From Nitrososphaeraceae archaeon (GTDB lineage: Archaea > Thermoproteota > Nitrososphaeria > Nitrososphaerales > Nitrososphaeraceae), in NCBI GenBank assembly GCA_009377575.1, contig WHTU01000021.1:1-51598 (forward strand): DNA of 51,598 nucleotides. Direction: 5' to 3'. Each line of letters begins with the position of its first letter. Position 1 is the stretch's first letter. The notes beneath the pieces were generated by a model that worked only from the letters and a program-made list of their open reading frames with translations, was not told the origin of the DNA and did no database searches. Of the stretch, positions 1 through 51,598 are shown piece by piece. Both the position numbers and the translations under genes were made by a program.

Positions 1-54
1 CAGCGCGGACGCCTCCTAAGCGTCAGGCCGAGGGTTCAAATCCCTCCGAGCCCG
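1..54 (+). tRNA. tRNA-Arg(CCT), 5' truncated by the window edge
   Basis: The 3' part of a tRNA is visible. The anticodon stem GACGC (8-12) pairs with GCGTC (20-24) around loop CTCCTAA, giving anticodon CCT (15-17), which reads AGG (Arg). A T-arm GAGGG-TTCAAAT-CCCTC follows, then the acceptor strand CGAGCCC (47-53) and discriminator G54. No CCA is encoded. The D arm and 5' acceptor strand lie outside the window. Confidence 0.9.
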
Positions 55-511
55 TAGGAATAGTAATACTACGAAAGTCAACAATCCTCAAGACAGCCTT
101 CGAATGGGAGATACACCTAGATAGCCTATGGAACGTCGTCTATCAAGAATCTCCAAGCTCAGAAGATTTGAATCACTTTACTGCTGGAAAAAGCCTGAAA
201 AAACTTTCGACCCGCTCACTAATATTTGAATGAAAGAGCAGATACATAGCTTTAGATACCTCAAATCCACGGGAATAAATTAATCTTTCATTGAGGGGTG
301 TCTTATGAAAAGTACCAACCTACTTGAAGTACAGCTATATCAGAGTGTCAGTTAATATTTTGACCCATATACTATGAAAGTTGAAGGCAGCGATAGATAA
401 CTGGTAAATAATATCGTCGAAACTGATCATCCCCTCATTTTGCAACTTTATCCCTATCGATATCAACTAATTTTAAATAACGAATGGTGACTAAATCCAA
501 TGGGATTTTCA
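55..511. other. Intergenic stretch, nothing recognised
   Basis: This 457-base AT-rich stretch separates tRNA-Arg from the 3' end of the PhoU-like gene. I found no credible open frame, tRNA-like fold or obvious repeat in it. Short ATG frames such as the one at about 304 end within 20 codons. Confidence 0.5.
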
Positions 512-1507
512 TTAAATTTGCGATTTGGGATAACCTGGTTTTACAAGATCTGCAATGTCGACCCAACATTTAGCAATCCTGTCCATAGAGTAGACGCAGT
601 TAAGAATCGATATGTGGGGGTCAGGCGAGCCCTTAGTAGATTTCTCTTTGATGGAAGCGGATAGGTTTGAGAATTTTAGGTACATTCTTACTACATCCTC
701 GCTCAGCAAATTGTCCTTTGCGATAAATGCGCTTATAGATCTATGTTGCATATTGTCAACGATCATGCCTGCTTCTACGATTTCATTTCCGAATCCAGTT
801 CCCCATAATTTAGGCACTGATGACGAGAATTCTGAGACATAATCACCAGCACTTTCGAGATGGCTTGCCGCTACTCTGTAGTCGAGTATGTCAATATTAC
901 TCAAATTAAGCTTGCGTGCAATCCGCTGGTTTAGCATAGCGCTTCTAATCAAACGGACCAGCAAGAAGTACTGTCTATCAATTTCGTCGTCTCTTCTTAT
1001 GATGAGCTTAATAATCTTTGTATCTTTGTTCACAATAGCCTTAAGTCCATCCCTCATCATTCCTTTGATGATTGCATTCATTCTACGAAGGATTTTGGCT
1101 GCATCTAGTGAACTCACGTCTATAAGGAATTGAAAGTTAATGTTGAGACTATCCTCGTCAACGATTTCAAGTCCGACAAGTTTACCTGTGGCAGTTAGGA
1201 TTTTCTCGCGATCTTCGTAATCTATGGGAGCCCTAGCTTTAATCCTGATGTTATCATAGCCTAACAAATAAGCTCCAAATAGTTGATTGATGAGAATATC
1301 TACAACCCTGGCGGGGTAATCAATACCAAACCCTCTCATGATCCCATTTCTCTCCTTTGAGGGAAGTATGGCAATTGAATTATCATTGCTAAGTTCCATT
1401 AGAATTGTATCACCTTTCTTAAGTTGATTCTGGCGGACCCAATTCGCTGGCAGTGATACAAGCATACTACTTCCTATTTTCTGAAGACGACGGGCATAGG
1501 AGGCCAT
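512..1507 (-). CDS. AbrB-PhoU fusion regulator (phosphate uptake regulator-like)
   Basis: This 331-residue protein starts with an AbrB/SpoVT-type swapped-hairpin DNA-binding segment (about residues 5-50, with RRLQKIGSSMLVSLP and a following KKGD turn). The rest is mostly helical and resembles the PhoU domain of archaeal phosphate uptake regulators. Family members are thought to act as cytoplasmic transcriptional or signalling proteins tied to phosphate. The ATG at 1505-1507 is followed upstream by a 16-bp AT palindrome, and the divergent neighbour is the CoA biosynthesis operon. Control of that operon by this protein is inference. No Pst or Phn transport genes lie nearby. Confidence 0.82.
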   Translation of the reverse strand: MASYARRLQKIGSSMLVSLPANWVRQNQLKKGDTILMELSNDNSIAILPSKERNGIMRGFGIDYPARVVDILINQLFGAYLLGYDNIRIKARAPIDYEDREKILTATGKLVGLEIVDEDSLNINFQFLIDVSSLDAAKILRRMNAIIKGMMRDGLKAIVNKDTKIIKLIIRRDDEIDRQYFLLVRLIRSAMLNQRIARKLNLSNIDILDYRVAASHLESAGDYVSEFSSSVPKLWGTGFGNEIVEAGMIVDNMQHRSISAFIAKDNLLSEDVVRMYLKFSNLSASIKEKSTKGSPDPHISILNCVYSMDRIAKCWVDIADLVKPGYPKSQI

Positions 1508-1513
1508 TAAACA

Positions 1514-1529
1514 TTTAAATATATTTAAA
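1514..1529. promoter_or_regulatory. 16-bp perfect AT palindrome in a divergent promoter region
   Basis: The sequence TTTAAATATATTTAAA is its own reverse complement and lies 7 bases upstream of the AbrB-PhoU start. Further TTTAA/TTAAA half-sites flank it. It may be an operator for the adjacent AbrB-like protein, a TATA element, or both. A separate TATA-like CTTATATTA near 1543-1551 is well placed for pantoate kinase. Confidence 0.45.
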
Positions 1530-1575
1530 CTAATTAAACATTATTCTTATATTATCAATAAATTATAAGATAACT

Positions 1576-2523
1576 ATGGCTACGTTAGTCTCAGATATCA
1601 TCCCTACGTCTACGGCATTCAGCCCAGGACATGTGACAGGAATATTTGATCCTGCAGGAGCAGAGCACAAGGATATACTGAGCAAGGGTTCAACAGGCGC
1701 GGGTTTTTCAATTTATAATGGCATTATCACAATCGCTAAAGCCTTTGAAGCCAAAACCAATGGCTACAACATTTCAATCGACGGTATTCAAGTGCAAAAA
1801 GCACCTGTATCATCCTATATTGCAGAATACTATCTTGGACTAATTGATAAGCCGATCTTTCTACAGATCACCCATATCACTGAAATACCCATTGGGTACG
1901 GTCTTGGCTCAAGTGGCGCAGCTGCACTAAGCCTGTCGTATGCTTTAAACAATTTGTTAAAGGTAGGTCTTAGTAAGATGGAAGCAGCTCAGGTAGCTCA
2001 TTGTGCAGATATCTCATGCAAGACTGGGCTAGGTACAGTTGCTGCCTTATATTCAGGTGGGTACGAGATTAGGTTAAGACCTGGTGCTCCTGGGAAAGGG
2101 CTGATGTTGAGAAAGGATCTTGACGAATACGTTGCAACTATCCTTTGTATTTCACCGTTATCGACCAAGACAATACTGAGTAATAGGTTAATGAAAATAA
2201 GTGATAAAAATTCCTGTTCTAGCGAGCTATTGAATAGGTTGAAATCAATGGATGACATAAACGGATTTCTAGATGCATCTTTTGATTTTGCTGATGCGTT
2301 GGGTCTGACTAGTGGCGTTTGTAAAGGTCCAATTAAGGCTATGAAATCTGAAGGATTCAAATGCAGTGTTGCATTATTTGGTGAAACGGTGTTTACAATC
2401 ATACGACGTGAAAGAGCAAAAGACGTAAGATCCTGCCTGAATCAATTTCATGGCATGCTTATCGAAACTAGCATAGATTCGACGGGCGCTAGAATGATTT
2501 GCGAATGTAAATATGCGAATTAG
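1576..2523 (+). CDS. Pantoate kinase (GHMP family)
   Basis: This 315-residue protein matches archaeal pantoate kinase, which phosphorylates pantoate to 4-phosphopantoate in the archaeal CoA pathway. The N terminus has the family FSPGHVTGIF segment (15-24). The GHMP ATP-binding loop PIGYGLGSSGAAALS lies at about 105-119. It is the first gene of a tight operon: its stop overlaps the next start by 11 bases, followed by panB and coaBC. A TATA-like CTTATATTA about 28 bases before the ATG fits a leaderless transcript. The order PoK-PPS-PanB-CoaBC supports the assignment strongly. Confidence 0.93.
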   Translation: MATLVSDIIPTSTAFSPGHVTGIFDPAGAEHKDILSKGSTGAGFSIYNGIITIAKAFEAKTNGYNISIDGIQVQKAPVSSYIAEYYLGLIDKPIFLQITHITEIPIGYGLGSSGAAALSLSYALNNLLKVGLSKMEAAQVAHCADISCKTGLGTVAALYSGGYEIRLRPGAPGKGLMLRKDLDEYVATILCISPLSTKTILSNRLMKISDKNSCSSELLNRLKSMDDINGFLDASFDFADALGLTSGVCKGPIKAMKSEGFKCSVALFGETVFTIIRRERAKDVRSCLNQFHGMLIETSIDSTGARMICECKYAN

Positions 2524-3280
2524 TATTCCAAAGGATCATCCAAGAGCAGAATCCCTACGAGTAAGAGAGATGCTCGTGGATGGATTAAGAGGTGGACTTG
2601 TTGTTGAAGAAGGTCTGATCGCACATGGAAGGGGAGAAAGCTTTGATTATCTGATAGGCGAGACAACGACACCAAGTGCCATCAGGGCCATCAAGGCTGC
2701 CGCGGCCATGCTGCTTACTTCCAGTCATCCCATCATATCTGTCAATGGAAATTTTGCTGCGCTGTGTGGTAAAGAAATAGCAGAACTGAGTATGGCATGC
2801 GGAGCACTGATCGAGGTAAATTTATTTTATCATTCCATTCATAGAGAACGCGCAATAAAGAGTCACCTTGAGAGATTTGGGGCAAGAGACGTTCTTGGAG
2901 TAGGCAAAAATAGGACTGCAACCATTCCCTACTTAAATGGGGAACGAAAACACGTTGATCCAATGGGGATTGCAGTTGCTGACACCGTATTTGTTCCATT
3001 GGAGGACGGAGACAGGACGGAAGCACTGGTAAAAATGGGTAAAAAGGTCATAGCTGTAGATCTAAATCCACTATCAAGGACCGCAGTCCATGCCCATATA
3101 TCTATAGTAGATAACGTTGTCAGGGTAATTCCTATTTTGGTTCAGATGATACTAGAGCTTAAAAGCGAGAACAGAGATTCTTTAACAAGTATAATTGGTA
3201 AATTTGACAATATTATGAATTTGAATGAAAGCCTTGGACTCATACGGCTTGGAGGTTCTGAAATTAATGCAATCACATAG
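2513..3280 (+). CDS. 4-phosphopantoate--beta-alanine ligase (phosphopantothenate synthetase, COG1701)
   Basis: This 255-residue protein is of usual length for the archaeal phosphopantothenate synthetase family. It condenses 4-phosphopantoate with beta-alanine using ATP, replacing bacterial PanC. Characteristic stretches are IPKDHPRAESL at the N terminus, the SVNGNFAAL segment (about 76-84), the LGVGKNR motif (about 128-134) and the late DLNPLSRTA segment. Its ATG lies inside the 3' end of pantoate kinase (11-base overlap), which implies translational coupling and metabolic pairing of the two steps. Confidence 0.93.
   Translation: MRISIPKDHPRAESLRVREMLVDGLRGGLVVEEGLIAHGRGESFDYLIGETTTPSAIRAIKAAAAMLLTSSHPIISVNGNFAALCGKEIAELSMACGALIEVNLFYHSIHRERAIKSHLERFGARDVLGVGKNRTATIPYLNGERKHVDPMGIAVADTVFVPLEDGDRTEALVKMGKKVIAVDLNPLSRTAVHAHISIVDNVVRVIPILVQMILELKSENRDSLTSIIGKFDNIMNLNESLGLIRLGGSEINAIT
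3251..3256 (+). promoter_or_regulatory. Shine-Dalgarno site fixing the panB start
   Basis: GGAGGT lies 10 bases before the ATG at 3267, inside the 3' end of the phosphopantothenate synthetase gene. It favours this start over the longer open frame that opens at 3225. Confidence 0.7.
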
Positions 3281-4142
3281 GAATCAGTCCAGGAAAAAAA
3301 CTGTAGCAGAGATCGTTGATGCAAAGAAGAATGGAGTAAAACTCGCCGTCTTGACTGCATATGATTTTTCGATGGCCTCAATTATTGACATGAGTGAAAT
3401 TGACATAATCCTAGTAGGAGATAGTGCAGGAATGGTAATGCTTGGATATCCAAACACTAGGCCAGTGAATATGGTAGAAATGTTACTATTTTGTAAGGCG
3501 GTAGCTAACGCCTCAAGCAAAGCAATGATAACTGTAGATATGCCATTTGGTTCCTACCAAAACAGCATCGATAAAACCATCTCAAACGCAATAAAATTGA
3601 TCAAGGCCGGAGCAGACTCAGTTAAGGTCGAGGGCGGTGAAGAAATATCTAGTCGAATAGAAGCTCTAGTTGAGCTAGGAATACCGGTTATGGGACATAT
3701 TGGATACAAGCCTCAGACCTCGAGTATGTGGAATTTTACAAAAGCCGCCGGAAAAACCAAGGAGTCAGCGCTAAAACTCTTACATGATGCGAAGGCTATC
3801 GAAAAGGCAGGAGCATTTAGTATTGTACTTGAAATGGTAACCACTGAGGCTGCTGAAATAATCACGAAGAATTTGTCGATACCAACTATAGGAATAGGTT
3901 CAGGGCCTATTTGTGATGGTCAGGTGTTGGTATCTTATGATATGCTAGGAATCTATCAAAACATGAAGCCAAGATTTGTAAAGAAGTATCTAGATTTAAA
4001 TCAGTTGATTGCTGAATCAGTTCAGACCTATTCACGTGAGGTAAAATCGGGAATATTTCCCAGTAATGAGAACGCTATCCACATGGATTCTAAGGAATAT
4101 GAGGAATTCTTGGATGAATGCGGACTTCGAGTTAGCAAATGA
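3267..4142 (+). CDS. panB: 3-methyl-2-oxobutanoate hydroxymethyltransferase
   Basis: PanB transfers a hydroxymethyl group from 5,10-methylene-tetrahydrofolate (or a pterin analogue) to 2-oxoisovalerate, giving ketopantoate. The protein from the ATG at 3267 has 291 residues, close to bacterial PanB. Family signatures are LTAYDFSMAS, the metal-binding VGDSAGMVMLGY, KVEGG, MGHIGYKPQ and IGIGSGPICDGQVLV. The open frame extends upstream to 3225, but a GGAGGT site and family alignment (KKTVAEI near the N terminus) favour 3267. It overlaps the preceding gene by 14 bases and coaBC by 4 (ATGA), so the four genes probably form one operon. Confidence 0.93.
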   Translation: MQSHRNQSRKKTVAEIVDAKKNGVKLAVLTAYDFSMASIIDMSEIDIILVGDSAGMVMLGYPNTRPVNMVEMLLFCKAVANASSKAMITVDMPFGSYQNSIDKTISNAIKLIKAGADSVKVEGGEEISSRIEALVELGIPVMGHIGYKPQTSSMWNFTKAAGKTKESALKLLHDAKAIEKAGAFSIVLEMVTTEAAEIITKNLSIPTIGIGSGPICDGQVLVSYDMLGIYQNMKPRFVKKYLDLNQLIAESVQTYSREVKSGIFPSNENAIHMDSKEYEEFLDECGLRVSK

Positions 4143-5431
4143 AAAAGCATCTGTATCGTCCAACTAGAGACATTTATAGTACGGAAGGAGAAGAGCTAGT
4201 AGGCACCCGCATGGTGCTTTGCGTTACTGGTAGTGTTGCGGCGTACAAGGCAATTGACGTCGCTAGATTGATGGTTAAGCATGGAGCTGAGGTCTTCGCA
4301 GTTATGAGTCATGGAACGTCAAGAATATTTCTTTCCCAGGAAATGATGAAATGGGCAACAGGAAATGATGTAGTTACCGAACTGACCGGCAATTTGGAAC
4401 ATATTTCATTGGCTGATCGAGATACGACCGACATGGTTATAGTTTACCCGTGTACTGCAAATACCGTCGGTAAATTAGCTAACGGAATAGATGACACCGT
4501 TGTAACTTCTGTCCTAACTGTTGCACTTGGATCCAATATCCCTATTGTTATCTGTCCTGCCATGCACGAAGCAATGTATTATAACAGGATCATACAAGAG
4601 AACATCAAAAAGCTCAAAACAAATGGAGTAAAATTTCTGGAGCCGCGAATTGAACAAGGAAAAGCCAAGCTGATTGCTGCCAATGAACTTCTTCAATATG
4701 TTCAAGACAGTCAAATAGGCAAGAGAAACAAAAAGTTGGGTGGAATGAGCGTTCTAATTACTGCGGGTAGTACTGCAGAATACATCGACCCAATTCGTGT
4801 TATCATGAATATGAGTTCTGGGAAGATGGGTATGTCACTTGCAAAAGAAGTACATGCCAGAGGGGCCAGTGTGACCTTAGTTTACGGACATGGATCAGTG
4901 GACCCTGGTACTTACCTGCAGGCTCCGAACATCGAAATTCATAGAGTAAATACGGCTCAAGAGATGTTTGAATCGGTCATGTCCGAACTGACTGAGAAGA
5001 GATTTGATGTAGTTATCCTTACGTCAGCCACTTCTGATTTTTCAATAGCAAAGAGATGGAATAACAAAATTGACAGTTCTCTAGACAAGGTAGAAATTAC
5101 TCTTGTACCGATTAACAAGATTATTTCAAACGTAAAGAAAGTATGCAAACATGACGTTTTCTTGATTGGATTTAAAGCTGAATATAATGTAGAACCCAAA
5201 GTCCTTATCGAAAAAGCCTACTCTAAACTTCTTGAATCAGGAGCGGATCTGATTATAGCCAATGATGTAGGAAAAAGGAATACAGGATTTGGATCGGATA
5301 ATAATGAAGTCTACATAATCGATCGACAAAGAAACACCACACACTTGCCGATTCAGACGAAAGATAAGATATCGGCACAAATATTGGATTTCATCGAGAG
5401 AAAATATCTTTCGTCAGAAACTACTAACTAA
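4139..5431 (+). CDS. coaBC: Bifunctional phosphopantothenoylcysteine decarboxylase/phosphopantothenate--cysteine ligase
   Basis: This 430-residue fusion makes 4'-phosphopantetheine from phosphopantothenate and cysteine. The N-terminal flavoprotein half (CoaC) shows LCVTGSVAAYKAIDVAR, YPCTANTVGKLANGIDD and CPAMHEAMYYN, whose motifs bind FMN and substrate. The CoaB half begins near residue 200 with VLITAGSTAEYIDPIRVI and ends with IIANDVGKRNTGFGSDNNEV. A stretch of about 20 residues precedes the usual CoaC start. The ATG overlaps the panB stop by 4 bases. Its TAA overlaps the stop of the convergent M24 peptidase gene at 5428-5431. Confidence 0.95.
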   Translation: MKKHLYRPTRDIYSTEGEELVGTRMVLCVTGSVAAYKAIDVARLMVKHGAEVFAVMSHGTSRIFLSQEMMKWATGNDVVTELTGNLEHISLADRDTTDMVIVYPCTANTVGKLANGIDDTVVTSVLTVALGSNIPIVICPAMHEAMYYNRIIQENIKKLKTNGVKFLEPRIEQGKAKLIAANELLQYVQDSQIGKRNKKLGGMSVLITAGSTAEYIDPIRVIMNMSSGKMGMSLAKEVHARGASVTLVYGHGSVDPGTYLQAPNIEIHRVNTAQEMFESVMSELTEKRFDVVILTSATSDFSIAKRWNNKIDSSLDKVEITLVPINKIISNVKKVCKHDVFLIGFKAEYNVEPKVLIEKAYSKLLESGADLIIANDVGKRNTGFGSDNNEVYIIDRQRNTTHLPIQTKDKISAQILDFIERKYLSSETTN

Positions 5432-6540
5432 CCTAAACAGATCAGTTCCTTAGGAAAGCTATTTAGATTTGAGATCGTGTTTCTGTTCTTGGAACTCTTG
5501 TCTTTGCTGTTAGCAGTTTTGATTATGACACTGTCCTCAATTCGTACACCAAACTTCCCGTTTGTATATATACCTGGTTCAATTGTAACAGCCATCCCTG
5601 GCCTCACCATCTCTTCTCCATTTTTGCTGATCCATGGTGGTTCATGCACTTCCAATCCTATTCCATGGCCCGTGGAGTGTATGAATTTACTTCCATACCC
5701 TCTCTCGGCGATTACATTTCTGCAGGCCAGGTCAACTTGACCAAATTTGTCGGCTAACCGCAATGATTCCAAACCAATTTGCTGTGCATCCTTTACACAT
5801 TCATAAACTTGCTTTATCTCCTCAGCAGCATGACCAATAACAAATGTCCGTGTAGCGTCTGCCACGTATCCCTGATACTGAACTACTAGGTCAACAATTA
5901 CCGTATCCCCTGTTGAAAATGGCCTTGTAGTGATCTCAGAATGAGGAAAGGCAGCATTAGGGCCACCAGCGATAATAAAGGGATATCGAGTACTCTTGTA
6001 TGAAACTAACGTTCCTCCAAGAAGATAAGTTTCGGAGACAAGCAAGGCCATTAATTCAATTTCTGTTTTATTCTCTCTGATATGCTCAATGCTTAAATTG
6101 AACAGACTATCAATAATTTTTGCAGCTTTGGAGATTTTTTCCTGTTCATCAAAATCCTTTATGATCCGACTCATGGTAAAGGGTTTGTTATTCACCTTTA
6201 CATTGCTTTTACCCAATTTCTCAATCATCACCGAAATAGTATGAAAATCGGTACTATCTGTGCATACGAATTTCCCCGCTAATTCGTCAATTACCCTTAA
6301 CAGAATGTCTTTCCCTCTTTCTGCGGATATTAACTCGCATGAAAGTGCGGCTTCCTCAGCTCTAGCCATCTCCAATGCAGGAGTAATAATTTTGGTACTT
6401 TCGCCAGAACAAATGCTCACAGATTCTCCCCAAAAACCTGTCAAGTAGAATGTATCTTCAGGATTAAACGATACCACAGTACTACACCCAATCCTCTCTG
6501 CATAATCTAATACACGTTTCCTATGATCGTTAACCAGCAT
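5428..6540 (-). CDS. M24 family metallopeptidase (Xaa-Pro dipeptidase/aminopeptidase type)
   Basis: This 370-residue protein has a creatinase-like N-terminal domain and a C-terminal pita-bread domain typical of Xaa-Pro peptidases. The metal ligands are visible: two Asp in IVDLVVQYQGYVADATR, His in HSTGHGIGLEVHE, Glu in TIEPGIY and Glu in VRIEDSV. The role is inferred to be cleavage of proline-containing dipeptides in the cytoplasm. The open frame extends to 6663, but that would overlap the divergent aminotransferase start. The ATG at 6538-6540 fits the family N terminus better. Confidence 0.88.
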   Translation of the reverse strand: MLVNDHRKRVLDYAERIGCSTVVSFNPEDTFYLTGFWGESVSICSGESTKIITPALEMARAEEAALSCELISAERGKDILLRVIDELAGKFVCTDSTDFHTISVMIEKLGKSNVKVNNKPFTMSRIIKDFDEQEKISKAAKIIDSLFNLSIEHIRENKTEIELMALLVSETYLLGGTLVSYKSTRYPFIIAGGPNAAFPHSEITTRPFSTGDTVIVDLVVQYQGYVADATRTFVIGHAAEEIKQVYECVKDAQQIGLESLRLADKFGQVDLACRNVIAERGYGSKFIHSTGHGIGLEVHEPPWISKNGEEMVRPGMAVTIEPGIYTNGKFGVRIEDSVIIKTANSKDKSSKNRNTISNLNSFPKELICLG

Positions 6541-6590
6541 GGTTATCTTGTTACATACCCCAATAGGCAAATAGCTAATAAACGTAATTG

Positions 6591-6599
6591 TATAAATAA
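6591..6599 (+). promoter_or_regulatory. TATA box for the class V aminotransferase
   Basis: TATAAATAA lies about 35 bases before the ATG at 6630, so transcription would begin at about 6620 with a leader near 10 bases. It sits between the divergent start codons at 6540 and 6630. Confidence 0.6.
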
Positions 6600-6629
6600 C
6601 GGATGATGCCCCCAGGTATTGAGACTTAA

Positions 6630-7769
6630 ATGGAATATCTGGTAATGCTCCCTGGGCCCACAAACGTGCCAGCCAGAGTAATGAATGCTATGCTTTCCCC
6701 CATAATTAATCACAGAAGCGACGACTTTCGAACCCTATATAGAAGCGTAGTAGATAAAACCCAACGCGTATTTCAGACCGCTAATGACATAGTCGTTTTA
6801 ACTGCTTCTGGCACTGGTGCGGTAGAAGCATCAGTCATCAATCTAGTAAAAAAGAGTGATAAAATAATAATCCCAGTCAATGGGGAATTTGGCAGTAGAT
6901 TGGCTGACCTCATTGATAACTGGGGTGGTAATTCCATACGGATAAATTCGAAATTTGGAGAGAACCCACCTATTGAACAGATAGAGGACGCATTTGAAGT
7001 AAATAAGGATATAAAGGCGCTATACGCGGTTTATAATGAGACATCAACTGGAACATCCTTAAGGTACCTAGAAAAGCTTGGAGAACTTTGTTCTAAGTAT
7101 GGGTCTCTCTTTATTGTAGACGCGGTTTCCATTTTAGGGGGGGACGAGCTTCCGGTTGACAAGTGGGGAATAGATGTGTGTGTGACAGCTTCTCAGAAGG
7201 CTCTCGCCGCACCTCCAGGTGTTGCGCCTATATCCATAAGCGCCAAGGCAAAGAAGCAGATGATCGAAAATCCTCCGCCAACCCAATACTTCAACTTAAA
7301 AAGATATTTCAAATATTTCGCAGATAGTGGTGAAACTCCCTTTACTCCAGCATTGCCACTATTGTTCGCTTACCGAGAAGCATTGGAGATGGTATTGGAA
7401 GAAGGACTAGAAAAGAGGATTGAACGTCATAGGAGATGTGCCAACGCATTTTACACTGGTCTAAATGAGTTAGGGTTCACGCCTTTCGCGCATCCTGACG
7501 CAAGGAGCAACGTCGTAATAGCCTTTAATTACATTCCTGGCATTGAAGATAAAACTTTCAGAAAAATTCTTAACGAAGATTTCCGTGTCCTAATCGCGGG
7601 TGGTTTTGGCGAGTTGAAGGGAAAGGTTTTTAGGATAGGTTCAATGGGTGAAGTAGATCGCTATCATGTTATTAGAACTTTGTCCGCTATCGCATCAACC
7701 TTGAAAATCATGGGTATTCAAACAAAATCCGAAGCCATACCTGTCGCGATGAAAGCACTGAATATATGA
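6630..7769 (+). CDS. Class V aminotransferase (alanine--glyoxylate/serine--pyruvate type)
   Basis: This 379-residue PLP enzyme resembles the SPT/AGT group that interconverts alanine, serine, glyoxylate and hydroxypyruvate. The N terminus has the LPGPTNVP signature (7-14) and NHRSDDF substrate region. The TGTSL loop and VDAVSILGGDELPVD lead to the PLP lysine in ASQKALAAPPG (Lys190). A G7 run at 7137-7143 encodes the two Gly of LGGDE and keeps frame. A second ATG at 6645 (MLPGP) is an alternative start. Exact substrate cannot be told; in thaumarchaea such genes may serve glycine or serine supply. Confidence 0.88.
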   Translation: MEYLVMLPGPTNVPARVMNAMLSPIINHRSDDFRTLYRSVVDKTQRVFQTANDIVVLTASGTGAVEASVINLVKKSDKIIIPVNGEFGSRLADLIDNWGGNSIRINSKFGENPPIEQIEDAFEVNKDIKALYAVYNETSTGTSLRYLEKLGELCSKYGSLFIVDAVSILGGDELPVDKWGIDVCVTASQKALAAPPGVAPISISAKAKKQMIENPPPTQYFNLKRYFKYFADSGETPFTPALPLLFAYREALEMVLEEGLEKRIERHRRCANAFYTGLNELGFTPFAHPDARSNVVIAFNYIPGIEDKTFRKILNEDFRVLIAGGFGELKGKVFRIGSMGEVDRYHVIRTLSAIASTLKIMGIQTKSEAIPVAMKALNI

Positions 7770-7829
7770 AGATAAATCTCTTGGAAGGAACACTCAAACT
7801 TAATATATGGTACTTCGATAGCGACATGT

Positions 7830-8726
7830 ATGCCCTTGGAGAAAGGTTCGCTCATACTCTTAGATTACACGGCCAAGATTAAAGATACTGATAATATAAT
7901 TGAAACCACCATCGAAGAAGATGCCAAAGAATCTGGGACGCATGATCCTTCCCGTAACTATGAACCTAAATTAATCTCAGTAGGGGAGGGTTGGGTTTTG
8001 AAGGGACTGGACGAAGCTTTATCCACAGCAAATGAAGGAGATAAGATGAATGTAGAGATTTCACCAGATAAGGGCTTTGGCGAAAGAGATCCCAGTAAGA
8101 TCCGGATGATTCCTCAAAGGAAACTTGGTGACAAGGCGGATGAGGTTTCTATTGGCGATGAAATCGAAATTGAAAAACGGAAGGGCATAGTAAGGTACGT
8201 AGGCTCAGGCAGAGTTCAATTAGATTTCAATCATAGATACGCCGGAAGAGTTCTTCTCTACAATATCAATGTAGTAAAGAAAATTCAAACAGACGATGAG
8301 AAGGTCAAGTCGTTGACTAGAAGATGGATACCACTGAAAGACGACAAGATCAAATTCGAAATAAAAAGTCCGATCCTTGAATTGTTCCTACCTGAGGAAA
8401 CCTTCCTTCTGGACGGAATACAAATCATAAAGGGAGCAGTATCAAATGAAATTTTCAAGTATGTACCTTCAATAACATCGGTTAAATTCATTGAAGAATA
8501 CGCTACTCGAGAAAATGTTAAGAAAGATAACAATGCTGATGAGCAAGAAGGCAAGAAAGTAGAAGAGCAAGAAGGCAAGAAAGTAGAAGAGAAAGAAGGC
8601 AAGAAAGTAGAAGAGAAAGAAGGCAAGAAAGTAGAAGAGAAAGAAGGCAAGAAAGTAGAAGAGAAAGAAGGCAAGAAAGTAGAAGAGAAAGAAGGCAAGA
8701 AAGTAGAAGAGCAAAAAAAGAAGTAG
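7830..8726 (+). CDS. FKBP-type peptidyl-prolyl isomerase (SlyD-like) with a lysine/glutamate repeat tail
   Basis: This 298-residue cytoplasmic protein starts with an FKBP core (GSLILLDYTAKIKDT, then VGEGWVLKGLDEAL). An insert-in-flap segment occurs around residues 90-135 (DKGFGERDPSKIRMIP), as in archaeal SlyD-like foldases. A second globular part follows to about residue 230. Residues 238-293 are seven tandem octapeptides of the type EKEGKKVE, the first two beginning EQ. This tail is highly charged and not part of the FKBP domain. The TATA-like TTAATATATGG near 7799-7809 is about 26 bases from the ATG, suggesting a leaderless mRNA. Confidence 0.9.
   Translation: MPLEKGSLILLDYTAKIKDTDNIIETTIEEDAKESGTHDPSRNYEPKLISVGEGWVLKGLDEALSTANEGDKMNVEISPDKGFGERDPSKIRMIPQRKLGDKADEVSIGDEIEIEKRKGIVRYVGSGRVQLDFNHRYAGRVLLYNINVVKKIQTDDEKVKSLTRRWIPLKDDKIKFEIKSPILELFLPEETFLLDGIQIIKGAVSNEIFKYVPSITSVKFIEEYATRENVKKDNNADEQEGKKVEEQEGKKVEEKEGKKVEEKEGKKVEEKEGKKVEEKEGKKVEEKEGKKVEEQKKK
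8541..8708 (+). repeat. Seven tandem 24-bp repeats in the FKBP gene
   Basis: Each unit encodes an octapeptide E(Q/K)EGKKVE. The first two units carry GAGCAA and the next five GAGAAA at the unit start, otherwise the copies are identical. A partial unit encoding EQKKK ends the gene. Near-identity at the DNA level points to recent expansion by slippage or unequal recombination. Confidence 0.95.
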
Positions 8727-8731
8727 TGATT

Positions 8732-8753
8732 CAGCTACTTTTAGTAGTTGCTG
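8732..8753. terminator. Hairpin plus T-run between convergent FKBP and egsA genes
   Basis: CAGCTACT (8732-8739) pairs with AGTAG..GCTG (8743-8753) with a small bulge, followed by TTTGTTTTT. It lies just after the FKBP stop and just before the egsA stop on the other strand. A terminator role is inferred from position. Confidence 0.5.
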
Positions 8754-8768
8754 TTTGTTTTTAGCTGT

Positions 8769-9833
8769 TCATATTACGTTCACTTTTTTTGCAAGGGTAG
8801 CTGCCTTATTTTTGTCTAATTTTTCTTTATTGAGAATCGTAAATCTTTCAGGTCTTAAAGAACTTGCTAATACTAGTGATTGCACTACCTCACGCTCGGT
8901 CAAATTGATTTGTTTTCCTTTTGTTGGAGCACCAAATAAAGCCAAAGTCTCGGCTATCTTTTCCCAATCTAGCCCATGTAACTTAGCCATCATGATCGTC
9001 CCAATGCCGACACGTTCGCCGTGAAGTCCAGAATTCTTCCCGGCCACATATTCAACAGCGTGACTAAATAGATGTTCTGAACCAGAGCAGGGCCTGCTGC
9101 TCCCTGCTATGCAGGAGGCTACCCCTGCACTGATCAAGGCTTCCACAATAGTTCTTAACCCATACAACTTGTCCATTATAAGATTGCGACCCTCGTCAAG
9201 AATTATCTTTGCACTTAGGTATGCAAGATTCGCAGCGTATGTTCCATAGTACTCCTTTGCTTCGTCTCTAGCAAGTTCCCAGTCCTTGACGGCCGTTATC
9301 TTGCCAACAAGGTCTCCACAACCGCTTATCATCAGACGACGTGGAGCTTTGGACATTAGCTCGACATCCGCCAAAACTCCAATTGGGGTTTTTGCTTTCA
9401 CGGAATATGGCTTGTCTGCTCCTCTCATCGAAACGAAAGGACTTGAAATCCCATCATGCGAAGCAGACGTAGGGACGCTTATGAAAGATTTACCCAACGT
9501 AAATGCCGTCATCTTAGCGAGGTCGACGGAACGCCCTCCGCCTTGACCAATAATTACGTCAGGAGAATACCTTTTGATTGCTCTAGCCAGTTTTTCTGCT
9601 TCATTGACAGTAGCCTCAGCGGCGACAAACCATTTGTATTCGTTTAAATCTGCATCCTTCATGGATTTTTGGGAAATTGCTTGAGTCCTTTCCTTTACAA
9701 TCCCACCACTGATAAATGCAATTCGTGAAAAATTATGGTCTAGTTGCTGTATGAAATTACCTAATCCCACAATAACAGTTGATCCTATCAATATCTTCCT
9801 CGGCAATTCCATCAAATGAGATTCCTGGGTCAA
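8769..9833 (-). CDS. egsA: sn-glycerol-1-phosphate dehydrogenase
   Basis: EgsA reduces dihydroxyacetone phosphate to sn-glycerol-1-phosphate, the backbone of archaeal ether lipids. The 354-residue length is typical. Signatures are IIGQGGGRSVDLAK (NAD(P) binding, about 92-105), SVPTSASHDGISSPF, the metal-site Asp in SGCGDLVGK, and two His, in GSEHLFSHA and SGLHGERVGIG. The frame opens at TTG 9833. An ATG at 9812 (MELPRKILIG) is an equally likely start. The gene is convergent with the FKBP gene and is followed upstream by a long gene-poor stretch. Confidence 0.95.
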   Translation of the reverse strand: MTQESHLMELPRKILIGSTVIVGLGNFIQQLDHNFSRIAFISGGIVKERTQAISQKSMKDADLNEYKWFVAAEATVNEAEKLARAIKRYSPDVIIGQGGGRSVDLAKMTAFTLGKSFISVPTSASHDGISSPFVSMRGADKPYSVKAKTPIGVLADVELMSKAPRRLMISGCGDLVGKITAVKDWELARDEAKEYYGTYAANLAYLSAKIILDEGRNLIMDKLYGLRTIVEALISAGVASCIAGSSRPCSGSEHLFSHAVEYVAGKNSGLHGERVGIGTIMMAKLHGLDWEKIAETLALFGAPTKGKQINLTEREVVQSLVLASSLRPERFTILNKEKLDKNKAATLAKKVNVI

Positions 9834-10134
9834 AGGTAAGTTACCACAAAGCTACTTTACCTTCACTTTATCCTATCTATAACCGTATCTGGAGTAACCA
9901 ATTGCCTTGAATTTCCATTAGCTCTGCAAGTTCCTTCGATCAATACCGTTGGGTATGGGCGGTTTTATAGTATGAAAAATGGTTTGAAATCCTACCTTCG
10001 AAAAACATAACTGAGTATTAGACTAGTTTGATCATCATCTATTTAAGAACTATGTTCTCCGGTCGAAGATTGTTATTATTTGAAAGGATCAGATATCTTC
10101 GAGGTCATTCTAAATATAACATCAACCAACCTGA

Positions 10135-10154
10135 ACCTGCTGAATCCAGCAGGT
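10135..10154. repeat. Perfect inverted repeat (8-bp stem, 4-base loop)
   Basis: ACCTGCTG, loop AATC, CAGCAGGT. It lies outside any gene, about 300 bases upstream of egsA and 480 bases upstream of aCPSF1. It could be an RNA hairpin or an operator; nothing adjacent decides. Confidence 0.7.
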
Positions 10155-10269
10155 ACTTCCAAGCCTTCACTGATGGATAAGTATAACCCGAAATCTCCAT
10201 ACTATAAACTAGTACCATTGTAATGGTAAGCAGGGGATCTATGAGACGTGCCCCTCAGATCTGTGTGCA

Positions 10270-10482
10270 TTGAAGAATCCAATGCTTGGCACTTGCGCAA
10301 GATGTTATCCCTTCTTGGATGGGACATGTTTCCAATGTTCTCACCGCTCTCGCCACCACATTGGCCTCGATAAGCATATCAACTTACATATCAAAATACC
10401 TGTGATTACAAAGATAGGGCTTGTACGTCACTATCGTTCATTCGCTGGTTTCCTGTATCCTACATTGGACGGAACTTCTTGA
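10270..10482 (+). CDS. Possible small Cys/His-rich protein
   Basis: The frame is open from 10213 but has no ATG before 10282; TTG at 10270 is the first usable start. It contains CARC and CFQC seven residues apart (CxxC-x7-CxxC), and upstream of the TTG a C-x4-C pair. This pattern resembles a zinc ribbon. A TATA-like box lies about 65 bases before the TTG, and a hairpin with a short T-run lies 85 bases after the stop. No family was recognised. The sequence may instead belong to a non-coding RNA or be chance. Confidence 0.2.
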   Translation: MKNPMLGTCARCYPFLDGTCFQCSHRSRHHIGLDKHINLHIKIPVITKIGLVRHYRSFAGFLYPTLDGTS

Positions 10483-10565
10483 ACGGGAAATAGGCCTGAA
10501 CGGGATACAAACGCGAGCTTTCCAACCCATAAACCAAATACTCTTAGTTACAAATAGCTAATTGG

Positions 10566-10583
10566 CCTCTCTTAGAGGGGTTT
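10566..10583 (+). terminator. Short hairpin followed by TTT
   Basis: CCTCT (10566-10570) pairs with AGAGG (10574-10578) across a 3-base loop, followed by GG and TTT. It lies just upstream of the aCPSF1 promoter and could end an upstream plus-strand transcript. Confidence 0.3.
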
Positions 10584-10590
10584 GACGTCA

Positions 10591-10602
10591 AGCATATATA
10601 TG
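10591..10602 (+). promoter_or_regulatory. TATA box for aCPSF1
   Basis: AGCATATATATG lies about 31 bases before the ATG at 10628, the spacing expected for a leaderless or very short-leader archaeal transcript. Confidence 0.6.
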
Positions 10603-10627
10603 CACAAGTTGCGAACGATGTTAGCCT

Positions 10628-12502
10628 ATGATTCGTGAACAGACCGGTCAGAATTTCATGGTAAAAATATTGAATACATTGCCGTCAGAATCCGGGCTCA
10701 CACGAATAGAATATGAAGGACCAAGAATAGCTTTATTCTCGACTAATCCTGCATATTTTATCCTAAACAGTAACATCATTTCAAACATGGTAAATTCGGT
10801 GAAAAAAAGGATTATAATTCGAACTGACGAATCCATCAGGAAATCAGAGGCAGAATGCGCAGATGTATTACGTAAAGTACTTCCCAGCGGTGTAAAAATT
10901 TCAAGATTATTGTTTGATCCCGCGGTTGGTGAGGTTACAGCTTTGGTTGAAAATTTGACCATGGAATACTCCATGAGCGATCAAGACAACGCAATCTTAT
11001 CTGAAAAAACAGGATGGAGATTCTTAGTTAGACGTGCACCAAAGGATTTTGGAATAATAGAGCAGATTAATTCGATATTAGTACGAAGGGCCAACGAGCG
11101 AGTTCGATTCTATAAAGAGGTAGGTGAAAAGATCTTTCGTCCGAGATTAAACGAAAGAACTGAAGTCAGCCTAGTTTTCTTGGGTGGATTCAATGAGGTA
11201 GGTAGATCTTGCACTTTAGTCACTACCAACGAGAGTAACGTCCTGCTTGATTGTGGTATTAATTCATTTTCAAGTGACATGACAACCTTCGCGCCTAGGT
11301 TTGACGTTACAGGTCTAAACATAGACGATATTGATTGTGTCCTATTGAGTCACGCACACTTAGATCATTCAGGTTTCCTACCTATGCTGTTCAGACACGG
11401 CTATAGGGGCCCAATATACTGTTCTGAACCTACAATTCCTTTGACATATTTGCTCCTTAAAGACAACATACAACTAATAGAAGAGCTTAGTTTCATGGGT
11501 CCAACCTCGAAGGAGATCGAGGACGTCATAACTCATATGATAGCATTACCCTATGCGGTCGTTACGGATATTACTCCGGATATTAGACTAACCCTTGCAA
11601 ACGCAGGTCATATTTTGGGTTCATCTATCACCCATTTACATTTTGGAAATGGTGACCACAATTTAGTTTATTCAGGAGATTTTAGATTTGGCAGATCATT
11701 AGCACTGGAAAACGCTTATTGGAACTTCCAGCGAGTTGAGACACTCATCGTCGAATCTACTTTGGGAGGTAAGGAGGACATCCTTCAACCAAGAGAGGAA
11801 ACAAATCAAAAACTGCTTGAACTTATCAACAGCTGTTTATCCCGGGGCGGAAATCTACTTTTTCCCGTTCCTATATTGGGACAATCCCAAGAGCTTATCT
11901 TGACTTTGAGCGGATTTGCTAAGACGGGTATGCTTTCCGCAAAGATTTGTATTGAAAAATCAATAGGCGAGGCCAGCTCGATTTACGAAACTTATATGGA
12001 ATGTCTTTCCAAAGAAATAAGGCAAGAACTTGATGGGTATTCAATAAACATGTTCAAGCCACCAAAATCTCAGATTGTCGAATCTAAGAAACTTAGGAAA
12101 GGCTCACATCTTATAGTATCACCTTCATCGATGCTAACTCACGGCCCGTCTGTCGGTTATCTCGGTCAGATATATGATGATCCTCTGAGTGCCGTGGTCT
12201 TCACGTCCCAGATCTTGCCAAACACCCCAGCACATGGTTTGGTTAAAGGTAAAAAGGATGTGGTAATTGAAGGTAAAATGCTTAATGTTGAGTGTAGAGT
12301 GGAAAGCTTTGTAGATTTCACTAATCACTCAGATTATGGGCAGATCCTGGCATATGTGAAAAGGATGAAACAAAAGCTACGGAAGGTGATTGTAAATCAT
12401 GGAGATAAGAGCAAAGCTCAAAACCTGGCTGGAGCAATAAACCGGATTCACAGGATACACACACAACATCCTCTTGTTGAGGAAGCGGTAAAGCTAGTAT
12501 GA
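10628..12502 (+). CDS. aCPSF1, beta-CASP metallo-beta-lactamase ribonuclease with KH domains
   Basis: This 624-residue protein is the archaeal homologue of CPSF73, shown in other archaea to act in 3'-end formation and transcription termination. Residues 1-165 cover two KH-like RNA-binding domains. The metallo-beta-lactamase fold begins near 180 (VFLGGFNEVGRSC) with the HAHLDH motif at 242-247. The ANAGHILGSS and YSGDFRFG motifs follow. The beta-CASP part and a C-terminal NHGDKSKA segment complete the fold. It is convergent with sepF, with about 100 bases between the stops. Confidence 0.95.
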   Translation: MIREQTGQNFMVKILNTLPSESGLTRIEYEGPRIALFSTNPAYFILNSNIISNMVNSVKKRIIIRTDESIRKSEAECADVLRKVLPSGVKISRLLFDPAVGEVTALVENLTMEYSMSDQDNAILSEKTGWRFLVRRAPKDFGIIEQINSILVRRANERVRFYKEVGEKIFRPRLNERTEVSLVFLGGFNEVGRSCTLVTTNESNVLLDCGINSFSSDMTTFAPRFDVTGLNIDDIDCVLLSHAHLDHSGFLPMLFRHGYRGPIYCSEPTIPLTYLLLKDNIQLIEELSFMGPTSKEIEDVITHMIALPYAVVTDITPDIRLTLANAGHILGSSITHLHFGNGDHNLVYSGDFRFGRSLALENAYWNFQRVETLIVESTLGGKEDILQPREETNQKLLELINSCLSRGGNLLFPVPILGQSQELILTLSGFAKTGMLSAKICIEKSIGEASSIYETYMECLSKEIRQELDGYSINMFKPPKSQIVESKKLRKGSHLIVSPSSMLTHGPSVGYLGQIYDDPLSAVVFTSQILPNTPAHGLVKGKKDVVIEGKMLNVECRVESFVDFTNHSDYGQILAYVKRMKQKLRKVIVNHGDKSKAQNLAGAINRIHRIHTQHPLVEEAVKLV

Positions 12503-12601
12503 AATCCTCAATTGTATAATCTCTTGCTAATAAAATACCTATTACTAGAATTGCATTCCATATTTGTTGCGATTCTTAAGTTGTTCTTAATTCATAAACC
12601 A

Positions 12602-12880
12602 CTAGGTAATCTCGTGAGCACCCCTCCAAATTTTCACTTTCGATGGAGTAATTACTACCCGTTCTTCACCCAACCTTGCGATATCTCCACCAGAGGATTG
12701 AACGAACTTGTATAGGTCGTCGATGACGCTTCGTAACTCGTCGACGCTTTTTTGAGCAAGAGGCGTGACCCTAATAATCACGATCATCTGTTTCTTCAGA
12801 TCTTCTTTAATTAATTGAACTTCAACAGGATCACGGAGAGTTATAGCTTTCAAATATACCTGTGGTTCATGCGCTTGCAT
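12602..12880 (-). CDS. sepF: SepF-like cell division protein (DUF552)
   Basis: This 92-residue protein consists of a single SepF domain. The YLKAITLRDPVEVQLIKEDL opening, the IIRVTPLAQKS strand-helix and the SGGDIARLGEERVVITPS segment match archaeal SepF. In archaea SepF anchors FtsZ to the membrane at the division site. An N-terminal amphipathic membrane-targeting helix is not clear here: only eight residues precede the core. Either that helix is very short or the true start is upstream. No ftsZ gene is in the window. Confidence 0.82.
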   Translation of the reverse strand: MQAHEPQVYLKAITLRDPVEVQLIKEDLKKQMIVIIRVTPLAQKSVDELRSVIDDLYKFVQSSGGDIARLGEERVVITPSKVKIWRGAHEIT

Positions 12881-12964
12881 TAAATTATCTATTACCCATT
12901 GTACGAATTTCAGAAATAATCAAATAGTCATTCTGGTCAAAAGATATTGACCCCTTAGGTTAGA

Positions 12965-14014
12965 TCATATACTTAATTTTTTTCCAACTGAATTATCCGA
13001 CATCTGACAATCCATCGTGATTTCTTTTTGCTGATGAAGAACTGTCAGCTTTACCATTTGACCTCTTGGAGCATCACTATACCGTCCAACAATTCCTCCC
13101 GCCAATAGCTTTAGATCGTTCCTGAGTTCAGAACCTTTTTTGATCCTCAAAATCCCTAACGGTCCAGTAAACTCTACAGCCTCAAAGGAGTAATCATCGT
13201 CAAGATAGAGAAATTTCATGATTTCATTTTCACGTTGATTTCTACCGACGACAAGCTTTGCATGAGTTGACAGCCTGAAATGTCTTCCCACTTTAAGAAG
13301 TTCAACGTCGTTGAGGGTTGGGACTCCATCAGTATGCTCAAAAAGGTCATAAACACGCTTTGAGAAAGCGGGATCGGTAAGAAGACACCCACCAGCAGAA
13401 TTTGGAGGGTCCTGAATACCGAACTGCTTTGCCAATGCTAATTGTCCTTTTCGAGACCTACCTGCGATTGAATGAAGCTTACTTCTGTCAATAATACCAA
13501 GCCTTTCTGCGTCGGATGGAGGAAGTTTTCCTGCTGAAAGTGGTCTAATTACTTTACCGACCAAGTCAGATTCTTCCTCAATTATTCTAAGAGCGTGACG
13601 GTGCTGGCTCATGGGTCTCTGTGACAATACTTCTCCGGTCACCAAATATGAAGCTCCGATGCTCTCCATATGGTCCTTTGCAGCCTTGAACATCATTGCC
13701 CTACAATCGATGCAAGGGTTCATACCCGATCCATAACCATGTTTCGGATTTTTTAACATTGAAAGATATTGATCGCCAAAATAGACTGTTTTTAATCGAA
13801 TTCCTAGCGAATCTGCAACCTCCTTTACTCTGTGGCCACATCCCTTCCCACAATCAAAATCACAGAATGGAGTTTTTACTGCAACTGCTTCCACTTCGAT
13901 TTCCTGATCCATTACCAATCTTGTGGAGAGATTGCTATCAAGCCCTCCTGACAGAAGTACAACGACCTTTGGTTTCTTCAAGCGAGTGAATTTTGCTTCA
14001 GATGAAGATGACAT
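12965..14014 (-). CDS. PP-loop ATP-pyrophosphatase, MnmA/ThiI-like tRNA thiolation candidate
   Basis: This 349-residue protein carries a PP-loop SGGLDS motif (22-27), diagnostic of ATP pyrophosphatases that adenylate a nucleobase. Cysteines cluster at C51, C55 and C59. A NPCIDC motif follows (C101, C104), with another Cys in SAGGC (C210), as in thiouridine synthases that use persulfide or an Fe-S cluster. The C-terminal third (about 240-349) is a separate domain I cannot name firmly; it may resemble NFACT-R/DUF814-type modules. Likely role is tRNA 2- or 4-thiouridine formation; which position cannot be decided. Confidence 0.7.
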   Translation of the reverse strand: MSSSSEAKFTRLKKPKVVVLLSGGLDSNLSTRLVMDQEIEVEAVAVKTPFCDFDCGKGCGHRVKEVADSLGIRLKTVYFGDQYLSMLKNPKHGYGSGMNPCIDCRAMMFKAAKDHMESIGASYLVTGEVLSQRPMSQHRHALRIIEEESDLVGKVIRPLSAGKLPPSDAERLGIIDRSKLHSIAGRSRKGQLALAKQFGIQDPPNSAGGCLLTDPAFSKRVYDLFEHTDGVPTLNDVELLKVGRHFRLSTHAKLVVGRNQRENEIMKFLYLDDDYSFEAVEFTGPLGILRIKKGSELRNDLKLLAGGIVGRYSDAPRGQMVKLTVLHQQKEITMDCQMSDNSVGKKLSI

Positions 14015-14150
14015 AGTTACTGATGATGCTTAGGTCTAGGTATTATATCGTTTGCCCCGAAGGGATTGGGACCGTCATGGCCCCTAGTAACCTGCATGAA
14101 GATGGAGTTTAGGTTATCGTTTATAGGATGGAAATCAGAAATACAATGAT

Positions 14151-14558
14151 ATGAAGAATTCTATAGGAAAATTTATGACTGCTAAATTGTCATATATACT
14201 CCAGTCCAATACAGCGCAGGAGGCAGCCTTAAAAATGGATCAGGATAATTCCTCTGCATTGATAGTGTTGGATTTGAATGAGAATCCAGTAGGAGTTGTT
14301 ACGCATAGAGACTTAGTAAGAAGTTCATGTGTTGAGGATGTTCCTTGCGACAGGATCCTTGTCGGGGACATTATGTCCACTCCGATCGTTACAATTGATC
14401 CATATTCGCCTGTTGAAACGGCAGCAGACGTAATGAAGCAGAATAATGTTAGGCACCTTTTAGTCGTGGATACTGACAGACCAAATGAGCCTCTTGGAAT
14501 CTTAGGCTCTCGCGATTTTGCACTTTACATAGAAAATGAACACCTAGAAGAAAAATGA
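14151..14558 (+). CDS. Tandem CBS-domain protein
   Basis: This 135-residue protein is a single pair of CBS motifs and nothing else. CBS1 spans about 8-65 (FMTAKLSYIL...GVVTHRDLVRSS) and CBS2 about 73-130 (IMSTPIVTIDP...GILGSRDFALY). Such pairs bind adenine nucleotides and act as energy or redox sensors for partners. A TATA-like GTTTATAGG centred at about 14122 is 29 bases before the ATG, so the mRNA is probably leaderless. The Lhr helicase gene and a small membrane-protein frame follow closely. Confidence 0.9.
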   Translation: MKNSIGKFMTAKLSYILQSNTAQEAALKMDQDNSSALIVLDLNENPVGVVTHRDLVRSSCVEDVPCDRILVGDIMSTPIVTIDPYSPVETAADVMKQNNVRHLLVVDTDRPNEPLGILGSRDFALYIENEHLEEK

Positions 14559-14574
14559 TCCACCCTGCCTGTGT

Positions 14575-14772
14575 TTGACCAACGATTATATTGGAGATTT
14601 GAAATTTCGATATCAGTTGACTGTAGAAGCGATATCAAATTTCGACTCGTACGCCTGGGTAGCTGTTGGGCTATTTGTGTTGGGCATAATTGGCGTGCTA
14701 ATCTATGAGAAGTCTGATGCACGACAGAATTCAGCAAAAAATTCAGGAAAAGCTTCCGACATCGGGTCGTAA
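14575..14772 (+). CDS. Possible small single-span membrane protein
   Basis: The 65-residue frame starts with TTG and encodes one clear hydrophobic helix (about residues 27-44, WVAVGLFVLGIIGVLIY) followed by a polar, basic tail. No family is recognised. It begins 16 bases after the CBS gene and overlaps the annotated Lhr start at 14705 by 68 bases. If Lhr instead starts at TTG 14777, the overlap vanishes. The helix followed by positive residues supports a real protein with a cytoplasmic C terminus, but there is no Shine-Dalgarno site or ATG. Confidence 0.45.
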   Translation: MTNDYIGDLKFRYQLTVEAISNFDSYAWVAVGLFVLGIIGVLIYEKSDARQNSAKNSGKASDIGS

Positions 14773-17518
14773 ATGCTTGGAACTAGAGGCTAAGATAAAA
14801 GAATTCTATCGGAAACAGGGCTTCATAGATCTTACTCACATCCAAGCCAAATCATTACCAGTAATTTGTAGAAAGATAGATTCATTACTTATCGCGCCGA
14901 CCGGTTCAGGAAAAACTGAAGCATCAATAATGCCGGTGTTAACCATGATCAAGGAATCGAATAAGGAGCATTCTAACGGGATTAAGGCGCTGTATATAAC
15001 TCCACTTCGATCACTAAATAATGACGTCTTTAGAAGAATCGAAAAATACACAAGCTACCAGGGTTTGCGCTTAGAAATCAGGCATGGAGATACAAGTGCC
15101 ATCAAAAAGAAGAGGATGTCCGACAATCCTCCTGATGTATTAATAACCACTCCTGAGACTTTGGGTATCATTCTTACTAACAGCATTCTCATTGGACATT
15201 TATCAACAGTACAATGGGTCATAATTGATGAAGTCCATGAACTGCTTCCGAACGAAAGGGGATCTCATCTATCGGTGAGTCTAGAAAGACTGGAAAGAGT
15301 TGCCAGCAATAGACCATCTAGGATAGGCCTTTCTGCTAGTGTGGCAAATCCACGTGAAGCAGGGAAATTCGTAGCTGGCTCGGGCAGGAATATAGCCGTT
15401 TTAATGGACAGATCAATGAGAGAATACGATATAGATATCAAATATGTAAACGGGACTATAAACGATGTGTGTAAGCTGATTCTTACCTATGTTGAACCAA
15501 TGATACAGCAAAAAAAATCGATCTTGGTCTTTACTAATACTAGAGATGAAGCAGAGTATATAGGGACCATCCTAAAATCGCGCGCCAGTTTCGGGGTCGA
15601 TGTTCACCACGGTTCCCTTTCGAAGACCAGTCGGGAGGAAACGGAGAAAAAATTACGTGAGGGTTCTGCCGGACTAGTTGTTTGCACATCATCCCTTGAG
15701 TTGGGACTAGATATTGGTTCAATTGATCTGGTTATCCATTATGGATCCCCAAGACAGATATCTAAACTCGTCCAGAGGATTGGTCGAAGCAGGCATAATA
15801 ATCGTAGGTCAGCCAAGGGACTAATCATTACCAGTTCCCACGATGATGAACTTGAAGCCCATGCCATACTGTATCGCACAAGAAACGGGGAAATGGAGGA
15901 GCAAGGAATACATCAGATGCCATTTGATGTAATGGCTCACCATTTGGTGGGTATATCCTTGCAAGCAAGGTCGTCCATCCTTATCAGTGAGGCATTCCGA
16001 TTGATTAAAAAGTCCTATCCTTTTCGAAACCTTCAGATATCGGATTTAATGATGTCGCTCAAGATTTTAGCCGATATTGGGTTGATACGAATAGACATAA
16101 CAGAAAACTCATATAGGTATACATTACGAGCCTACAAGTATTATTTTAGTAATCTTTCAATGATTCCTTACGTTCAGAAATTCGAGGTTATAGATATAGT
16201 AGGTAAAAAGAAAATAGGAATGCTGGATCAGCAATTTGTTGGAGATTACGGAGAAAAAGGAAATGTATTCGTGTTGAAAGGGCTGCAATGGAAAATTATT
16301 TCAATTGATGAGAACAGATTGGTTGTCAATGTTGAACCTCTACGGGGGATCACTATGAATGTGCCGTATTGGGCAGGTGAAACGATACCAGTAGACTATC
16401 TAACTGCTGTTCGAGTAGCCGAAAGCCGAAGACGCAATGCTAATTCGGATCTATTCTTTAGCAGAGAAATAATTAATAACAGTTTGGACTTATTGAAAGA
16501 GCTGCCTAGTTCGAGGTTGATTTTGATTGAAAGCAGCCGCAAGAACAATGCACTGATCATGCATATGCCATTTGGGACAAAGGTGAACAACACCTTTGCA
16601 TCGGTGTTGTCTACACTTCTTTCTTCTCATCTGGGATACGTAGTTGAAAGCAGATCTGACGCTTATAGGATCTTGCTCACATCATCTGCTGCTAGAATAG
16701 GGAAGGTTCACATTGAACGAATATTCAATGAACTTGTTGACTGTGAACCTATACTGATTGCTTCATTCGCTGGTACCTATGTCATGAATTGGAAGGTATG
16801 GACAGTAGGAAGAAGGTTTGGTATTGTTTCAAAAGAATCAGTTTACGACAAAAAAATAGCTAGATTGCTGTACGACAGGTATATGAAAACCCCGGTTAGT
16901 GCTGAAGCGATACGAGAGCTAGTTCATGAAAAATACGATGTACATACTACGAATAGGATTCTTGAGGAATATGCAAATAGCTTGATTAGGCTTCAATGGA
17001 TAGAGGTTGAAGAATTTACCGACCTAGCCAAACCTACGGTAGACCGCTATCAAAGATTTTCTGCTGCACCATTAAGTTTGGAGACCGGGATTATTGAACT
17101 TGTTAAAGAAAGACTCCTTAGGACTAAGCATCGATTGATCTGTATTCGTTGTGGCGGGTGGGAAAGAGTATTCGAAACAAAGGATGTACCTGACCACATA
17201 CATTGTAAAAAATGCAGATCCCGCCTAATTACCGCTACCTACGTTTCGGATCTTGAGCTTCCTGGCATAATTGTAAAAAAGCTAAAAGGAGCTAAGATCT
17301 CAACTGATGACAGTCGAAAATTTGATCGCGCTTGGAAAATTGCCTCTCTAATAAATAACTTTGGAAGGAAGGCAGTTACAGTGTTGTCAGGTCATGGCAT
17401 AGGTGCAGATACCGCTGCTAGGGTTCTTCGCAATTGTATCGATGAGTCAACATTATATAGAGGCATATACGAAGCAGAGAGACAGTATGTACTTACTCGA
17501 GGTTTTTGGAATGACTAA
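14705..17518 (+). CDS. lhr: Lhr-like superfamily 2 helicase
   Basis: This 937-residue helicase belongs to the archaeal large helicase-related family, implicated in DNA repair or recombination. Visible motifs are Walker A APTGSGKT (Lys70), DEVH at 175-178, GLSASV (motif III), and QRIGRSRH (motif VI) in RecA2. The winged-helix and Lhr-core regions follow. A Cys4 zinc element, CIRCGGW plus HCKKCRS, lies near 815-840. The first ATG is at 14705, with further possible starts at ATG 14717 and TTG 14777. A 15-bp tandem duplication lies across its stop codon. Confidence 0.93.
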   Translation: MRSLMHDRIQQKIQEKLPTSGRKCLELEAKIKEFYRKQGFIDLTHIQAKSLPVICRKIDSLLIAPTGSGKTEASIMPVLTMIKESNKEHSNGIKALYITPLRSLNNDVFRRIEKYTSYQGLRLEIRHGDTSAIKKKRMSDNPPDVLITTPETLGIILTNSILIGHLSTVQWVIIDEVHELLPNERGSHLSVSLERLERVASNRPSRIGLSASVANPREAGKFVAGSGRNIAVLMDRSMREYDIDIKYVNGTINDVCKLILTYVEPMIQQKKSILVFTNTRDEAEYIGTILKSRASFGVDVHHGSLSKTSREETEKKLREGSAGLVVCTSSLELGLDIGSIDLVIHYGSPRQISKLVQRIGRSRHNNRRSAKGLIITSSHDDELEAHAILYRTRNGEMEEQGIHQMPFDVMAHHLVGISLQARSSILISEAFRLIKKSYPFRNLQISDLMMSLKILADIGLIRIDITENSYRYTLRAYKYYFSNLSMIPYVQKFEVIDIVGKKKIGMLDQQFVGDYGEKGNVFVLKGLQWKIISIDENRLVVNVEPLRGITMNVPYWAGETIPVDYLTAVRVAESRRRNANSDLFFSREIINNSLDLLKELPSSRLILIESSRKNNALIMHMPFGTKVNNTFASVLSTLLSSHLGYVVESRSDAYRILLTSSAARIGKVHIERIFNELVDCEPILIASFAGTYVMNWKVWTVGRRFGIVSKESVYDKKIARLLYDRYMKTPVSAEAIRELVHEKYDVHTTNRILEEYANSLIRLQWIEVEEFTDLAKPTVDRYQRFSAAPLSLETGIIELVKERLLRTKHRLICIRCGGWERVFETKDVPDHIHCKKCRSRLITATYVSDLELPGIIVKKLKGAKISTDDSRKFDRAWKIASLINNFGRKAVTVLSGHGIGADTAARVLRNCIDESTLYRGIYEAERQYVLTRGFWND

Positions 17519-17539
17519 TTATAGAATGACTAATTATAG
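17510..17539. repeat. 15-bp tandem duplication across the lhr stop codon
   Basis: Two exact copies of AATGACTAATTATAG lie at 17510-17524 and 17525-17539. The first contains the final Asn-Asp codons and TAA stop of lhr; the second is downstream. Confidence 0.95.
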
Positions 17540-17563
17540 AAGCGGTTTGGAATAGTTCTGAGA

Positions 17564-19003
17564 TTACCCAATTTTGTTAATGCTAGAGTAGGGTTTCAAT
17601 GAAATCTGAAGTTTGCCGTCTCTGTTGGTGCTGGTGACAACTCCTCTGATTTTTATTCTCTCACCAACCTTCAGATCGGTAACAAGACTAGATAGATCTC
17701 TCCAGCCTAAAAGATTTATTTCTGCTGTATCATCACCTAATATAGTCTCAGCTAGAGAGATATTTTCACCATTTCTTGTAGTAACTGTATTAATTGAGGG
17801 AGTTTGAAGCACGATCCCTTCCACCAAATAAGGACGGTCAGAATTAACAATATCTACAATCTTCGTCTCGAGCATTTCCAGGGATGGAAATGAAGAATCA
17901 TCTTCGATCTCGCTGATATAAGAGTCATCTCTAGACAAAGTTATCTGGTTTCCAAGGATCATGCTTGGTATGCACTGAATTATTATACCTGAACTGATCG
18001 AGGTTTTCGACAAATTAGAATCGATTCTAAGTGTAATAATCTTCCCATTTTTTTGGAAAGCAAGGCATTCCAAGTAACCAGTTCCTAGGTCTTTTCCAAT
18101 AGATATCAATTTGAGATTAAGTACATCAGGTTCTGCTCCTGGATTTGAGACGTCAAAAGAAGTCCCTTCGTCTCCGTGTATTTCGAAATCTGAGTTTCCG
18201 AACTGTGCACTTCCTTCCTTAATTCTGACACCAACGAGTTTTATATTCGAGCCTACTGTTAAAATCTTAGGAAGCCTCGATTCATCTATATTCCAAATAA
18301 TTGTTCGCATCGTCTTAGTGCCTTCTTCGTTTGATACATTCAAATGAAGTGCCCTGCCTTCCTGACCTCTAACGTTCTTATATTCTACTATTCTGGGTGA
18401 CGATGAAATCTTTCCGAAAATTACGACGTTGTCAGCTTGACTGGAAATCTTAGAAAGATCACGCGCAAAATGGTCTAGAGATGGAATATCCATATTACCC
18501 TCCTTAATTACTTCTATTGTACTCATGTCTCCAACGTTAAGGACGGGTTTACCGTCTAAGCCGGACTTGACGTAACCCTTGGTTAACTTGATGAGATCTC
18601 CTGGTCGTAGGCCTGACTCCTCGGGAAATTCCACTCTTTTCTCCCAAAGTTTGACTCTAATAGCAACATCGCCGTCAAGAATCGTAAGTGTTCTGTTGCG
18701 CAACTCTTCGCTGTTATCTCTTCTCATGAAAGTACGTGTGGGATAGATGGACATCACTCTACCAACTACATTAATATCTCTCGCCCCAACATAGAGATCC
18801 TTTAATTTTTGGAGACTGGACTGATTTCGTTCAAGTGATATTCCCAAATCAGCGGCCACTAAAAATAACGCCCCTTGATCCGTAAGATAGCCCGCCCCAA
18901 TCTTCCGCTTCTTTTCGTCGACAAGCTTCTTGATCTCTTCCGCGCTGATTTCTGGCTTTCTCTCAAGCAGGAGTTCAACCATTGCTTTAAAGTCACCTGA
19001 CAA
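17564..19003 (-). CDS. rpa: Replication protein A (single-stranded DNA-binding, OB-fold)
   Basis: This 479-residue protein has an N-terminal helical segment (1-70) and several OB folds, the first marked by VGRVMSIYPTRTFMRRD (about 80-96) and the last by LLGWRDLSSLVTDLKVGERI. It matches archaeal RPA1-type single-stranded DNA-binding proteins that serve replication and repair. The start is TTG at 19001-19003, preceded by GGAGGTTA at good spacing. A tiny ATG frame (four codons, then TGA) overlaps that start. ATG at 18982 is an alternative. No clear C-terminal zinc finger was seen. Confidence 0.88.
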   Translation of the reverse strand: MSGDFKAMVELLLERKPEISAEEIKKLVDEKKRKIGAGYLTDQGALFLVAADLGISLERNQSSLQKLKDLYVGARDINVVGRVMSIYPTRTFMRRDNSEELRNRTLTILDGDVAIRVKLWEKRVEFPEESGLRPGDLIKLTKGYVKSGLDGKPVLNVGDMSTIEVIKEGNMDIPSLDHFARDLSKISSQADNVVIFGKISSSPRIVEYKNVRGQEGRALHLNVSNEEGTKTMRTIIWNIDESRLPKILTVGSNIKLVGVRIKEGSAQFGNSDFEIHGDEGTSFDVSNPGAEPDVLNLKLISIGKDLGTGYLECLAFQKNGKIITLRIDSNLSKTSISSGIIIQCIPSMILGNQITLSRDDSYISEIEDDSSFPSLEMLETKIVDIVNSDRPYLVEGIVLQTPSINTVTTRNGENISLAETILGDDTAEINLLGWRDLSSLVTDLKVGERIKIRGVVTSTNRDGKLQISLKPYSSINKIG

Positions 19004-19397
19004 TCATTGGTAACCTCCAGATAAAGTCAAATCACTCTTATCTAGCATATAGATTATACCTGCCTATATATTTTGAGAAGCATGTGCCTCCATATCCTGT
19101 CCGGCTAAGATTAATGTCAATTTGGTCTTACTGCAGTGCACAGTTGAGAATACGCGAAGAGTGGACATCATAGACACACCAATAGTGTTGAAGACAATTT
19201 CATTGTTCGTAGAGTTTTGCACAAGATAGAGATACCATATCAGGAAAAATCGTTAATAAAGTCAATCGGACAGGCTTTCGAAGTGGGTTAGTTGCAGTAA
19301 GAGACTTTCATGATACGACGGAAGAACCAGTGTTGACATAATTCTTTTCTCATCCTAACCCTAGAAAGTTTAAGGTCCCCACAAATTTGCATCAAAT
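19004..19397. other. Intergenic stretch, nothing recognised beyond promoter-like AT runs
   Basis: The 394 bases upstream of rpa include TATA-like sequences near 19040 and 19065 that could serve the rpa gene on the minus strand. I found no convincing open frame, tRNA or strong hairpin in the rest. Confidence 0.45.
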
Positions 19398-19670
19398 TCA
19401 GGTCTGAACATGACCCTGTTCAGAGATCGTAAAGGGGAAACGGGAACCCTCGAAATTTTCTGTACCTACCCTCTCCCAGTTTATGTCATACGCACGACTA
19501 ATCCTTTTACTCATTACCATTATCTGTGTAGGTAGACTGGTATACAAATTTTCAACCTTTGAAGGATCCTTCGTCATCAATAAGGATCTTCGCATCTTCA
19601 TGAGGTATTTTACAGCGACATTTCTGTGAGTATGGCCTAAAACAGGGATCTGAGAATCATTGATTACCAT
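19398..19670 (-). CDS. Small hypothetical protein
   Basis: The frame opens at 19691. The ATG at 19668-19670 is favoured because AAGGAG lies 6 bases before it, giving a 90-residue protein. It is basic in its middle (VKYLMKMRRSLLM) and has no membrane segment or metal motif. The sequence contains alternating helical and loop-like parts but no family is recognised. It is read in the same direction as the next small gene and tRNA-Pro, with a 150-base gap between, so it may be the last unit of that group. Confidence 0.45.
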   Translation of the reverse strand: MVINDSQIPVLGHTHRNVAVKYLMKMRRSLLMTKDPSKVENLYTSLPTQIMVMSKRISRAYDINWERVGTENFEGSRFPFTISEQGHVQT

Positions 19671-19846
19671 AATAAACTCCTTTTTGACCATTGCTGAAAT
19701 GACTGTTTCTATTTTCGTATTAAAGGGGTTACGTCAAATATTCTCAATATTGGCCTTAACTGTCCTTATTCACACTTATTTTCCAGATAGCTCTCCCCGA
19801 TGCATCACGCAAATCCTGACCACACATTTACGATTAGAGGAAAAGC

Positions 19847-20098
19847 CTAGCCTCCACCTGCGCCGGCACCAATAGTCCCCCAACTGTGTTCCTGGTAAAC
19901 ATCTATGAGCTCATTGACAAGATCGTCGTATGTAAGATCGCGCTTGGAGACGTGCATACTTTCAGACAGAATGCCAGATAATCTCTTAAATGTTGAATCC
20001 TCCAAGAGTAATGACTTCACATTACACTTTGCAAGCTGAACTTTATTAGCGTATCTACTACCAACTCTTTGAATCTCTTTAGAGGTGAAATGAATCAT
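19847..20098 (-). CDS. Small hypothetical protein downstream of tRNA-Pro
   Basis: This 83-residue, mainly helical protein ends in a glycine-rich tail (GTIGAGAGGG). No family is recognised. The frame opens at an ATG at 20114-20116 whose first base coincides with the tRNA-Pro discriminator, so 3' processing of that tRNA would remove it. The next ATG (20096-20098) is therefore the likelier start. There is no obvious separate promoter, suggesting co-transcription with the tRNA. The C-terminal Gly run recalls ubiquitin-like modifiers, but no beta-grasp pattern is visible. Confidence 0.4.
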   Translation of the reverse strand: MIHFTSKEIQRVGSRYANKVQLAKCNVKSLLLEDSTFKRLSGILSESMHVSKRDLTYDDLVNELIDVYQEHSWGTIGAGAGGG

Positions 20099-20115
20099 TT
20101 CTGATCGAGTAACCA

Positions 20116-20189
20116 TGGGATCGGCCGGATTTGAACCGGCGGCCTCCAGCGCCCAAGGCTGGCATCATACCAAGCTAGACAACGACCCC
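20116..20189 (-). tRNA. tRNA-Pro(TGG)
   Basis: On the minus strand, acceptor GGGGTCG pairs with CGATCCC. The anticodon stem CCAGC/GCTGG encloses loop CTTGGGC, anticodon TGG. The T arm is GCCGG-TTCAAAT-CCGGC, and the discriminator is A. The mature length is 74 with no intron and no encoded CCA. A TATATATA element upstream at 20224-20231 could drive it. Confidence 0.93.
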
Positions 20190-20223
20190 GGTCAATTCAG
20201 TTTCTCTTTTGAGACAGTAGCTC

Positions 20224-20231
20224 TATATATA
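20224..20231. promoter_or_regulatory. Palindromic TATA element between tRNA-Pro and map
   Basis: TATATATA is symmetric and is the only TATA-like element between the divergent tRNA-Pro (5' end 20189) and the map ATG (20258). It is 31 bases from the map ATG and 38 bases from the tRNA 5' end, so one element may serve both directions. Confidence 0.5.
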
Positions 20232-20257
20232 TCATGATAAACAGATTTTCCTGTCCC

Positions 20258-21154
20258 ATGGATTATCTGCAGTGCTACCAGAAGGCTGGTCAAATAGCCT
20301 CCGAAGTTAGGGAAACTGCAAGAACTTCCGATCATATCGGAAAAACGCTACTAGACATTTGCTATACCCTAGAAAATAAAATTAAAGTACTTGGAGGTCT
20401 TCCCGCTTTCCCTGTCAACGTTAGCCTAAATGATGTAGCTGCACACTACACTGCCGAGCCATACGACGAAACTGAGGTAAAGGACGGTGATGTACTCAAA
20501 ATCGACATAGGAGTGCAAATTGACGGTTATATAGCTGATACAGCAGTAACGGTTTGCTATGATGCGAAATATGATCCTCTTGTCAGAGCATCAGAGGCAG
20601 CGTTAGCTGAAGCTGTAAGATACGCCACCGCTAATGCTCGTGTAAGTGAGATAGGGAAGGTTATAGAAAGCACGATAGTTAAATTTGGCTTCAAACCCAT
20701 CCAGAATTTGAGCGGCCATTCCTTGGACCAGTATACTATTCACGCAGGAAAATCGATACCAAATATACGTACCATAGGATCCTCATTTGGGTTATTGGAA
20801 AACCAAGCTTACGCGATCGAACCCTTTGTGACCACAAAGAATGGCCATGGTGTGGTATCCGAGGGTAAAACAAGAAACATCTTTGCTATTAGATCGAGGA
20901 AACCTTCGAAAGATAAGAAAGCCGATTCTATCTTGGAAACAATATGGAACACGTACAAGTCCTTACCATTCGCAGCAAGATGGTTGATGGATCGTTATGA
21001 AGTGACAGAAGTACTCAACTCAATAAACGTTCTAATCGCGAAGAAAAATATCCATGCCTACCCTATCTTGGTCGAGACTCAAGGTCAGATCGTGACTCAG
21101 TCTGAACATACCATAATTCCTAAAATTGACCATGTGGACATCATTACTCGTTAG
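20258..21154 (+). CDS. map: Type II methionine aminopeptidase
   Basis: MetAP removes N-terminal Met from nascent proteins. The 298-residue protein from ATG 20258 has the family start DYLQCYQKAGQIASEVRE. The five metal ligands are visible: two Asp in IDIGVQIDGYIADTA, His in LSGHSLDQY, Glu in AIEPFVT and Glu in QSEHTII. A helical insertion after the IEP motif is the type II hallmark. The frame opens at ATG 20234, but a TATA element ends just before it. Family alignment and the 31-base TATA spacing both favour 20258. Confidence 0.94.
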   Translation: MDYLQCYQKAGQIASEVRETARTSDHIGKTLLDICYTLENKIKVLGGLPAFPVNVSLNDVAAHYTAEPYDETEVKDGDVLKIDIGVQIDGYIADTAVTVCYDAKYDPLVRASEAALAEAVRYATANARVSEIGKVIESTIVKFGFKPIQNLSGHSLDQYTIHAGKSIPNIRTIGSSFGLLENQAYAIEPFVTTKNGHGVVSEGKTRNIFAIRSRKPSKDKKADSILETIWNTYKSLPFAARWLMDRYEVTEVLNSINVLIAKKNIHAYPILVETQGQIVTQSEHTIIPKIDHVDIITR

Positions 21155-21427
21155 TTCAACCAGTTAGGGATAAAAAATAAACCGCCTAAAAAAGAAAGCG
21201 CTTTGTTGAAATTATTTGCATTTCGACCTGCGATGTTTTGCTATACAATAATGTACCAGACAACATCGATCCAATGAGAGTTTGGATACTACGAATATGT
21301 TCCTGGTAGCTAGACCAGAATGAACAATGAACAATGATATTTTTGAGTGTCCAAAATCGTTCAAACTGGACCAGAGGAACAAAGATAACAGAACTGACAA
21401 TAAAATACAAAAGGGGGGCTCAGATTC

Positions 21428-22474
21428 TTAAGCAAACTCCCTTTCCAGTAATCCTTTCTTGTCGCTGATTCGAAACAATTTGTCTGTTCTTTTCACCGCT
21501 TCTGACCTAGGTCGTCGCAAAATCATTGACTGAAGAAGAAGATGATTCTCTGGGATTACCAGGCCTGTTTGGTCGTCTGAATACACAATCTTAAGGGTTT
21601 CTTCTTGGACGCGTAGCACGTCTTGATGAATATGTACCATGTTCGTGTCTCCATGTTCGAATCCAAGCTCAATCGCCTTCATCCTAACATCTGCCGTCCC
21701 CTTAGCAGAATTTAAAATGGCTACAGCGAATTCTTTGGTAAACAAGTCTAGGATCCGATCCTTGGTGGGCGCTTTTGAACGAAATCGGACAATCATTTGA
21801 TGGAGGTGCATCATTCTAGAGGGTACTTTAAAAGCCTCGACATAGAGGTTTGCATGTGGAATAAAGTCCTTCACGTCCTCTTGATGATGAGGATTTTTAT
21901 CCCACTGGATAGAATCTTTCACTTCCTTTGAATCCTCTAGATCTGCCCACCTTCTAACCAAAGTGACATCGTAGCGTTGGATTTCATCCCCAAAGCTCTC
22001 CATCAGCGGCTGCATCACTTTGCCCATTCCAGATACGTTACAACTGCCTTGAATTACGTATTGTTTGCCTGATGCTTCATCATAATTTACTCTGGAATTG
22101 TGAATCATTTTAGCGACAGCTCTATCGCCGTGTCGTTCCTCTCCTCCTTGGAAGATAGCAGGTTTTCTCAGAGGTTGATAGAATCTGATCTTGTTACTAT
22201 ATCCTTCGCCTTCCTTAGCCGCATCTAACACCAAGTCACATGCGGACACTGCCTCCTCTATAGAACCGGCTATCGAGGACTTGTACTTAGGAGCTAAGTT
22301 TTCTGGAACGTAAATGTCAAATTTATTCTTGAGGTCTTCTAAAATCTGCTCATCTATAGTATACTTGGCGATTCCTAACAAACTAATTTCGTTGTCCTTT
22401 GATAGGGCAGATGCGAGTCTCCTTCCTATATTTCCATATCCATTAACGAAGACCTTAGCCATTTGCTTCACCAT
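21428..22474 (-). CDS. gap: Archaeal-type glyceraldehyde-3-phosphate dehydrogenase (NAD(P)+)
   Basis: This 348-residue enzyme interconverts 1,3-bisphosphoglycerate and glyceraldehyde 3-phosphate, in the gluconeogenic direction in autotrophic archaea. The Rossmann motif is VNGYGNIGRRLA (10-21), and the catalytic Cys is C145 in QGSCNVSGM. The archaeal class is shown by the FQGGEERHGDRAV segment. MAKVF at 22462 is an alternative start. A TATA box lies about 28 bases upstream of 22474. A 270-base gene-free stretch separates its stop from the convergent map gene. Confidence 0.94.
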   Translation of the reverse strand: MVKQMAKVFVNGYGNIGRRLASALSKDNEISLLGIAKYTIDEQILEDLKNKFDIYVPENLAPKYKSSIAGSIEEAVSACDLVLDAAKEGEGYSNKIRFYQPLRKPAIFQGGEERHGDRAVAKMIHNSRVNYDEASGKQYVIQGSCNVSGMGKVMQPLMESFGDEIQRYDVTLVRRWADLEDSKEVKDSIQWDKNPHHQEDVKDFIPHANLYVEAFKVPSRMMHLHQMIVRFRSKAPTKDRILDLFTKEFAVAILNSAKGTADVRMKAIELGFEHGDTNMVHIHQDVLRVQEETLKIVYSDDQTGLVIPENHLLLQSMILRRPRSEAVKRTDKLFRISDKKGLLEREFA

Positions 22475-22496
22475 AGAATAGGAAACAGAAGGTTTG

Positions 22497-22508
22497 CTTT
22501 TATATACT
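22497..22508 (-). promoter_or_regulatory. TATA box for gap
   Basis: On the minus strand the sequence reads AGTATATAAAAG, centred about 28 bases before the start at 22474. This is close to the archaeal TATA consensus and implies a leaderless transcript. Confidence 0.65.
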
Positions 22509-22641
22509 GTAGTCGAACCAATAGAGTTGGGACTATCAATGTATTCAATTAGATTTTTATAGGTTGGAGAAAATTAATACATATACCCGTGATTGATTTT
22601 CTTCCAGCTTCATCTACAAATAAATTCCTGAGATTTCACAT

Positions 22642-22650
22642 GGAGGTGAT
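22642..22650 (+). promoter_or_regulatory. Strong Shine-Dalgarno site fixing the TTG start of trpG
   Basis: GGAGGTGAT, a full anti-16S match, ends 8 bases before TTG 22659. An upstream ATG at 22639 is in another frame, so the SD supports the TTG start. Confidence 0.7.
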
Positions 22651-22658
22651 ATTGCAGC

Positions 22659-23246
22659 TTGAAAATCCTTATCATTGACAACTACGACTCTTTTGTCTAC
22701 AATATAGCTCAACTTGTAGGTAAGCTTAGGTGTAGGCCCACAGTGATCAGAAATGATGAAAAATCTGTTAAAGAAATAAAGGAGATGAATCCAGATGGCA
22801 TCATAATATCGCCAGGGCCAGGGACTCCAACAGTAAAGCGGGACTTCGGAGTATGCGGCAGTGTTATCAGTAAACTAGGTCCTTTATTTCCTATTCTAGG
22901 TATTTGTCTGGGACATCAAGGCATTGTTAGCTCCTTTGGTGGAAGGATTATTAATGCTAAGGAGATCAGGCATGGAAAGGTAAGTGAAATTAAGTATGCT
23001 TCTAGTAATTTGTTCCTCAATCTTCAAAATCCGTTTGTAGCAACACGATATCATTCACTAGTCGCTGACCCTTCCAAAATCCCAGAATGCCTGGAAGTTA
23101 CAGCACTCTCCAAGGACGATCATGAGATAATGGCAGTGAGGCACAAGAAGTATCTAATTGAAGGGGTACAGTTCCACCCCGAATCAGTAATGTCAACGCA
23201 AGGTCCTCAGATTCTTGTAAACTTTTTGAATATGATAAGAAGATGA
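22659..23246 (+). CDS. trpG: Anthranilate synthase component II (glutamine amidotransferase)
   Basis: This 195-residue class I amidotransferase supplies ammonia for anthranilate synthesis. It opens with ILIIDNYDSFVYNIAQ. The catalytic triad is complete: Cys in LGICLGHQ, and His and Glu in VQFHPESVMST. A TTG start is supported by GGAGGTGAT just upstream. The stop overlaps the trpD start by 4 bases. As no trpE or pabB lies nearby, a role in p-aminobenzoate synthesis cannot be excluded, but pairing with trpD favours tryptophan synthesis. Confidence 0.92.
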   Translation: MKILIIDNYDSFVYNIAQLVGKLRCRPTVIRNDEKSVKEIKEMNPDGIIISPGPGTPTVKRDFGVCGSVISKLGPLFPILGICLGHQGIVSSFGGRIINAKEIRHGKVSEIKYASSNLFLNLQNPFVATRYHSLVADPSKIPECLEVTALSKDDHEIMAVRHKKYLIEGVQFHPESVMSTQGPQILVNFLNMIRR

Positions 23247-24325
23247 ATTCCAACCGGTCTCCGCTGCAAGTTTTGATCGAGAAAGTGGTCGTAGAAAAGG
23301 CTAGCCTTAGCAAAGTGGAAACAATGTTTGCCTTCGATCGTATGTTCAATGGGAGCGAATCCGATATAACTATTGGTTCGTTTCTTACCGCTTTGGCCAT
23401 GAAGGGTGAATCCGATGACGAAATATTGGGGGCCTATGAAGCAGTGAGAAGAAAAGAATGCGAGTTTGGACCTGCACTAGGACCATCCATCGATATATGC
23501 GGTACAGGTGGAGAAGCTTTGAAAACTTTCAACATAAGCACTGCTGCCGCCGTTGTCACTGCGGCTTCAGGTTGCCGAGTTGCAAAACACGGAAATCGCT
23601 CCATGTCTGGCCCTTGTGGAAGTGCCGATTTTCTTGAAGTTATAGGCTTTGATTTAAATTCATCGAGCGAAAGGCTGTTACGTTCGCTTGAGGATGTTGG
23701 GATTACTTTTCTATTCGCGCCCATTTTTCATCCTTCAATAAAAAATATTTCCATCGCTCGGAGGGCGGTCGGATTAAGGACTGTTCTAAACATTGTAGGT
23801 CCACTTTGCAATCCTTGCGTTAATTTGAGTGGTCAGCTGATCGGTGTGTCCAAGCCATCCCTGTTAACACAGATATCGAATTTGATGAAAAACTCAAATC
23901 TTAAGAGATTCATGGTGGCTTATTCACAAGATGGATTTGATGAACTGACCAACACTTGTGCTAATAATGTTATTTACTTCAATCAAGGCGAGCTAAGCTC
24001 TATTCTGATCCGTCCGCAGGACTTTGATTTGGATCTCTCTGAGATGAACGCTCTTACGGTAAGTTCGAAAATGGAATGTGTTAGAATCACCATGGAGGCC
24101 ATATATGGCTATGCTTCAAAAAAAATCCAAGATGCAGTAGTACTAAACGCTGCTGCTGCCTTGTTAGTAGGGAATTGTGTAGACAAGCTGAGCGAGGGTA
24201 TAGAATTAGCAAGAAATAATATAAGGAATGGAAATGCACAAGCAACTCTGCACGGGCTGATAAAGAAGTGTGGTGACGAGGAGAAACTGCTAGCAGTTGA
24301 ACCAACTCTTCGTAATCAACATTAA
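23243..24325 (+). CDS. trpD: Anthranilate phosphoribosyltransferase
   Basis: TrpD joins anthranilate to PRPP, the second step of tryptophan synthesis. The 360-residue length is typical. Motifs are the PRPP loop CGTGGEALKTFNIST, the KHGNRSMSGPCGSAD segment and FAPIFHPS. It overlaps trpG by 4 bases (ATGA), so the two are probably translationally coupled. The other trp genes are not in the window, so the pathway is split in this genome. Confidence 0.94.
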   Translation: MNSNRSPLQVLIEKVVVEKASLSKVETMFAFDRMFNGSESDITIGSFLTALAMKGESDDEILGAYEAVRRKECEFGPALGPSIDICGTGGEALKTFNISTAAAVVTAASGCRVAKHGNRSMSGPCGSADFLEVIGFDLNSSSERLLRSLEDVGITFLFAPIFHPSIKNISIARRAVGLRTVLNIVGPLCNPCVNLSGQLIGVSKPSLLTQISNLMKNSNLKRFMVAYSQDGFDELTNTCANNVIYFNQGELSSILIRPQDFDLDLSEMNALTVSSKMECVRITMEAIYGYASKKIQDAVVLNAAAALLVGNCVDKLSEGIELARNNIRNGNAQATLHGLIKKCGDEEKLLAVEPTLRNQH

Positions 24326-24544
24326 AAAGATCATCTTTTTGGAGATCGTGAGAAGGCTACTCTCTAATATGAAAACCACTTCTAGCAGAAGCATGCAATT
24401 ACAGGGCTTTCAAATTGTTTTTTTCCCATATATTTAAACAAATTTGGACTAAAGTCGATCAAATGCACAGAAATTAATGCGGAGATGTTGAGAAAAAATT
24501 TGTTATCTAACACTTGCTTTAGGTTATCAAGTGCAGATCATTTT

Positions 24545-24859
24545 TCACTTTCTTTTAGTTTTTGACTTCGTCTTCGCCTTAGCCTTAGAACTGGATTTCT
24601 TTGTTGGTTTACTTGTGCCCGCCTTAGCTTTAGGAGCAGCTTTAAGAGCAGCTTTAGGAGCAGCTTTAAGAGCAGCTTTAGGAGCAGCTTTAGGAGCAGC
24701 TTCAGTCTTTACCCTACCACCACCTATTTTAAACATCTTTGTCCCACAAACAGGACAAGTTCCCGACAAAGCCCTTTGACCATTCTTCATTGTTATCTGC
24801 TTTTCATCTTCCATATCTCGTTTTGCCTTACATTTTACACAATACGCTTGTGTTGCCAA
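24545..24859 (-). CDS. DUF5679 zinc-ribbon protein with a histone-H1-like Lys/Ala/Pro tail
   Basis: The core is a small Cys4 domain, AYCVKCKAKR with a later GTCPVCGTKMF, matching the archaeal DUF5679 family of unknown function. After it comes a low-complexity tail rich in Ala, Lys and Pro (KAAPKAAL units), ending in a run of Lys/Ser/Ala. Such tails bind nucleic acid in H1-like proteins; that role is inference here. The frame opens at 24964, but TTG 24857-24859 is favoured (MATQAYCVKC, 104 residues). A TATA box is centred about 26 bases before it. Confidence 0.75.
   Translation of the reverse strand: MATQAYCVKCKAKRDMEDEKQITMKNGQRALSGTCPVCGTKMFKIGGGRVKTEAAPKAAPKAALKAAPKAALKAAPKAKAGTSKPTKKSSSKAKAKTKSKTKRK
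24627..24698 (-). repeat. Six tandem 12-bp repeats in the DUF5679 gene
   Basis: On the plus strand the units alternate GCTTTAGGAGCA and GCTTTAAGAGCA, encoding tetrapeptides KAAP or KAAL on the minus strand. All six units are identical except one base. Confidence 0.9.
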
Positions 24860-24879
24860 CGAGAGATAATCTATCGTGC

Positions 24880-24889
24880 TTAAATATAA
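24880..24889 (-). promoter_or_regulatory. TATA box for the DUF5679 gene
   Basis: The minus strand reads CTTATATTTA. Its centre is about 26 bases before TTG 24859, supporting that start and a leaderless mRNA rather than the longer frame. Confidence 0.5.
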
Positions 24890-25228
24890 GAATAGCTCCC
24901 ATAACGAAGTCATTGTAGTGTATATTGCCAAATCAGTACGAGTAAATCTCGATACTTTGTTCAAGAAACAAGCATTTCAACTCCTAGATAAGGTCTAAAA
25001 TTTTCTTTGCTCTATGCAATCGTTTTACTATCCAAGAGACTCGGATTGTACCCTTGGAGTGAGACAAAGCTTCCTCGCAGATACAATTCAAATGTAATGG
25101 TTAAATCAAATTGAACATAGTATGTTTTGCATCCACTATCCAATTTATCTAAATTTCTAAACCATTTTATGTCTTAGATCCAATTATGCGGTGAATTGAA
25201 TGCACCTTAAGTTACAAGTGCAAATAGC
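24890..25228. other. Intergenic stretch, nothing recognised
   Basis: About 340 AT-rich bases lie between the DUF5679 promoter and the 3' end of the 4-hydroxybutyryl-CoA dehydratase gene. The upstream part of the longer DUF5679 frame is thought not to be translated. No tRNA, repeat or convincing frame is seen. Confidence 0.45.
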
Positions 25229-26752
25229 TCAAACGGTAGGCTTTGAATCATCGAATCTGAATATCTTATTAAAGTAATCTGCCTGTTCATGGTTGAGCTC
25301 TTCTGTTTCACCTTCTTGAACGTTTGCTAATTTCTTTGCTAGCTTCTTTTTGTATCCCAATTGCATTTGTCTTGCGATCTGAATGCGTTGAGCCTGAGGC
25401 GAGCCCGCGCCATGCATAGATTCAGTAAGATATCCCACTGCGTTCCTGCCAAGTGTCATATTTTCAATCAACCTCAAAATCCTAACACGATTTTCTGTCG
25501 ACACGCCCTTTCTCCCCTTCAGATATTTTTCAAGCAGAGGCCCAACTTTTGGGCTCTTAAAGTCCTTCTCTGACGGCATAGTAACCATTAAGCCTCCTGC
25601 GATATCCTGTGCTATTCTGCTCAGCTCATAGGGAAATCTAGTGACATTGTGTTTGCAGACGTTAGCAAGCATATCGTCGTTTTGAAAATTACCAGAAGCA
25701 GTCGGTTGGGACTGGTACGACGACGCAATCCCTGCTGCAAAAATAGTCTCATTCAAATGAGTCATTTCAACTAGCTTATCTTTAATATGAGAAGCGTTTG
25801 CAACCCCATTGTAATCAGCGATTGCCGCTGCAGCTCCGATCAAGACATCACCTAAACCAGTCTTACAAACATAGCTCCGTCTATGATAGCATGTAAAGCG
25901 CTCAACAAGCATCGAAGCATACTCAACTTCTCCATCCATGAAAATCCGTTCATTTGGAATAAAAACATCCTTGAAAATTATCATGGCCTCTTGACCAGAG
26001 AACTGTGCATTTCCAGAGTCTATATCTCCGCCTTCCATGCTCCGAGTATCGCATGATTGTCTACCGTAAATGTACGTTATTCCATGAGCATCAACGGGTA
26101 CTGTACCTACGATCGCGTAATCCCGATCTTCAGGTCGCAATCTCATGGTAGGCATAATTGCTATCCAATGTGAATTAATGCATCCAGTCTGATGAGCCTT
26201 CGCTCCCGTCACGTATACACCATTCTCATCTCTTTTTGATATATGGACAAACATATCAGGGTCGTCCTGCTGACTAGGTGAAAGGCTTCGATCACCCTTG
26301 ACGTCAGTCATTGCTCCTCCAATGACCATGTTCTCGAGTTGAACATATTTTATAAATTCCTTGAGTCGAGAATGATACTTAGTGTTATATTTCTTGTCGA
26401 TTTCATACGTAGTGGAATACAAAGAATTCAAGGCGTCCATTCCAACACATCTCTGAAAACAGGTGGCGGTAAGTTGTCCTAATTTTCTCTGCATACGATT
26501 CTGATTGACTAAATCAGCTGCACTTTCAGTAATGTGCAAAAATCTATTCACTCTCGTATTCGAAAGGGACGAATGGACTGATGCAAGCTCCGGTTCTTTC
26601 TGGGCCAACTCATAGGTTTCAGCAACAGCGTTAATTGAAGGCCGTATCATTGGATGATCTACTGGTTCATTTACAAGTTCTCCAAACAAATATACTTCTA
26701 GATTTCGTCCTCTAAGACTCTGTATATATTCCGCCCCACTGCGAATAGGCAT
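25229..26752 (-). CDS. abfD: 4-hydroxybutyryl-CoA dehydratase / vinylacetyl-CoA isomerase
   Basis: This 507-residue flavoprotein dehydrates 4-hydroxybutyryl-CoA to crotonyl-CoA, a key step of the thaumarchaeal 3-hydroxypropionate/4-hydroxybutyrate cycle. The characteristic [4Fe-4S] ligands appear as C98 and C102 in TATCFQRC, and H290 and C296 in CYHRRSYVC. Other family parts are GAKAHQTGCINSHWIAI and SMHGAGSPQAQR. The related 4-hydroxyphenylacetate hydroxylases lack the cluster ligands, so dehydratase is the better call. A TATA box about 31 bases before the ATG implies a leaderless, independently controlled gene. Confidence 0.92.
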   Translation of the reverse strand: MPIRSGAEYIQSLRGRNLEVYLFGELVNEPVDHPMIRPSINAVAETYELAQKEPELASVHSSLSNTRVNRFLHITESAADLVNQNRMQRKLGQLTATCFQRCVGMDALNSLYSTTYEIDKKYNTKYHSRLKEFIKYVQLENMVIGGAMTDVKGDRSLSPSQQDDPDMFVHISKRDENGVYVTGAKAHQTGCINSHWIAIMPTMRLRPEDRDYAIVGTVPVDAHGITYIYGRQSCDTRSMEGGDIDSGNAQFSGQEAMIIFKDVFIPNERIFMDGEVEYASMLVERFTCYHRRSYVCKTGLGDVLIGAAAAIADYNGVANASHIKDKLVEMTHLNETIFAAGIASSYQSQPTASGNFQNDDMLANVCKHNVTRFPYELSRIAQDIAGGLMVTMPSEKDFKSPKVGPLLEKYLKGRKGVSTENRVRILRLIENMTLGRNAVGYLTESMHGAGSPQAQRIQIARQMQLGYKKKLAKKLANVQEGETEELNHEQADYFNKIFRFDDSKPTV

Positions 26753-26778
26753 GATTATCTATTATTATCTTTGATATT

Positions 26779-26787
26779 ATTTATATC
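26779..26787 (-). promoter_or_regulatory. TATA box for the 4-hydroxybutyryl-CoA dehydratase gene
   Basis: The minus strand reads GATATAAAT, centred 31 bases before the ATG at 26752. Confidence 0.6.
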
Positions 26788-27191
26788 TTCTTTTCAATTT
26801 TTCGAAAAGTAATATCGCTATAATATAATTATTTTACTAATTTGTAATCAAACCACCTGTCTTATTCATAAAGATGCTAGTCCGGATAAATAATGTGTAT
26901 AGACAATCGTCTAGAAAAGCTAATCACATTTCTATTGATTTGAGGAACCTTATTGGAGCAAATGAATAATAAATGCTAACGATAGAAATTTCTCTGGCAG
27001 TTCACTTAAGAAAAACAATTGTGTGCATGAACTGTATTTATTATTGAAATTTCCTCATATGCAATATTTACTACTTTTAGTCATGACCTTTTGGAGATAG
27101 ACCCTTGATAGGATCAACAAATAACATATTGATACGTTCGTATGTCAGGATTAGAAAGGTTTTTTATGTCCAGGACTTCCGTAGGGATTTA
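26788..27191. other. AT-rich intergenic stretch
   Basis: About 400 bases between two divergent genes. It contains the long open part of the apt frame (27105-27191), thought untranslated. A TATA-like TTTTTTATG at about 27158-27166 lies 30 bases before the preferred apt start. Nothing else was recognised. Confidence 0.4.
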
Positions 27192-27725
27192 TTGACTGTA
27201 GAATCCTTTGATCTAAAAAAACTAATAAAGAATTTTCCCGACTTTCCAAAAAGAGGGATATTATTCAGAGATATCAATCCTCTAATTGGTGACGGAGATG
27301 CCCTGAGGTACATATCGGAAGAATTCTATCGTAGGTTTAGCCCAGCAAACCCTATGATGATTGCAGGAATTGAATCCAGGGGCTTTATCGTAGCGTCTTG
27401 TATTGCTGTCAGATTTGGCTTAGGTGTAACGATGATCAGGAAAGCTGGAAAGCTTCCAGGAAAAACTAGTCGGCAGTCGTATCAGATTGAATATGGCACT
27501 GCCGAGATGGAAATTCAAAAAGGTAGTTTTCTACCTGGACAGAATGTCATTATTGCAGATGATTTAATAGCAACTGGCGGCACAGCCTTGGCGGCCGCCA
27601 GGTTATTGAAGGGAGAGGGTGCCAATATCTGTGGATTCGCTTTTTTGATCGAAATGAATGACCTGAAAGGTGGAGCATCTCTACGAGAATTGGGGTATGA
27701 TACCCAATCATTAGTAGTATACTAG
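27192..27725 (+). CDS. apt: Adenine phosphoribosyltransferase
   Basis: Apt converts adenine and PRPP to AMP. From TTG 27192 the protein has 177 residues, the usual length; the frame is open from 27105. Motifs are NFPDFPKRGILFRDINPL near the N terminus, AGIESRGFI and the PRPP loop VIIADDLIATGGTALAA. A TATA-like box 30 bases before the TTG supports it. The next gene, mtnP, begins 6 bases after the stop. Together they recycle adenine released from methylthioadenosine, a neat functional pair. Confidence 0.9.
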   Translation: MTVESFDLKKLIKNFPDFPKRGILFRDINPLIGDGDALRYISEEFYRRFSPANPMMIAGIESRGFIVASCIAVRFGLGVTMIRKAGKLPGKTSRQSYQIEYGTAEMEIQKGSFLPGQNVIIADDLIATGGTALAAARLLKGEGANICGFAFLIEMNDLKGGASLRELGYDTQSLVVY

Positions 27726-27731
27726 TTCAAT

Positions 27732-28535
27732 ATGACTCCCGAATTTACAGCAGAAATTGCAATTATTGGGGGAACAGGCATGTACGATACTACGATACTT
27801 ACGAATAGGGTTGAAGCCAAGATGAGTACTCCATTTGGGCATCCTTCTGACCTCATAACGATAGGCAACTTCAAAGATGTAAAGATAGCGTTTTTGCCTC
27901 GGCACGGTAGAAACCATACAATACCTCCTCACAGAATTAACTACAGAGCAAATATCTGGGCATTGAAGGAGATTGGGGTATCAAGAATAATCTCCCCCTC
28001 CGCGGTCGGAAGCCTCGATAGGTCTTTTGTGCCAGGAGACATTATAATACCTGACCAGTTTGTAGACTTTACTAAAAAGAGAAAACAAACGTTCTACTCA
28101 GGTGGAAGAGTTTGTCATGTTTCTGTAGCCGATCCATTTTGTCCTGAGCTCAGAGAGATAACTACTAAACTGGCAAGAAAACATTTATTCCCTCATCACG
28201 ATCAGGCCACCTATCTATGTATTGAGGGCCCTAGATTCTCAACCAGGGCGGAATCCAAATATTATCGTGAGATTATAGGTGCCCAAATAATCGGGATGAC
28301 CCTTGTTCCTGAATGTGTGTTGGCAAGGGAAGCAGAAATTTGCTATGTATCATTGGCAACAGTTACTGACTTCGATGTCTGGGCCCAACAACCAGTTAGC
28401 TCTCAGGGTATTTTGACCCAATTGCAAGAAAATATTGGGAAGATTAGGACCATGATTAAGGACGTAATCGTAGAGATACCTAAAAATAGAAGACGTTGTA
28501 GTTGTGGAACCTCACTTAACGACGCCCTAGTCTAG
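27732..28535 (+). CDS. mtnP: S-methyl-5'-thioadenosine phosphorylase
   Basis: This 267-residue enzyme cleaves methylthioadenosine with phosphate into adenine and 5-methylthioribose-1-phosphate. Signature parts are IGGTGMYD, PRHGRNHTIPPHRINYRAN, SPSAVGSLD, CIEGPRFSTRAES and GMTLVPECVLAREAE. The VTDFDVW segment is of the MTAP type. It is in an operon with apt, which consumes the adenine product. Its stop overlaps by 4 bases the stop of the convergent hypothetical gene. A C-terminal CSCG pair is consistent with disulfide or metal features in archaeal MTAPs. Confidence 0.92.
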   Translation: MTPEFTAEIAIIGGTGMYDTTILTNRVEAKMSTPFGHPSDLITIGNFKDVKIAFLPRHGRNHTIPPHRINYRANIWALKEIGVSRIISPSAVGSLDRSFVPGDIIIPDQFVDFTKKRKQTFYSGGRVCHVSVADPFCPELREITTKLARKHLFPHHDQATYLCIEGPRFSTRAESKYYREIIGAQIIGMTLVPECVLAREAEICYVSLATVTDFDVWAQQPVSSQGILTQLQENIGKIRTMIKDVIVEIPKNRRRCSCGTSLNDALV

Positions 28536-28849
28536 GCAGCCATTCTATCAATATCCCCTTTTCTACTAGGTTTCAGAATTACGTCCCCTTCAATGAGCTT
28601 TCTCTGGAGACTTAGCAAAAGCTTTTCACTATCCAAGCCCATTCTTGTCACCTCTGCAAGAATCCTCTTTGACAGACTGAGGCTAACATTATGTCCACCG
28701 ATCCTCCCGAAAGCTATCGCATTAAAATGAAATTTCTTTCCGTCTATTAATATATATCCTCTCAATTTACTAGCAATGTTACCTCCTCTAGAAGAGGTTA
28801 CCACCACGGTATAGGGGTGGTGGAATTCTGGAATTTTATCTGGTAGCAT
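28532..28849 (-). CDS. Hypothetical protein
   Basis: From the ATG at 28847-28849 this protein has about 105 residues; an ATG at 28873 would add eight. It has a beta-rich N-terminal half (PYTVVVTSSRGGNIASKL, GYILIDGKKFHFNAI) and a helical C-terminal half rich in Leu and basic residues. No family or motif is recognised. It overlaps the 3' end of the upstream hypothetical gene by 14 bases, so they are probably an operon. A GTGGTGG inverted repeat inside the coding sequence (28801-28823) encodes the HHP-VVV region. Confidence 0.55.
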   Translation of the reverse strand: MLPDKIPEFHHPYTVVVTSSRGGNIASKLRGYILIDGKKFHFNAIAFGRIGGHNVSLSLSKRILAEVTRMGLDSEKLLLSLQRKLIEGDVILKPSRKGDIDRMAA

Positions 28850-29273
28850 TTCCAGAATGATCCTGAGTAACATCTACTGTTCGATTTACATTGCGCTCTA
28901 CTAAAAAACTCCACCAGTCAGAATCAACAATATTAAAGCTTTCACTGTTAACTTCAACTACTGACTCATCATCTGAATCTATAAATCGCTGAGTACCCTT
29001 TCCAACAAGTTCTATTAGTTTCCATCTGTTAGTTCCTCTTCGCTTCCTATTTACTGCTATAGCCCATTTCTTATACTTGTCAATCCTATGCAGCCCTATC
29101 TTGTCTGAGATATCTAGCGTACCGATTCTTTTTTCCTCACAGAAGAACTCTTTTGTGACTACGCTTCGCCAGATATCAACCGATCCAATATTTCTAGGTC
29201 CTTCATTTAGATTGATAACCCCAAAATACACAACTCCAGTGACAGAGTTAGATTCACTCGTATCTGATGCCAA
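28836..29273 (-). CDS. Hypothetical protein
   Basis: This 145-residue acidic-to-neutral protein starts with TTG. It contains strands around VVYFGVINLNEGPRN and a KKWAIAVNRKRRGTNRWKL segment. No domain was recognised, and no signal peptide or membrane segment is visible. A TATA-like AAATAAATAAG centred about 34 bases upstream suggests it is the first gene of a two-gene unit with the overlapping hypothetical gene. The proximity of a TrmB-like regulator upstream on the same strand may be relevant, but no shared function is evident. Confidence 0.55.
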   Translation of the reverse strand: MASDTSESNSVTGVVYFGVINLNEGPRNIGSVDIWRSVVTKEFFCEEKRIGTLDISDKIGLHRIDKYKKWAIAVNRKRRGTNRWKLIELVGKGTQRFIDSDDESVVEVNSESFNIVDSDWWSFLVERNVNRTVDVTQDHSGNATR

Positions 29274-29306
29274 ACAATTCGCCTTTTGATTTAATCATCG
29301 GCTTAT

Positions 29307-29666
29307 TTATTTGGTTCTTGCCAAATCGTAGTGCCTTTCTAAGTAGGTGGCGAGGCTATCTACTTGATCGTTTCTACCGTATTTCATGCCTAGCTCGATG
29401 CATTTCTTTCTATACCTGTTCGATAGAGCGAATCGGGGATGAAGTGATTCGAATTTATCCTCTCCGATTTCGATAAACATGCCCTTCTCCATCAACATAT
29501 TTGAATAGAGCTTGGCCTTCGCATTTGTCCAATTGCAAGCCTGTGCAATTTTGGATACAGTCATTTTACCTGAATATACAACCAACAAATAAAGTTGGGC
29601 CTCTTCTGGATCGAGTCCTAAAACTGATTTCAATGCCGAATCATAATTATTACGACGTTCTCCCAT
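29307..29666 (-). CDS. TrmB-like winged-helix transcription regulator (DNA-binding part only)
   Basis: The frame opens at 29684, but the ATG at 29664-29666 (MGERRNNYDSAL, 119 residues) lies 32 bases from a CTTTAATAAG TATA-like box and is preferred. The core LGLDPEEAQLYLLVVYSGKMTVSKIAQACNW-type segment is typical of a TrmB/Sugar-specific winged helix, with a wing around FIEIGEDKFESLHP. The usual C-terminal ligand-binding domain is absent. It precedes two hypothetical genes on the same strand, and a membrane wHTH gene lies upstream. Confidence 0.75.
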   Translation of the reverse strand: MGERRNNYDSALKSVLGLDPEEAQLYLLVVYSGKMTVSKIAQACNWTNAKAKLYSNMLMEKGMFIEIGEDKFESLHPRFALSNRYRKKCIELGMKYGRNDQVDSLATYLERHYDLARTK

Positions 29667-29741
29667 GACATTTCCTAATACCACGAAATAGCTTATTAAA
29701 GTATGATCACAATGCCGATGTACTCTAATTACGGATGTATA

Positions 29742-30599
29742 TTAGTAGACTACTTGATTCATCGTAACCTGTGCACCCAGTCCTGAGAATACTAGAATAT
29801 TGACAATGACTACCGAAAGTACTATGAGCGCGGAAAATGTCAGGCCCTTCACTCCCCCAGGAATTATCTGTCGCCTGAACATAATCAAGAATGCTGCTGT
29901 GAGAATGCCTGTAATTGATAACGAGGAGATTAGACTTGCATTTGCGATTAATTCAATGGCATATGAAACACTAGAAATCACACCTATCTGTGAATACAAC
30001 CCAGAGAATACCACTAAATTCACGGCGACGACTGATATTACAGTAACAGAAGACAAGAAAATCCCTTTTATTCCACTAGGGATTAACTGTCGCCTAAACA
30101 TAATCAAGAATGCTGCTGTGAGAATGCCTGTAATTGATAACGATGAGATTAGACTTGCATTTGCGATCATCTTGTCTAGATCTAATCCAGGGAGGCCTAA
30201 AGCCGAATTAACCTGCAACACGGATACAATTACGGCAACGATAGCTGCGTAGGGAATTATCCATATATACTCCTTCAATGATTGTCGCCCTATACTTACT
30301 CTGGATGACATCTGTTCCTCCGTTACCTTTTGAGGTACAGAGATCTGCTCTGGTCGGGTATCGACATAGCTATGATCGATCTCTTGGAGAAACCGAAATC
30401 CTTGTTCAGTGAGGGTATATTCCTTCGAATTTTTTCCTACATAGTCAACCATACGTTCGAGGTGATAATATATAGAACCAGTCGAGAGCCCGGTAGAATT
30501 CCTAATGTCGGAGAACCTTGCAGCGCCTCTCTTGTCTGCTATCGCTCTCAAAATCTTTATTCGAGTGCGTCTTGCTCGCAGCTGCGTCTCTCCGTTCAA
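29742..30599 (-). CDS. Membrane-anchored ArsR-like winged-helix protein with duplicated membrane module
   Basis: Residues 8-75 form a winged helix (IKILRAIADKRGAARFSDIR, then STGSIYYHLERM). A linker leads to five predicted membrane helices: about 111-130, 148-168, 179-199, 221-241 and 253-272. Helices 2-3 and 4-5 are copies of a 73-residue unit; the ISSLSITGILTAAFLIMFRRQ part is identical in both. Such membrane-bound wHTH proteins may sense membrane state or a partner and act on DNA at the membrane; this is inference. Start is TTG 30599, with a TATA-like GATAAATAATT about 26 bases upstream. Confidence 0.78.
   Translation of the reverse strand: MNGETQLRARRTRIKILRAIADKRGAARFSDIRNSTGLSTGSIYYHLERMVDYVGKNSKEYTLTEQGFRFLQEIDHSYVDTRPEQISVPQKVTEEQMSSRVSIGRQSLKEYIWIIPYAAIVAVIVSVLQVNSALGLPGLDLDKMIANASLISSLSITGILTAAFLIMFRRQLIPSGIKGIFLSSVTVISVVAVNLVVFSGLYSQIGVISSVSYAIELIANASLISSLSITGILTAAFLIMFRRQIIPGGVKGLTFSALIVLSVVIVNILVFSGLGAQVTMNQVVY
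29860..29948. repeat. Intragenic direct repeat, copy 1
   Basis: This 89-bp segment matches 30079-30167 with about four mismatches (roughly 95% identity) at an offset of 219 bp, or 73 codons. It encodes membrane helix 4 of the wHTH membrane protein. Confidence 0.95.
30079..30167. repeat. Intragenic direct repeat, copy 2
   Basis: Partner of 29860-29948. It encodes membrane helix 2. The following helix (3 versus 5) is also similar but far more diverged, so the identical part was either duplicated later or homogenised by gene conversion. Confidence 0.95.
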
Positions 30600-30718
30600 T
30601 ATCGTTGGTACGCTCTGAAATTATTTATCTCTTTCCTTGATGCGTAATCTAACCGAAATTATTCAGGTAATAGAGATACGCAGATATTACGCTTCAATAT
30701 TTACAGCCGTTGCTGGGC

Positions 30719-30856
30719 GGGGTCGTAGCGAAGCCAGGGATCGCAACGGGCTCCAGATCTTACATCCCAACCAAAGTAATTGGGCAGAAACCCGTGGATC
30801 AAGGGTTCAATTACTGACACGTGATAGTGCAGGTAGAACATATCCCTTCGGCCCCA
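30719..30856 (+). tRNA. tRNA-Trp(CCA) with two introns
   Basis: Acceptor GGGGTCG (30719-30725) pairs with CGGCCCC (30849-30855), discriminator A30856. The D arm is GCGA-AGCCAGGGA-TCGC. The anticodon stem ACGGG/CCCGT encloses loop CTCCAG|A, anticodon CCA (30753-30755). Intron 1 is predicted at 30757-30789 (33 nt, position 37/38). The T stem AAGGG/CCCTT (30844-30848) is restored only if intron 2 at 30811-30841 (31 nt, position 58/59) is removed, leaving loop TTCAAAT. At intron 2, GTTC pairs with GAAC to form a bulge-helix-bulge centre. The mature tRNA is 74 nt. Confidence 0.88.
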
Positions 30857-31001
30857 TGCTCATATTGCGATTATCAAATCAATCGACCCATTCCTGTGGT
30901 ATCCACGACGACACCTATACAGTGTCAGGGTTATGACGTGGATATACGACCCCGGTTTTCATATTCTATCTGGATGATTGTTGTAACGAAATCGCTTGAG
31001 C

Positions 31002-31277
31002 TTAAGTGATTTTTGTCGATCTTCGCCACATTCCTAACCTGAGCAGTAATATGCCAACAGCGATCCCGGCCAACGACGTAACGAGGGTGATGGGTTGAGC
31101 AATGCCTCTTAAGGGTTCTGGAGACTGAGAAATGAATTCACAATCATCAGAGTTATTTTCACAGTTCTTTGAAACTGGATAGATTAAAAGGACAGTAATC
31201 AATGCCATCAAGATTGCGACTCCAGTTAGTGAGGAAAGAGCCCCACACTTAATCAGGACATCACTAATACGATTCAA
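31002..31277 (-). CDS. Small two-helix membrane protein
   Basis: This 91-residue protein starts at TTG and has two membrane helices (about 13-33 and 65-82) joined by a polar loop with two Cys (NCENNSDDCEF), which would face outside and might form a disulfide. The C terminus is basic (RRSTK). No family is recognised. It is read in the same direction as the gene upstream (31314-32003), with 36 bases between, so co-transcription is possible. Confidence 0.55.
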   Translation of the reverse strand: MNRISDVLIKCGALSSLTGVAILMALITVLLIYPVSKNCENNSDDCEFISQSPEPLRGIAQPITLVTSLAGIAVGILLLRLGMWRRSTKIT

Positions 31278-31313
31278 TTTTTTATGCTCTTATTCTTCCA
31301 AATCGTTTGCAAT

Positions 31314-32003
31314 TCACAGGTGACGTAGTCGCCTAACGTCTATTACCTTGAAATAGTATGTCGAGTCATCTGAAACCTGAGCAAATTTTTCATTATGATA
31401 TATAAATTGAATTGTACCTTTTACATGACTTTCCCACAGGTCATGAACCAATGAAAAATATTCTTTTCTATGTCTTCCCAAGAGTCTCAAACACTCATGA
31501 GTAAGAAGGTGAGATATTTTTACACAGTTATTTTCTGCAAAGAATCTGGCTCTATCATATCCCATAACGTTGTGTTCTGGTCGCTTCCAATAGACCATGG
31601 AAAAATTTTCAGCTGAGTATCCTTCAATCTTACAGTCGGTCCAGATCGGTTTGAAATAGGCTAAATAGAAGTGATATGTCGATGAACCTCGGTCTTTATG
31701 ATCTCGCGTTAGATAGCCAATTGACATTCGATCAAAGAGATGCCCAGGAATTACAGGTAATATATCAGCATCGATTGTGAAACTAATATTGAAATTTCTT
31801 TTCATCCACCAATTGAAAAAGCGGACCATCGATAGAACATAGGTCCAATCTTGACTTTCTCTATCCTTCCATTCTGACTCTTTGGCAACATAGATGAAGA
31901 ATAACTTTCCCTTATCCACTAGTGATTCATGACACAACTCTAGATATAGACATTTTTTCGCCCATCCCGTCCAATAATTAATTTCCTTGTGTAAGCCAAC
32001 CAT
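31314..32003 (-). CDS. Hypothetical protein with a degenerate zinc-protease-like motif
   Basis: This 229-residue protein from ATG 32003 has no membrane segment or signal peptide. Aromatic residues are frequent. The motif THECLRLLGRH (about 171-181) resembles the HExxHxxGxxH zinc site of metzincins, but the second His position is Arg and the last spacing is short, so catalysis is doubtful. A further His appears in FSLVHDLWESH. No family was recognised. It could be a degenerate protease-like protein or an unrelated fold. It probably shares a transcript with the small membrane protein downstream. Confidence 0.55.
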   Translation of the reverse strand: MVGLHKEINYWTGWAKKCLYLELCHESLVDKGKLFFIYVAKESEWKDRESQDWTYVLSMVRFFNWWMKRNFNISFTIDADILPVIPGHLFDRMSIGYLTRDHKDRGSSTYHFYLAYFKPIWTDCKIEGYSAENFSMVYWKRPEHNVMGYDRARFFAENNCVKISHLLTHECLRLLGRHRKEYFSLVHDLWESHVKGTIQFIYHNEKFAQVSDDSTYYFKVIDVRRLRHL

Positions 32004-32278
32004 TTATCTTGTGATATCATTCAAGATAAGTAAGTTCAAGAGCCAGCGTACAAAGCAAAAAATAATACGTTGATGCTTTTTCAATCTGCTTGTCAAATGG
32101 CTCTAGGGTGGCGCTGAAAGGAGCTAAAAAGGAAACATATCATGTTAATCGTACCTAAATTTAGTCAACATGACAGATCCAATAGTATCAAATGGTTTCG
32201 CACTTGTCAGATGCATTGAAGTATCTGACATCTAATCGACAGAGGAACTTTGAGGACGAGAAACAATAGGTAAAATTT

Positions 32279-33802
32279 TTGAACAACGAAGTGATACCGA
32301 CTTATATTGTTCGTCCAGTATATGTTACTCGGATGATTGACGACGACCTTATGCGGAAATTGAGAGGTAAGGTGCATACTGATGAATGGACACGACTCAT
32401 AAACTCAGTTGATGCTAGTCATTTTCAGATTAATCCGTCAATGGTCTTTGTCCCAGAGGACGTGACTGATGTAACTAATATGTGCCAATATGCGTATGAA
32501 AGAGAAATTCCGTTAACTGCCAGGGGAGGTGGGACTGGTCTACTTGGACAAGCATTAACACAGGGAATAGTAGTTGACATTAGCCGACATTTTAACAGGA
32601 TTATCGAAATAGGGGAAAGAGATGTGTTGGTCGAACCCGGAGTAGTAAAGGCAGTATTGGACAAAGAACTCAAGAAAAAGGGAAAGTTCCTTCCTCCCGA
32701 TCCTTCGAGTAGTAATTTTTGCACTTTAGGGGGAATGATTGCCAACAATTCAAGTGGAGCTCATACACTTAGATATGGCAGCACTATTGATTACCTCGAA
32801 GAACTAGACGTAGTCTACAGTGATGGTTCTATTAGTACTGTCGGTCCCTCAACTCCACCGGATCATCGCTGTGGGTCGCTATTGCCAATGATCTTTTCAA
32901 AGTTAGGCTTGATCGCTGCTTCTTACCCAGACACCTCAAAAAATTCGTCTGGATTTAGACTAGATGCTTTGGTCCGAAACAGATCATATTATCCTCAAAG
33001 GGTTTTTGCCGGAGCAGAGGGTACGCTTGGGATCATTACTAAGGCTAAACTAAGAACGGTAGACATTCCTCAGTTTGAGATTCTACTTGTGTGTGAATTC
33101 CAAGACTTGACAAGCTTACTGCTATCTATCCCAAGAATCCTATCATTCCATCCTTCGGCAGTCGAGCTTTTGAGTTTCGGACGGCTTAGCTCAGGACGAC
33201 TTCAACATAATGAGAAAGGTTTAACGGATTTCCCTACTATCTATGTGGAATTCTGCGGGGAATCATTGACAACGTTAGAACAACAGGCTGATCTATGCAG
33301 GTCTGCCCTCCGACAAAGTTGCATTTCGTCAGAGGTTTTGTCCGACAGAACTAGCTGTAATGCGGCGTGGAATGAGAGAAGAAATTCATTAAACCACATA
33401 CTGCGATTCAGCGACGGGAATAAGAAAGCTATAGGAATTATTGAAGATACCGTAGTGAATCCATCTCTATTAGAAGAATACATTCCGTTCATTCAAGGGA
33501 TTTATAATAGATACAAGCTTGATTATGTGATGTACGGCCATATTGGTAATGGGAATATCCACACCAGACCGCTAATTGATGTTCAATCCACTAAGGCTGT
33601 ACAGATTATTGAACACCTTGCCCACGACGTTTTTTCAAAAGTAAGGGACCTCAGAGGAAGCATTAGCGCTGAGCATGGGGATGGGTTGGCGCGTTCTCGC
33701 TACATTAAACAGATGTTTGGTGCTGATGTATACTGGCTCTTTGTACAGATAAAAGAGATTTTTGACAAGAAGAACATAATGAATCCAGGAAAAAAAGTGT
33801 AG
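32279..33802 (+). CDS. FAD-binding oxidase, GlcD/D-lactate dehydrogenase type
   Basis: This protein of about 507 residues belongs to the VAO/PCMH flavoprotein family (glycolate oxidase GlcD and D-lactate dehydrogenases). The FAD-binding part includes PLTARGGGTGLLGQAL, LPPDPSSSNFCTLGGMIANNSSG and FAGAEGTLGIITKAKL. The C-terminal domain has GHIGNGNIHTRP and SAEHGDGLARSRYIKQ. It probably oxidises a 2-hydroxyacid. TTG 32279 opens the frame; ATG 32336 and 32351 are alternatives. The usual GlcF iron-sulfur partner is not adjacent. Confidence 0.88.
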   Translation: MNNEVIPTYIVRPVYVTRMIDDDLMRKLRGKVHTDEWTRLINSVDASHFQINPSMVFVPEDVTDVTNMCQYAYEREIPLTARGGGTGLLGQALTQGIVVDISRHFNRIIEIGERDVLVEPGVVKAVLDKELKKKGKFLPPDPSSSNFCTLGGMIANNSSGAHTLRYGSTIDYLEELDVVYSDGSISTVGPSTPPDHRCGSLLPMIFSKLGLIAASYPDTSKNSSGFRLDALVRNRSYYPQRVFAGAEGTLGIITKAKLRTVDIPQFEILLVCEFQDLTSLLLSIPRILSFHPSAVELLSFGRLSSGRLQHNEKGLTDFPTIYVEFCGESLTTLEQQADLCRSALRQSCISSEVLSDRTSCNAAWNERRNSLNHILRFSDGNKKAIGIIEDTVVNPSLLEEYIPFIQGIYNRYKLDYVMYGHIGNGNIHTRPLIDVQSTKAVQIIEHLAHDVFSKVRDLRGSISAEHGDGLARSRYIKQMFGADVYWLFVQIKEIFDKKNIMNPGKKV

Positions 33803-33877
33803 AGGGTCTATCATGATAATTTGGACAAAATTTTCAGAGAATTTTGTAATACCGTTCACAGATAACATTACACAATT

Positions 33878-34507
33878 TTACTCTGGAAGGGCTCCAATCT
33901 TGAAGATGGTAGCAAACCTGGCAGCAGCGTATCGCCAAGGTTTGTCGGTGGCTCTTGATATCCCAATCCTTGTACTTGTTATAACGTCGTCGATATCTAG
34001 CCCTCGATGTATAGAAATACCAGAGGTCTCTTGAGTGACGTCCAAGCCATTGTGGGCCTGAGTTATCGACATTGCCTCTGTAACCCGACCTGGACCGATC
34101 GTTAAGTTTTTAGAATATCTTCGCATCTTGCTCATAATGTCCTGTCCCGCTAAAGGCAAAATAGATCTAATTAGCACAGCACCGGCGTCAGTATCGTACT
34201 TTCTTGCAGCCACATTAGCACAAAAGTGCTTACCATAAACAAAATATACATACAAATGTCCTACTTCCCCGAACATTATAGAATTCCTCGTCCTAAGGCC
34301 CTTGAATGCATGACTAGCAGGGTCGTCCAGGTAACCGTAAGCTTCTGTTTCTATTATGTAACCGGCTAATCTCATAATACGCCCATTTATTGCTAGTCTC
34401 CGTATGAAGATCTTTCCCAGAAGTGATCTAGCAACTTCATTAGTATCCCTTTCGTAGAATGCACGTCCTAAACAAGGGGTAATATAATTGAGTGGTTCGA
34501 TAGTCAT
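33878..34507 (-). CDS. 3-methyladenine DNA glycosylase (AAG/MPG family)
   Basis: This 209-residue repair enzyme excises alkylated purines. It shows the AAG family core: RSLLGKIFIRR, GYIIETEAYGYLDDPASHAFKG (broken here as ETEAYGYLDDPASHAF), GEVGHLYVYFVYG and LTIGPGRVTEAM. The catalytic Glu lies in ETEAY. The family is found in bacteria, eukaryotes and some archaea, and is absent in many archaea. It lies 53 bases after the start side of the PfkB gene in the same direction, so they may be co-transcribed. Confidence 0.92.
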   Translation of the reverse strand: MTIEPLNYITPCLGRAFYERDTNEVARSLLGKIFIRRLAINGRIMRLAGYIIETEAYGYLDDPASHAFKGLRTRNSIMFGEVGHLYVYFVYGKHFCANVAARKYDTDAGAVLIRSILPLAGQDIMSKMRRYSKNLTIGPGRVTEAMSITQAHNGLDVTQETSGISIHRGLDIDDVITSTRIGISRATDKPWRYAAARFATIFKIGALPE

Positions 34508-34560
34508 TGGTTAATACGTTCTTCCTGTATCGAAGCAATACCTAAAAAGCCTTTGAAAAT

Positions 34561-35460
34561 CTAAAGCTGCGTTAATTTTCTAAAGAGATGATATCTATGA
34601 ATAATGTCTTTGTTTCCTATGTTAAGAAGTCTCGTTAGCCCAAAATCTTCTACGGCAAACGACCCCATGACGTTACCGTAAACCACTGCGGATTTAAATT
34701 CTTTCATGTCAGTATTGTCTACCGAGGCTAAGTGCCCCATGAACCCTCCAGCAAATGAGTCACCAGCCCCAGTAGGATCCAATATCTCTTCTAGAGGATA
34801 GGCGGGAGCAACAAATATCATGTCAGATCGTACCAAGATCGAACCGTGTTCTCCCTTTTTGACTATAACAAATTCTGGACCCCATGAAAGTATTTCTTTG
34901 GCACATTTAATTAGATTTGACATGCCACAAAGCATTCTTGCTTCCTGATCGTTAATAACCACGCCGTGTACCATTTCGAACATTTTTTTCACCGCATCGG
35001 GTTTGGTTTGAATCCAAAATTCTATGGTATCACACACTACCAACTTTGGATTAGTGAATTGTTTGAGCATCTTCATATTCTGGATCGGATCGTTGTTTGC
35101 CAAATAGACATACGGTGAATCCTTATGTTGGTCTGGTACCGATGGCTCGTATTCTGCTATTACGTTAAGTTCTGTCTTGTTAGAAGTCCTTTGCGAAAGA
35201 TCATAATTAAAGGAAGAATCATATCTAAACGTTTTTTGGCCAGATTTTATCACTAATCCAGCTGTTCCAACCCTTGATCGCAAGAGACTTAAGTAATTTT
35301 CTGGAAAATCAGAACCGATTACACCCAGGATTTCTGTTTCGACAAACATGCTGGAGGCAAGAGCTGCATAAGTTGCAGCCCCTCCCATGATTTCCTCTTC
35401 CGTTCTAAATGGAGTTCTAGTAGTGTCCAATGCAAGGCTTCCAAATACTGTTAAGCGCAT
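34561..35460 (-). CDS. PfkB-family carbohydrate/nucleoside kinase
   Basis: This 299-residue kinase has both PfkB signatures: the N-terminal GGAATYAALAS and the C-terminal DPTGAGDSFAGGFMG, where the Asp is the catalytic base. It resembles the archaeal ribokinase-like group. Substrate (ribose, nucleoside, 2-keto-3-deoxygluconate or other) cannot be told. It lies directly before the AAG gene and divergent from ubiX, with about 95 bases between the divergent starts. Confidence 0.88.
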   Translation of the reverse strand: MRLTVFGSLALDTTRTPFRTEEEIMGGAATYAALASSMFVETEILGVIGSDFPENYLSLLRSRVGTAGLVIKSGQKTFRYDSSFNYDLSQRTSNKTELNVIAEYEPSVPDQHKDSPYVYLANNDPIQNMKMLKQFTNPKLVVCDTIEFWIQTKPDAVKKMFEMVHGVVINDQEARMLCGMSNLIKCAKEILSWGPEFVIVKKGEHGSILVRSDMIFVAPAYPLEEILDPTGAGDSFAGGFMGHLASVDNTDMKEFKSAVVYGNVMGSFAVEDFGLTRLLNIGNKDIIHRYHLFRKLTQL

Positions 35461-35555
35461 TCGTAGATGTCTCCTAGATGAATGTTCATTAATTTGTTTT
35501 CGTTACCACCAGGTCATCAGAAATAAATAGGAATCGCCATTTACTAAAGTAGAAT

Positions 35556-36128
35556 ATGAAACTAATAGTAGGGATCACTGGAGGGTCCGGTGTTATCTAT
35601 GGGATAAAATTGCTAGAGACACTTTTTGAATTGAATATTGAGAGCCATTTGATTATCAGTGAATGGGGCGAAAAAACTATAAGGATTGAAACAAATTTCA
35701 GTACTAAATACGTTAAATCGCTTGCATCTGCAAATTACGACCCTCATAATATGGCATCTGAGATATCCAGCGGGTCGTTTATCTCAGATGGCATGGTGAT
35801 TATCCCTTGTAGTATGAAAACATTGTCAAGCATAGCGAATGGTTATGATGATAATCTAATTTCACGAGCTGCAGACGTTTGTTTAAAAGAGACACGAAAA
35901 CTGGTAATAGTCCCACGCGAAACGCCACTATCCAGAATACATCTTGTTAATATGCTTCGAGTAAATAACGCTGGTGCCGTTTTGCTACCTGCTATGCCCG
36001 GCTTCTACCATAGACCGGAATCTGTTGAGGATCTCTTGAAACACATTGTAGGAAAGGTCCTAGATCAATTCCGTATCCCAAACAACGTCTTCAAGCGCTG
36101 GGCACGCAGCATCGATAAAGAATACTAG
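35556..36128 (+). CDS. ubiX: UbiX-family flavin prenyltransferase
   Basis: This 190-residue protein matches UbiX, which attaches a prenyl group to FMN to make the cofactor of UbiD decarboxylases. Motifs are GITGGSGVIYGIKLLE at the N terminus, the IIPCSMKTLSSIANGYDDNL segment (contained within 98-115 or so), and VPRETPLSRIHL. No ubiD is in the window. A TATA-like AAATAAATAGG is centred about 30 bases before the ATG, so the transcript is probably leaderless. Confidence 0.92.
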   Translation: MKLIVGITGGSGVIYGIKLLETLFELNIESHLIISEWGEKTIRIETNFSTKYVKSLASANYDPHNMASEISSGSFISDGMVIIPCSMKTLSSIANGYDDNLISRAADVCLKETRKLVIVPRETPLSRIHLVNMLRVNNAGAVLLPAMPGFYHRPESVEDLLKHIVGKVLDQFRIPNNVFKRWARSIDKEY

Positions 36129-36178
36129 CTGCTTAACGATCAGACATACACAAGCAGGGAGTAGATATGCGCTTTCGT

Positions 36179-36823
36179 TCAAAATGGCGGAGTCCTAGCT
36201 TGATTCTCGCCCTTAGGTAGATGTTCTTCCCACAGGTACATTTTTTCTTGCTTTAGTTTTCGTCTGTAGTTTTGCAACATTGCATAAACAATCTTGTGAG
36301 AACTTCCCTTCGACAATAGAATTATCGCCTCAACTGCTACCTTAATGGCATCAAAAATTCCAATGAAGCCAACTGTATGTCCGTAAACTGAAACATCAGC
36401 CCCGCTTAATTCTTCGATAGTACGTCTAGACTTTCCTCGTTCACCGATGATTCTGCCCTTTAGCCTTCTTATGGAGCTCTGTGAGTTTCCCACATAGTCC
36501 CTTATATCAAGCAGCTGAAAAACAACATCCTCACTCAGCAATTTGAATGCCTTCTCTGGTGAAAAACCTCTGGCAATAGCAGAGATTATCTCCAGTGCTT
36601 TGAAAGGATTTCCTTCAAGTAAAGACCTTGTATCGTATCCAACAACTACATTTCCATTCTCACTCTCAATCTCAATATTTACCCAACATTCCTGTTTTAT
36701 TCTCTCCACAACGGCACCCTTCTTTCCGATCAGTGCACCTATCCTTTCGCCGGGGACCTTGATGAACTGCTGGGAGATTTCTGGCCGATCTTTAGATGCT
36801 CTCAAGTTATCTTCCCCACTCAA
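36179..36823 (-). CDS. KH-domain RNA-binding protein (Dim2/Pno1-like rRNA processing factor)
   Basis: This 214-residue protein has two KH domains: one near 20-85 (KVPGERIGALIGKKGAVVER) and one near 108-180 (LKGRIIGERGKSRRTIEELS), each with a GxxG loop. In archaea such proteins (aDim2) bind the 3' end of 16S rRNA during small-subunit assembly. The partners RIO1 and aIF1A, often adjacent in other archaea, are absent here. The downstream and upstream genes on this strand include DUF424, so an information-processing context is likely. Confidence 0.88.
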   Translation of the reverse strand: MSGEDNLRASKDRPEISQQFIKVPGERIGALIGKKGAVVERIKQECWVNIEIESENGNVVVGYDTRSLLEGNPFKALEIISAIARGFSPEKAFKLLSEDVVFQLLDIRDYVGNSQSSIRRLKGRIIGERGKSRRTIEELSGADVSVYGHTVGFIGIFDAIKVAVEAIILLSKGSSHKIVYAMLQNYRRKLKQEKMYLWEEHLPKGENQARTPPF

Positions 36824-36908
36824 TTCTCTTAAGTCGCTGTCACCTCTGGTTAAATTAGCTATATTAAAGTAACCAGCCTTCCGATTTCAAATAAGCCGAA
36901 AAACGAAT

Positions 36909-37229
36909 CTACCTGTGGTAGAATTTGAAAATCATTAGGAAAGGGATACCGCAGATTCGTTTCACACTTACATCTTTTGCTAACCCCATAGAGATGGCCA
37001 GAGCGACAATCTTCTCACCTACAAGGTTGGCAATCGAGCACTTTTTCAGAAGATCTGCGGCTTTATTTACCCCGATTACTTCTTCCTGAAAATAATCTCC
37101 CGATAAAGAAAGAACTATTTCACCATGATGCAATGTTTTACCAACTAGGCCTGCATCGCAGACGCTTATCATTAAAGAGTCGCTATATTTTGTCGTTCTG
37201 GCGGCAAAGGTTTGGTTATCTCTGCACAT
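36909..37229 (-). CDS. DUF424 family protein
   Basis: This 106-residue protein matches the archaeal DUF424 family (COG2412) of unknown function. The central GLVGKTLHHGEIVLSLSGDYF and SIANLVGEKIVALAIS segments are characteristic. It lies 85 bases upstream of the Dim2-like gene on the same strand. A TATA-like GATTTATTAACG is centred about 33 bases before the ATG at 37229. ATG at 37172 (MISVCD) would give a shorter protein closer to the common family start. Confidence 0.8.
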   Translation of the reverse strand: MCRDNQTFAARTTKYSDSLMISVCDAGLVGKTLHHGEIVLSLSGDYFQEEVIGVNKAADLLKKCSIANLVGEKIVALAISMGLAKDVSVKRICGIPFLMIFKFYHR

Positions 37230-37426
37230 TCACTTCAGGTATGAAAGTCCCAAGACGTTAATAAATCAACGATCTACTCTTTTGCAAAGAACAGTCTGAT
37301 TGAATACGGGAGAGATCAATGTTATCGATTTCTATTTTTTGTGCTTAGATTCAATTTTCTTAGATCCCCAATTGATCAGCTTAATTAGGAGGTTAAACCA
37401 TCATGTAACCTGTACGTGCCCTCTAA

Positions 37427-38608
37427 ATGCCAGATGTGATCGGTAAGAGTAAAGGATATCGTAAAAGTCTACTTTCTTCTGCAGAGGAGATTATTAAGAA
37501 GCCTGCATCACATAATAAGATTCTTGTCCTTTGTGTTGATAGAGATGACGATATAGGTTCTAAAGGGGGATTGGAGACGCCTATTGTTGGACGAAGCTCA
37601 TGTATAAATGCAGGAATACGGTTGGCCATCGAGGACCCTGAAGATCCTGATGCAAATGCAATCTTTGGAGCTGTGAAAACATATGAGGAGTTGATTTCTA
37701 AAGGGCACAATGCTGAGGTCGCACTCGTAGCTGGAAGATATGAGAGAGGAATAGAGGCTGATGAAAAAATCTATTCGGAAGTTCAACTGATTATTAATTC
37801 ATATCAAGCAGATGCGGTTGTGTTGGTATCAGACGGAGAAGACGACGAAGCCGTCGTGCCTGTTTTGCAAACGCTAGTGCCCATTATTTCAGTTCAGCGG
37901 ATAATAATTAAGCATAGCAGAAGTGTGGAGTATTCATACGCAGTTCTAGGCAGATATGTAAAAATGCTAGTATATGATCCAAGATATTCTAAATTCTTTT
38001 TAGGCGTTCCCGGAGCATTGTTGGTCGCGACAGGGATCGCAACTATTTTCGGACTTACTAAGGAAGCAGTTGCAATTGCACTGAGTATACTTGGGATTGC
38101 TTTCATTATGAGAGCCTTTGATTTAGATAAGGCAATCGGATCATTAGGTAGGCCTACACCGTCGGGATTCATTAGAATATTTTCTGTTTTTTCAGGAATA
38201 CTCATTATACTGGTTGCGATAGTCAATGGATTTTCAAATATTCCCTCTAATCTGCTTGAACCTAGTTCCGGCGCTACAGCAATAATTACGAATAGAATGA
38301 TAGTTGGATCCTTTATCCAAGGTACAATTACGCTGCTTTGGATAGGTATTGCAACTATATTTGTTGGCTCGCTGCTCAGCAATTGGTTCAAGGGGAGTAT
38401 CAAGACAATGTCAGATATTCTCAGATTGGTGGTCCTGGCCTTGCTGTATATACCAGTTCTTCAGTTCACTTCGATTCTTACTGAGAGAGCAAATCCCTTT
38501 AGCCTAATATCATCTATCCTAATTGGGTTGGCAATTACACTCGTCGCGGCTACATTTTTGTTCCAGTACTTTAGAAATAGAAAGGGCGGAGAGGTTCTAA
38601 AACACTGA
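37427..38608 (+). CDS. DUF373 family membrane protein
   Basis: This 393-residue archaeal protein has a cytoplasmic N-terminal domain (1-185, with ILVLCVDRDDDIGSKGGLETP and DAVVLVSDGEDDEAV) and a C-terminal membrane part. About five or six helices are visible after residue 185 (GVPGALLVATGIATIFGLT, IALSILGIAFIMRA, IFSVFSGILIILVAIV and further ones). The function is unknown. Asp-rich motifs in the N-terminal domain suggest a metal- or nucleotide-dependent domain. A 197-base gap precedes it, and the uppS gene follows 72 bases after the stop. Confidence 0.85.
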   Translation: MPDVIGKSKGYRKSLLSSAEEIIKKPASHNKILVLCVDRDDDIGSKGGLETPIVGRSSCINAGIRLAIEDPEDPDANAIFGAVKTYEELISKGHNAEVALVAGRYERGIEADEKIYSEVQLIINSYQADAVVLVSDGEDDEAVVPVLQTLVPIISVQRIIIKHSRSVEYSYAVLGRYVKMLVYDPRYSKFFLGVPGALLVATGIATIFGLTKEAVAIALSILGIAFIMRAFDLDKAIGSLGRPTPSGFIRIFSVFSGILIILVAIVNGFSNIPSNLLEPSSGATAIITNRMIVGSFIQGTITLLWIGIATIFVGSLLSNWFKGSIKTMSDILRLVVLALLYIPVLQFTSILTERANPFSLISSILIGLAITLVAATFLFQYFRNRKGGEVLKH

Positions 38609-38680
38609 GCCAATTAGTCCCAAATTAGTCCCAAACAATAAAATCGTAGATGAGGCTTTCGCTAAATTTAATAGATTCCC

Positions 38681-39490
38681 ATGCAGACAATTGAGAACGG
38701 GAAGGCATTTGCTGAGACTCTTCTCCAACTGAGTGGGCTCTATCATTATTATGAGAGGAAACTCCAATCACACATTCTACATAATCCGTTACCAAATCAC
38801 GTTGCGATTATTCTAGACGGAAACAGGCGTTGGGCAAGACTAAATTTCCTAAATGCTGATAAGGGACATTTTGAGGGAGCAGATAAGGCAGAAGAGCTTC
38901 TCAACTGGATCCATGACATTGGGATTCGAATTACTACCCTGTATATACTCTCAACTGAAAACCTAAACAGAAATGATGAAGAAATAAACAATATCTACGA
39001 TCTTCTTTGCGTAAAATTACAAAGGCTTTACCACGACTCGCGTATTCATAAAAGAAAGATGAAGATAAAGGCTATAGGGAACGTAAAGTTAGTGCCTCCC
39101 AAGCTGCAAAAGATACTATACGACTTAGAAAAAGCGACCTGTGAATACGACTCGATGTTCTTAAATATTGCAGTGGCTTATGGCGGTCAAAAGGAACTTG
39201 TTGACGCAATTAAGCGCATCGCCGGGATGGCAGTCGCTCGCGATATTAGAGTTGAAGATATAAATGAGAAAACCATCGAATCCTGCCTCTATACCTCTCA
39301 TTTACCGCAGCCGGAGCCTGATCTTGTTCTAAGGACATCTGGGGAAAAACGCCTTAGCGGCTTCTTATTATGGCAGAGTGCATACAGCGAGATCGTATTC
39401 ATGGATGTTTTTTGGCCTCAATTTAGGAAAATTGATTTCATGAGAGCAATAAGGATTTATCAGAATAGAGTAAGAAAATATGGCCTTTGA
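38681..39490 (+). CDS. uppS: Cis-prenyltransferase (undecaprenyl diphosphate synthase family)
   Basis: This 269-residue enzyme extends isoprenoid diphosphates in cis to make polyprenyl (dolichol-type) carriers for glycosylation. The catalytic motif is IILDGNRRWAR (Asp46). Other motifs are YILSTENLNR, IAVAYGGQKELVDAIKRI and PDLVLRTSGEKRLSGFLLWQ. A substrate-binding SAYSE segment follows. The ORF starts at ATG 38681. Upstream TATA-like ACAATAAAATC is at about 38636-38646. The gene is in the same direction as the DUF373 gene. Confidence 0.93.
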   Translation: MQTIENGKAFAETLLQLSGLYHYYERKLQSHILHNPLPNHVAIILDGNRRWARLNFLNADKGHFEGADKAEELLNWIHDIGIRITTLYILSTENLNRNDEEINNIYDLLCVKLQRLYHDSRIHKRKMKIKAIGNVKLVPPKLQKILYDLEKATCEYDSMFLNIAVAYGGQKELVDAIKRIAGMAVARDIRVEDINEKTIESCLYTSHLPQPEPDLVLRTSGEKRLSGFLLWQSAYSEIVFMDVFWPQFRKIDFMRAIRIYQNRVRKYGL

Positions 39491-39525
39491 AAAATTATCT
39501 GGATCGTCCGGTGACTAATAGTTAG

Positions 39526-39663
39526 ATGCCTGAACATTACATCGATTCCGAGTTACCCAAGGAAGGGTATCGTTTGCAGATGACGGATTTACCTCAGTGG
39601 CGTATTAATCGGAATTATGCTTGTGGGCTGGGACTGGCTGCTTGCTGTGGAAGGATGTTCTGA
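39526..39663 (+). CDS. Possible 45-residue small protein upstream of the Nudix gene
   Basis: An ATG frame of 45 codons ends with TGA 6 bases before the Nudix ATG at 39669. It is hydrophilic in its first half and has a short Cys/Gly/Ala-rich end (ACGLGLAACCG). No Shine-Dalgarno or TATA signal was found, and no family is recognised. It may be a leader peptide or a chance frame. Confidence 0.2.
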   Translation: MPEHYIDSELPKEGYRLQMTDLPQWRINRNYACGLGLAACCGRMF

Positions 39664-39668
39664 AAAAT

Positions 39669-40097
39669 ATGCTCAAGGAATATTCAGCCGGAGCGGTTCT
39701 TTTTGGAAACTTTGCAAACAATGAAAGAAAGTTCTTGTTACTACACTATACTTCAGGGCATTGGGATTTCCCAAAGGGGAATGTAGAAGCAGGAGAGACT
39801 GAAACAGAAACTGTCAAAAGAGAAATATTTGAAGAGACAGGGATTACAGACATACGATTCGTAGAAGGATTCGTACAACCAACATTTTATAAATATAAAC
39901 GAGGAGGGAGCCTTGTACACAAGAAGGTCAGTTTTTATCTTGCCCAAACAGCAACTAGCAGTATTAAGCTCTCAAACGAACATCAGGATTTTCTGTGGGC
40001 TGAATGTTTTTCAGCTTTAACGACCCTTACCTACCGATCGGCTAGAGATATCCTTGTCTCAGCTGATAAATTCATCAAAGATAGGCAAAAAATATGA
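39669..40097 (+). CDS. Nudix hydrolase (Ap4A-hydrolase-like)
   Basis: This protein of about 142 residues has a complete Nudix box: GNVEAGETETETVKREIFEETGI matches GX5EX7REUXEEXGU (split here as GNVEAGETE, REIFEETGI). It opens with AGAVLFGNFANNERKFLLL and WDFPKGNVE, as in diadenosine tetraphosphatases. It probably hydrolyses a dinucleoside polyphosphate or other nucleoside diphosphate derivative. The frame is open from 39621, but the ATG at 39669 matches the family start. It is convergent with pyrF, with only 7 bases between the stops. Confidence 0.88.
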   Translation: MLKEYSAGAVLFGNFANNERKFLLLHYTSGHWDFPKGNVEAGETETETVKREIFEETGITDIRFVEGFVQPTFYKYKRGGSLVHKKVSFYLAQTATSSIKLSNEHQDFLWAECFSALTTLTYRSARDILVSADKFIKDRQKI

Positions 40098-40104
40098 GCA
40101 GGTC

Positions 40105-40866
40105 CTAACGTTTTCTTAAGCTATCATTGAGCAAATCCAACGTCTTCAATGGCTCCGCACTCTGGATGATGCTTCTTCCAACGATGAAATAATCGACTCC
40201 ATACTTCGAGGCTTCCGATATGCTCCCTCCCTGAAGCCCTATGCCTGGGGAGAAAATCGGTGCTGGCTTTGCTGATGCAACGTCCTTTACTATATTGGGT
40301 TTAGTAGCCCCTATAACTATCCCATCTACGCTCGCCTCTCTGGCGTACCTTAACAGTATCCTATATAGTGGCACTTTTCGCTTACCAACCCCTTCAGTCT
40401 CATCATAAACCTGCATTCCATATGTTTGAGAGGCACCAGGGTGGCTCATGTAGACTAATGCCAAAATACCTCCTCCCAAAGAGTGTGCTTTTTTTGTTAG
40501 CTCGATTATCTCCAACCTACCGATAATTGGATTGGCTATTACTGCGTCAAAACCTTCTTCAATTAGATATTCTAAGGTTAGTTCATTGGTAGAGGGAATA
40601 TCATTAAGTTTAATGTCAGCTATGACTTGAATGCCATAGGAATGGCACATTTGTATTATCTTAGTTATTTCAACTCGAGCCAGAGGAACAATTACGTGAA
40701 AGTTGAATTTGATAGCACAAATGCGAGTCTGAAGAAGGGCGATAGTCTCAGACAAATATTTGCCTAGGTCATTTTTTCGGATGGGATCAAGGGCTAAGAT
40801 AATGTTGCTTTGCTTTCTCTTCGAAGATTTCAAAATGCGAGCGGAGAAACCATCAGCTGAACTCAA
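40105..40866 (-). CDS. pyrF: Orotidine-5'-phosphate decarboxylase
   Basis: PyrF makes UMP from OMP, the last step of de novo pyrimidine synthesis. The 253-residue protein has the catalytic ADIKLNDIP motif (Asp-Lys-Asp), an N-terminal IILALDP strand, a TKPNIV segment and a phosphate-binding SPGIGLQGG. A short N-terminal extension of about 20 residues precedes the core. It overlaps the upstream hypothetical gene by 14 bases, so the two are co-transcribed. PyrE, the usual partner, is not in the window. Confidence 0.92.
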   Translation of the reverse strand: MSSADGFSARILKSSKRKQSNIILALDPIRKNDLGKYLSETIALLQTRICAIKFNFHVIVPLARVEITKIIQMCHSYGIQVIADIKLNDIPSTNELTLEYLIEEGFDAVIANPIIGRLEIIELTKKAHSLGGGILALVYMSHPGASQTYGMQVYDETEGVGKRKVPLYRILLRYAREASVDGIVIGATKPNIVKDVASAKPAPIFSPGIGLQGGSISEASKYGVDYFIVGRSIIQSAEPLKTLDLLNDSLRKR

Positions 40867-41557
40867 GTGATCTCACTAATGGATGTGGTTTCGCAAGTCG
40901 TATCAACTTGAGATATATATAGCCGTGCTCGTCAATCCTATTGTAAAATGAGGTAGCTTCTGATTTCTGGCTTGAATATCTTAGAAAAGATGCTGTTGGA
41001 CTTTCATTCACAACGACATAATAGAAATAGGAAATGGTGTCGCTCTCACTTACGCTCATCGGTGCTCCTATGATATACTTTATTTGATTTTCGATTTTTT
41101 GTTCAAATACCAACAAAGGTAAAGGTGGTTCCTCATAGATGGTCTTGTAGGCGCACACTTTGGCCAAACTTGAGAGATCCATTAGTCGAATGGCTACATA
41201 CTCAAACACTGAACTGACCTTACTTGATCTCGAAAAGCTTTTGGGGGACTTATCGATCTTTACGATAGGAGAATAGACAAAAGTGGGATTTGATACGTAA
41301 TCGACGAGTGTTACCTCTTCTACTTCACCTACAACTCGGTACGCTAAATACTCCCCAACTCTCCCAACCTCATTCTTGACAAAGAAGATGACAGGTCTCC
41401 CATTTACGAAATCAACTTGTACTGCAAAGGCCGGAGCTCCATTCAAGGAAAGGGCAAAGGATGGAAGAGGTATGCGTTCCAAAGCACAAACAAGCCTGCC
41501 AAAGTCCCTCAACCCAGAAAGCTCAACATACCATGGTGATTTTATCCGCAATCTCAA
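40853..41557 (-). CDS. Hypothetical protein, operon partner of pyrF
   Basis: This protein of 234 residues starts with TTG at 41557. It is a mixed alpha/beta sequence with many aromatic and Val residues (AVQVDFVNGRPVIFFVKNE, VTLVDYVSNPTFVYSPIV). No membrane segment, metal motif or known family is visible. Its stop overlaps the pyrF start by 14 bases, which suggests translational coupling. Whether it has a role in pyrimidine metabolism is unknown. Confidence 0.6.
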   Translation of the reverse strand: MRLRIKSPWYVELSGLRDFGRLVCALERIPLPSFALSLNGAPAFAVQVDFVNGRPVIFFVKNEVGRVGEYLAYRVVGEVEEVTLVDYVSNPTFVYSPIVKIDKSPKSFSRSSKVSSVFEYVAIRLMDLSSLAKVCAYKTIYEEPPLPLLVFEQKIENQIKYIIGAPMSVSESDTISYFYYVVVNESPTASFLRYSSQKSEATSFYNRIDEHGYIYLKLIRLAKPHPLVRSLEFS

Positions 41558-41941
41558 ATAGATTCGTCAGAGATCCTATTAAAAGCATGTGAAAAGAGAT
41601 CCGCCTTCCATATTTCGACACTCAAAAATGCCAAACAGAGCTCGGCTACAGTTATTCTGGGGAAATGACTTCCGCCAGGATGACTTGACGAAATCAAGTG
41701 ACCCAAGCTCTTGCTGAGCACAATATAGAAAATTTACCCCCGGATAGGGAAAATAACATCTCATCCTCCCTCTAGTAAATCTTATTGCAAATCCTGCAGG
41801 AGGATGTTGATATCCCGCTTAAGATTACATTTAGGAGATATAAAATGGCAATATTGATAGATCAGACAAAATTTTGAATGACCTTAGGAGCTCCCCTAAC
41901 GATGGCCCAATGAGATTTGCTCCGACTTCATTTAGTATGAG
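41558..41941. other. Intergenic stretch, 384 bases
   Basis: This contains the region upstream of the pyrF-associated gene and the 3' side of purA. A TATA-like GATATAAAA near 41837-41845 points into the antisense strand of purA, but no credible gene follows. The minus-strand short frame at 41579-41764 has no support. Confidence 0.45.
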
Positions 41942-42943
41942 TTATTGTCTGCGATCAATTATGTCCTCAAGTTCTTGCCCGGTTCCTATTATTGCAACTC
42001 TTAGACCTATTACTTCCTCTATCTTTTGGACAAAGTTTTTGGCCTGGCTGGACAGACTATTGAACTCCCTTTTGCCGGAGTCAGAAGGAAAAACAATATC
42101 TAGTTTTGTTAAGGCGACCTGCGTCGCGCTGTTCAACATGACCGATCGCTTGGCTAGTTCAAAATTAAACGGTGAGGCTCTCCTCAGCCGTCCCGTGACA
42201 CTACCAAATTCAGTCCATCCTTTTGAAGTAGTTTCTTCTTGCTTTAGTTCCCCCTCAAGGGGACCCGATCCTACTCTTGTTACATATGCTTTGTACACTA
42301 CCATTACCTCGCTGACTTTTTTGGGTCCAATTCCAACATCAGAGCATATGGCAGATGCAGTAACATCCTTTGAGGTCACATAAGGATAAGTCCCATGATA
42401 AAGTGAGAGAAATGTACCTTGCGTACCTTCAACTAGAACGGTCTGATCACTATCGATGGAGCTGTTTACAGTATTCGGTATGTCCTGTAAATACTCAGAT
42501 AGCTCGATTGAATCTCTTGCAAGATGAGCTTTACGCAATGCTCTGTCAGCATTTGCAGGCCCTGTTCCCGTTCCAGTAGTTCCTATCTTATTTAGATTTG
42601 GATCAGAGGTATCTTTGTCAATATGAGTACTATCTATTATGCCACACTGAGGGTCAACAAATGTTCGATCGTTTGTACTAAAATTTTTGATTTCTTGCAG
42701 GAGGACGTCCACGTTTACAAGAACTCCTGGACCGATCATGAGTCTGGTTTGATTACTTACCAACGCGCTGGGTAGCATTCTAGTCTTGTGTTCTTTTCCA
42801 TGGAACATAACCGTATGCCCAGCATTGGGTCCCACGCCACCTCGCACTGCTATATCGGCTTTATCCTTCCTAGCTAAATATGCAACAATTTTCCCTTTCC
42901 CTTCATCACCGAAGAATCCACCTACGATTACTGTACAAGGCAT
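41942..42943 (-). CDS. purA: Adenylosuccinate synthetase
   Basis: PurA makes adenylosuccinate from IMP, aspartate and GTP. The 333-residue length is the shorter archaeal form (bacterial PurA is about 430). Motifs are GGFFGDEGKGKI with the catalytic Asp and P-loop Lys, GPNAGHTV, GTTGTGTGPANADRA, VEGTQGTFLS and TGRLRRASP. A TATA-like GCTTAAAATATC centred about 31 bases upstream gives a leaderless mRNA. A 169-codon plus-strand frame lies antisense to its 3' half and is judged a shadow. Confidence 0.95.
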   Translation of the reverse strand: MPCTVIVGGFFGDEGKGKIVAYLARKDKADIAVRGGVGPNAGHTVMFHGKEHKTRMLPSALVSNQTRLMIGPGVLVNVDVLLQEIKNFSTNDRTFVDPQCGIIDSTHIDKDTSDPNLNKIGTTGTGTGPANADRALRKAHLARDSIELSEYLQDIPNTVNSSIDSDQTVLVEGTQGTFLSLYHGTYPYVTSKDVTASAICSDVGIGPKKVSEVMVVYKAYVTRVGSGPLEGELKQEETTSKGWTEFGSVTGRLRRASPFNFELAKRSVMLNSATQVALTKLDIVFPSDSGKREFNSLSSQAKNFVQKIEEVIGLRVAIIGTGQELEDIIDRRQ

Positions 42944-43049
42944 CTCTTTTCATAGATAGGATCTCAGATATTTTAAGCAAATGGCACTATTCGTTATGGC
43001 AAAATATCATCTTACATTTAATAGACGAGATTTCTAAATTACTAAAAAT

Positions 43050-43523
43050 ATGCCCGATGATTTAAAGCAATACCATACAGAGGATATCATTCTAATCTTA
43101 TCGCAGCTTCCTGAATTCTTACGTAAATCGATGATGAGAAGCAGACTGCAGGAATTTTGTGCCAAGGATTCGAAAACGAGGGAAGAATTCATTGACTCGA
43201 TATTGGGTGGCCTATCAACAGCAGCAGCAGATAAAGATTCCCTGAAGAAAGTAATTCGAACATGGCTAGGAGTAGTGTCAAAGCTAGAGAGTAGTGAAAT
43301 CTCGACAATATTTTCTCCATATATAAAAAGATATGAGAAGGATCCGTCTTTGTGCGATAGTGAATACTTTGCCATTCTTCTTGAAGCTTATCAATCGTTG
43401 GAAGAAAATCAAAGGGCTATCCTTCGCGATTGTCTCGTTGAAGTGATACTGAATCAAAATAGAAGTGGATGGATAGTATGTACTTTACCTAAAAAGGTAC
43501 GTTCAGCATTACAGTTGCGATGA
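43050..43523 (+). CDS. Hypothetical all-helical protein
   Basis: This 157-residue protein is predicted to be almost wholly helical, with no Gly/Pro-rich core and no membrane segment. A short Cys-containing part lies near 35-40. No family is recognised. TATA-like CATTTAATAG is centred about 31 bases before the ATG, so it has its own leaderless promoter divergent from purA. Its 3' end overlaps by 15 bases the stop end of the YggX-like gene on the other strand. Confidence 0.6.
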   Translation: MPDDLKQYHTEDIILILSQLPEFLRKSMMRSRLQEFCAKDSKTREEFIDSILGGLSTAAADKDSLKKVIRTWLGVVSKLESSEISTIFSPYIKRYEKDPSLCDSEYFAILLEAYQSLEENQRAILRDCLVEVILNQNRSGWIVCTLPKKVRSALQLR

Positions 43524-43784
43524 ATTATCTTGTTCCTTGGCGTCGGGATTCTTTTGCAATTCCTCAGGCTTCTCCAATCCAAAGAACATTCTTTCATGTT
43601 TGCGTAAGGCTTTTCTGTGTTCGGGGAGAGACATATCAAGCCTTAGTTCATTAATCACCATCACTGAATAGGTGTTCCATTCAGACCAACAAGTCGGACA
43701 TGAAGGATACTTCTGAGACATCTGGTCTGTAATTGAGGAATCGTCAAAATCTTTCCCACATTTTATGCAGGTTTTAGACATCAA
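43509..43784 (-). CDS. Zinc-ribbon protein with a YggX-like Fe(II)-trafficking C-terminal part
   Basis: Residues 5-33 form a zinc-ribbon-like Cys4 element (CIKCGKDF, then CPTCWSEW). Residues 34-75 (NTYSVMVINELRLDMSLPEH, RKHERMFFG) resemble the C-terminal helix region of YggX/Fe(2+)-trafficking proteins. In bacteria YggX protects Fe-S clusters; transfer of this role to the present protein is inference. No heme or Fe-S genes adjoin it. It is small (91 residues) and starts at ATG 43784. Confidence 0.65.
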   Translation of the reverse strand: MMSKTCIKCGKDFDDSSITDQMSQKYPSCPTCWSEWNTYSVMVINELRLDMSLPEHRKALRKHERMFFGLEKPEELQKNPDAKEQDNSSQL

Positions 43785-43901
43785 CCGAATTCTGTCTATC
43801 GAATATTTTATTGTTTGTTACTTGTCTAAAAGATGACTAGACTTGAATAATCGTAGGATTTTGCCTACAGTTGTTTCATTTGCAAATCTATAATGGAACC
43901 G

Positions 43902-44099
43902 TTAGATCCGCTTGTTGCGGTAGCTATGGAATTTCATGATATGTGCCCGCATTTGTTCCATACCAAAATACTCGAGGCCGCAGGAATTACATCTGTACGA
44001 TTGATCTTTTCCATGCACGACCTGTTGGTGCTGCATTAACTCCTCGATTTTTCTGAAGGAACTGCCACATTCATCGCACTTCTTTCTCTTTAACAGCAA
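43902..44099 (-). CDS. Two-finger C2H2 zinc-finger protein
   Basis: This 65-residue protein is two C2H2 fingers of the form C-x2-C-x12-H-x4-H, at C8/C11/H24/H29 and C37/C40/H53/H58. Small C2H2 proteins are known in archaea and may bind DNA or RNA. The start is TTG 44099. A TATA-like AATATAAG lies 22-29 bases upstream, fitting a leaderless mRNA. It is divergent from the PII gene. Confidence 0.8.
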   Translation of the reverse strand: MLLKRKKCDECGSSFRKIEELMQHQQVVHGKDQSYRCNSCGLEYFGMEQMRAHIMKFHSYRNKRI

Positions 44100-44240
44100 A
44101 TTTGTAGTCTACGTTCTCCTCTTATATTAGGTACGGCCAAATAATGGATGATTTCAAATTGGTTGCCACTTCAAGAATTCTGCCAATAACAACTAATAAT
44201 ACTTTAATAAAAGGTCATTGTTACCTTATTGACCCCACCT

Positions 44241-44585
44241 ATGAAAAAGATAGAGGCAGTCATGCCACACGCGCGTTTAGAACTTGTGTTTTTAGCGTTG
44301 AAGGATATGGGAGTGGGAGGCCTCACATATTATGAGTCCAAGGGTAGAGGTCAGAACCCACGCCCACTATTACATTCTGGGAGAGGCACATCTACCTACA
44401 CCCCTGAATTCAATCTCAATGCTACATTGGTAGTCGTGGCTCGGGACGCGGCCGTCGAAAATATACTCAACACCATTCTGGAGAACTCTAGCACTGGACT
44501 CAAGGGAGAGGGAAAAATATTCGTTTACGATCTTGATGATGCCATAGACATAGGATCAAGATCCAGGGGTGAAGCGGCGATATGA
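44241..44585 (+). CDS. glnK: PII nitrogen regulatory protein (GlnB/GlnK)
   Basis: This protein of 114 residues from ATG 44241 is a PII signal protein that senses ATP/ADP and 2-oxoglutarate to regulate ammonium uptake or assimilation. It has the KKIEAV start, the GRGQNP T-loop with Tyr53, the B-loop SSTGLKGEGKIFVYDLD and the C-terminal SRSRGEAAI. Tyr53 is near the canonical uridylylation site. The ORF opens 12 bases earlier. No amtB follows, as is often seen, so its partner may be elsewhere. A TATA-like CTTTAATAAAA is centred about 33 bases upstream. Confidence 0.93.
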   Translation: MKKIEAVMPHARLELVFLALKDMGVGGLTYYESKGRGQNPRPLLHSGRGTSTYTPEFNLNATLVVVARDAAVENILNTILENSSTGLKGEGKIFVYDLDDAIDIGSRSRGEAAI

Positions 44586-44789
44586 GAAATCACCTTGATT
44601 AGATTGACATCGTGCAACAGATTCGCCTCGACATGATTGCTCACATGTATGGTATACGATTTCAATAGTCATCAATTTAGGTTTACTTTGAACTCAGAAT
44701 TAACAGGACACTAAAGTTGGATCTTACCTGAAGGAAGAGCTTTCAAATGGTTTCAAATTTTCTTAGGTTTAAGTATCATTTGTAGTAAT

Positions 44790-44862
44790 GACAGTTCGTC
44801 AGGCCTCGACGTGGCCGGAAGAGGTGGGCGAAGCATACCACAGACATATCTCTATCGCTGTC
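44790..44862 (+). ncRNA. Candidate structured small RNA (73 nt)
   Basis: GACAG (44790-44794) can pair with CTGTC (44858-44862), enclosing a GGCC/GGCC hairpin (44802-44815) and a GGT..GC-GAA-GC..ACC hairpin (about 44823-44839). A TATA-like TTTAAGTA lies 17-25 bases upstream. Its end abuts the stop codon of the convergent aIF5A gene. No known RNA family is recognised. A small frame also overlaps but is antisense to aIF5A. Confidence 0.25.
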
Positions 44863-45255
44863 CTAACCCTTCGCTCGTACTACTTTAATGCGTTCCAGCA
44901 CTTTCCAGTATTCGACTTCGCCGCCCTGCCTGATTTTGTCTTTCATTTCGTCATCAGCAGCCTGAGTCTCGAATACTTCAAAGGTCTCAAGGTCCATAAT
45001 TTGTAGCGTTTGGCCAGACATTGATATGATCTGCCCGCTCCGTTTGTCAATAAGTGGCACATCAACGTTAGCAGAGACCGGTGAAACCATACTATGTTTA
45101 GAACCGTCGAAAACGCCAATCGCTGAGATTCGAGCCTTAGCTGACCCGTGCTTTCCAGGTTTGCTGTGGTCATATGACACTATTCTACAGGGTTCACTGT
45201 CAATTATTATGTAGGATCCCACCTTCAGGCTCCCTAATTCCATTGGCTTACTCAA
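44863..45255 (-). CDS. eif5A: Translation initiation factor 5A (aIF5A)
   Basis: This 130-residue factor helps ribosomes through difficult peptide bonds. The hypusine/deoxyhypusine loop is SKPGKHGSAKAR, with the modified Lys at 35. The C-terminal OB domain runs from about 70 (IISMSGQTLQIMDLETFEVF). The start TTG 45255 gives the usual MSKP- N terminus; ATG 45243 is the alternative. A TATA-like CTTAAATATAGC is centred about 35 bases upstream of the TTG. Confidence 0.95.
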   Translation of the reverse strand: MSKPMELGSLKVGSYIIIDSEPCRIVSYDHSKPGKHGSAKARISAIGVFDGSKHSMVSPVSANVDVPLIDKRSGQIISMSGQTLQIMDLETFEVFETQAADDEMKDKIRQGGEVEYWKVLERIKVVRAKG

Positions 45256-45308
45256 TGTCGATCAGGTATCAGGAACTTGGAGGGCTATATTTAAGATTTC
45301 TGCTTAGG

Positions 45309-45917
45309 TTATTTAAATTCCTCTAGAATGGAAAAGCTAAACAAGTTAAATAGGGACATTCCCTTTCTTATCGCGTCTCTTCTAGTCCTTTCGCAATACC
45401 GTTGATCGCTCTGGTGAGTGCGACCCCCCCCATCTACCTCAAGAATCAACAAATTTTTTGAATATGGAAAGCTAAACTTGGGTTTCATTGAACAGGATAC
45501 CTTCATTTCAGCCAGAGCGGCTTTTGTTACTCTGTCCCTTTTCGCGATCGAGGTGGCCAGATCGATCAATTCCTTCTGCCCATATGAGTATCTCATGAAA
45601 TAGATAGAAACATAGTTAAGCCTCTCACATAATCTTTCGAAGAGGGTAGTCGTTATCTTAAACTCAAACACATGTCTCTCATAGGTGGATACAATCTCTG
45701 TTGTATCCTCTTCGTTTTGCTGACCTGGATTCGATATCAAAATATAATGATTGGCTCGGCCAGGGAAATAAAGCCTGGTTTCTTCCGTAAACGTTGCAGT
45801 CACAAAGTAAACCCTCTTTGGTCTCTCGGAGCCCTTCCATTTTTCCAGTGAAATATCAAGGTTCGCATGATGTGGAATACAAAGGTAACTCTGATCACTA
45901 TCTCGCTGGTGCTCCAA
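45309..45917 (-). CDS. Hypothetical protein with probable frameshift at a G8 tract
   Basis: The 202-codon frame starts at TTG 45917, which is 30 bases from a strong TATA box (AGTATTTATATG on the plus strand), so it is expressed as a leaderless mRNA. No family is recognised; residues 1-150 are mixed alpha/beta with no membrane segment. Near residue 165 the codons GAT GGG GGG GGT pass through a run of eight G. The following residues are unusually rich in Arg and unlike the rest. With seven G the frame would read GVALTRAINGIAKGLEETR and stop at 45368, which looks more protein-like. Confidence 0.55.
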   Translation of the reverse strand: MEHQRDSDQSYLCIPHHANLDISLEKWKGSERPKRVYFVTATFTEETRLYFPGRANHYILISNPGQQNEEDTTEIVSTYERHVFEFKITTTLFERLCERLNYVSIYFMRYSYGQKELIDLATSIAKRDRVTKAALAEMKVSCSMKPKFSFPYSKNLLILEVDGGGRTHQSDQRYCERTRRDAIRKGMSLFNLFSFSILEEFK

Positions 45918-45940
45918 CCCAGTGCATTTTTATGATAGCA

Positions 45941-45952
45941 AGTATTTATATG
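45941..45952 (-). promoter_or_regulatory. TATA box for the frameshift-prone hypothetical gene
   Basis: The minus strand reads CATATAAATACT, centred 30 bases before TTG 45917, close to the archaeal consensus. Confidence 0.6.
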
Positions 45953-46021
45953 CTACGATATTTTGTTACTTCGTTTTAGAACTTTAAGTTAAGAAAAGTA
46001 ATTCTGAACTAGGAAAAATTG

Positions 46022-46918
46022 TTATCTAGTTACTTTAGTCTTTGTGGATGTTGCGATTGTCCATTTGTATGAATCGGTTCCAGGAAGTATCGATCGATAG
46101 AAAGGGAGAAGGCATGAGCATAGGAGCATGAAAAAGGCATCGGCAGGATTGGTGTAAGCAGTCTTAACAGCAGTCAGCAGAACTGACCAAGGTGAAGCAT
46201 TGATTCCCAGCCTTCTTACCTGGGTGGAAACTTGTCTATGGCCATTCCTTGACCTCAAAACCTGAGATGCAAAGTCCCTCAAAGTAGATGGAGGTGTGAA
46301 ATAAACCTTGGCTTTTTCCCTGTAAAGGATATCATAGCCCATTTCAAGAATTCGGCATTGCAAATACAGGTCGATTGCGATCGTTTCCTTAGGAATGATT
46401 ATCCTCTTTGCTATGTCAGCACGTATCGAAAGTGATCTCCCCATAACAGTGTATTGGGAAACTCCCCGCTTTCTGATAGATTCTAACCAACTTGAGATGA
46501 ACGAAGCCGCTCTTGCGGCTGATGAACCGGGATTCAGGCAGATGGGATTAGATGCACACAATCCGATCTTGTTGTTGTCCATACATAAGACAAGTTCACT
46601 TATACAATCTTTGAGTGGCAAAACATCGGCGTCGAATAGAACTACGATGTCACCGGAAGCTAACGAAAAAATTTCATTCCATGCTGCAGCGGCTCCTCCT
46701 CTTTCGTCATGATGCACTAGACGTATCATTGGATAGCGATGTTGAGCCATAAAGGATGCTAAGATTTGAGGCGTGGAATCAGAGGAATGATCGCAAACTA
46801 TGACTTCAGAAATTCGAGCTTCGTCACAATTAAGTGCGCTTTCACATACTGATTTGATTAGCGATATGATTTTTCCTCCTTCATTGTAGGATGGGATTCC
46901 TATTGTTAGTCTCAGCAT
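46022..46918 (-). CDS. Family 2 glycosyltransferase
   Basis: From ATG 46916-46918 this protein has 298 residues; the frame is open to 47023. It has a GT-A fold: LTIGIPSYNEGGKIISLI at the N terminus, the DHSSDST segment, and a DxD-like FDADVLP motif for metal and nucleotide sugar. A C-terminal hydrophobic stretch (FFMLLCSCLLPFYRSIL) may bind the membrane. It probably adds a sugar to a surface or lipid acceptor. TTAAATAG, about 35 bases upstream of 46918, favours the shorter start, but ATG 46960 is also possible. Confidence 0.82.
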   Translation of the reverse strand: MLRLTIGIPSYNEGGKIISLIKSVCESALNCDEARISEVIVCDHSSDSTPQILASFMAQHRYPMIRLVHHDERGGAAAAWNEIFSLASGDIVVLFDADVLPLKDCISELVLCMDNNKIGLCASNPICLNPGSSAARAASFISSWLESIRKRGVSQYTVMGRSLSIRADIAKRIIIPKETIAIDLYLQCRILEMGYDILYREKAKVYFTPPSTLRDFASQVLRSRNGHRQVSTQVRRLGINASPWSVLLTAVKTAYTNPADAFFMLLCSCLLPFYRSILPGTDSYKWTIATSTKTKVTR

Positions 46919-47130
46919 GATATCTCTTCGAGGGGCAATGATGTCTTGCCTATTTAACATTTTGCATACAGATATGACAAGTCCCTTCAGATGAGAAAAT
47001 TTCCAAGCGAATTCAGACTCCAATACTGATTTTGGTCCTTATTTGCCATGCCATATTCTAATGACTATCGCACGATTTAGAAATCAGAATGATATAGTAT
47101 TATTACAGGAAGCTGAAATTCTTTAGCAAA

Positions 47131-48078
47131 GTGTCCTTAACGGTCTCAGACCTAATCATTCCCATTTTAGTATATCCGCGAAGTTTAAAACATTTCATTT
47201 TTGACACCCAAAAGGGTGGTCCGATTCTAGCTTCCTCAGATGACGGAATCTGCTCGCTTGTGTTTGATTTGATCAACAATGGAATCACCGACATCCTCCT
47301 ATTCGGATTGCCTTGTAAGAGGGACGAAGGTGGAACGGCGGCGGCAGACAAGTCGGGAGCAGTTCAGGTTGCCACTAGAAAAATAAAACGAGACTTTGGG
47401 TCGACTGTAAATGTCATTACTGATGTCTGTGTATGTCAGTACAATTTTTCAGGACATTGCGGAATATCAGACAACAGCAATGGCAACGTCGATAATTTCA
47501 AATCGCTTGCTCTTCTTGAAAAAATAGCAACCAGTCATGCTGATAGTGGAGCCGATTGCGTCGCACCATCCTCGATGATGGACGGGCAGGTAGATTCGAT
47601 TAGGCAGGCTCTTGATTCCTATGGTTTTGGAGCTGTGAAAATAATGTCTTACTCTGCAAAACATGCATCATCGTTGTATGGCCCGTTCAGATCGGTAGCC
47701 TTCGCTAGGAATAACTCTCAGGATCTGGCGTTTGATAAATCAGCGTATCAATTGCCCTATTCTAATAGAAGAGAAGCGATCCGAGAAATTGAGCATGATA
47801 TTAGCGAAGGTGCTAATATGGTGATGATCAAACCGACTTTATGGTATTTAGATTTAGTGTACGAAGTAAAGAAAATGATCGACGTGCCTTTGGTGGTTCA
47901 GGTGGTATCCGGGGAATATTTAATGCTTTGGAAGGGAGAGAGAGTACGTGGAGATAATCTGGGCATATTTAACGAATTATTTGAAACGTTGATTTCAGTC
48001 AAACGTGCGGGATCTGATAGGGTGATTACATATATCACGATGGATTTCCTAAAACATCTCGCCAAGAGCCTATCTTAA
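47131..48078 (+). CDS. hemB: Porphobilinogen synthase (delta-aminolevulinate dehydratase)
   Basis: HemB joins two 5-aminolevulinate molecules. The 315-residue protein has the zinc motif DVCVCQYNFSGHCG, and the two catalytic lysines in SYSAKHASSLYGPF and MVMIKPTLWYLDLV. It is more divergent than typical HemB. GTG 47131 is the only usable start; upstream in-frame codons encode a segment like the usual family N terminus (YRKLKFFSK) but without a start codon. A TATA-like GATATAGTAT lies 31-40 bases before the GTG. Other heme genes are not adjacent. Confidence 0.88.
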   Translation: MSLTVSDLIIPILVYPRSLKHFIFDTQKGGPILASSDDGICSLVFDLINNGITDILLFGLPCKRDEGGTAAADKSGAVQVATRKIKRDFGSTVNVITDVCVCQYNFSGHCGISDNSNGNVDNFKSLALLEKIATSHADSGADCVAPSSMMDGQVDSIRQALDSYGFGAVKIMSYSAKHASSLYGPFRSVAFARNNSQDLAFDKSAYQLPYSNRREAIREIEHDISEGANMVMIKPTLWYLDLVYEVKKMIDVPLVVQVVSGEYLMLWKGERVRGDNLGIFNELFETLISVKRAGSDRVITYITMDFLKHLAKSLS

Positions 48079-48170
48079 AATGGCGCCTCCGAATCTGAAA
48101 TGGATTCTTGTCTCATCAACTTTTTTGGGTAAAAGACTAATAAAGACAGCAGAACAAAGCAGCATCACAA

Positions 48171-48178
48171 TTATATAT
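48171..48178 (+). promoter_or_regulatory. TATA box for tRNA-Tyr
   Basis: TTATATAT lies about 27 bases (centre) before the tRNA 5' end at 48202, the expected position for an archaeal tRNA promoter. Confidence 0.6.
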
Positions 48179-48201
48179 CATGACCTTCACGATCGGATTA
48201 T

Positions 48202-48367
48202 CCCGCGGTAGCTCAGCCTGGTAGAGCTTTCGGCTGTAGATGTCGGCAAATGTTGGTGCTGACCGCGTGAAGCAGCCTATCAGGCTAACATATTAGCAGT
48301 AACCGAAGAGTCGCAGGCTCAATCAACAATGCAGAACTGCATTTTGGAGCAAATCCTGCCCGCGGGA
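48202..48367 (+). tRNA. tRNA-Tyr(GTA) with two introns
   Basis: Acceptor CCCGCGG (48202-48208) pairs with CCGCGGG (48360-48366), with the archaeal C1:G72 pair and discriminator A48367. The D arm is GCTC-AGCCTGGTA-GAGC. The anticodon stem TTCGG/CCGAA encloses loop CTGTAG|A, anticodon GTA (48236-48238). Intron 1 is 48240-48301 (62 nt); CTGT pairs with GCAG between two 3-nt bulges, a canonical bulge-helix-bulge. Intron 2 is 48323-48352 (30 nt) in the T loop at 58/59; GCTC pairs with GAGC. The T stem is GCAGG/CCTGC. The mature loop would be CTCAAAT, with C instead of the usual T54. Confidence 0.92.
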
Positions 48368-48498
48368 TACAGTTCGCATTTTGGAGATAGCCTGAAAGCT
48401 CACATAACACATTTGGCATTTGATATGTACTGTGATTAGAAAAGGATTGGCTCCAAGTCGTTCAATTCCCAAATGTGCAATCAGCATAATCCCGTCAC

Positions 48499-48822
48499 CT
48501 AAGGCAGTCTCAAGGACATTTTTTTAACCATCGCACGAGTCCTCAGGCTCCTTAATGTCCCAGATATATCCAATACCACCGCCAGATGTTCAGTACCGAT
48601 CAGCGTCAGTGCACATAAAACCTCTCCCAAATATTCTGACCTACATCGAATCACATGTAAGTCAGGTCCACTCTTGTCAATTATTTTTAGAAGGGCCTTT
48701 TGAGTTATAACGTGACCGAACATATCTACCATCCTTTCTGTTGTGGTTGATAACAGCTCCTCGGGAGATGAATGGAATAACACTACCATGTATCTACGTT
48801 TGTATCTTCTCTTAAGTGTCAC
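48499..48822 (-). CDS. rnp2: RNase P protein component 2 (Pop5)
   Basis: This 107-residue protein is the archaeal homologue of eukaryotic Pop5, a protein subunit of RNase P that matures tRNA 5' ends. It opens with the typical KRRYMVVLFHS strand and has a LLKIIDKSGPDLHVIRCRS region and a late VLDISGTLRSLR segment. It overlaps the Rpp30 gene by 11 bases, the standard archaeal arrangement since the two proteins form a complex. It ends the operon. RNase P RNA was not found in the window. Confidence 0.88.
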   Translation of the reverse strand: MTLKRRYKRRYMVVLFHSSPEELLSTTTERMVDMFGHVITQKALLKIIDKSGPDLHVIRCRSEYLGEVLCALTLIGTEHLAVVLDISGTLRSLRTRAMVKKMSLRLP

Positions 48823-49363
48823 AGATGTAACATCTCATGCCAATCTTATGTTCTAGCCAATTATTCAAACTATTCCAATATGTCTCGGGTTTAATATCAC
48901 ATAATTCGAGTAGAGCGTCAAAACATCTTCCTGATACCATTTCGAATATCGATGAAGCGCCACTAGTCAGAACTAACTGGTTACCGTATTTCTCTGTGAA
49001 ATTGTGAATTGATTTGATAAGTGCAATATTCTTTGCAAGTTTTTGACCGTTAGTCTTACGCAACCAGCTAACAGCAATCTCGATTCCTAGTTTCTTTGAA
49101 GAACTACGTTTGAGCATTTCATAAAACTGTTGATCAATAGCCGTTATCTCTACAAGATCCACGTCTTTCGAAACCAGGTCGTGGTAATTTTCGGAAATAA
49201 CCAAATAACGAAATTTGGTAGAGGCTGAAGGTTTGCTCTTCAACAGGTGTATGACATTTTCCTCTCCATCTATACTATCAGTACTACCTGTGCCATATTC
49301 AATACCAATACTCTTCAGCCCGAGCAGATCCTTGAACCTAAGAACAGGCTGAACAACGCGCAT
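48812..49363 (-). CDS. rnp3: RNase P protein component 3 (Rpp30)
   Basis: This 183-residue protein matches archaeal Rpp30, an RNase P subunit with a TIM-barrel-like PHP-related fold. Visible parts are LRFKDLLGLKSIGIEYG, DLVEITAID, GIEIAVSWLRK and an LVLTSGASSIFEM segment. It is shorter than many archaeal versions (about 210-240), mainly at the N terminus. It lies between COG1325 and Pop5 in one minus-strand operon with close spacing (14 bases upstream, 11-base overlap downstream). Confidence 0.85.
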   Translation of the reverse strand: MRVVQPVLRFKDLLGLKSIGIEYGTGSTDSIDGEENVIHLLKSKPSASTKFRYLVISENYHDLVSKDVDLVEITAIDQQFYEMLKRSSSKKLGIEIAVSWLRKTNGQKLAKNIALIKSIHNFTEKYGNQLVLTSGASSIFEMVSGRCFDALLELCDIKPETYWNSLNNWLEHKIGMRCYICDT

Positions 49364-49377
49364 TCGTACATGGAGAT

Positions 49378-49839
49378 CTATTCGTTCGAATCTAAAAGCC
49401 TCCTATATTCTCTGATGTAATCTTGCTTAATTCTACTAAAAAATAGCTTCGGTTTGAATTTTATCTTAATGGAATCAATATCTGAGAGCTCAATTTTGCC
49501 CTCGCAGATCTTTTGCTTATCCAAACGGAGATGCAAATTCCCTTTTTCATCAGTGTAATTGTCCAATGAGTAGAGCAGCTTTTTTCGATCGTAGGTATCA
49601 AGGGACGTGAGAATGGTCGTAGTTACATCCCTAGCTGGTTTACCCTCTACCCTAGCCTTAATTATATCAATATGATTTCCCCAATGACCTAAGAGGTTCG
49701 CAGACTCAAATTCATTCCTATCGACAATAAGAATGGACGATACTAAATTAAGCACTCGATCTTTGTCCTCGGTTGCATGAACTAAGAATACGATTTCTGC
49801 AGCCGCTATCTCGAAGGACCTGAATTTTTCCTTTTGCAT
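49378..49839 (-). CDS. COG1325 RNA-binding (exosome-associated) protein
   Basis: This 153-residue protein matches COG1325, an archaeal RNA-binding family linked to exosome and RNase P operons. It shows FEIAAAEIVFLVHATEDKDR near the start, GHWGNHIDI in the middle and a VFFSRIKQDYIREYRRLL-like C-terminal helix. The mechanism is unknown. It lies between S3Ae (90 bases upstream) and Rpp30 (14 bases downstream), a conserved archaeal arrangement. Confidence 0.85.
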   Translation of the reverse strand: MQKEKFRSFEIAAAEIVFLVHATEDKDRVLNLVSSILIVDRNEFESANLLGHWGNHIDIIKARVEGKPARDVTTTILTSLDTYDRKKLLYSLDNYTDEKGNLHLRLDKQKICEGKIELSDIDSIKIKFKPKLFFSRIKQDYIREYRRLLDSNE

Positions 49840-49929
49840 CTATATAGCATTCTGAATATACAGTGATACAAAAATCACATAGTAACGTTATTTTTAACCA
49901 TTAGCAACATGCGCAAATTTTCTCTAATT

Positions 49930-50664
49930 TTAGGATGTTGATCCGACTGTTGCTTCCTCTGTAGCTGGTGATCCGACTGTTGCTTCCTCTGTAGCTGGTG
50001 ATCCGACTGTTGCTTCCTCTGTAGCTGGTGATCCGACTGTTGCTTCCTCTGTAGCTGGTGATCCGAGATTCGAGGGAGACGATATCAATTTAGTCTTTTT
50101 GATGCCTATATGCCTAAGTGGGGTCAATTTCTTAGCAGCTTCCAATAGCTCATTGTTTAAATTCCCCAGTGGAACTTGCTTTATGAACTCATCAACAGTA
50201 AGTTTTGGTAGGCGCTCTTGCAAGAATTGACGACAAAGGATTCTGATCTGGTGTTTCTTTTCGGTATTTATTCGTCTCTGACTGAATGCAACTAGGGATA
50301 CTCTGAAGACGTATCCGTCCGCGGTTTTGTAATCAGCTACGTAACTTACCATTGAACTTCCTCTCCTCACTAGGCTTCTGAGAAATTCTTTGGCATACTC
50401 GTGTCCTTTGAATATTGTTGATGCAGTACCGTTAACGATGTTTACTATCTGTACAAATACCTTAGTTTGGTGCTGTATAGGGTCTTGCTTTAAAATGTCA
50501 TACATTGTGTTTTCAATCACTCGCCCGCGAGCAAAATTGACATCACTAACAGGCACGTAATTTATAGCGCTTCCACCTAAAGCAGCAGGTGCATTTACCA
50601 TAATCCACTGCTTATCCTTCCACTTGTCACGAACCCTACCCCCTCTTTTGGAACCCTTGGGCAT
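49930..50664 (-). CDS. rps3ae: Small-subunit ribosomal protein eS1 (S3Ae) with a repeated tail
   Basis: This 244-residue protein is ribosomal protein S3Ae of the 30S subunit. The start has KGSKRGGRVRDKWKDKQW, and the core includes ARGRVIENTMYDILKQD and TVDEFIKQVPLG. The core ends near residue 200. It is followed by four exact copies of a decapeptide SPATEEATVG and a terminal STS. Other S3Ae proteins end at about 200-210 residues. The start is ATG 50664. It leads an operon with COG1325, Rpp30 and Pop5. Confidence 0.95.
   Translation of the reverse strand: MPKGSKRGGRVRDKWKDKQWIMVNAPAALGGSAINYVPVSDVNFARGRVIENTMYDILKQDPIQHQTKVFVQIVNIVNGTASTIFKGHEYAKEFLRSLVRRGSSMVSYVADYKTADGYVFRVSLVAFSQRRINTEKKHQIRILCRQFLQERLPKLTVDEFIKQVPLGNLNNELLEAAKKLTPLRHIGIKKTKLISSPSNLGSPATEEATVGSPATEEATVGSPATEEATVGSPATEEATVGSTS
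49941..50060 (-). repeat. Four exact tandem 30-bp repeats in the S3Ae gene
   Basis: Four identical 30-bp copies, each encoding SPATEEATVG on the minus strand, with a partial unit on each side. Absence of any mismatch indicates very recent expansion or active homogenisation. Confidence 0.98.
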
Positions 50665-50847
50665 TTGAATTGATTATTTCATGTCCAGAATATAAGTTGT
50701 ATGATAACTTGAATCATTATCTGAGCAATCCAGACTTGAACAGTTCTTTCTAGTCCAGGATATCGTCTAGATTGCTCACCGATTATAAACGAAATTTAAT
50801 AAAAATCTCTTCTAGACTACTAGGATATTATTGATTATTGCCCCCCC

Positions 50848-51288
50848 GTGGAGACGAATTTGTCTGATCTTGGGATTAAGGTTTATGACGAAGATAGCGT
50901 GATCCTACCCATTTCCAATGTAATAATTGACAAACCCTACCAGAAAGAGTTTACTACCGTATTTAATAGACCTATTGAGAAACTAGAGAAAGGTCGTTTC
51001 TATATTTTAGAATATCAAGTGGAGGAAAAAGAGAAATATTTTGAAAATCATTTCGGGGTCGACTGCAACAAATTTGTTGTCACAGTTGATTACCCCAAAG
51101 GTATTAGCTATCCAATGGTTTACGAAATAGATCTAGAGACAGAGAAAGTGAAAAAGTGCAAGATGCAGCCAAGTATTGTCCTCAATAAGAAGATGATTAA
51201 TACGGGTATTAACTCAGATCGAACGCAGGTAAGGTGGGTAAAAAAGGACATCAGTAGAGGTCAATGCTTTAGATTTGAATGGAAATGA
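50848..51288 (+). CDS. Hypothetical protein behind a C7 tract
   Basis: This 146-residue protein starts with GTG directly after a run of seven C (50841-50847). It is beta-rich with no known motif (KEFTTVFNRPIEKLEKGRF, ENHFGVDCNKFVVTVDY). A TATA-like TTTAATAAAA near 50794-50803 would start transcripts at about 50825. A TTG at 50831 lies in another frame; one extra C would join it to this gene. The function is unknown. No Shine-Dalgarno site is present. Confidence 0.5.
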   Translation: METNLSDLGIKVYDEDSVILPISNVIIDKPYQKEFTTVFNRPIEKLEKGRFYILEYQVEEKEKYFENHFGVDCNKFVVTVDYPKGISYPMVYEIDLETEKVKKCKMQPSIVLNKKMINTGINSDRTQVRWVKKDISRGQCFRFEWK

Positions 51289-51304
51289 ATTCAAATCACT
51301 TGTT
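51289..51304. other. Short spacer before a possible pseudogene
   Basis: A 16-base AT-rich spacer; nothing noted. Confidence 0.4.
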
Positions 51305-51544
51305 ATGGACAATTTTTTACAGACGAATTCGAAGCCATATAGTAACTAAATCCACAAATACAACGACCTGATTGGATTAAGACAGTTTCGCGAGGATATT
51401 CCGAACGTCATATTAACCCTAGCAGCAAAAGCACCCAGCTCAACACTTCTAAACCTCTTCAGGTCAAGAGACGACTTGGTTTGTCCGCTGCCGGTTGTAG
51501 TCGATAATGATCTGGACGTAAGAAAAAACTTTATCTCCCCATAG
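51305..51544 (+). pseudogene. Possible small gene interrupted by an in-frame stop
   Basis: An ATG frame (MDNFLQTNSKPYSN) meets TAA at 51347-51349. The same frame then stays open for another 64 codons to TAG 51542-51544, with a protein-like sequence (QFREDIPNVILTLAAK, LLNLFRSRDDLVCPLPVVV). No start codon exists in the second part until a late TTG. The total would be about 79 codons. No family is recognised. It could be a degraded gene or a chance frame. The remaining 54 bases hold a TATA-like TTTATATATGG (51581-51591) for a gene beyond the window. Confidence 0.3.
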
Positions 51545-51598
51545 CGTCTTTCAATGGTTGTAGATGGTATATAATGCCATAGTTTATATATGGAAGAT

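Follow-up and report, generated by a model that had tools for sequence, protein, structure and literature searches.

The locus at 30719-30856 of the window, by which we mean the whole stretch of DNA that was analysed (51,598 nucleotides), carries a tRNA-Trp(CCA) gene interrupted by two introns, one at the canonical position in the anticodon loop and the other in the T loop (Table 1). The window is contig 133 of its host genome, which belongs to a member of the Nitrososphaeraceae, is 3.89 Mb in size and is 99% complete. When both introns are taken out, direct reading of the sequence gives a 74-nt tRNA-Trp in which all four arms pair, namely the acceptor (GGGGTCG/CGGCCCC), the D arm (GCGA/TCGC), the anticodon arm (ACGGG/CCCGT) and the T arm (AAGGG/CCCTT). 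The isotype, the two introns, their lengths and their positions had been proposed in an initial annotation of this DNA, and direct reading together with family comparison confirms that the observation is real and the coordinates right to the base. The boundary of intron 1 has a one-base ambiguity, which leaves the mature product unchanged, and the sole uncertainty in the layout of the gene is one nucleotide at the T-loop junction, which lies at either 58/59 or 59/60.

Table 1. Coordinates of the tRNA-Trp(CCA) gene and its predicted T-loop bulge-helix-bulge (BHB), and of the T-loop intron in tRNA-Glu(CTC); positions refer to the window unless a contig is given.
Feature	Position	Strand	Description
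tRNA-Trp(CCA) exon 1	30719..30756	+	positions 1-37: acceptor 5' strand, D arm, anticodon stem 5' strand, CCA anticodon
Intron 1	30757..30789	+	33 nt, canonical position 37/38
Exon 2	30790..30810	+	positions 38-58: anticodon stem 3' strand, variable loop, T stem 5' strand, TTCAA
Intron 2	30811..30841	+	31 nt, T loop, 58/59 (or 59/60)
Exon 3	30842..30856	+	positions 59-73: T stem 3' strand, acceptor 3' strand, discriminator A
Predicted BHB central helix, 5' strand	30805..30808	+	GTTC (positions 53-56), then 3-nt bulge AA|T
Predicted BHB central helix, 3' strand	30836..30839	+	GAAC, within intron 2, then unpaired AT|A
Intron 2 inner hairpin	30812..30835	+	TACT/GGTA, then second short helix
tRNA-Glu(CTC) T-loop intron	L168, G000:C177 around 801-842	-	also L169, L170, L171, L172

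The evidence for this structure comes from the relatives of the host. Exon 1 is present in 58 of the 70 family genomes and is near-invariant among them, and in every one of the 56 loci that are complete, that is, not cut by a contig end, both introns are found (53 distinct sequences, covering 11 of 12 genera). The introns vary in sequence and in length (26-48 nt for intron 1 and 23-33 nt for intron 2), their positions never shift, and the exons hardly change. Within the genus, the gene is 100% identical in congener G003 and 96% identical in G001, and in G002 a contig end truncates it. Among named genomes, matches to the exon-1 pattern fall nearly all in assemblies labelled Nitrososphaeraceae, Nitrososphaerales or Thaumarchaeota (Nitrososphaera, Nitrosocosmicus, Nitrosopolaris and the TH-series assemblies), with three more in metagenome-assembled genomes that their submitters labelled Nitrosopumilus or Nitrosopumilales. 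Judged from the sequences, the two-intron tRNA-Trp goes far beyond chance, being near-identical in congeners and having both introns family-wide, with covariation. As a separate observation, a GGGC(T) motif in intron 1 is kept across most of the family (L031-L094) as the remainder of the intron varies, with no pairing partner established.

What is more, the T-loop junction bears the marks of a splice site. The GTTC of positions 53-56 forms four of four standard pairs with a GRAY stretch near the 3' end of intron 2 in all 53 distinct sequences, and this central helix is paired in all 32 sequences of the alignment; moreover, the variants that occur as GRAY (GAAC, GAAT, GGAC and GGAT) are exactly those that wobble allows opposite GTTC. 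In the same 32-sequence alignment, all eight pairs of the inner helix of intron 2 show changes on both sides, and the covariation is strong, with 64 double-change cells against 26.5 in shuffles. The covariation score over the motif is 0.399, compared with 0.192 when shuffled and 0.08-0.12 when slid. A model of the T-loop intron (R1) scores the copy in the window at 39.2 bits. On the 5' side the bulge is three nucleotides long (AA and one further base) and is followed directly by the helix of the intron itself; on the 3' side the bulge is longer than the textbook three nucleotides, with five unpaired bases when the register of the T stem is kept. Intron 2 is therefore predicted to form a BHB with a 4-bp central helix flanked by bulges, and the GTTC/GAAC core that the initial annotation had pointed out is, in this sense, paired family-wide and accompanied by a covarying inner helix.

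The junction at 37/38 is weaker, as had also been claimed. Namely, the central helix of intron 1 sets CTCC against GCAG, with three of four pairs and C34 mismatched. Such a count of three central pairs is found in 40 of the 53 distinct sequences, this one included, and fewer pairs in the rest, down to a single pair of four in some relatives; in 35 of the 53, CTCC stands opposite GAAG. The motif at 37/38, to go by these pairings, is probably a relaxed version of the BHB throughout the family.

The concern that standard scans may miss such a gene proved justified: neither ARAGORN, intron mode included, nor Rfam at gathering thresholds reports the unspliced gene. With both introns removed, ARAGORN calls tRNA-Trp(cca) in 53/53 of the distinct family sequences, and it does so in only one of the 53 when they are left unspliced (intron mode) and likewise in one when intron 1 alone is removed. 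When it is intron 2 alone that is removed, there are no calls (0/53) in no-intron mode, and in intron mode tRNA-Trp is called in all 53, with an intron at about position 37-39. Finders that lack a step for noncanonical introns will call tRNA-Trp missing in Nitrososphaeraceae and so lower the apparent completeness of their genomes. A single-sequence fold of the unspliced precursor showed no signal (z of -0.62), since competing pairings dominate it, and, the fold being uninformative by itself, the case rests on comparison.

Is there another tRNA-Trp gene in this genome? Searching with the exon-1 pattern, allowing up to three mismatches, gave exactly one match in 38 of the 39 family genomes that are at least 90% complete, this genome included, and the reversed control of the pattern gave no matches. 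Among the other tRNAs found with RF00005 in this 99% complete genome there was no convincing tRNA-Trp, and the intact second copy that the initial annotation had named as a ground for abandoning its reading was not found in the genome. One "Trp" call by ARAGORN (L234) was rejected, because the tRNA is of class II, has a long variable arm and contains CCA only inside an intron. On these searches, the gene at 30719-30856 appears to be the only recognisable tRNA-Trp(CCA) gene of the genome. As to the splicing machinery, the genome has one gene for the splicing endonuclease, with PF01974 and PF02778 both on a single open frame of 194 aa whose translation shows the expected Tyr, His and Lys in place, and one RtcB gene; Pfam models turned up no beta subunit of the endonuclease in the genome. 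According to a review (PMC4090602), the endonucleases of Thaumarchaeota are of the alpha2beta2 type, which accompanies noncanonical introns.

We consider it almost certain that 30719-30856 is a single functional tRNA-Trp(CCA) gene with two introns, the predicted endonuclease cutting at both and RtcB joining the exons. Gene structure, conservation, covariation, the single recognisable copy and the endonuclease and ligase genes are what we observe; the actual cuts, their order and the ligation are what we infer, and they would run as follows. In the precursor, the T-arm residues 53-56 (GTTC) would pair with the GAAC that lies at the 3' end of intron 2. Together with the hairpin that the intron would close by itself, this would give a BHB, to be cut by the tRNA splicing endonuclease after A58 and before N59. 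The relaxed motif CTCC/GCAG, with C34 mismatched, would be cut at 37/38, and the RtcB RNA ligase would join the exons into the 74-nt tRNA-Trp.

Could the locus instead be a tRNA-Trp pseudogene in decay, its two insertions random and the functional gene located elsewhere? That ARAGORN and Rfam do not recognise it in unspliced form would fit such a reading. However, no other tRNA-Trp was found in a genome that is nearly complete, and the exons are near-invariant, with introns that keep their position and structure over 11 genera; we regard a pseudogene as highly improbable, and the family-wide conservation already refutes it. Equally improbable, in our judgement, is that the T-loop insertion is no intron at all and is retained as a structural extension of the T arm. 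The insertion does form a conserved hairpin, but retaining it would abolish the T loop needed for contacts with the D loop, and an extension would not need a conserved GRAY that pairs with T-loop bases in BHB geometry; the insertion also drifts freely in length and inner sequence.

A closer relative of the preferred reading keeps the gene and both introns and differs only in placing the T-loop cut at 59/60, so that base 59 would come from the 5' side. By the usual rule, the cut on each side of a BHB follows the second base of the bulge, and this rule fits 58/59. What is more, with a cut at 58/59 the mature T loop reads TTCAAAT, which is that of intron-free relatives. In favour of 59/60, the two ends of the intron are ambiguous in the sequence and the position is among those listed for archaea (PMC4090602); all things considered, we judge it unlikely, at roughly one chance in five.

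The single functional gene with two introns, then, can be set against the sister families. In a family of the same order (f3, six genomes read, L110-L115), tRNA-Trp has one long intron at 37/38 and an uninterrupted T loop. This intron carries TGATGA-type boxes, and a stretch in it, TTGGAGC, is antisense to the anticodon loop, much like the known archaeal C/D guide intron. In a second family, f11, tRNA-Trp is intron-free in the genomes matched, and related families have intron-free T loops with the expected GGTTC[A/G]A[A/G]TCC. Matches of model R1 in f11 (G148, G160, G176, G183 and G159) were put down to chance, there being no tRNA around them when read. Given the uninterrupted T loop of f3 and the intron-free gene of f11, the T-loop intron is best read, in a comparison of few families, as having been acquired on the branch leading to Nitrososphaeraceae. 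The short 37/38 intron would, among the same few families, be a form without the guide, and the remark that, at 33 nt, it is too short to hold a C/D guide RNA is right; C/D boxes are absent from it, and f3 has its long C/D-like intron at this position.

With the T-loop intron model, the tRNA-Glu(CTC) genes of this genome, its three congeners (G001-G003) and G030 were found to have a T-loop intron that matches in kind and position (GGTTCAA...GGAACAA|ATCC). It is possible, though we hold it to be rather doubtful, that a single mobile intron gave rise to the T-loop introns both of tRNA-Trp (in all genera with a readable locus) and of tRNA-Glu(CTC) (in this genus and in one genome from a second genus). 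Its arrival in tRNA-Trp would then date to the ancestor of the Nitrososphaeraceae, on the lineage where the box C/D guide has also gone from the 37/38 intron. If true, this would amount to intron transposition outside Thermoproteales together with loss of a cis-encoded modification guide. ARAGORN calls the tRNA-Glu(CTC) gene with a wrong 3' end. The model also picks out a T-loop intron in an apparent tRNA-Tyr(GTA) elsewhere (L173, G057:C301:6664-6705, minus strand), which has a canonical intron as well and may have a third one in its variable region.

The two-intron gene lets one ask what replaced the guide RNA of the tRNA-Trp intron. Moreover, UGG is decoded by tRNA-Trp only, and every tryptophan tRNA would therefore depend on two splicing events. 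For relaxed BHB recognition the gene offers a clean test system, since the arrangement is fixed throughout a family of soil archaea, some of which are in culture.

The literature already describes introns at many sites in the T arm, tRNAs with several introns and noncanonical thaumarchaeal introns (PMC8450103, PMC4090602, PMC3293823). In particular, the tRNAscan-SE 2.0 paper reports 107 noncanonical introns for Thaumarchaeota and a covariance model dedicated to them (PMC8450103), and intron 2 shares with this class its short length, its location away from 37/38, its predicted BHB and its thaumarchaeal host; the main text of that paper does not name the tRNA-Trp T-loop intron locus, and our literature search found no paper naming it. 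The tRNA-Pro(UGG) of Pyrobaculum islandicum (Thermoproteales), with introns at 25/26, 37/38 and 56/57 (PMC4090602), likewise combines a canonical and a T-arm intron in one gene, but differs in archaeal order, isotype and T-loop position. Archaeal tRNA-Trp genes with a box C/D guide RNA in the 37/38 intron (PMC4090602) have in common with this one the isotype and the canonical intron position, whereas here the intron is only 33 nt long and, on inspection, free of boxes C and D, and a second intron sits in the T loop. The two-intron tRNA-Trp is, in other words, a solid and not an unprecedented case of archaeal tRNA splicing, of a class already published, thaumarchaeal cases included.

Finally, some further features of the window and its genome may be mentioned. 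On the minus strand, a 507-aa ORF at 25229-26752 looks like 4-hydroxybutyryl-CoA dehydratase, which we take to be consistent with an ammonia-oxidising archaeon. A tRNA-Arg(CCT) gene is cut by the contig end at the start of the window (1-54), and a copy of tRNA-Arg(CCT) (L232, G000:C318:23227-23285) carries about 30 nt of extra sequence in the D loop (tgaacaaatgaaaaagtgttcagg...), which is probably a further noncanonical intron. An apparent tRNA-Asn(GTT) (L026, G000:C336:42988-43101, minus strand), which ARAGORN mis-calls as Arg(CCT), has an intron upstream of the anticodon, at about position 26.
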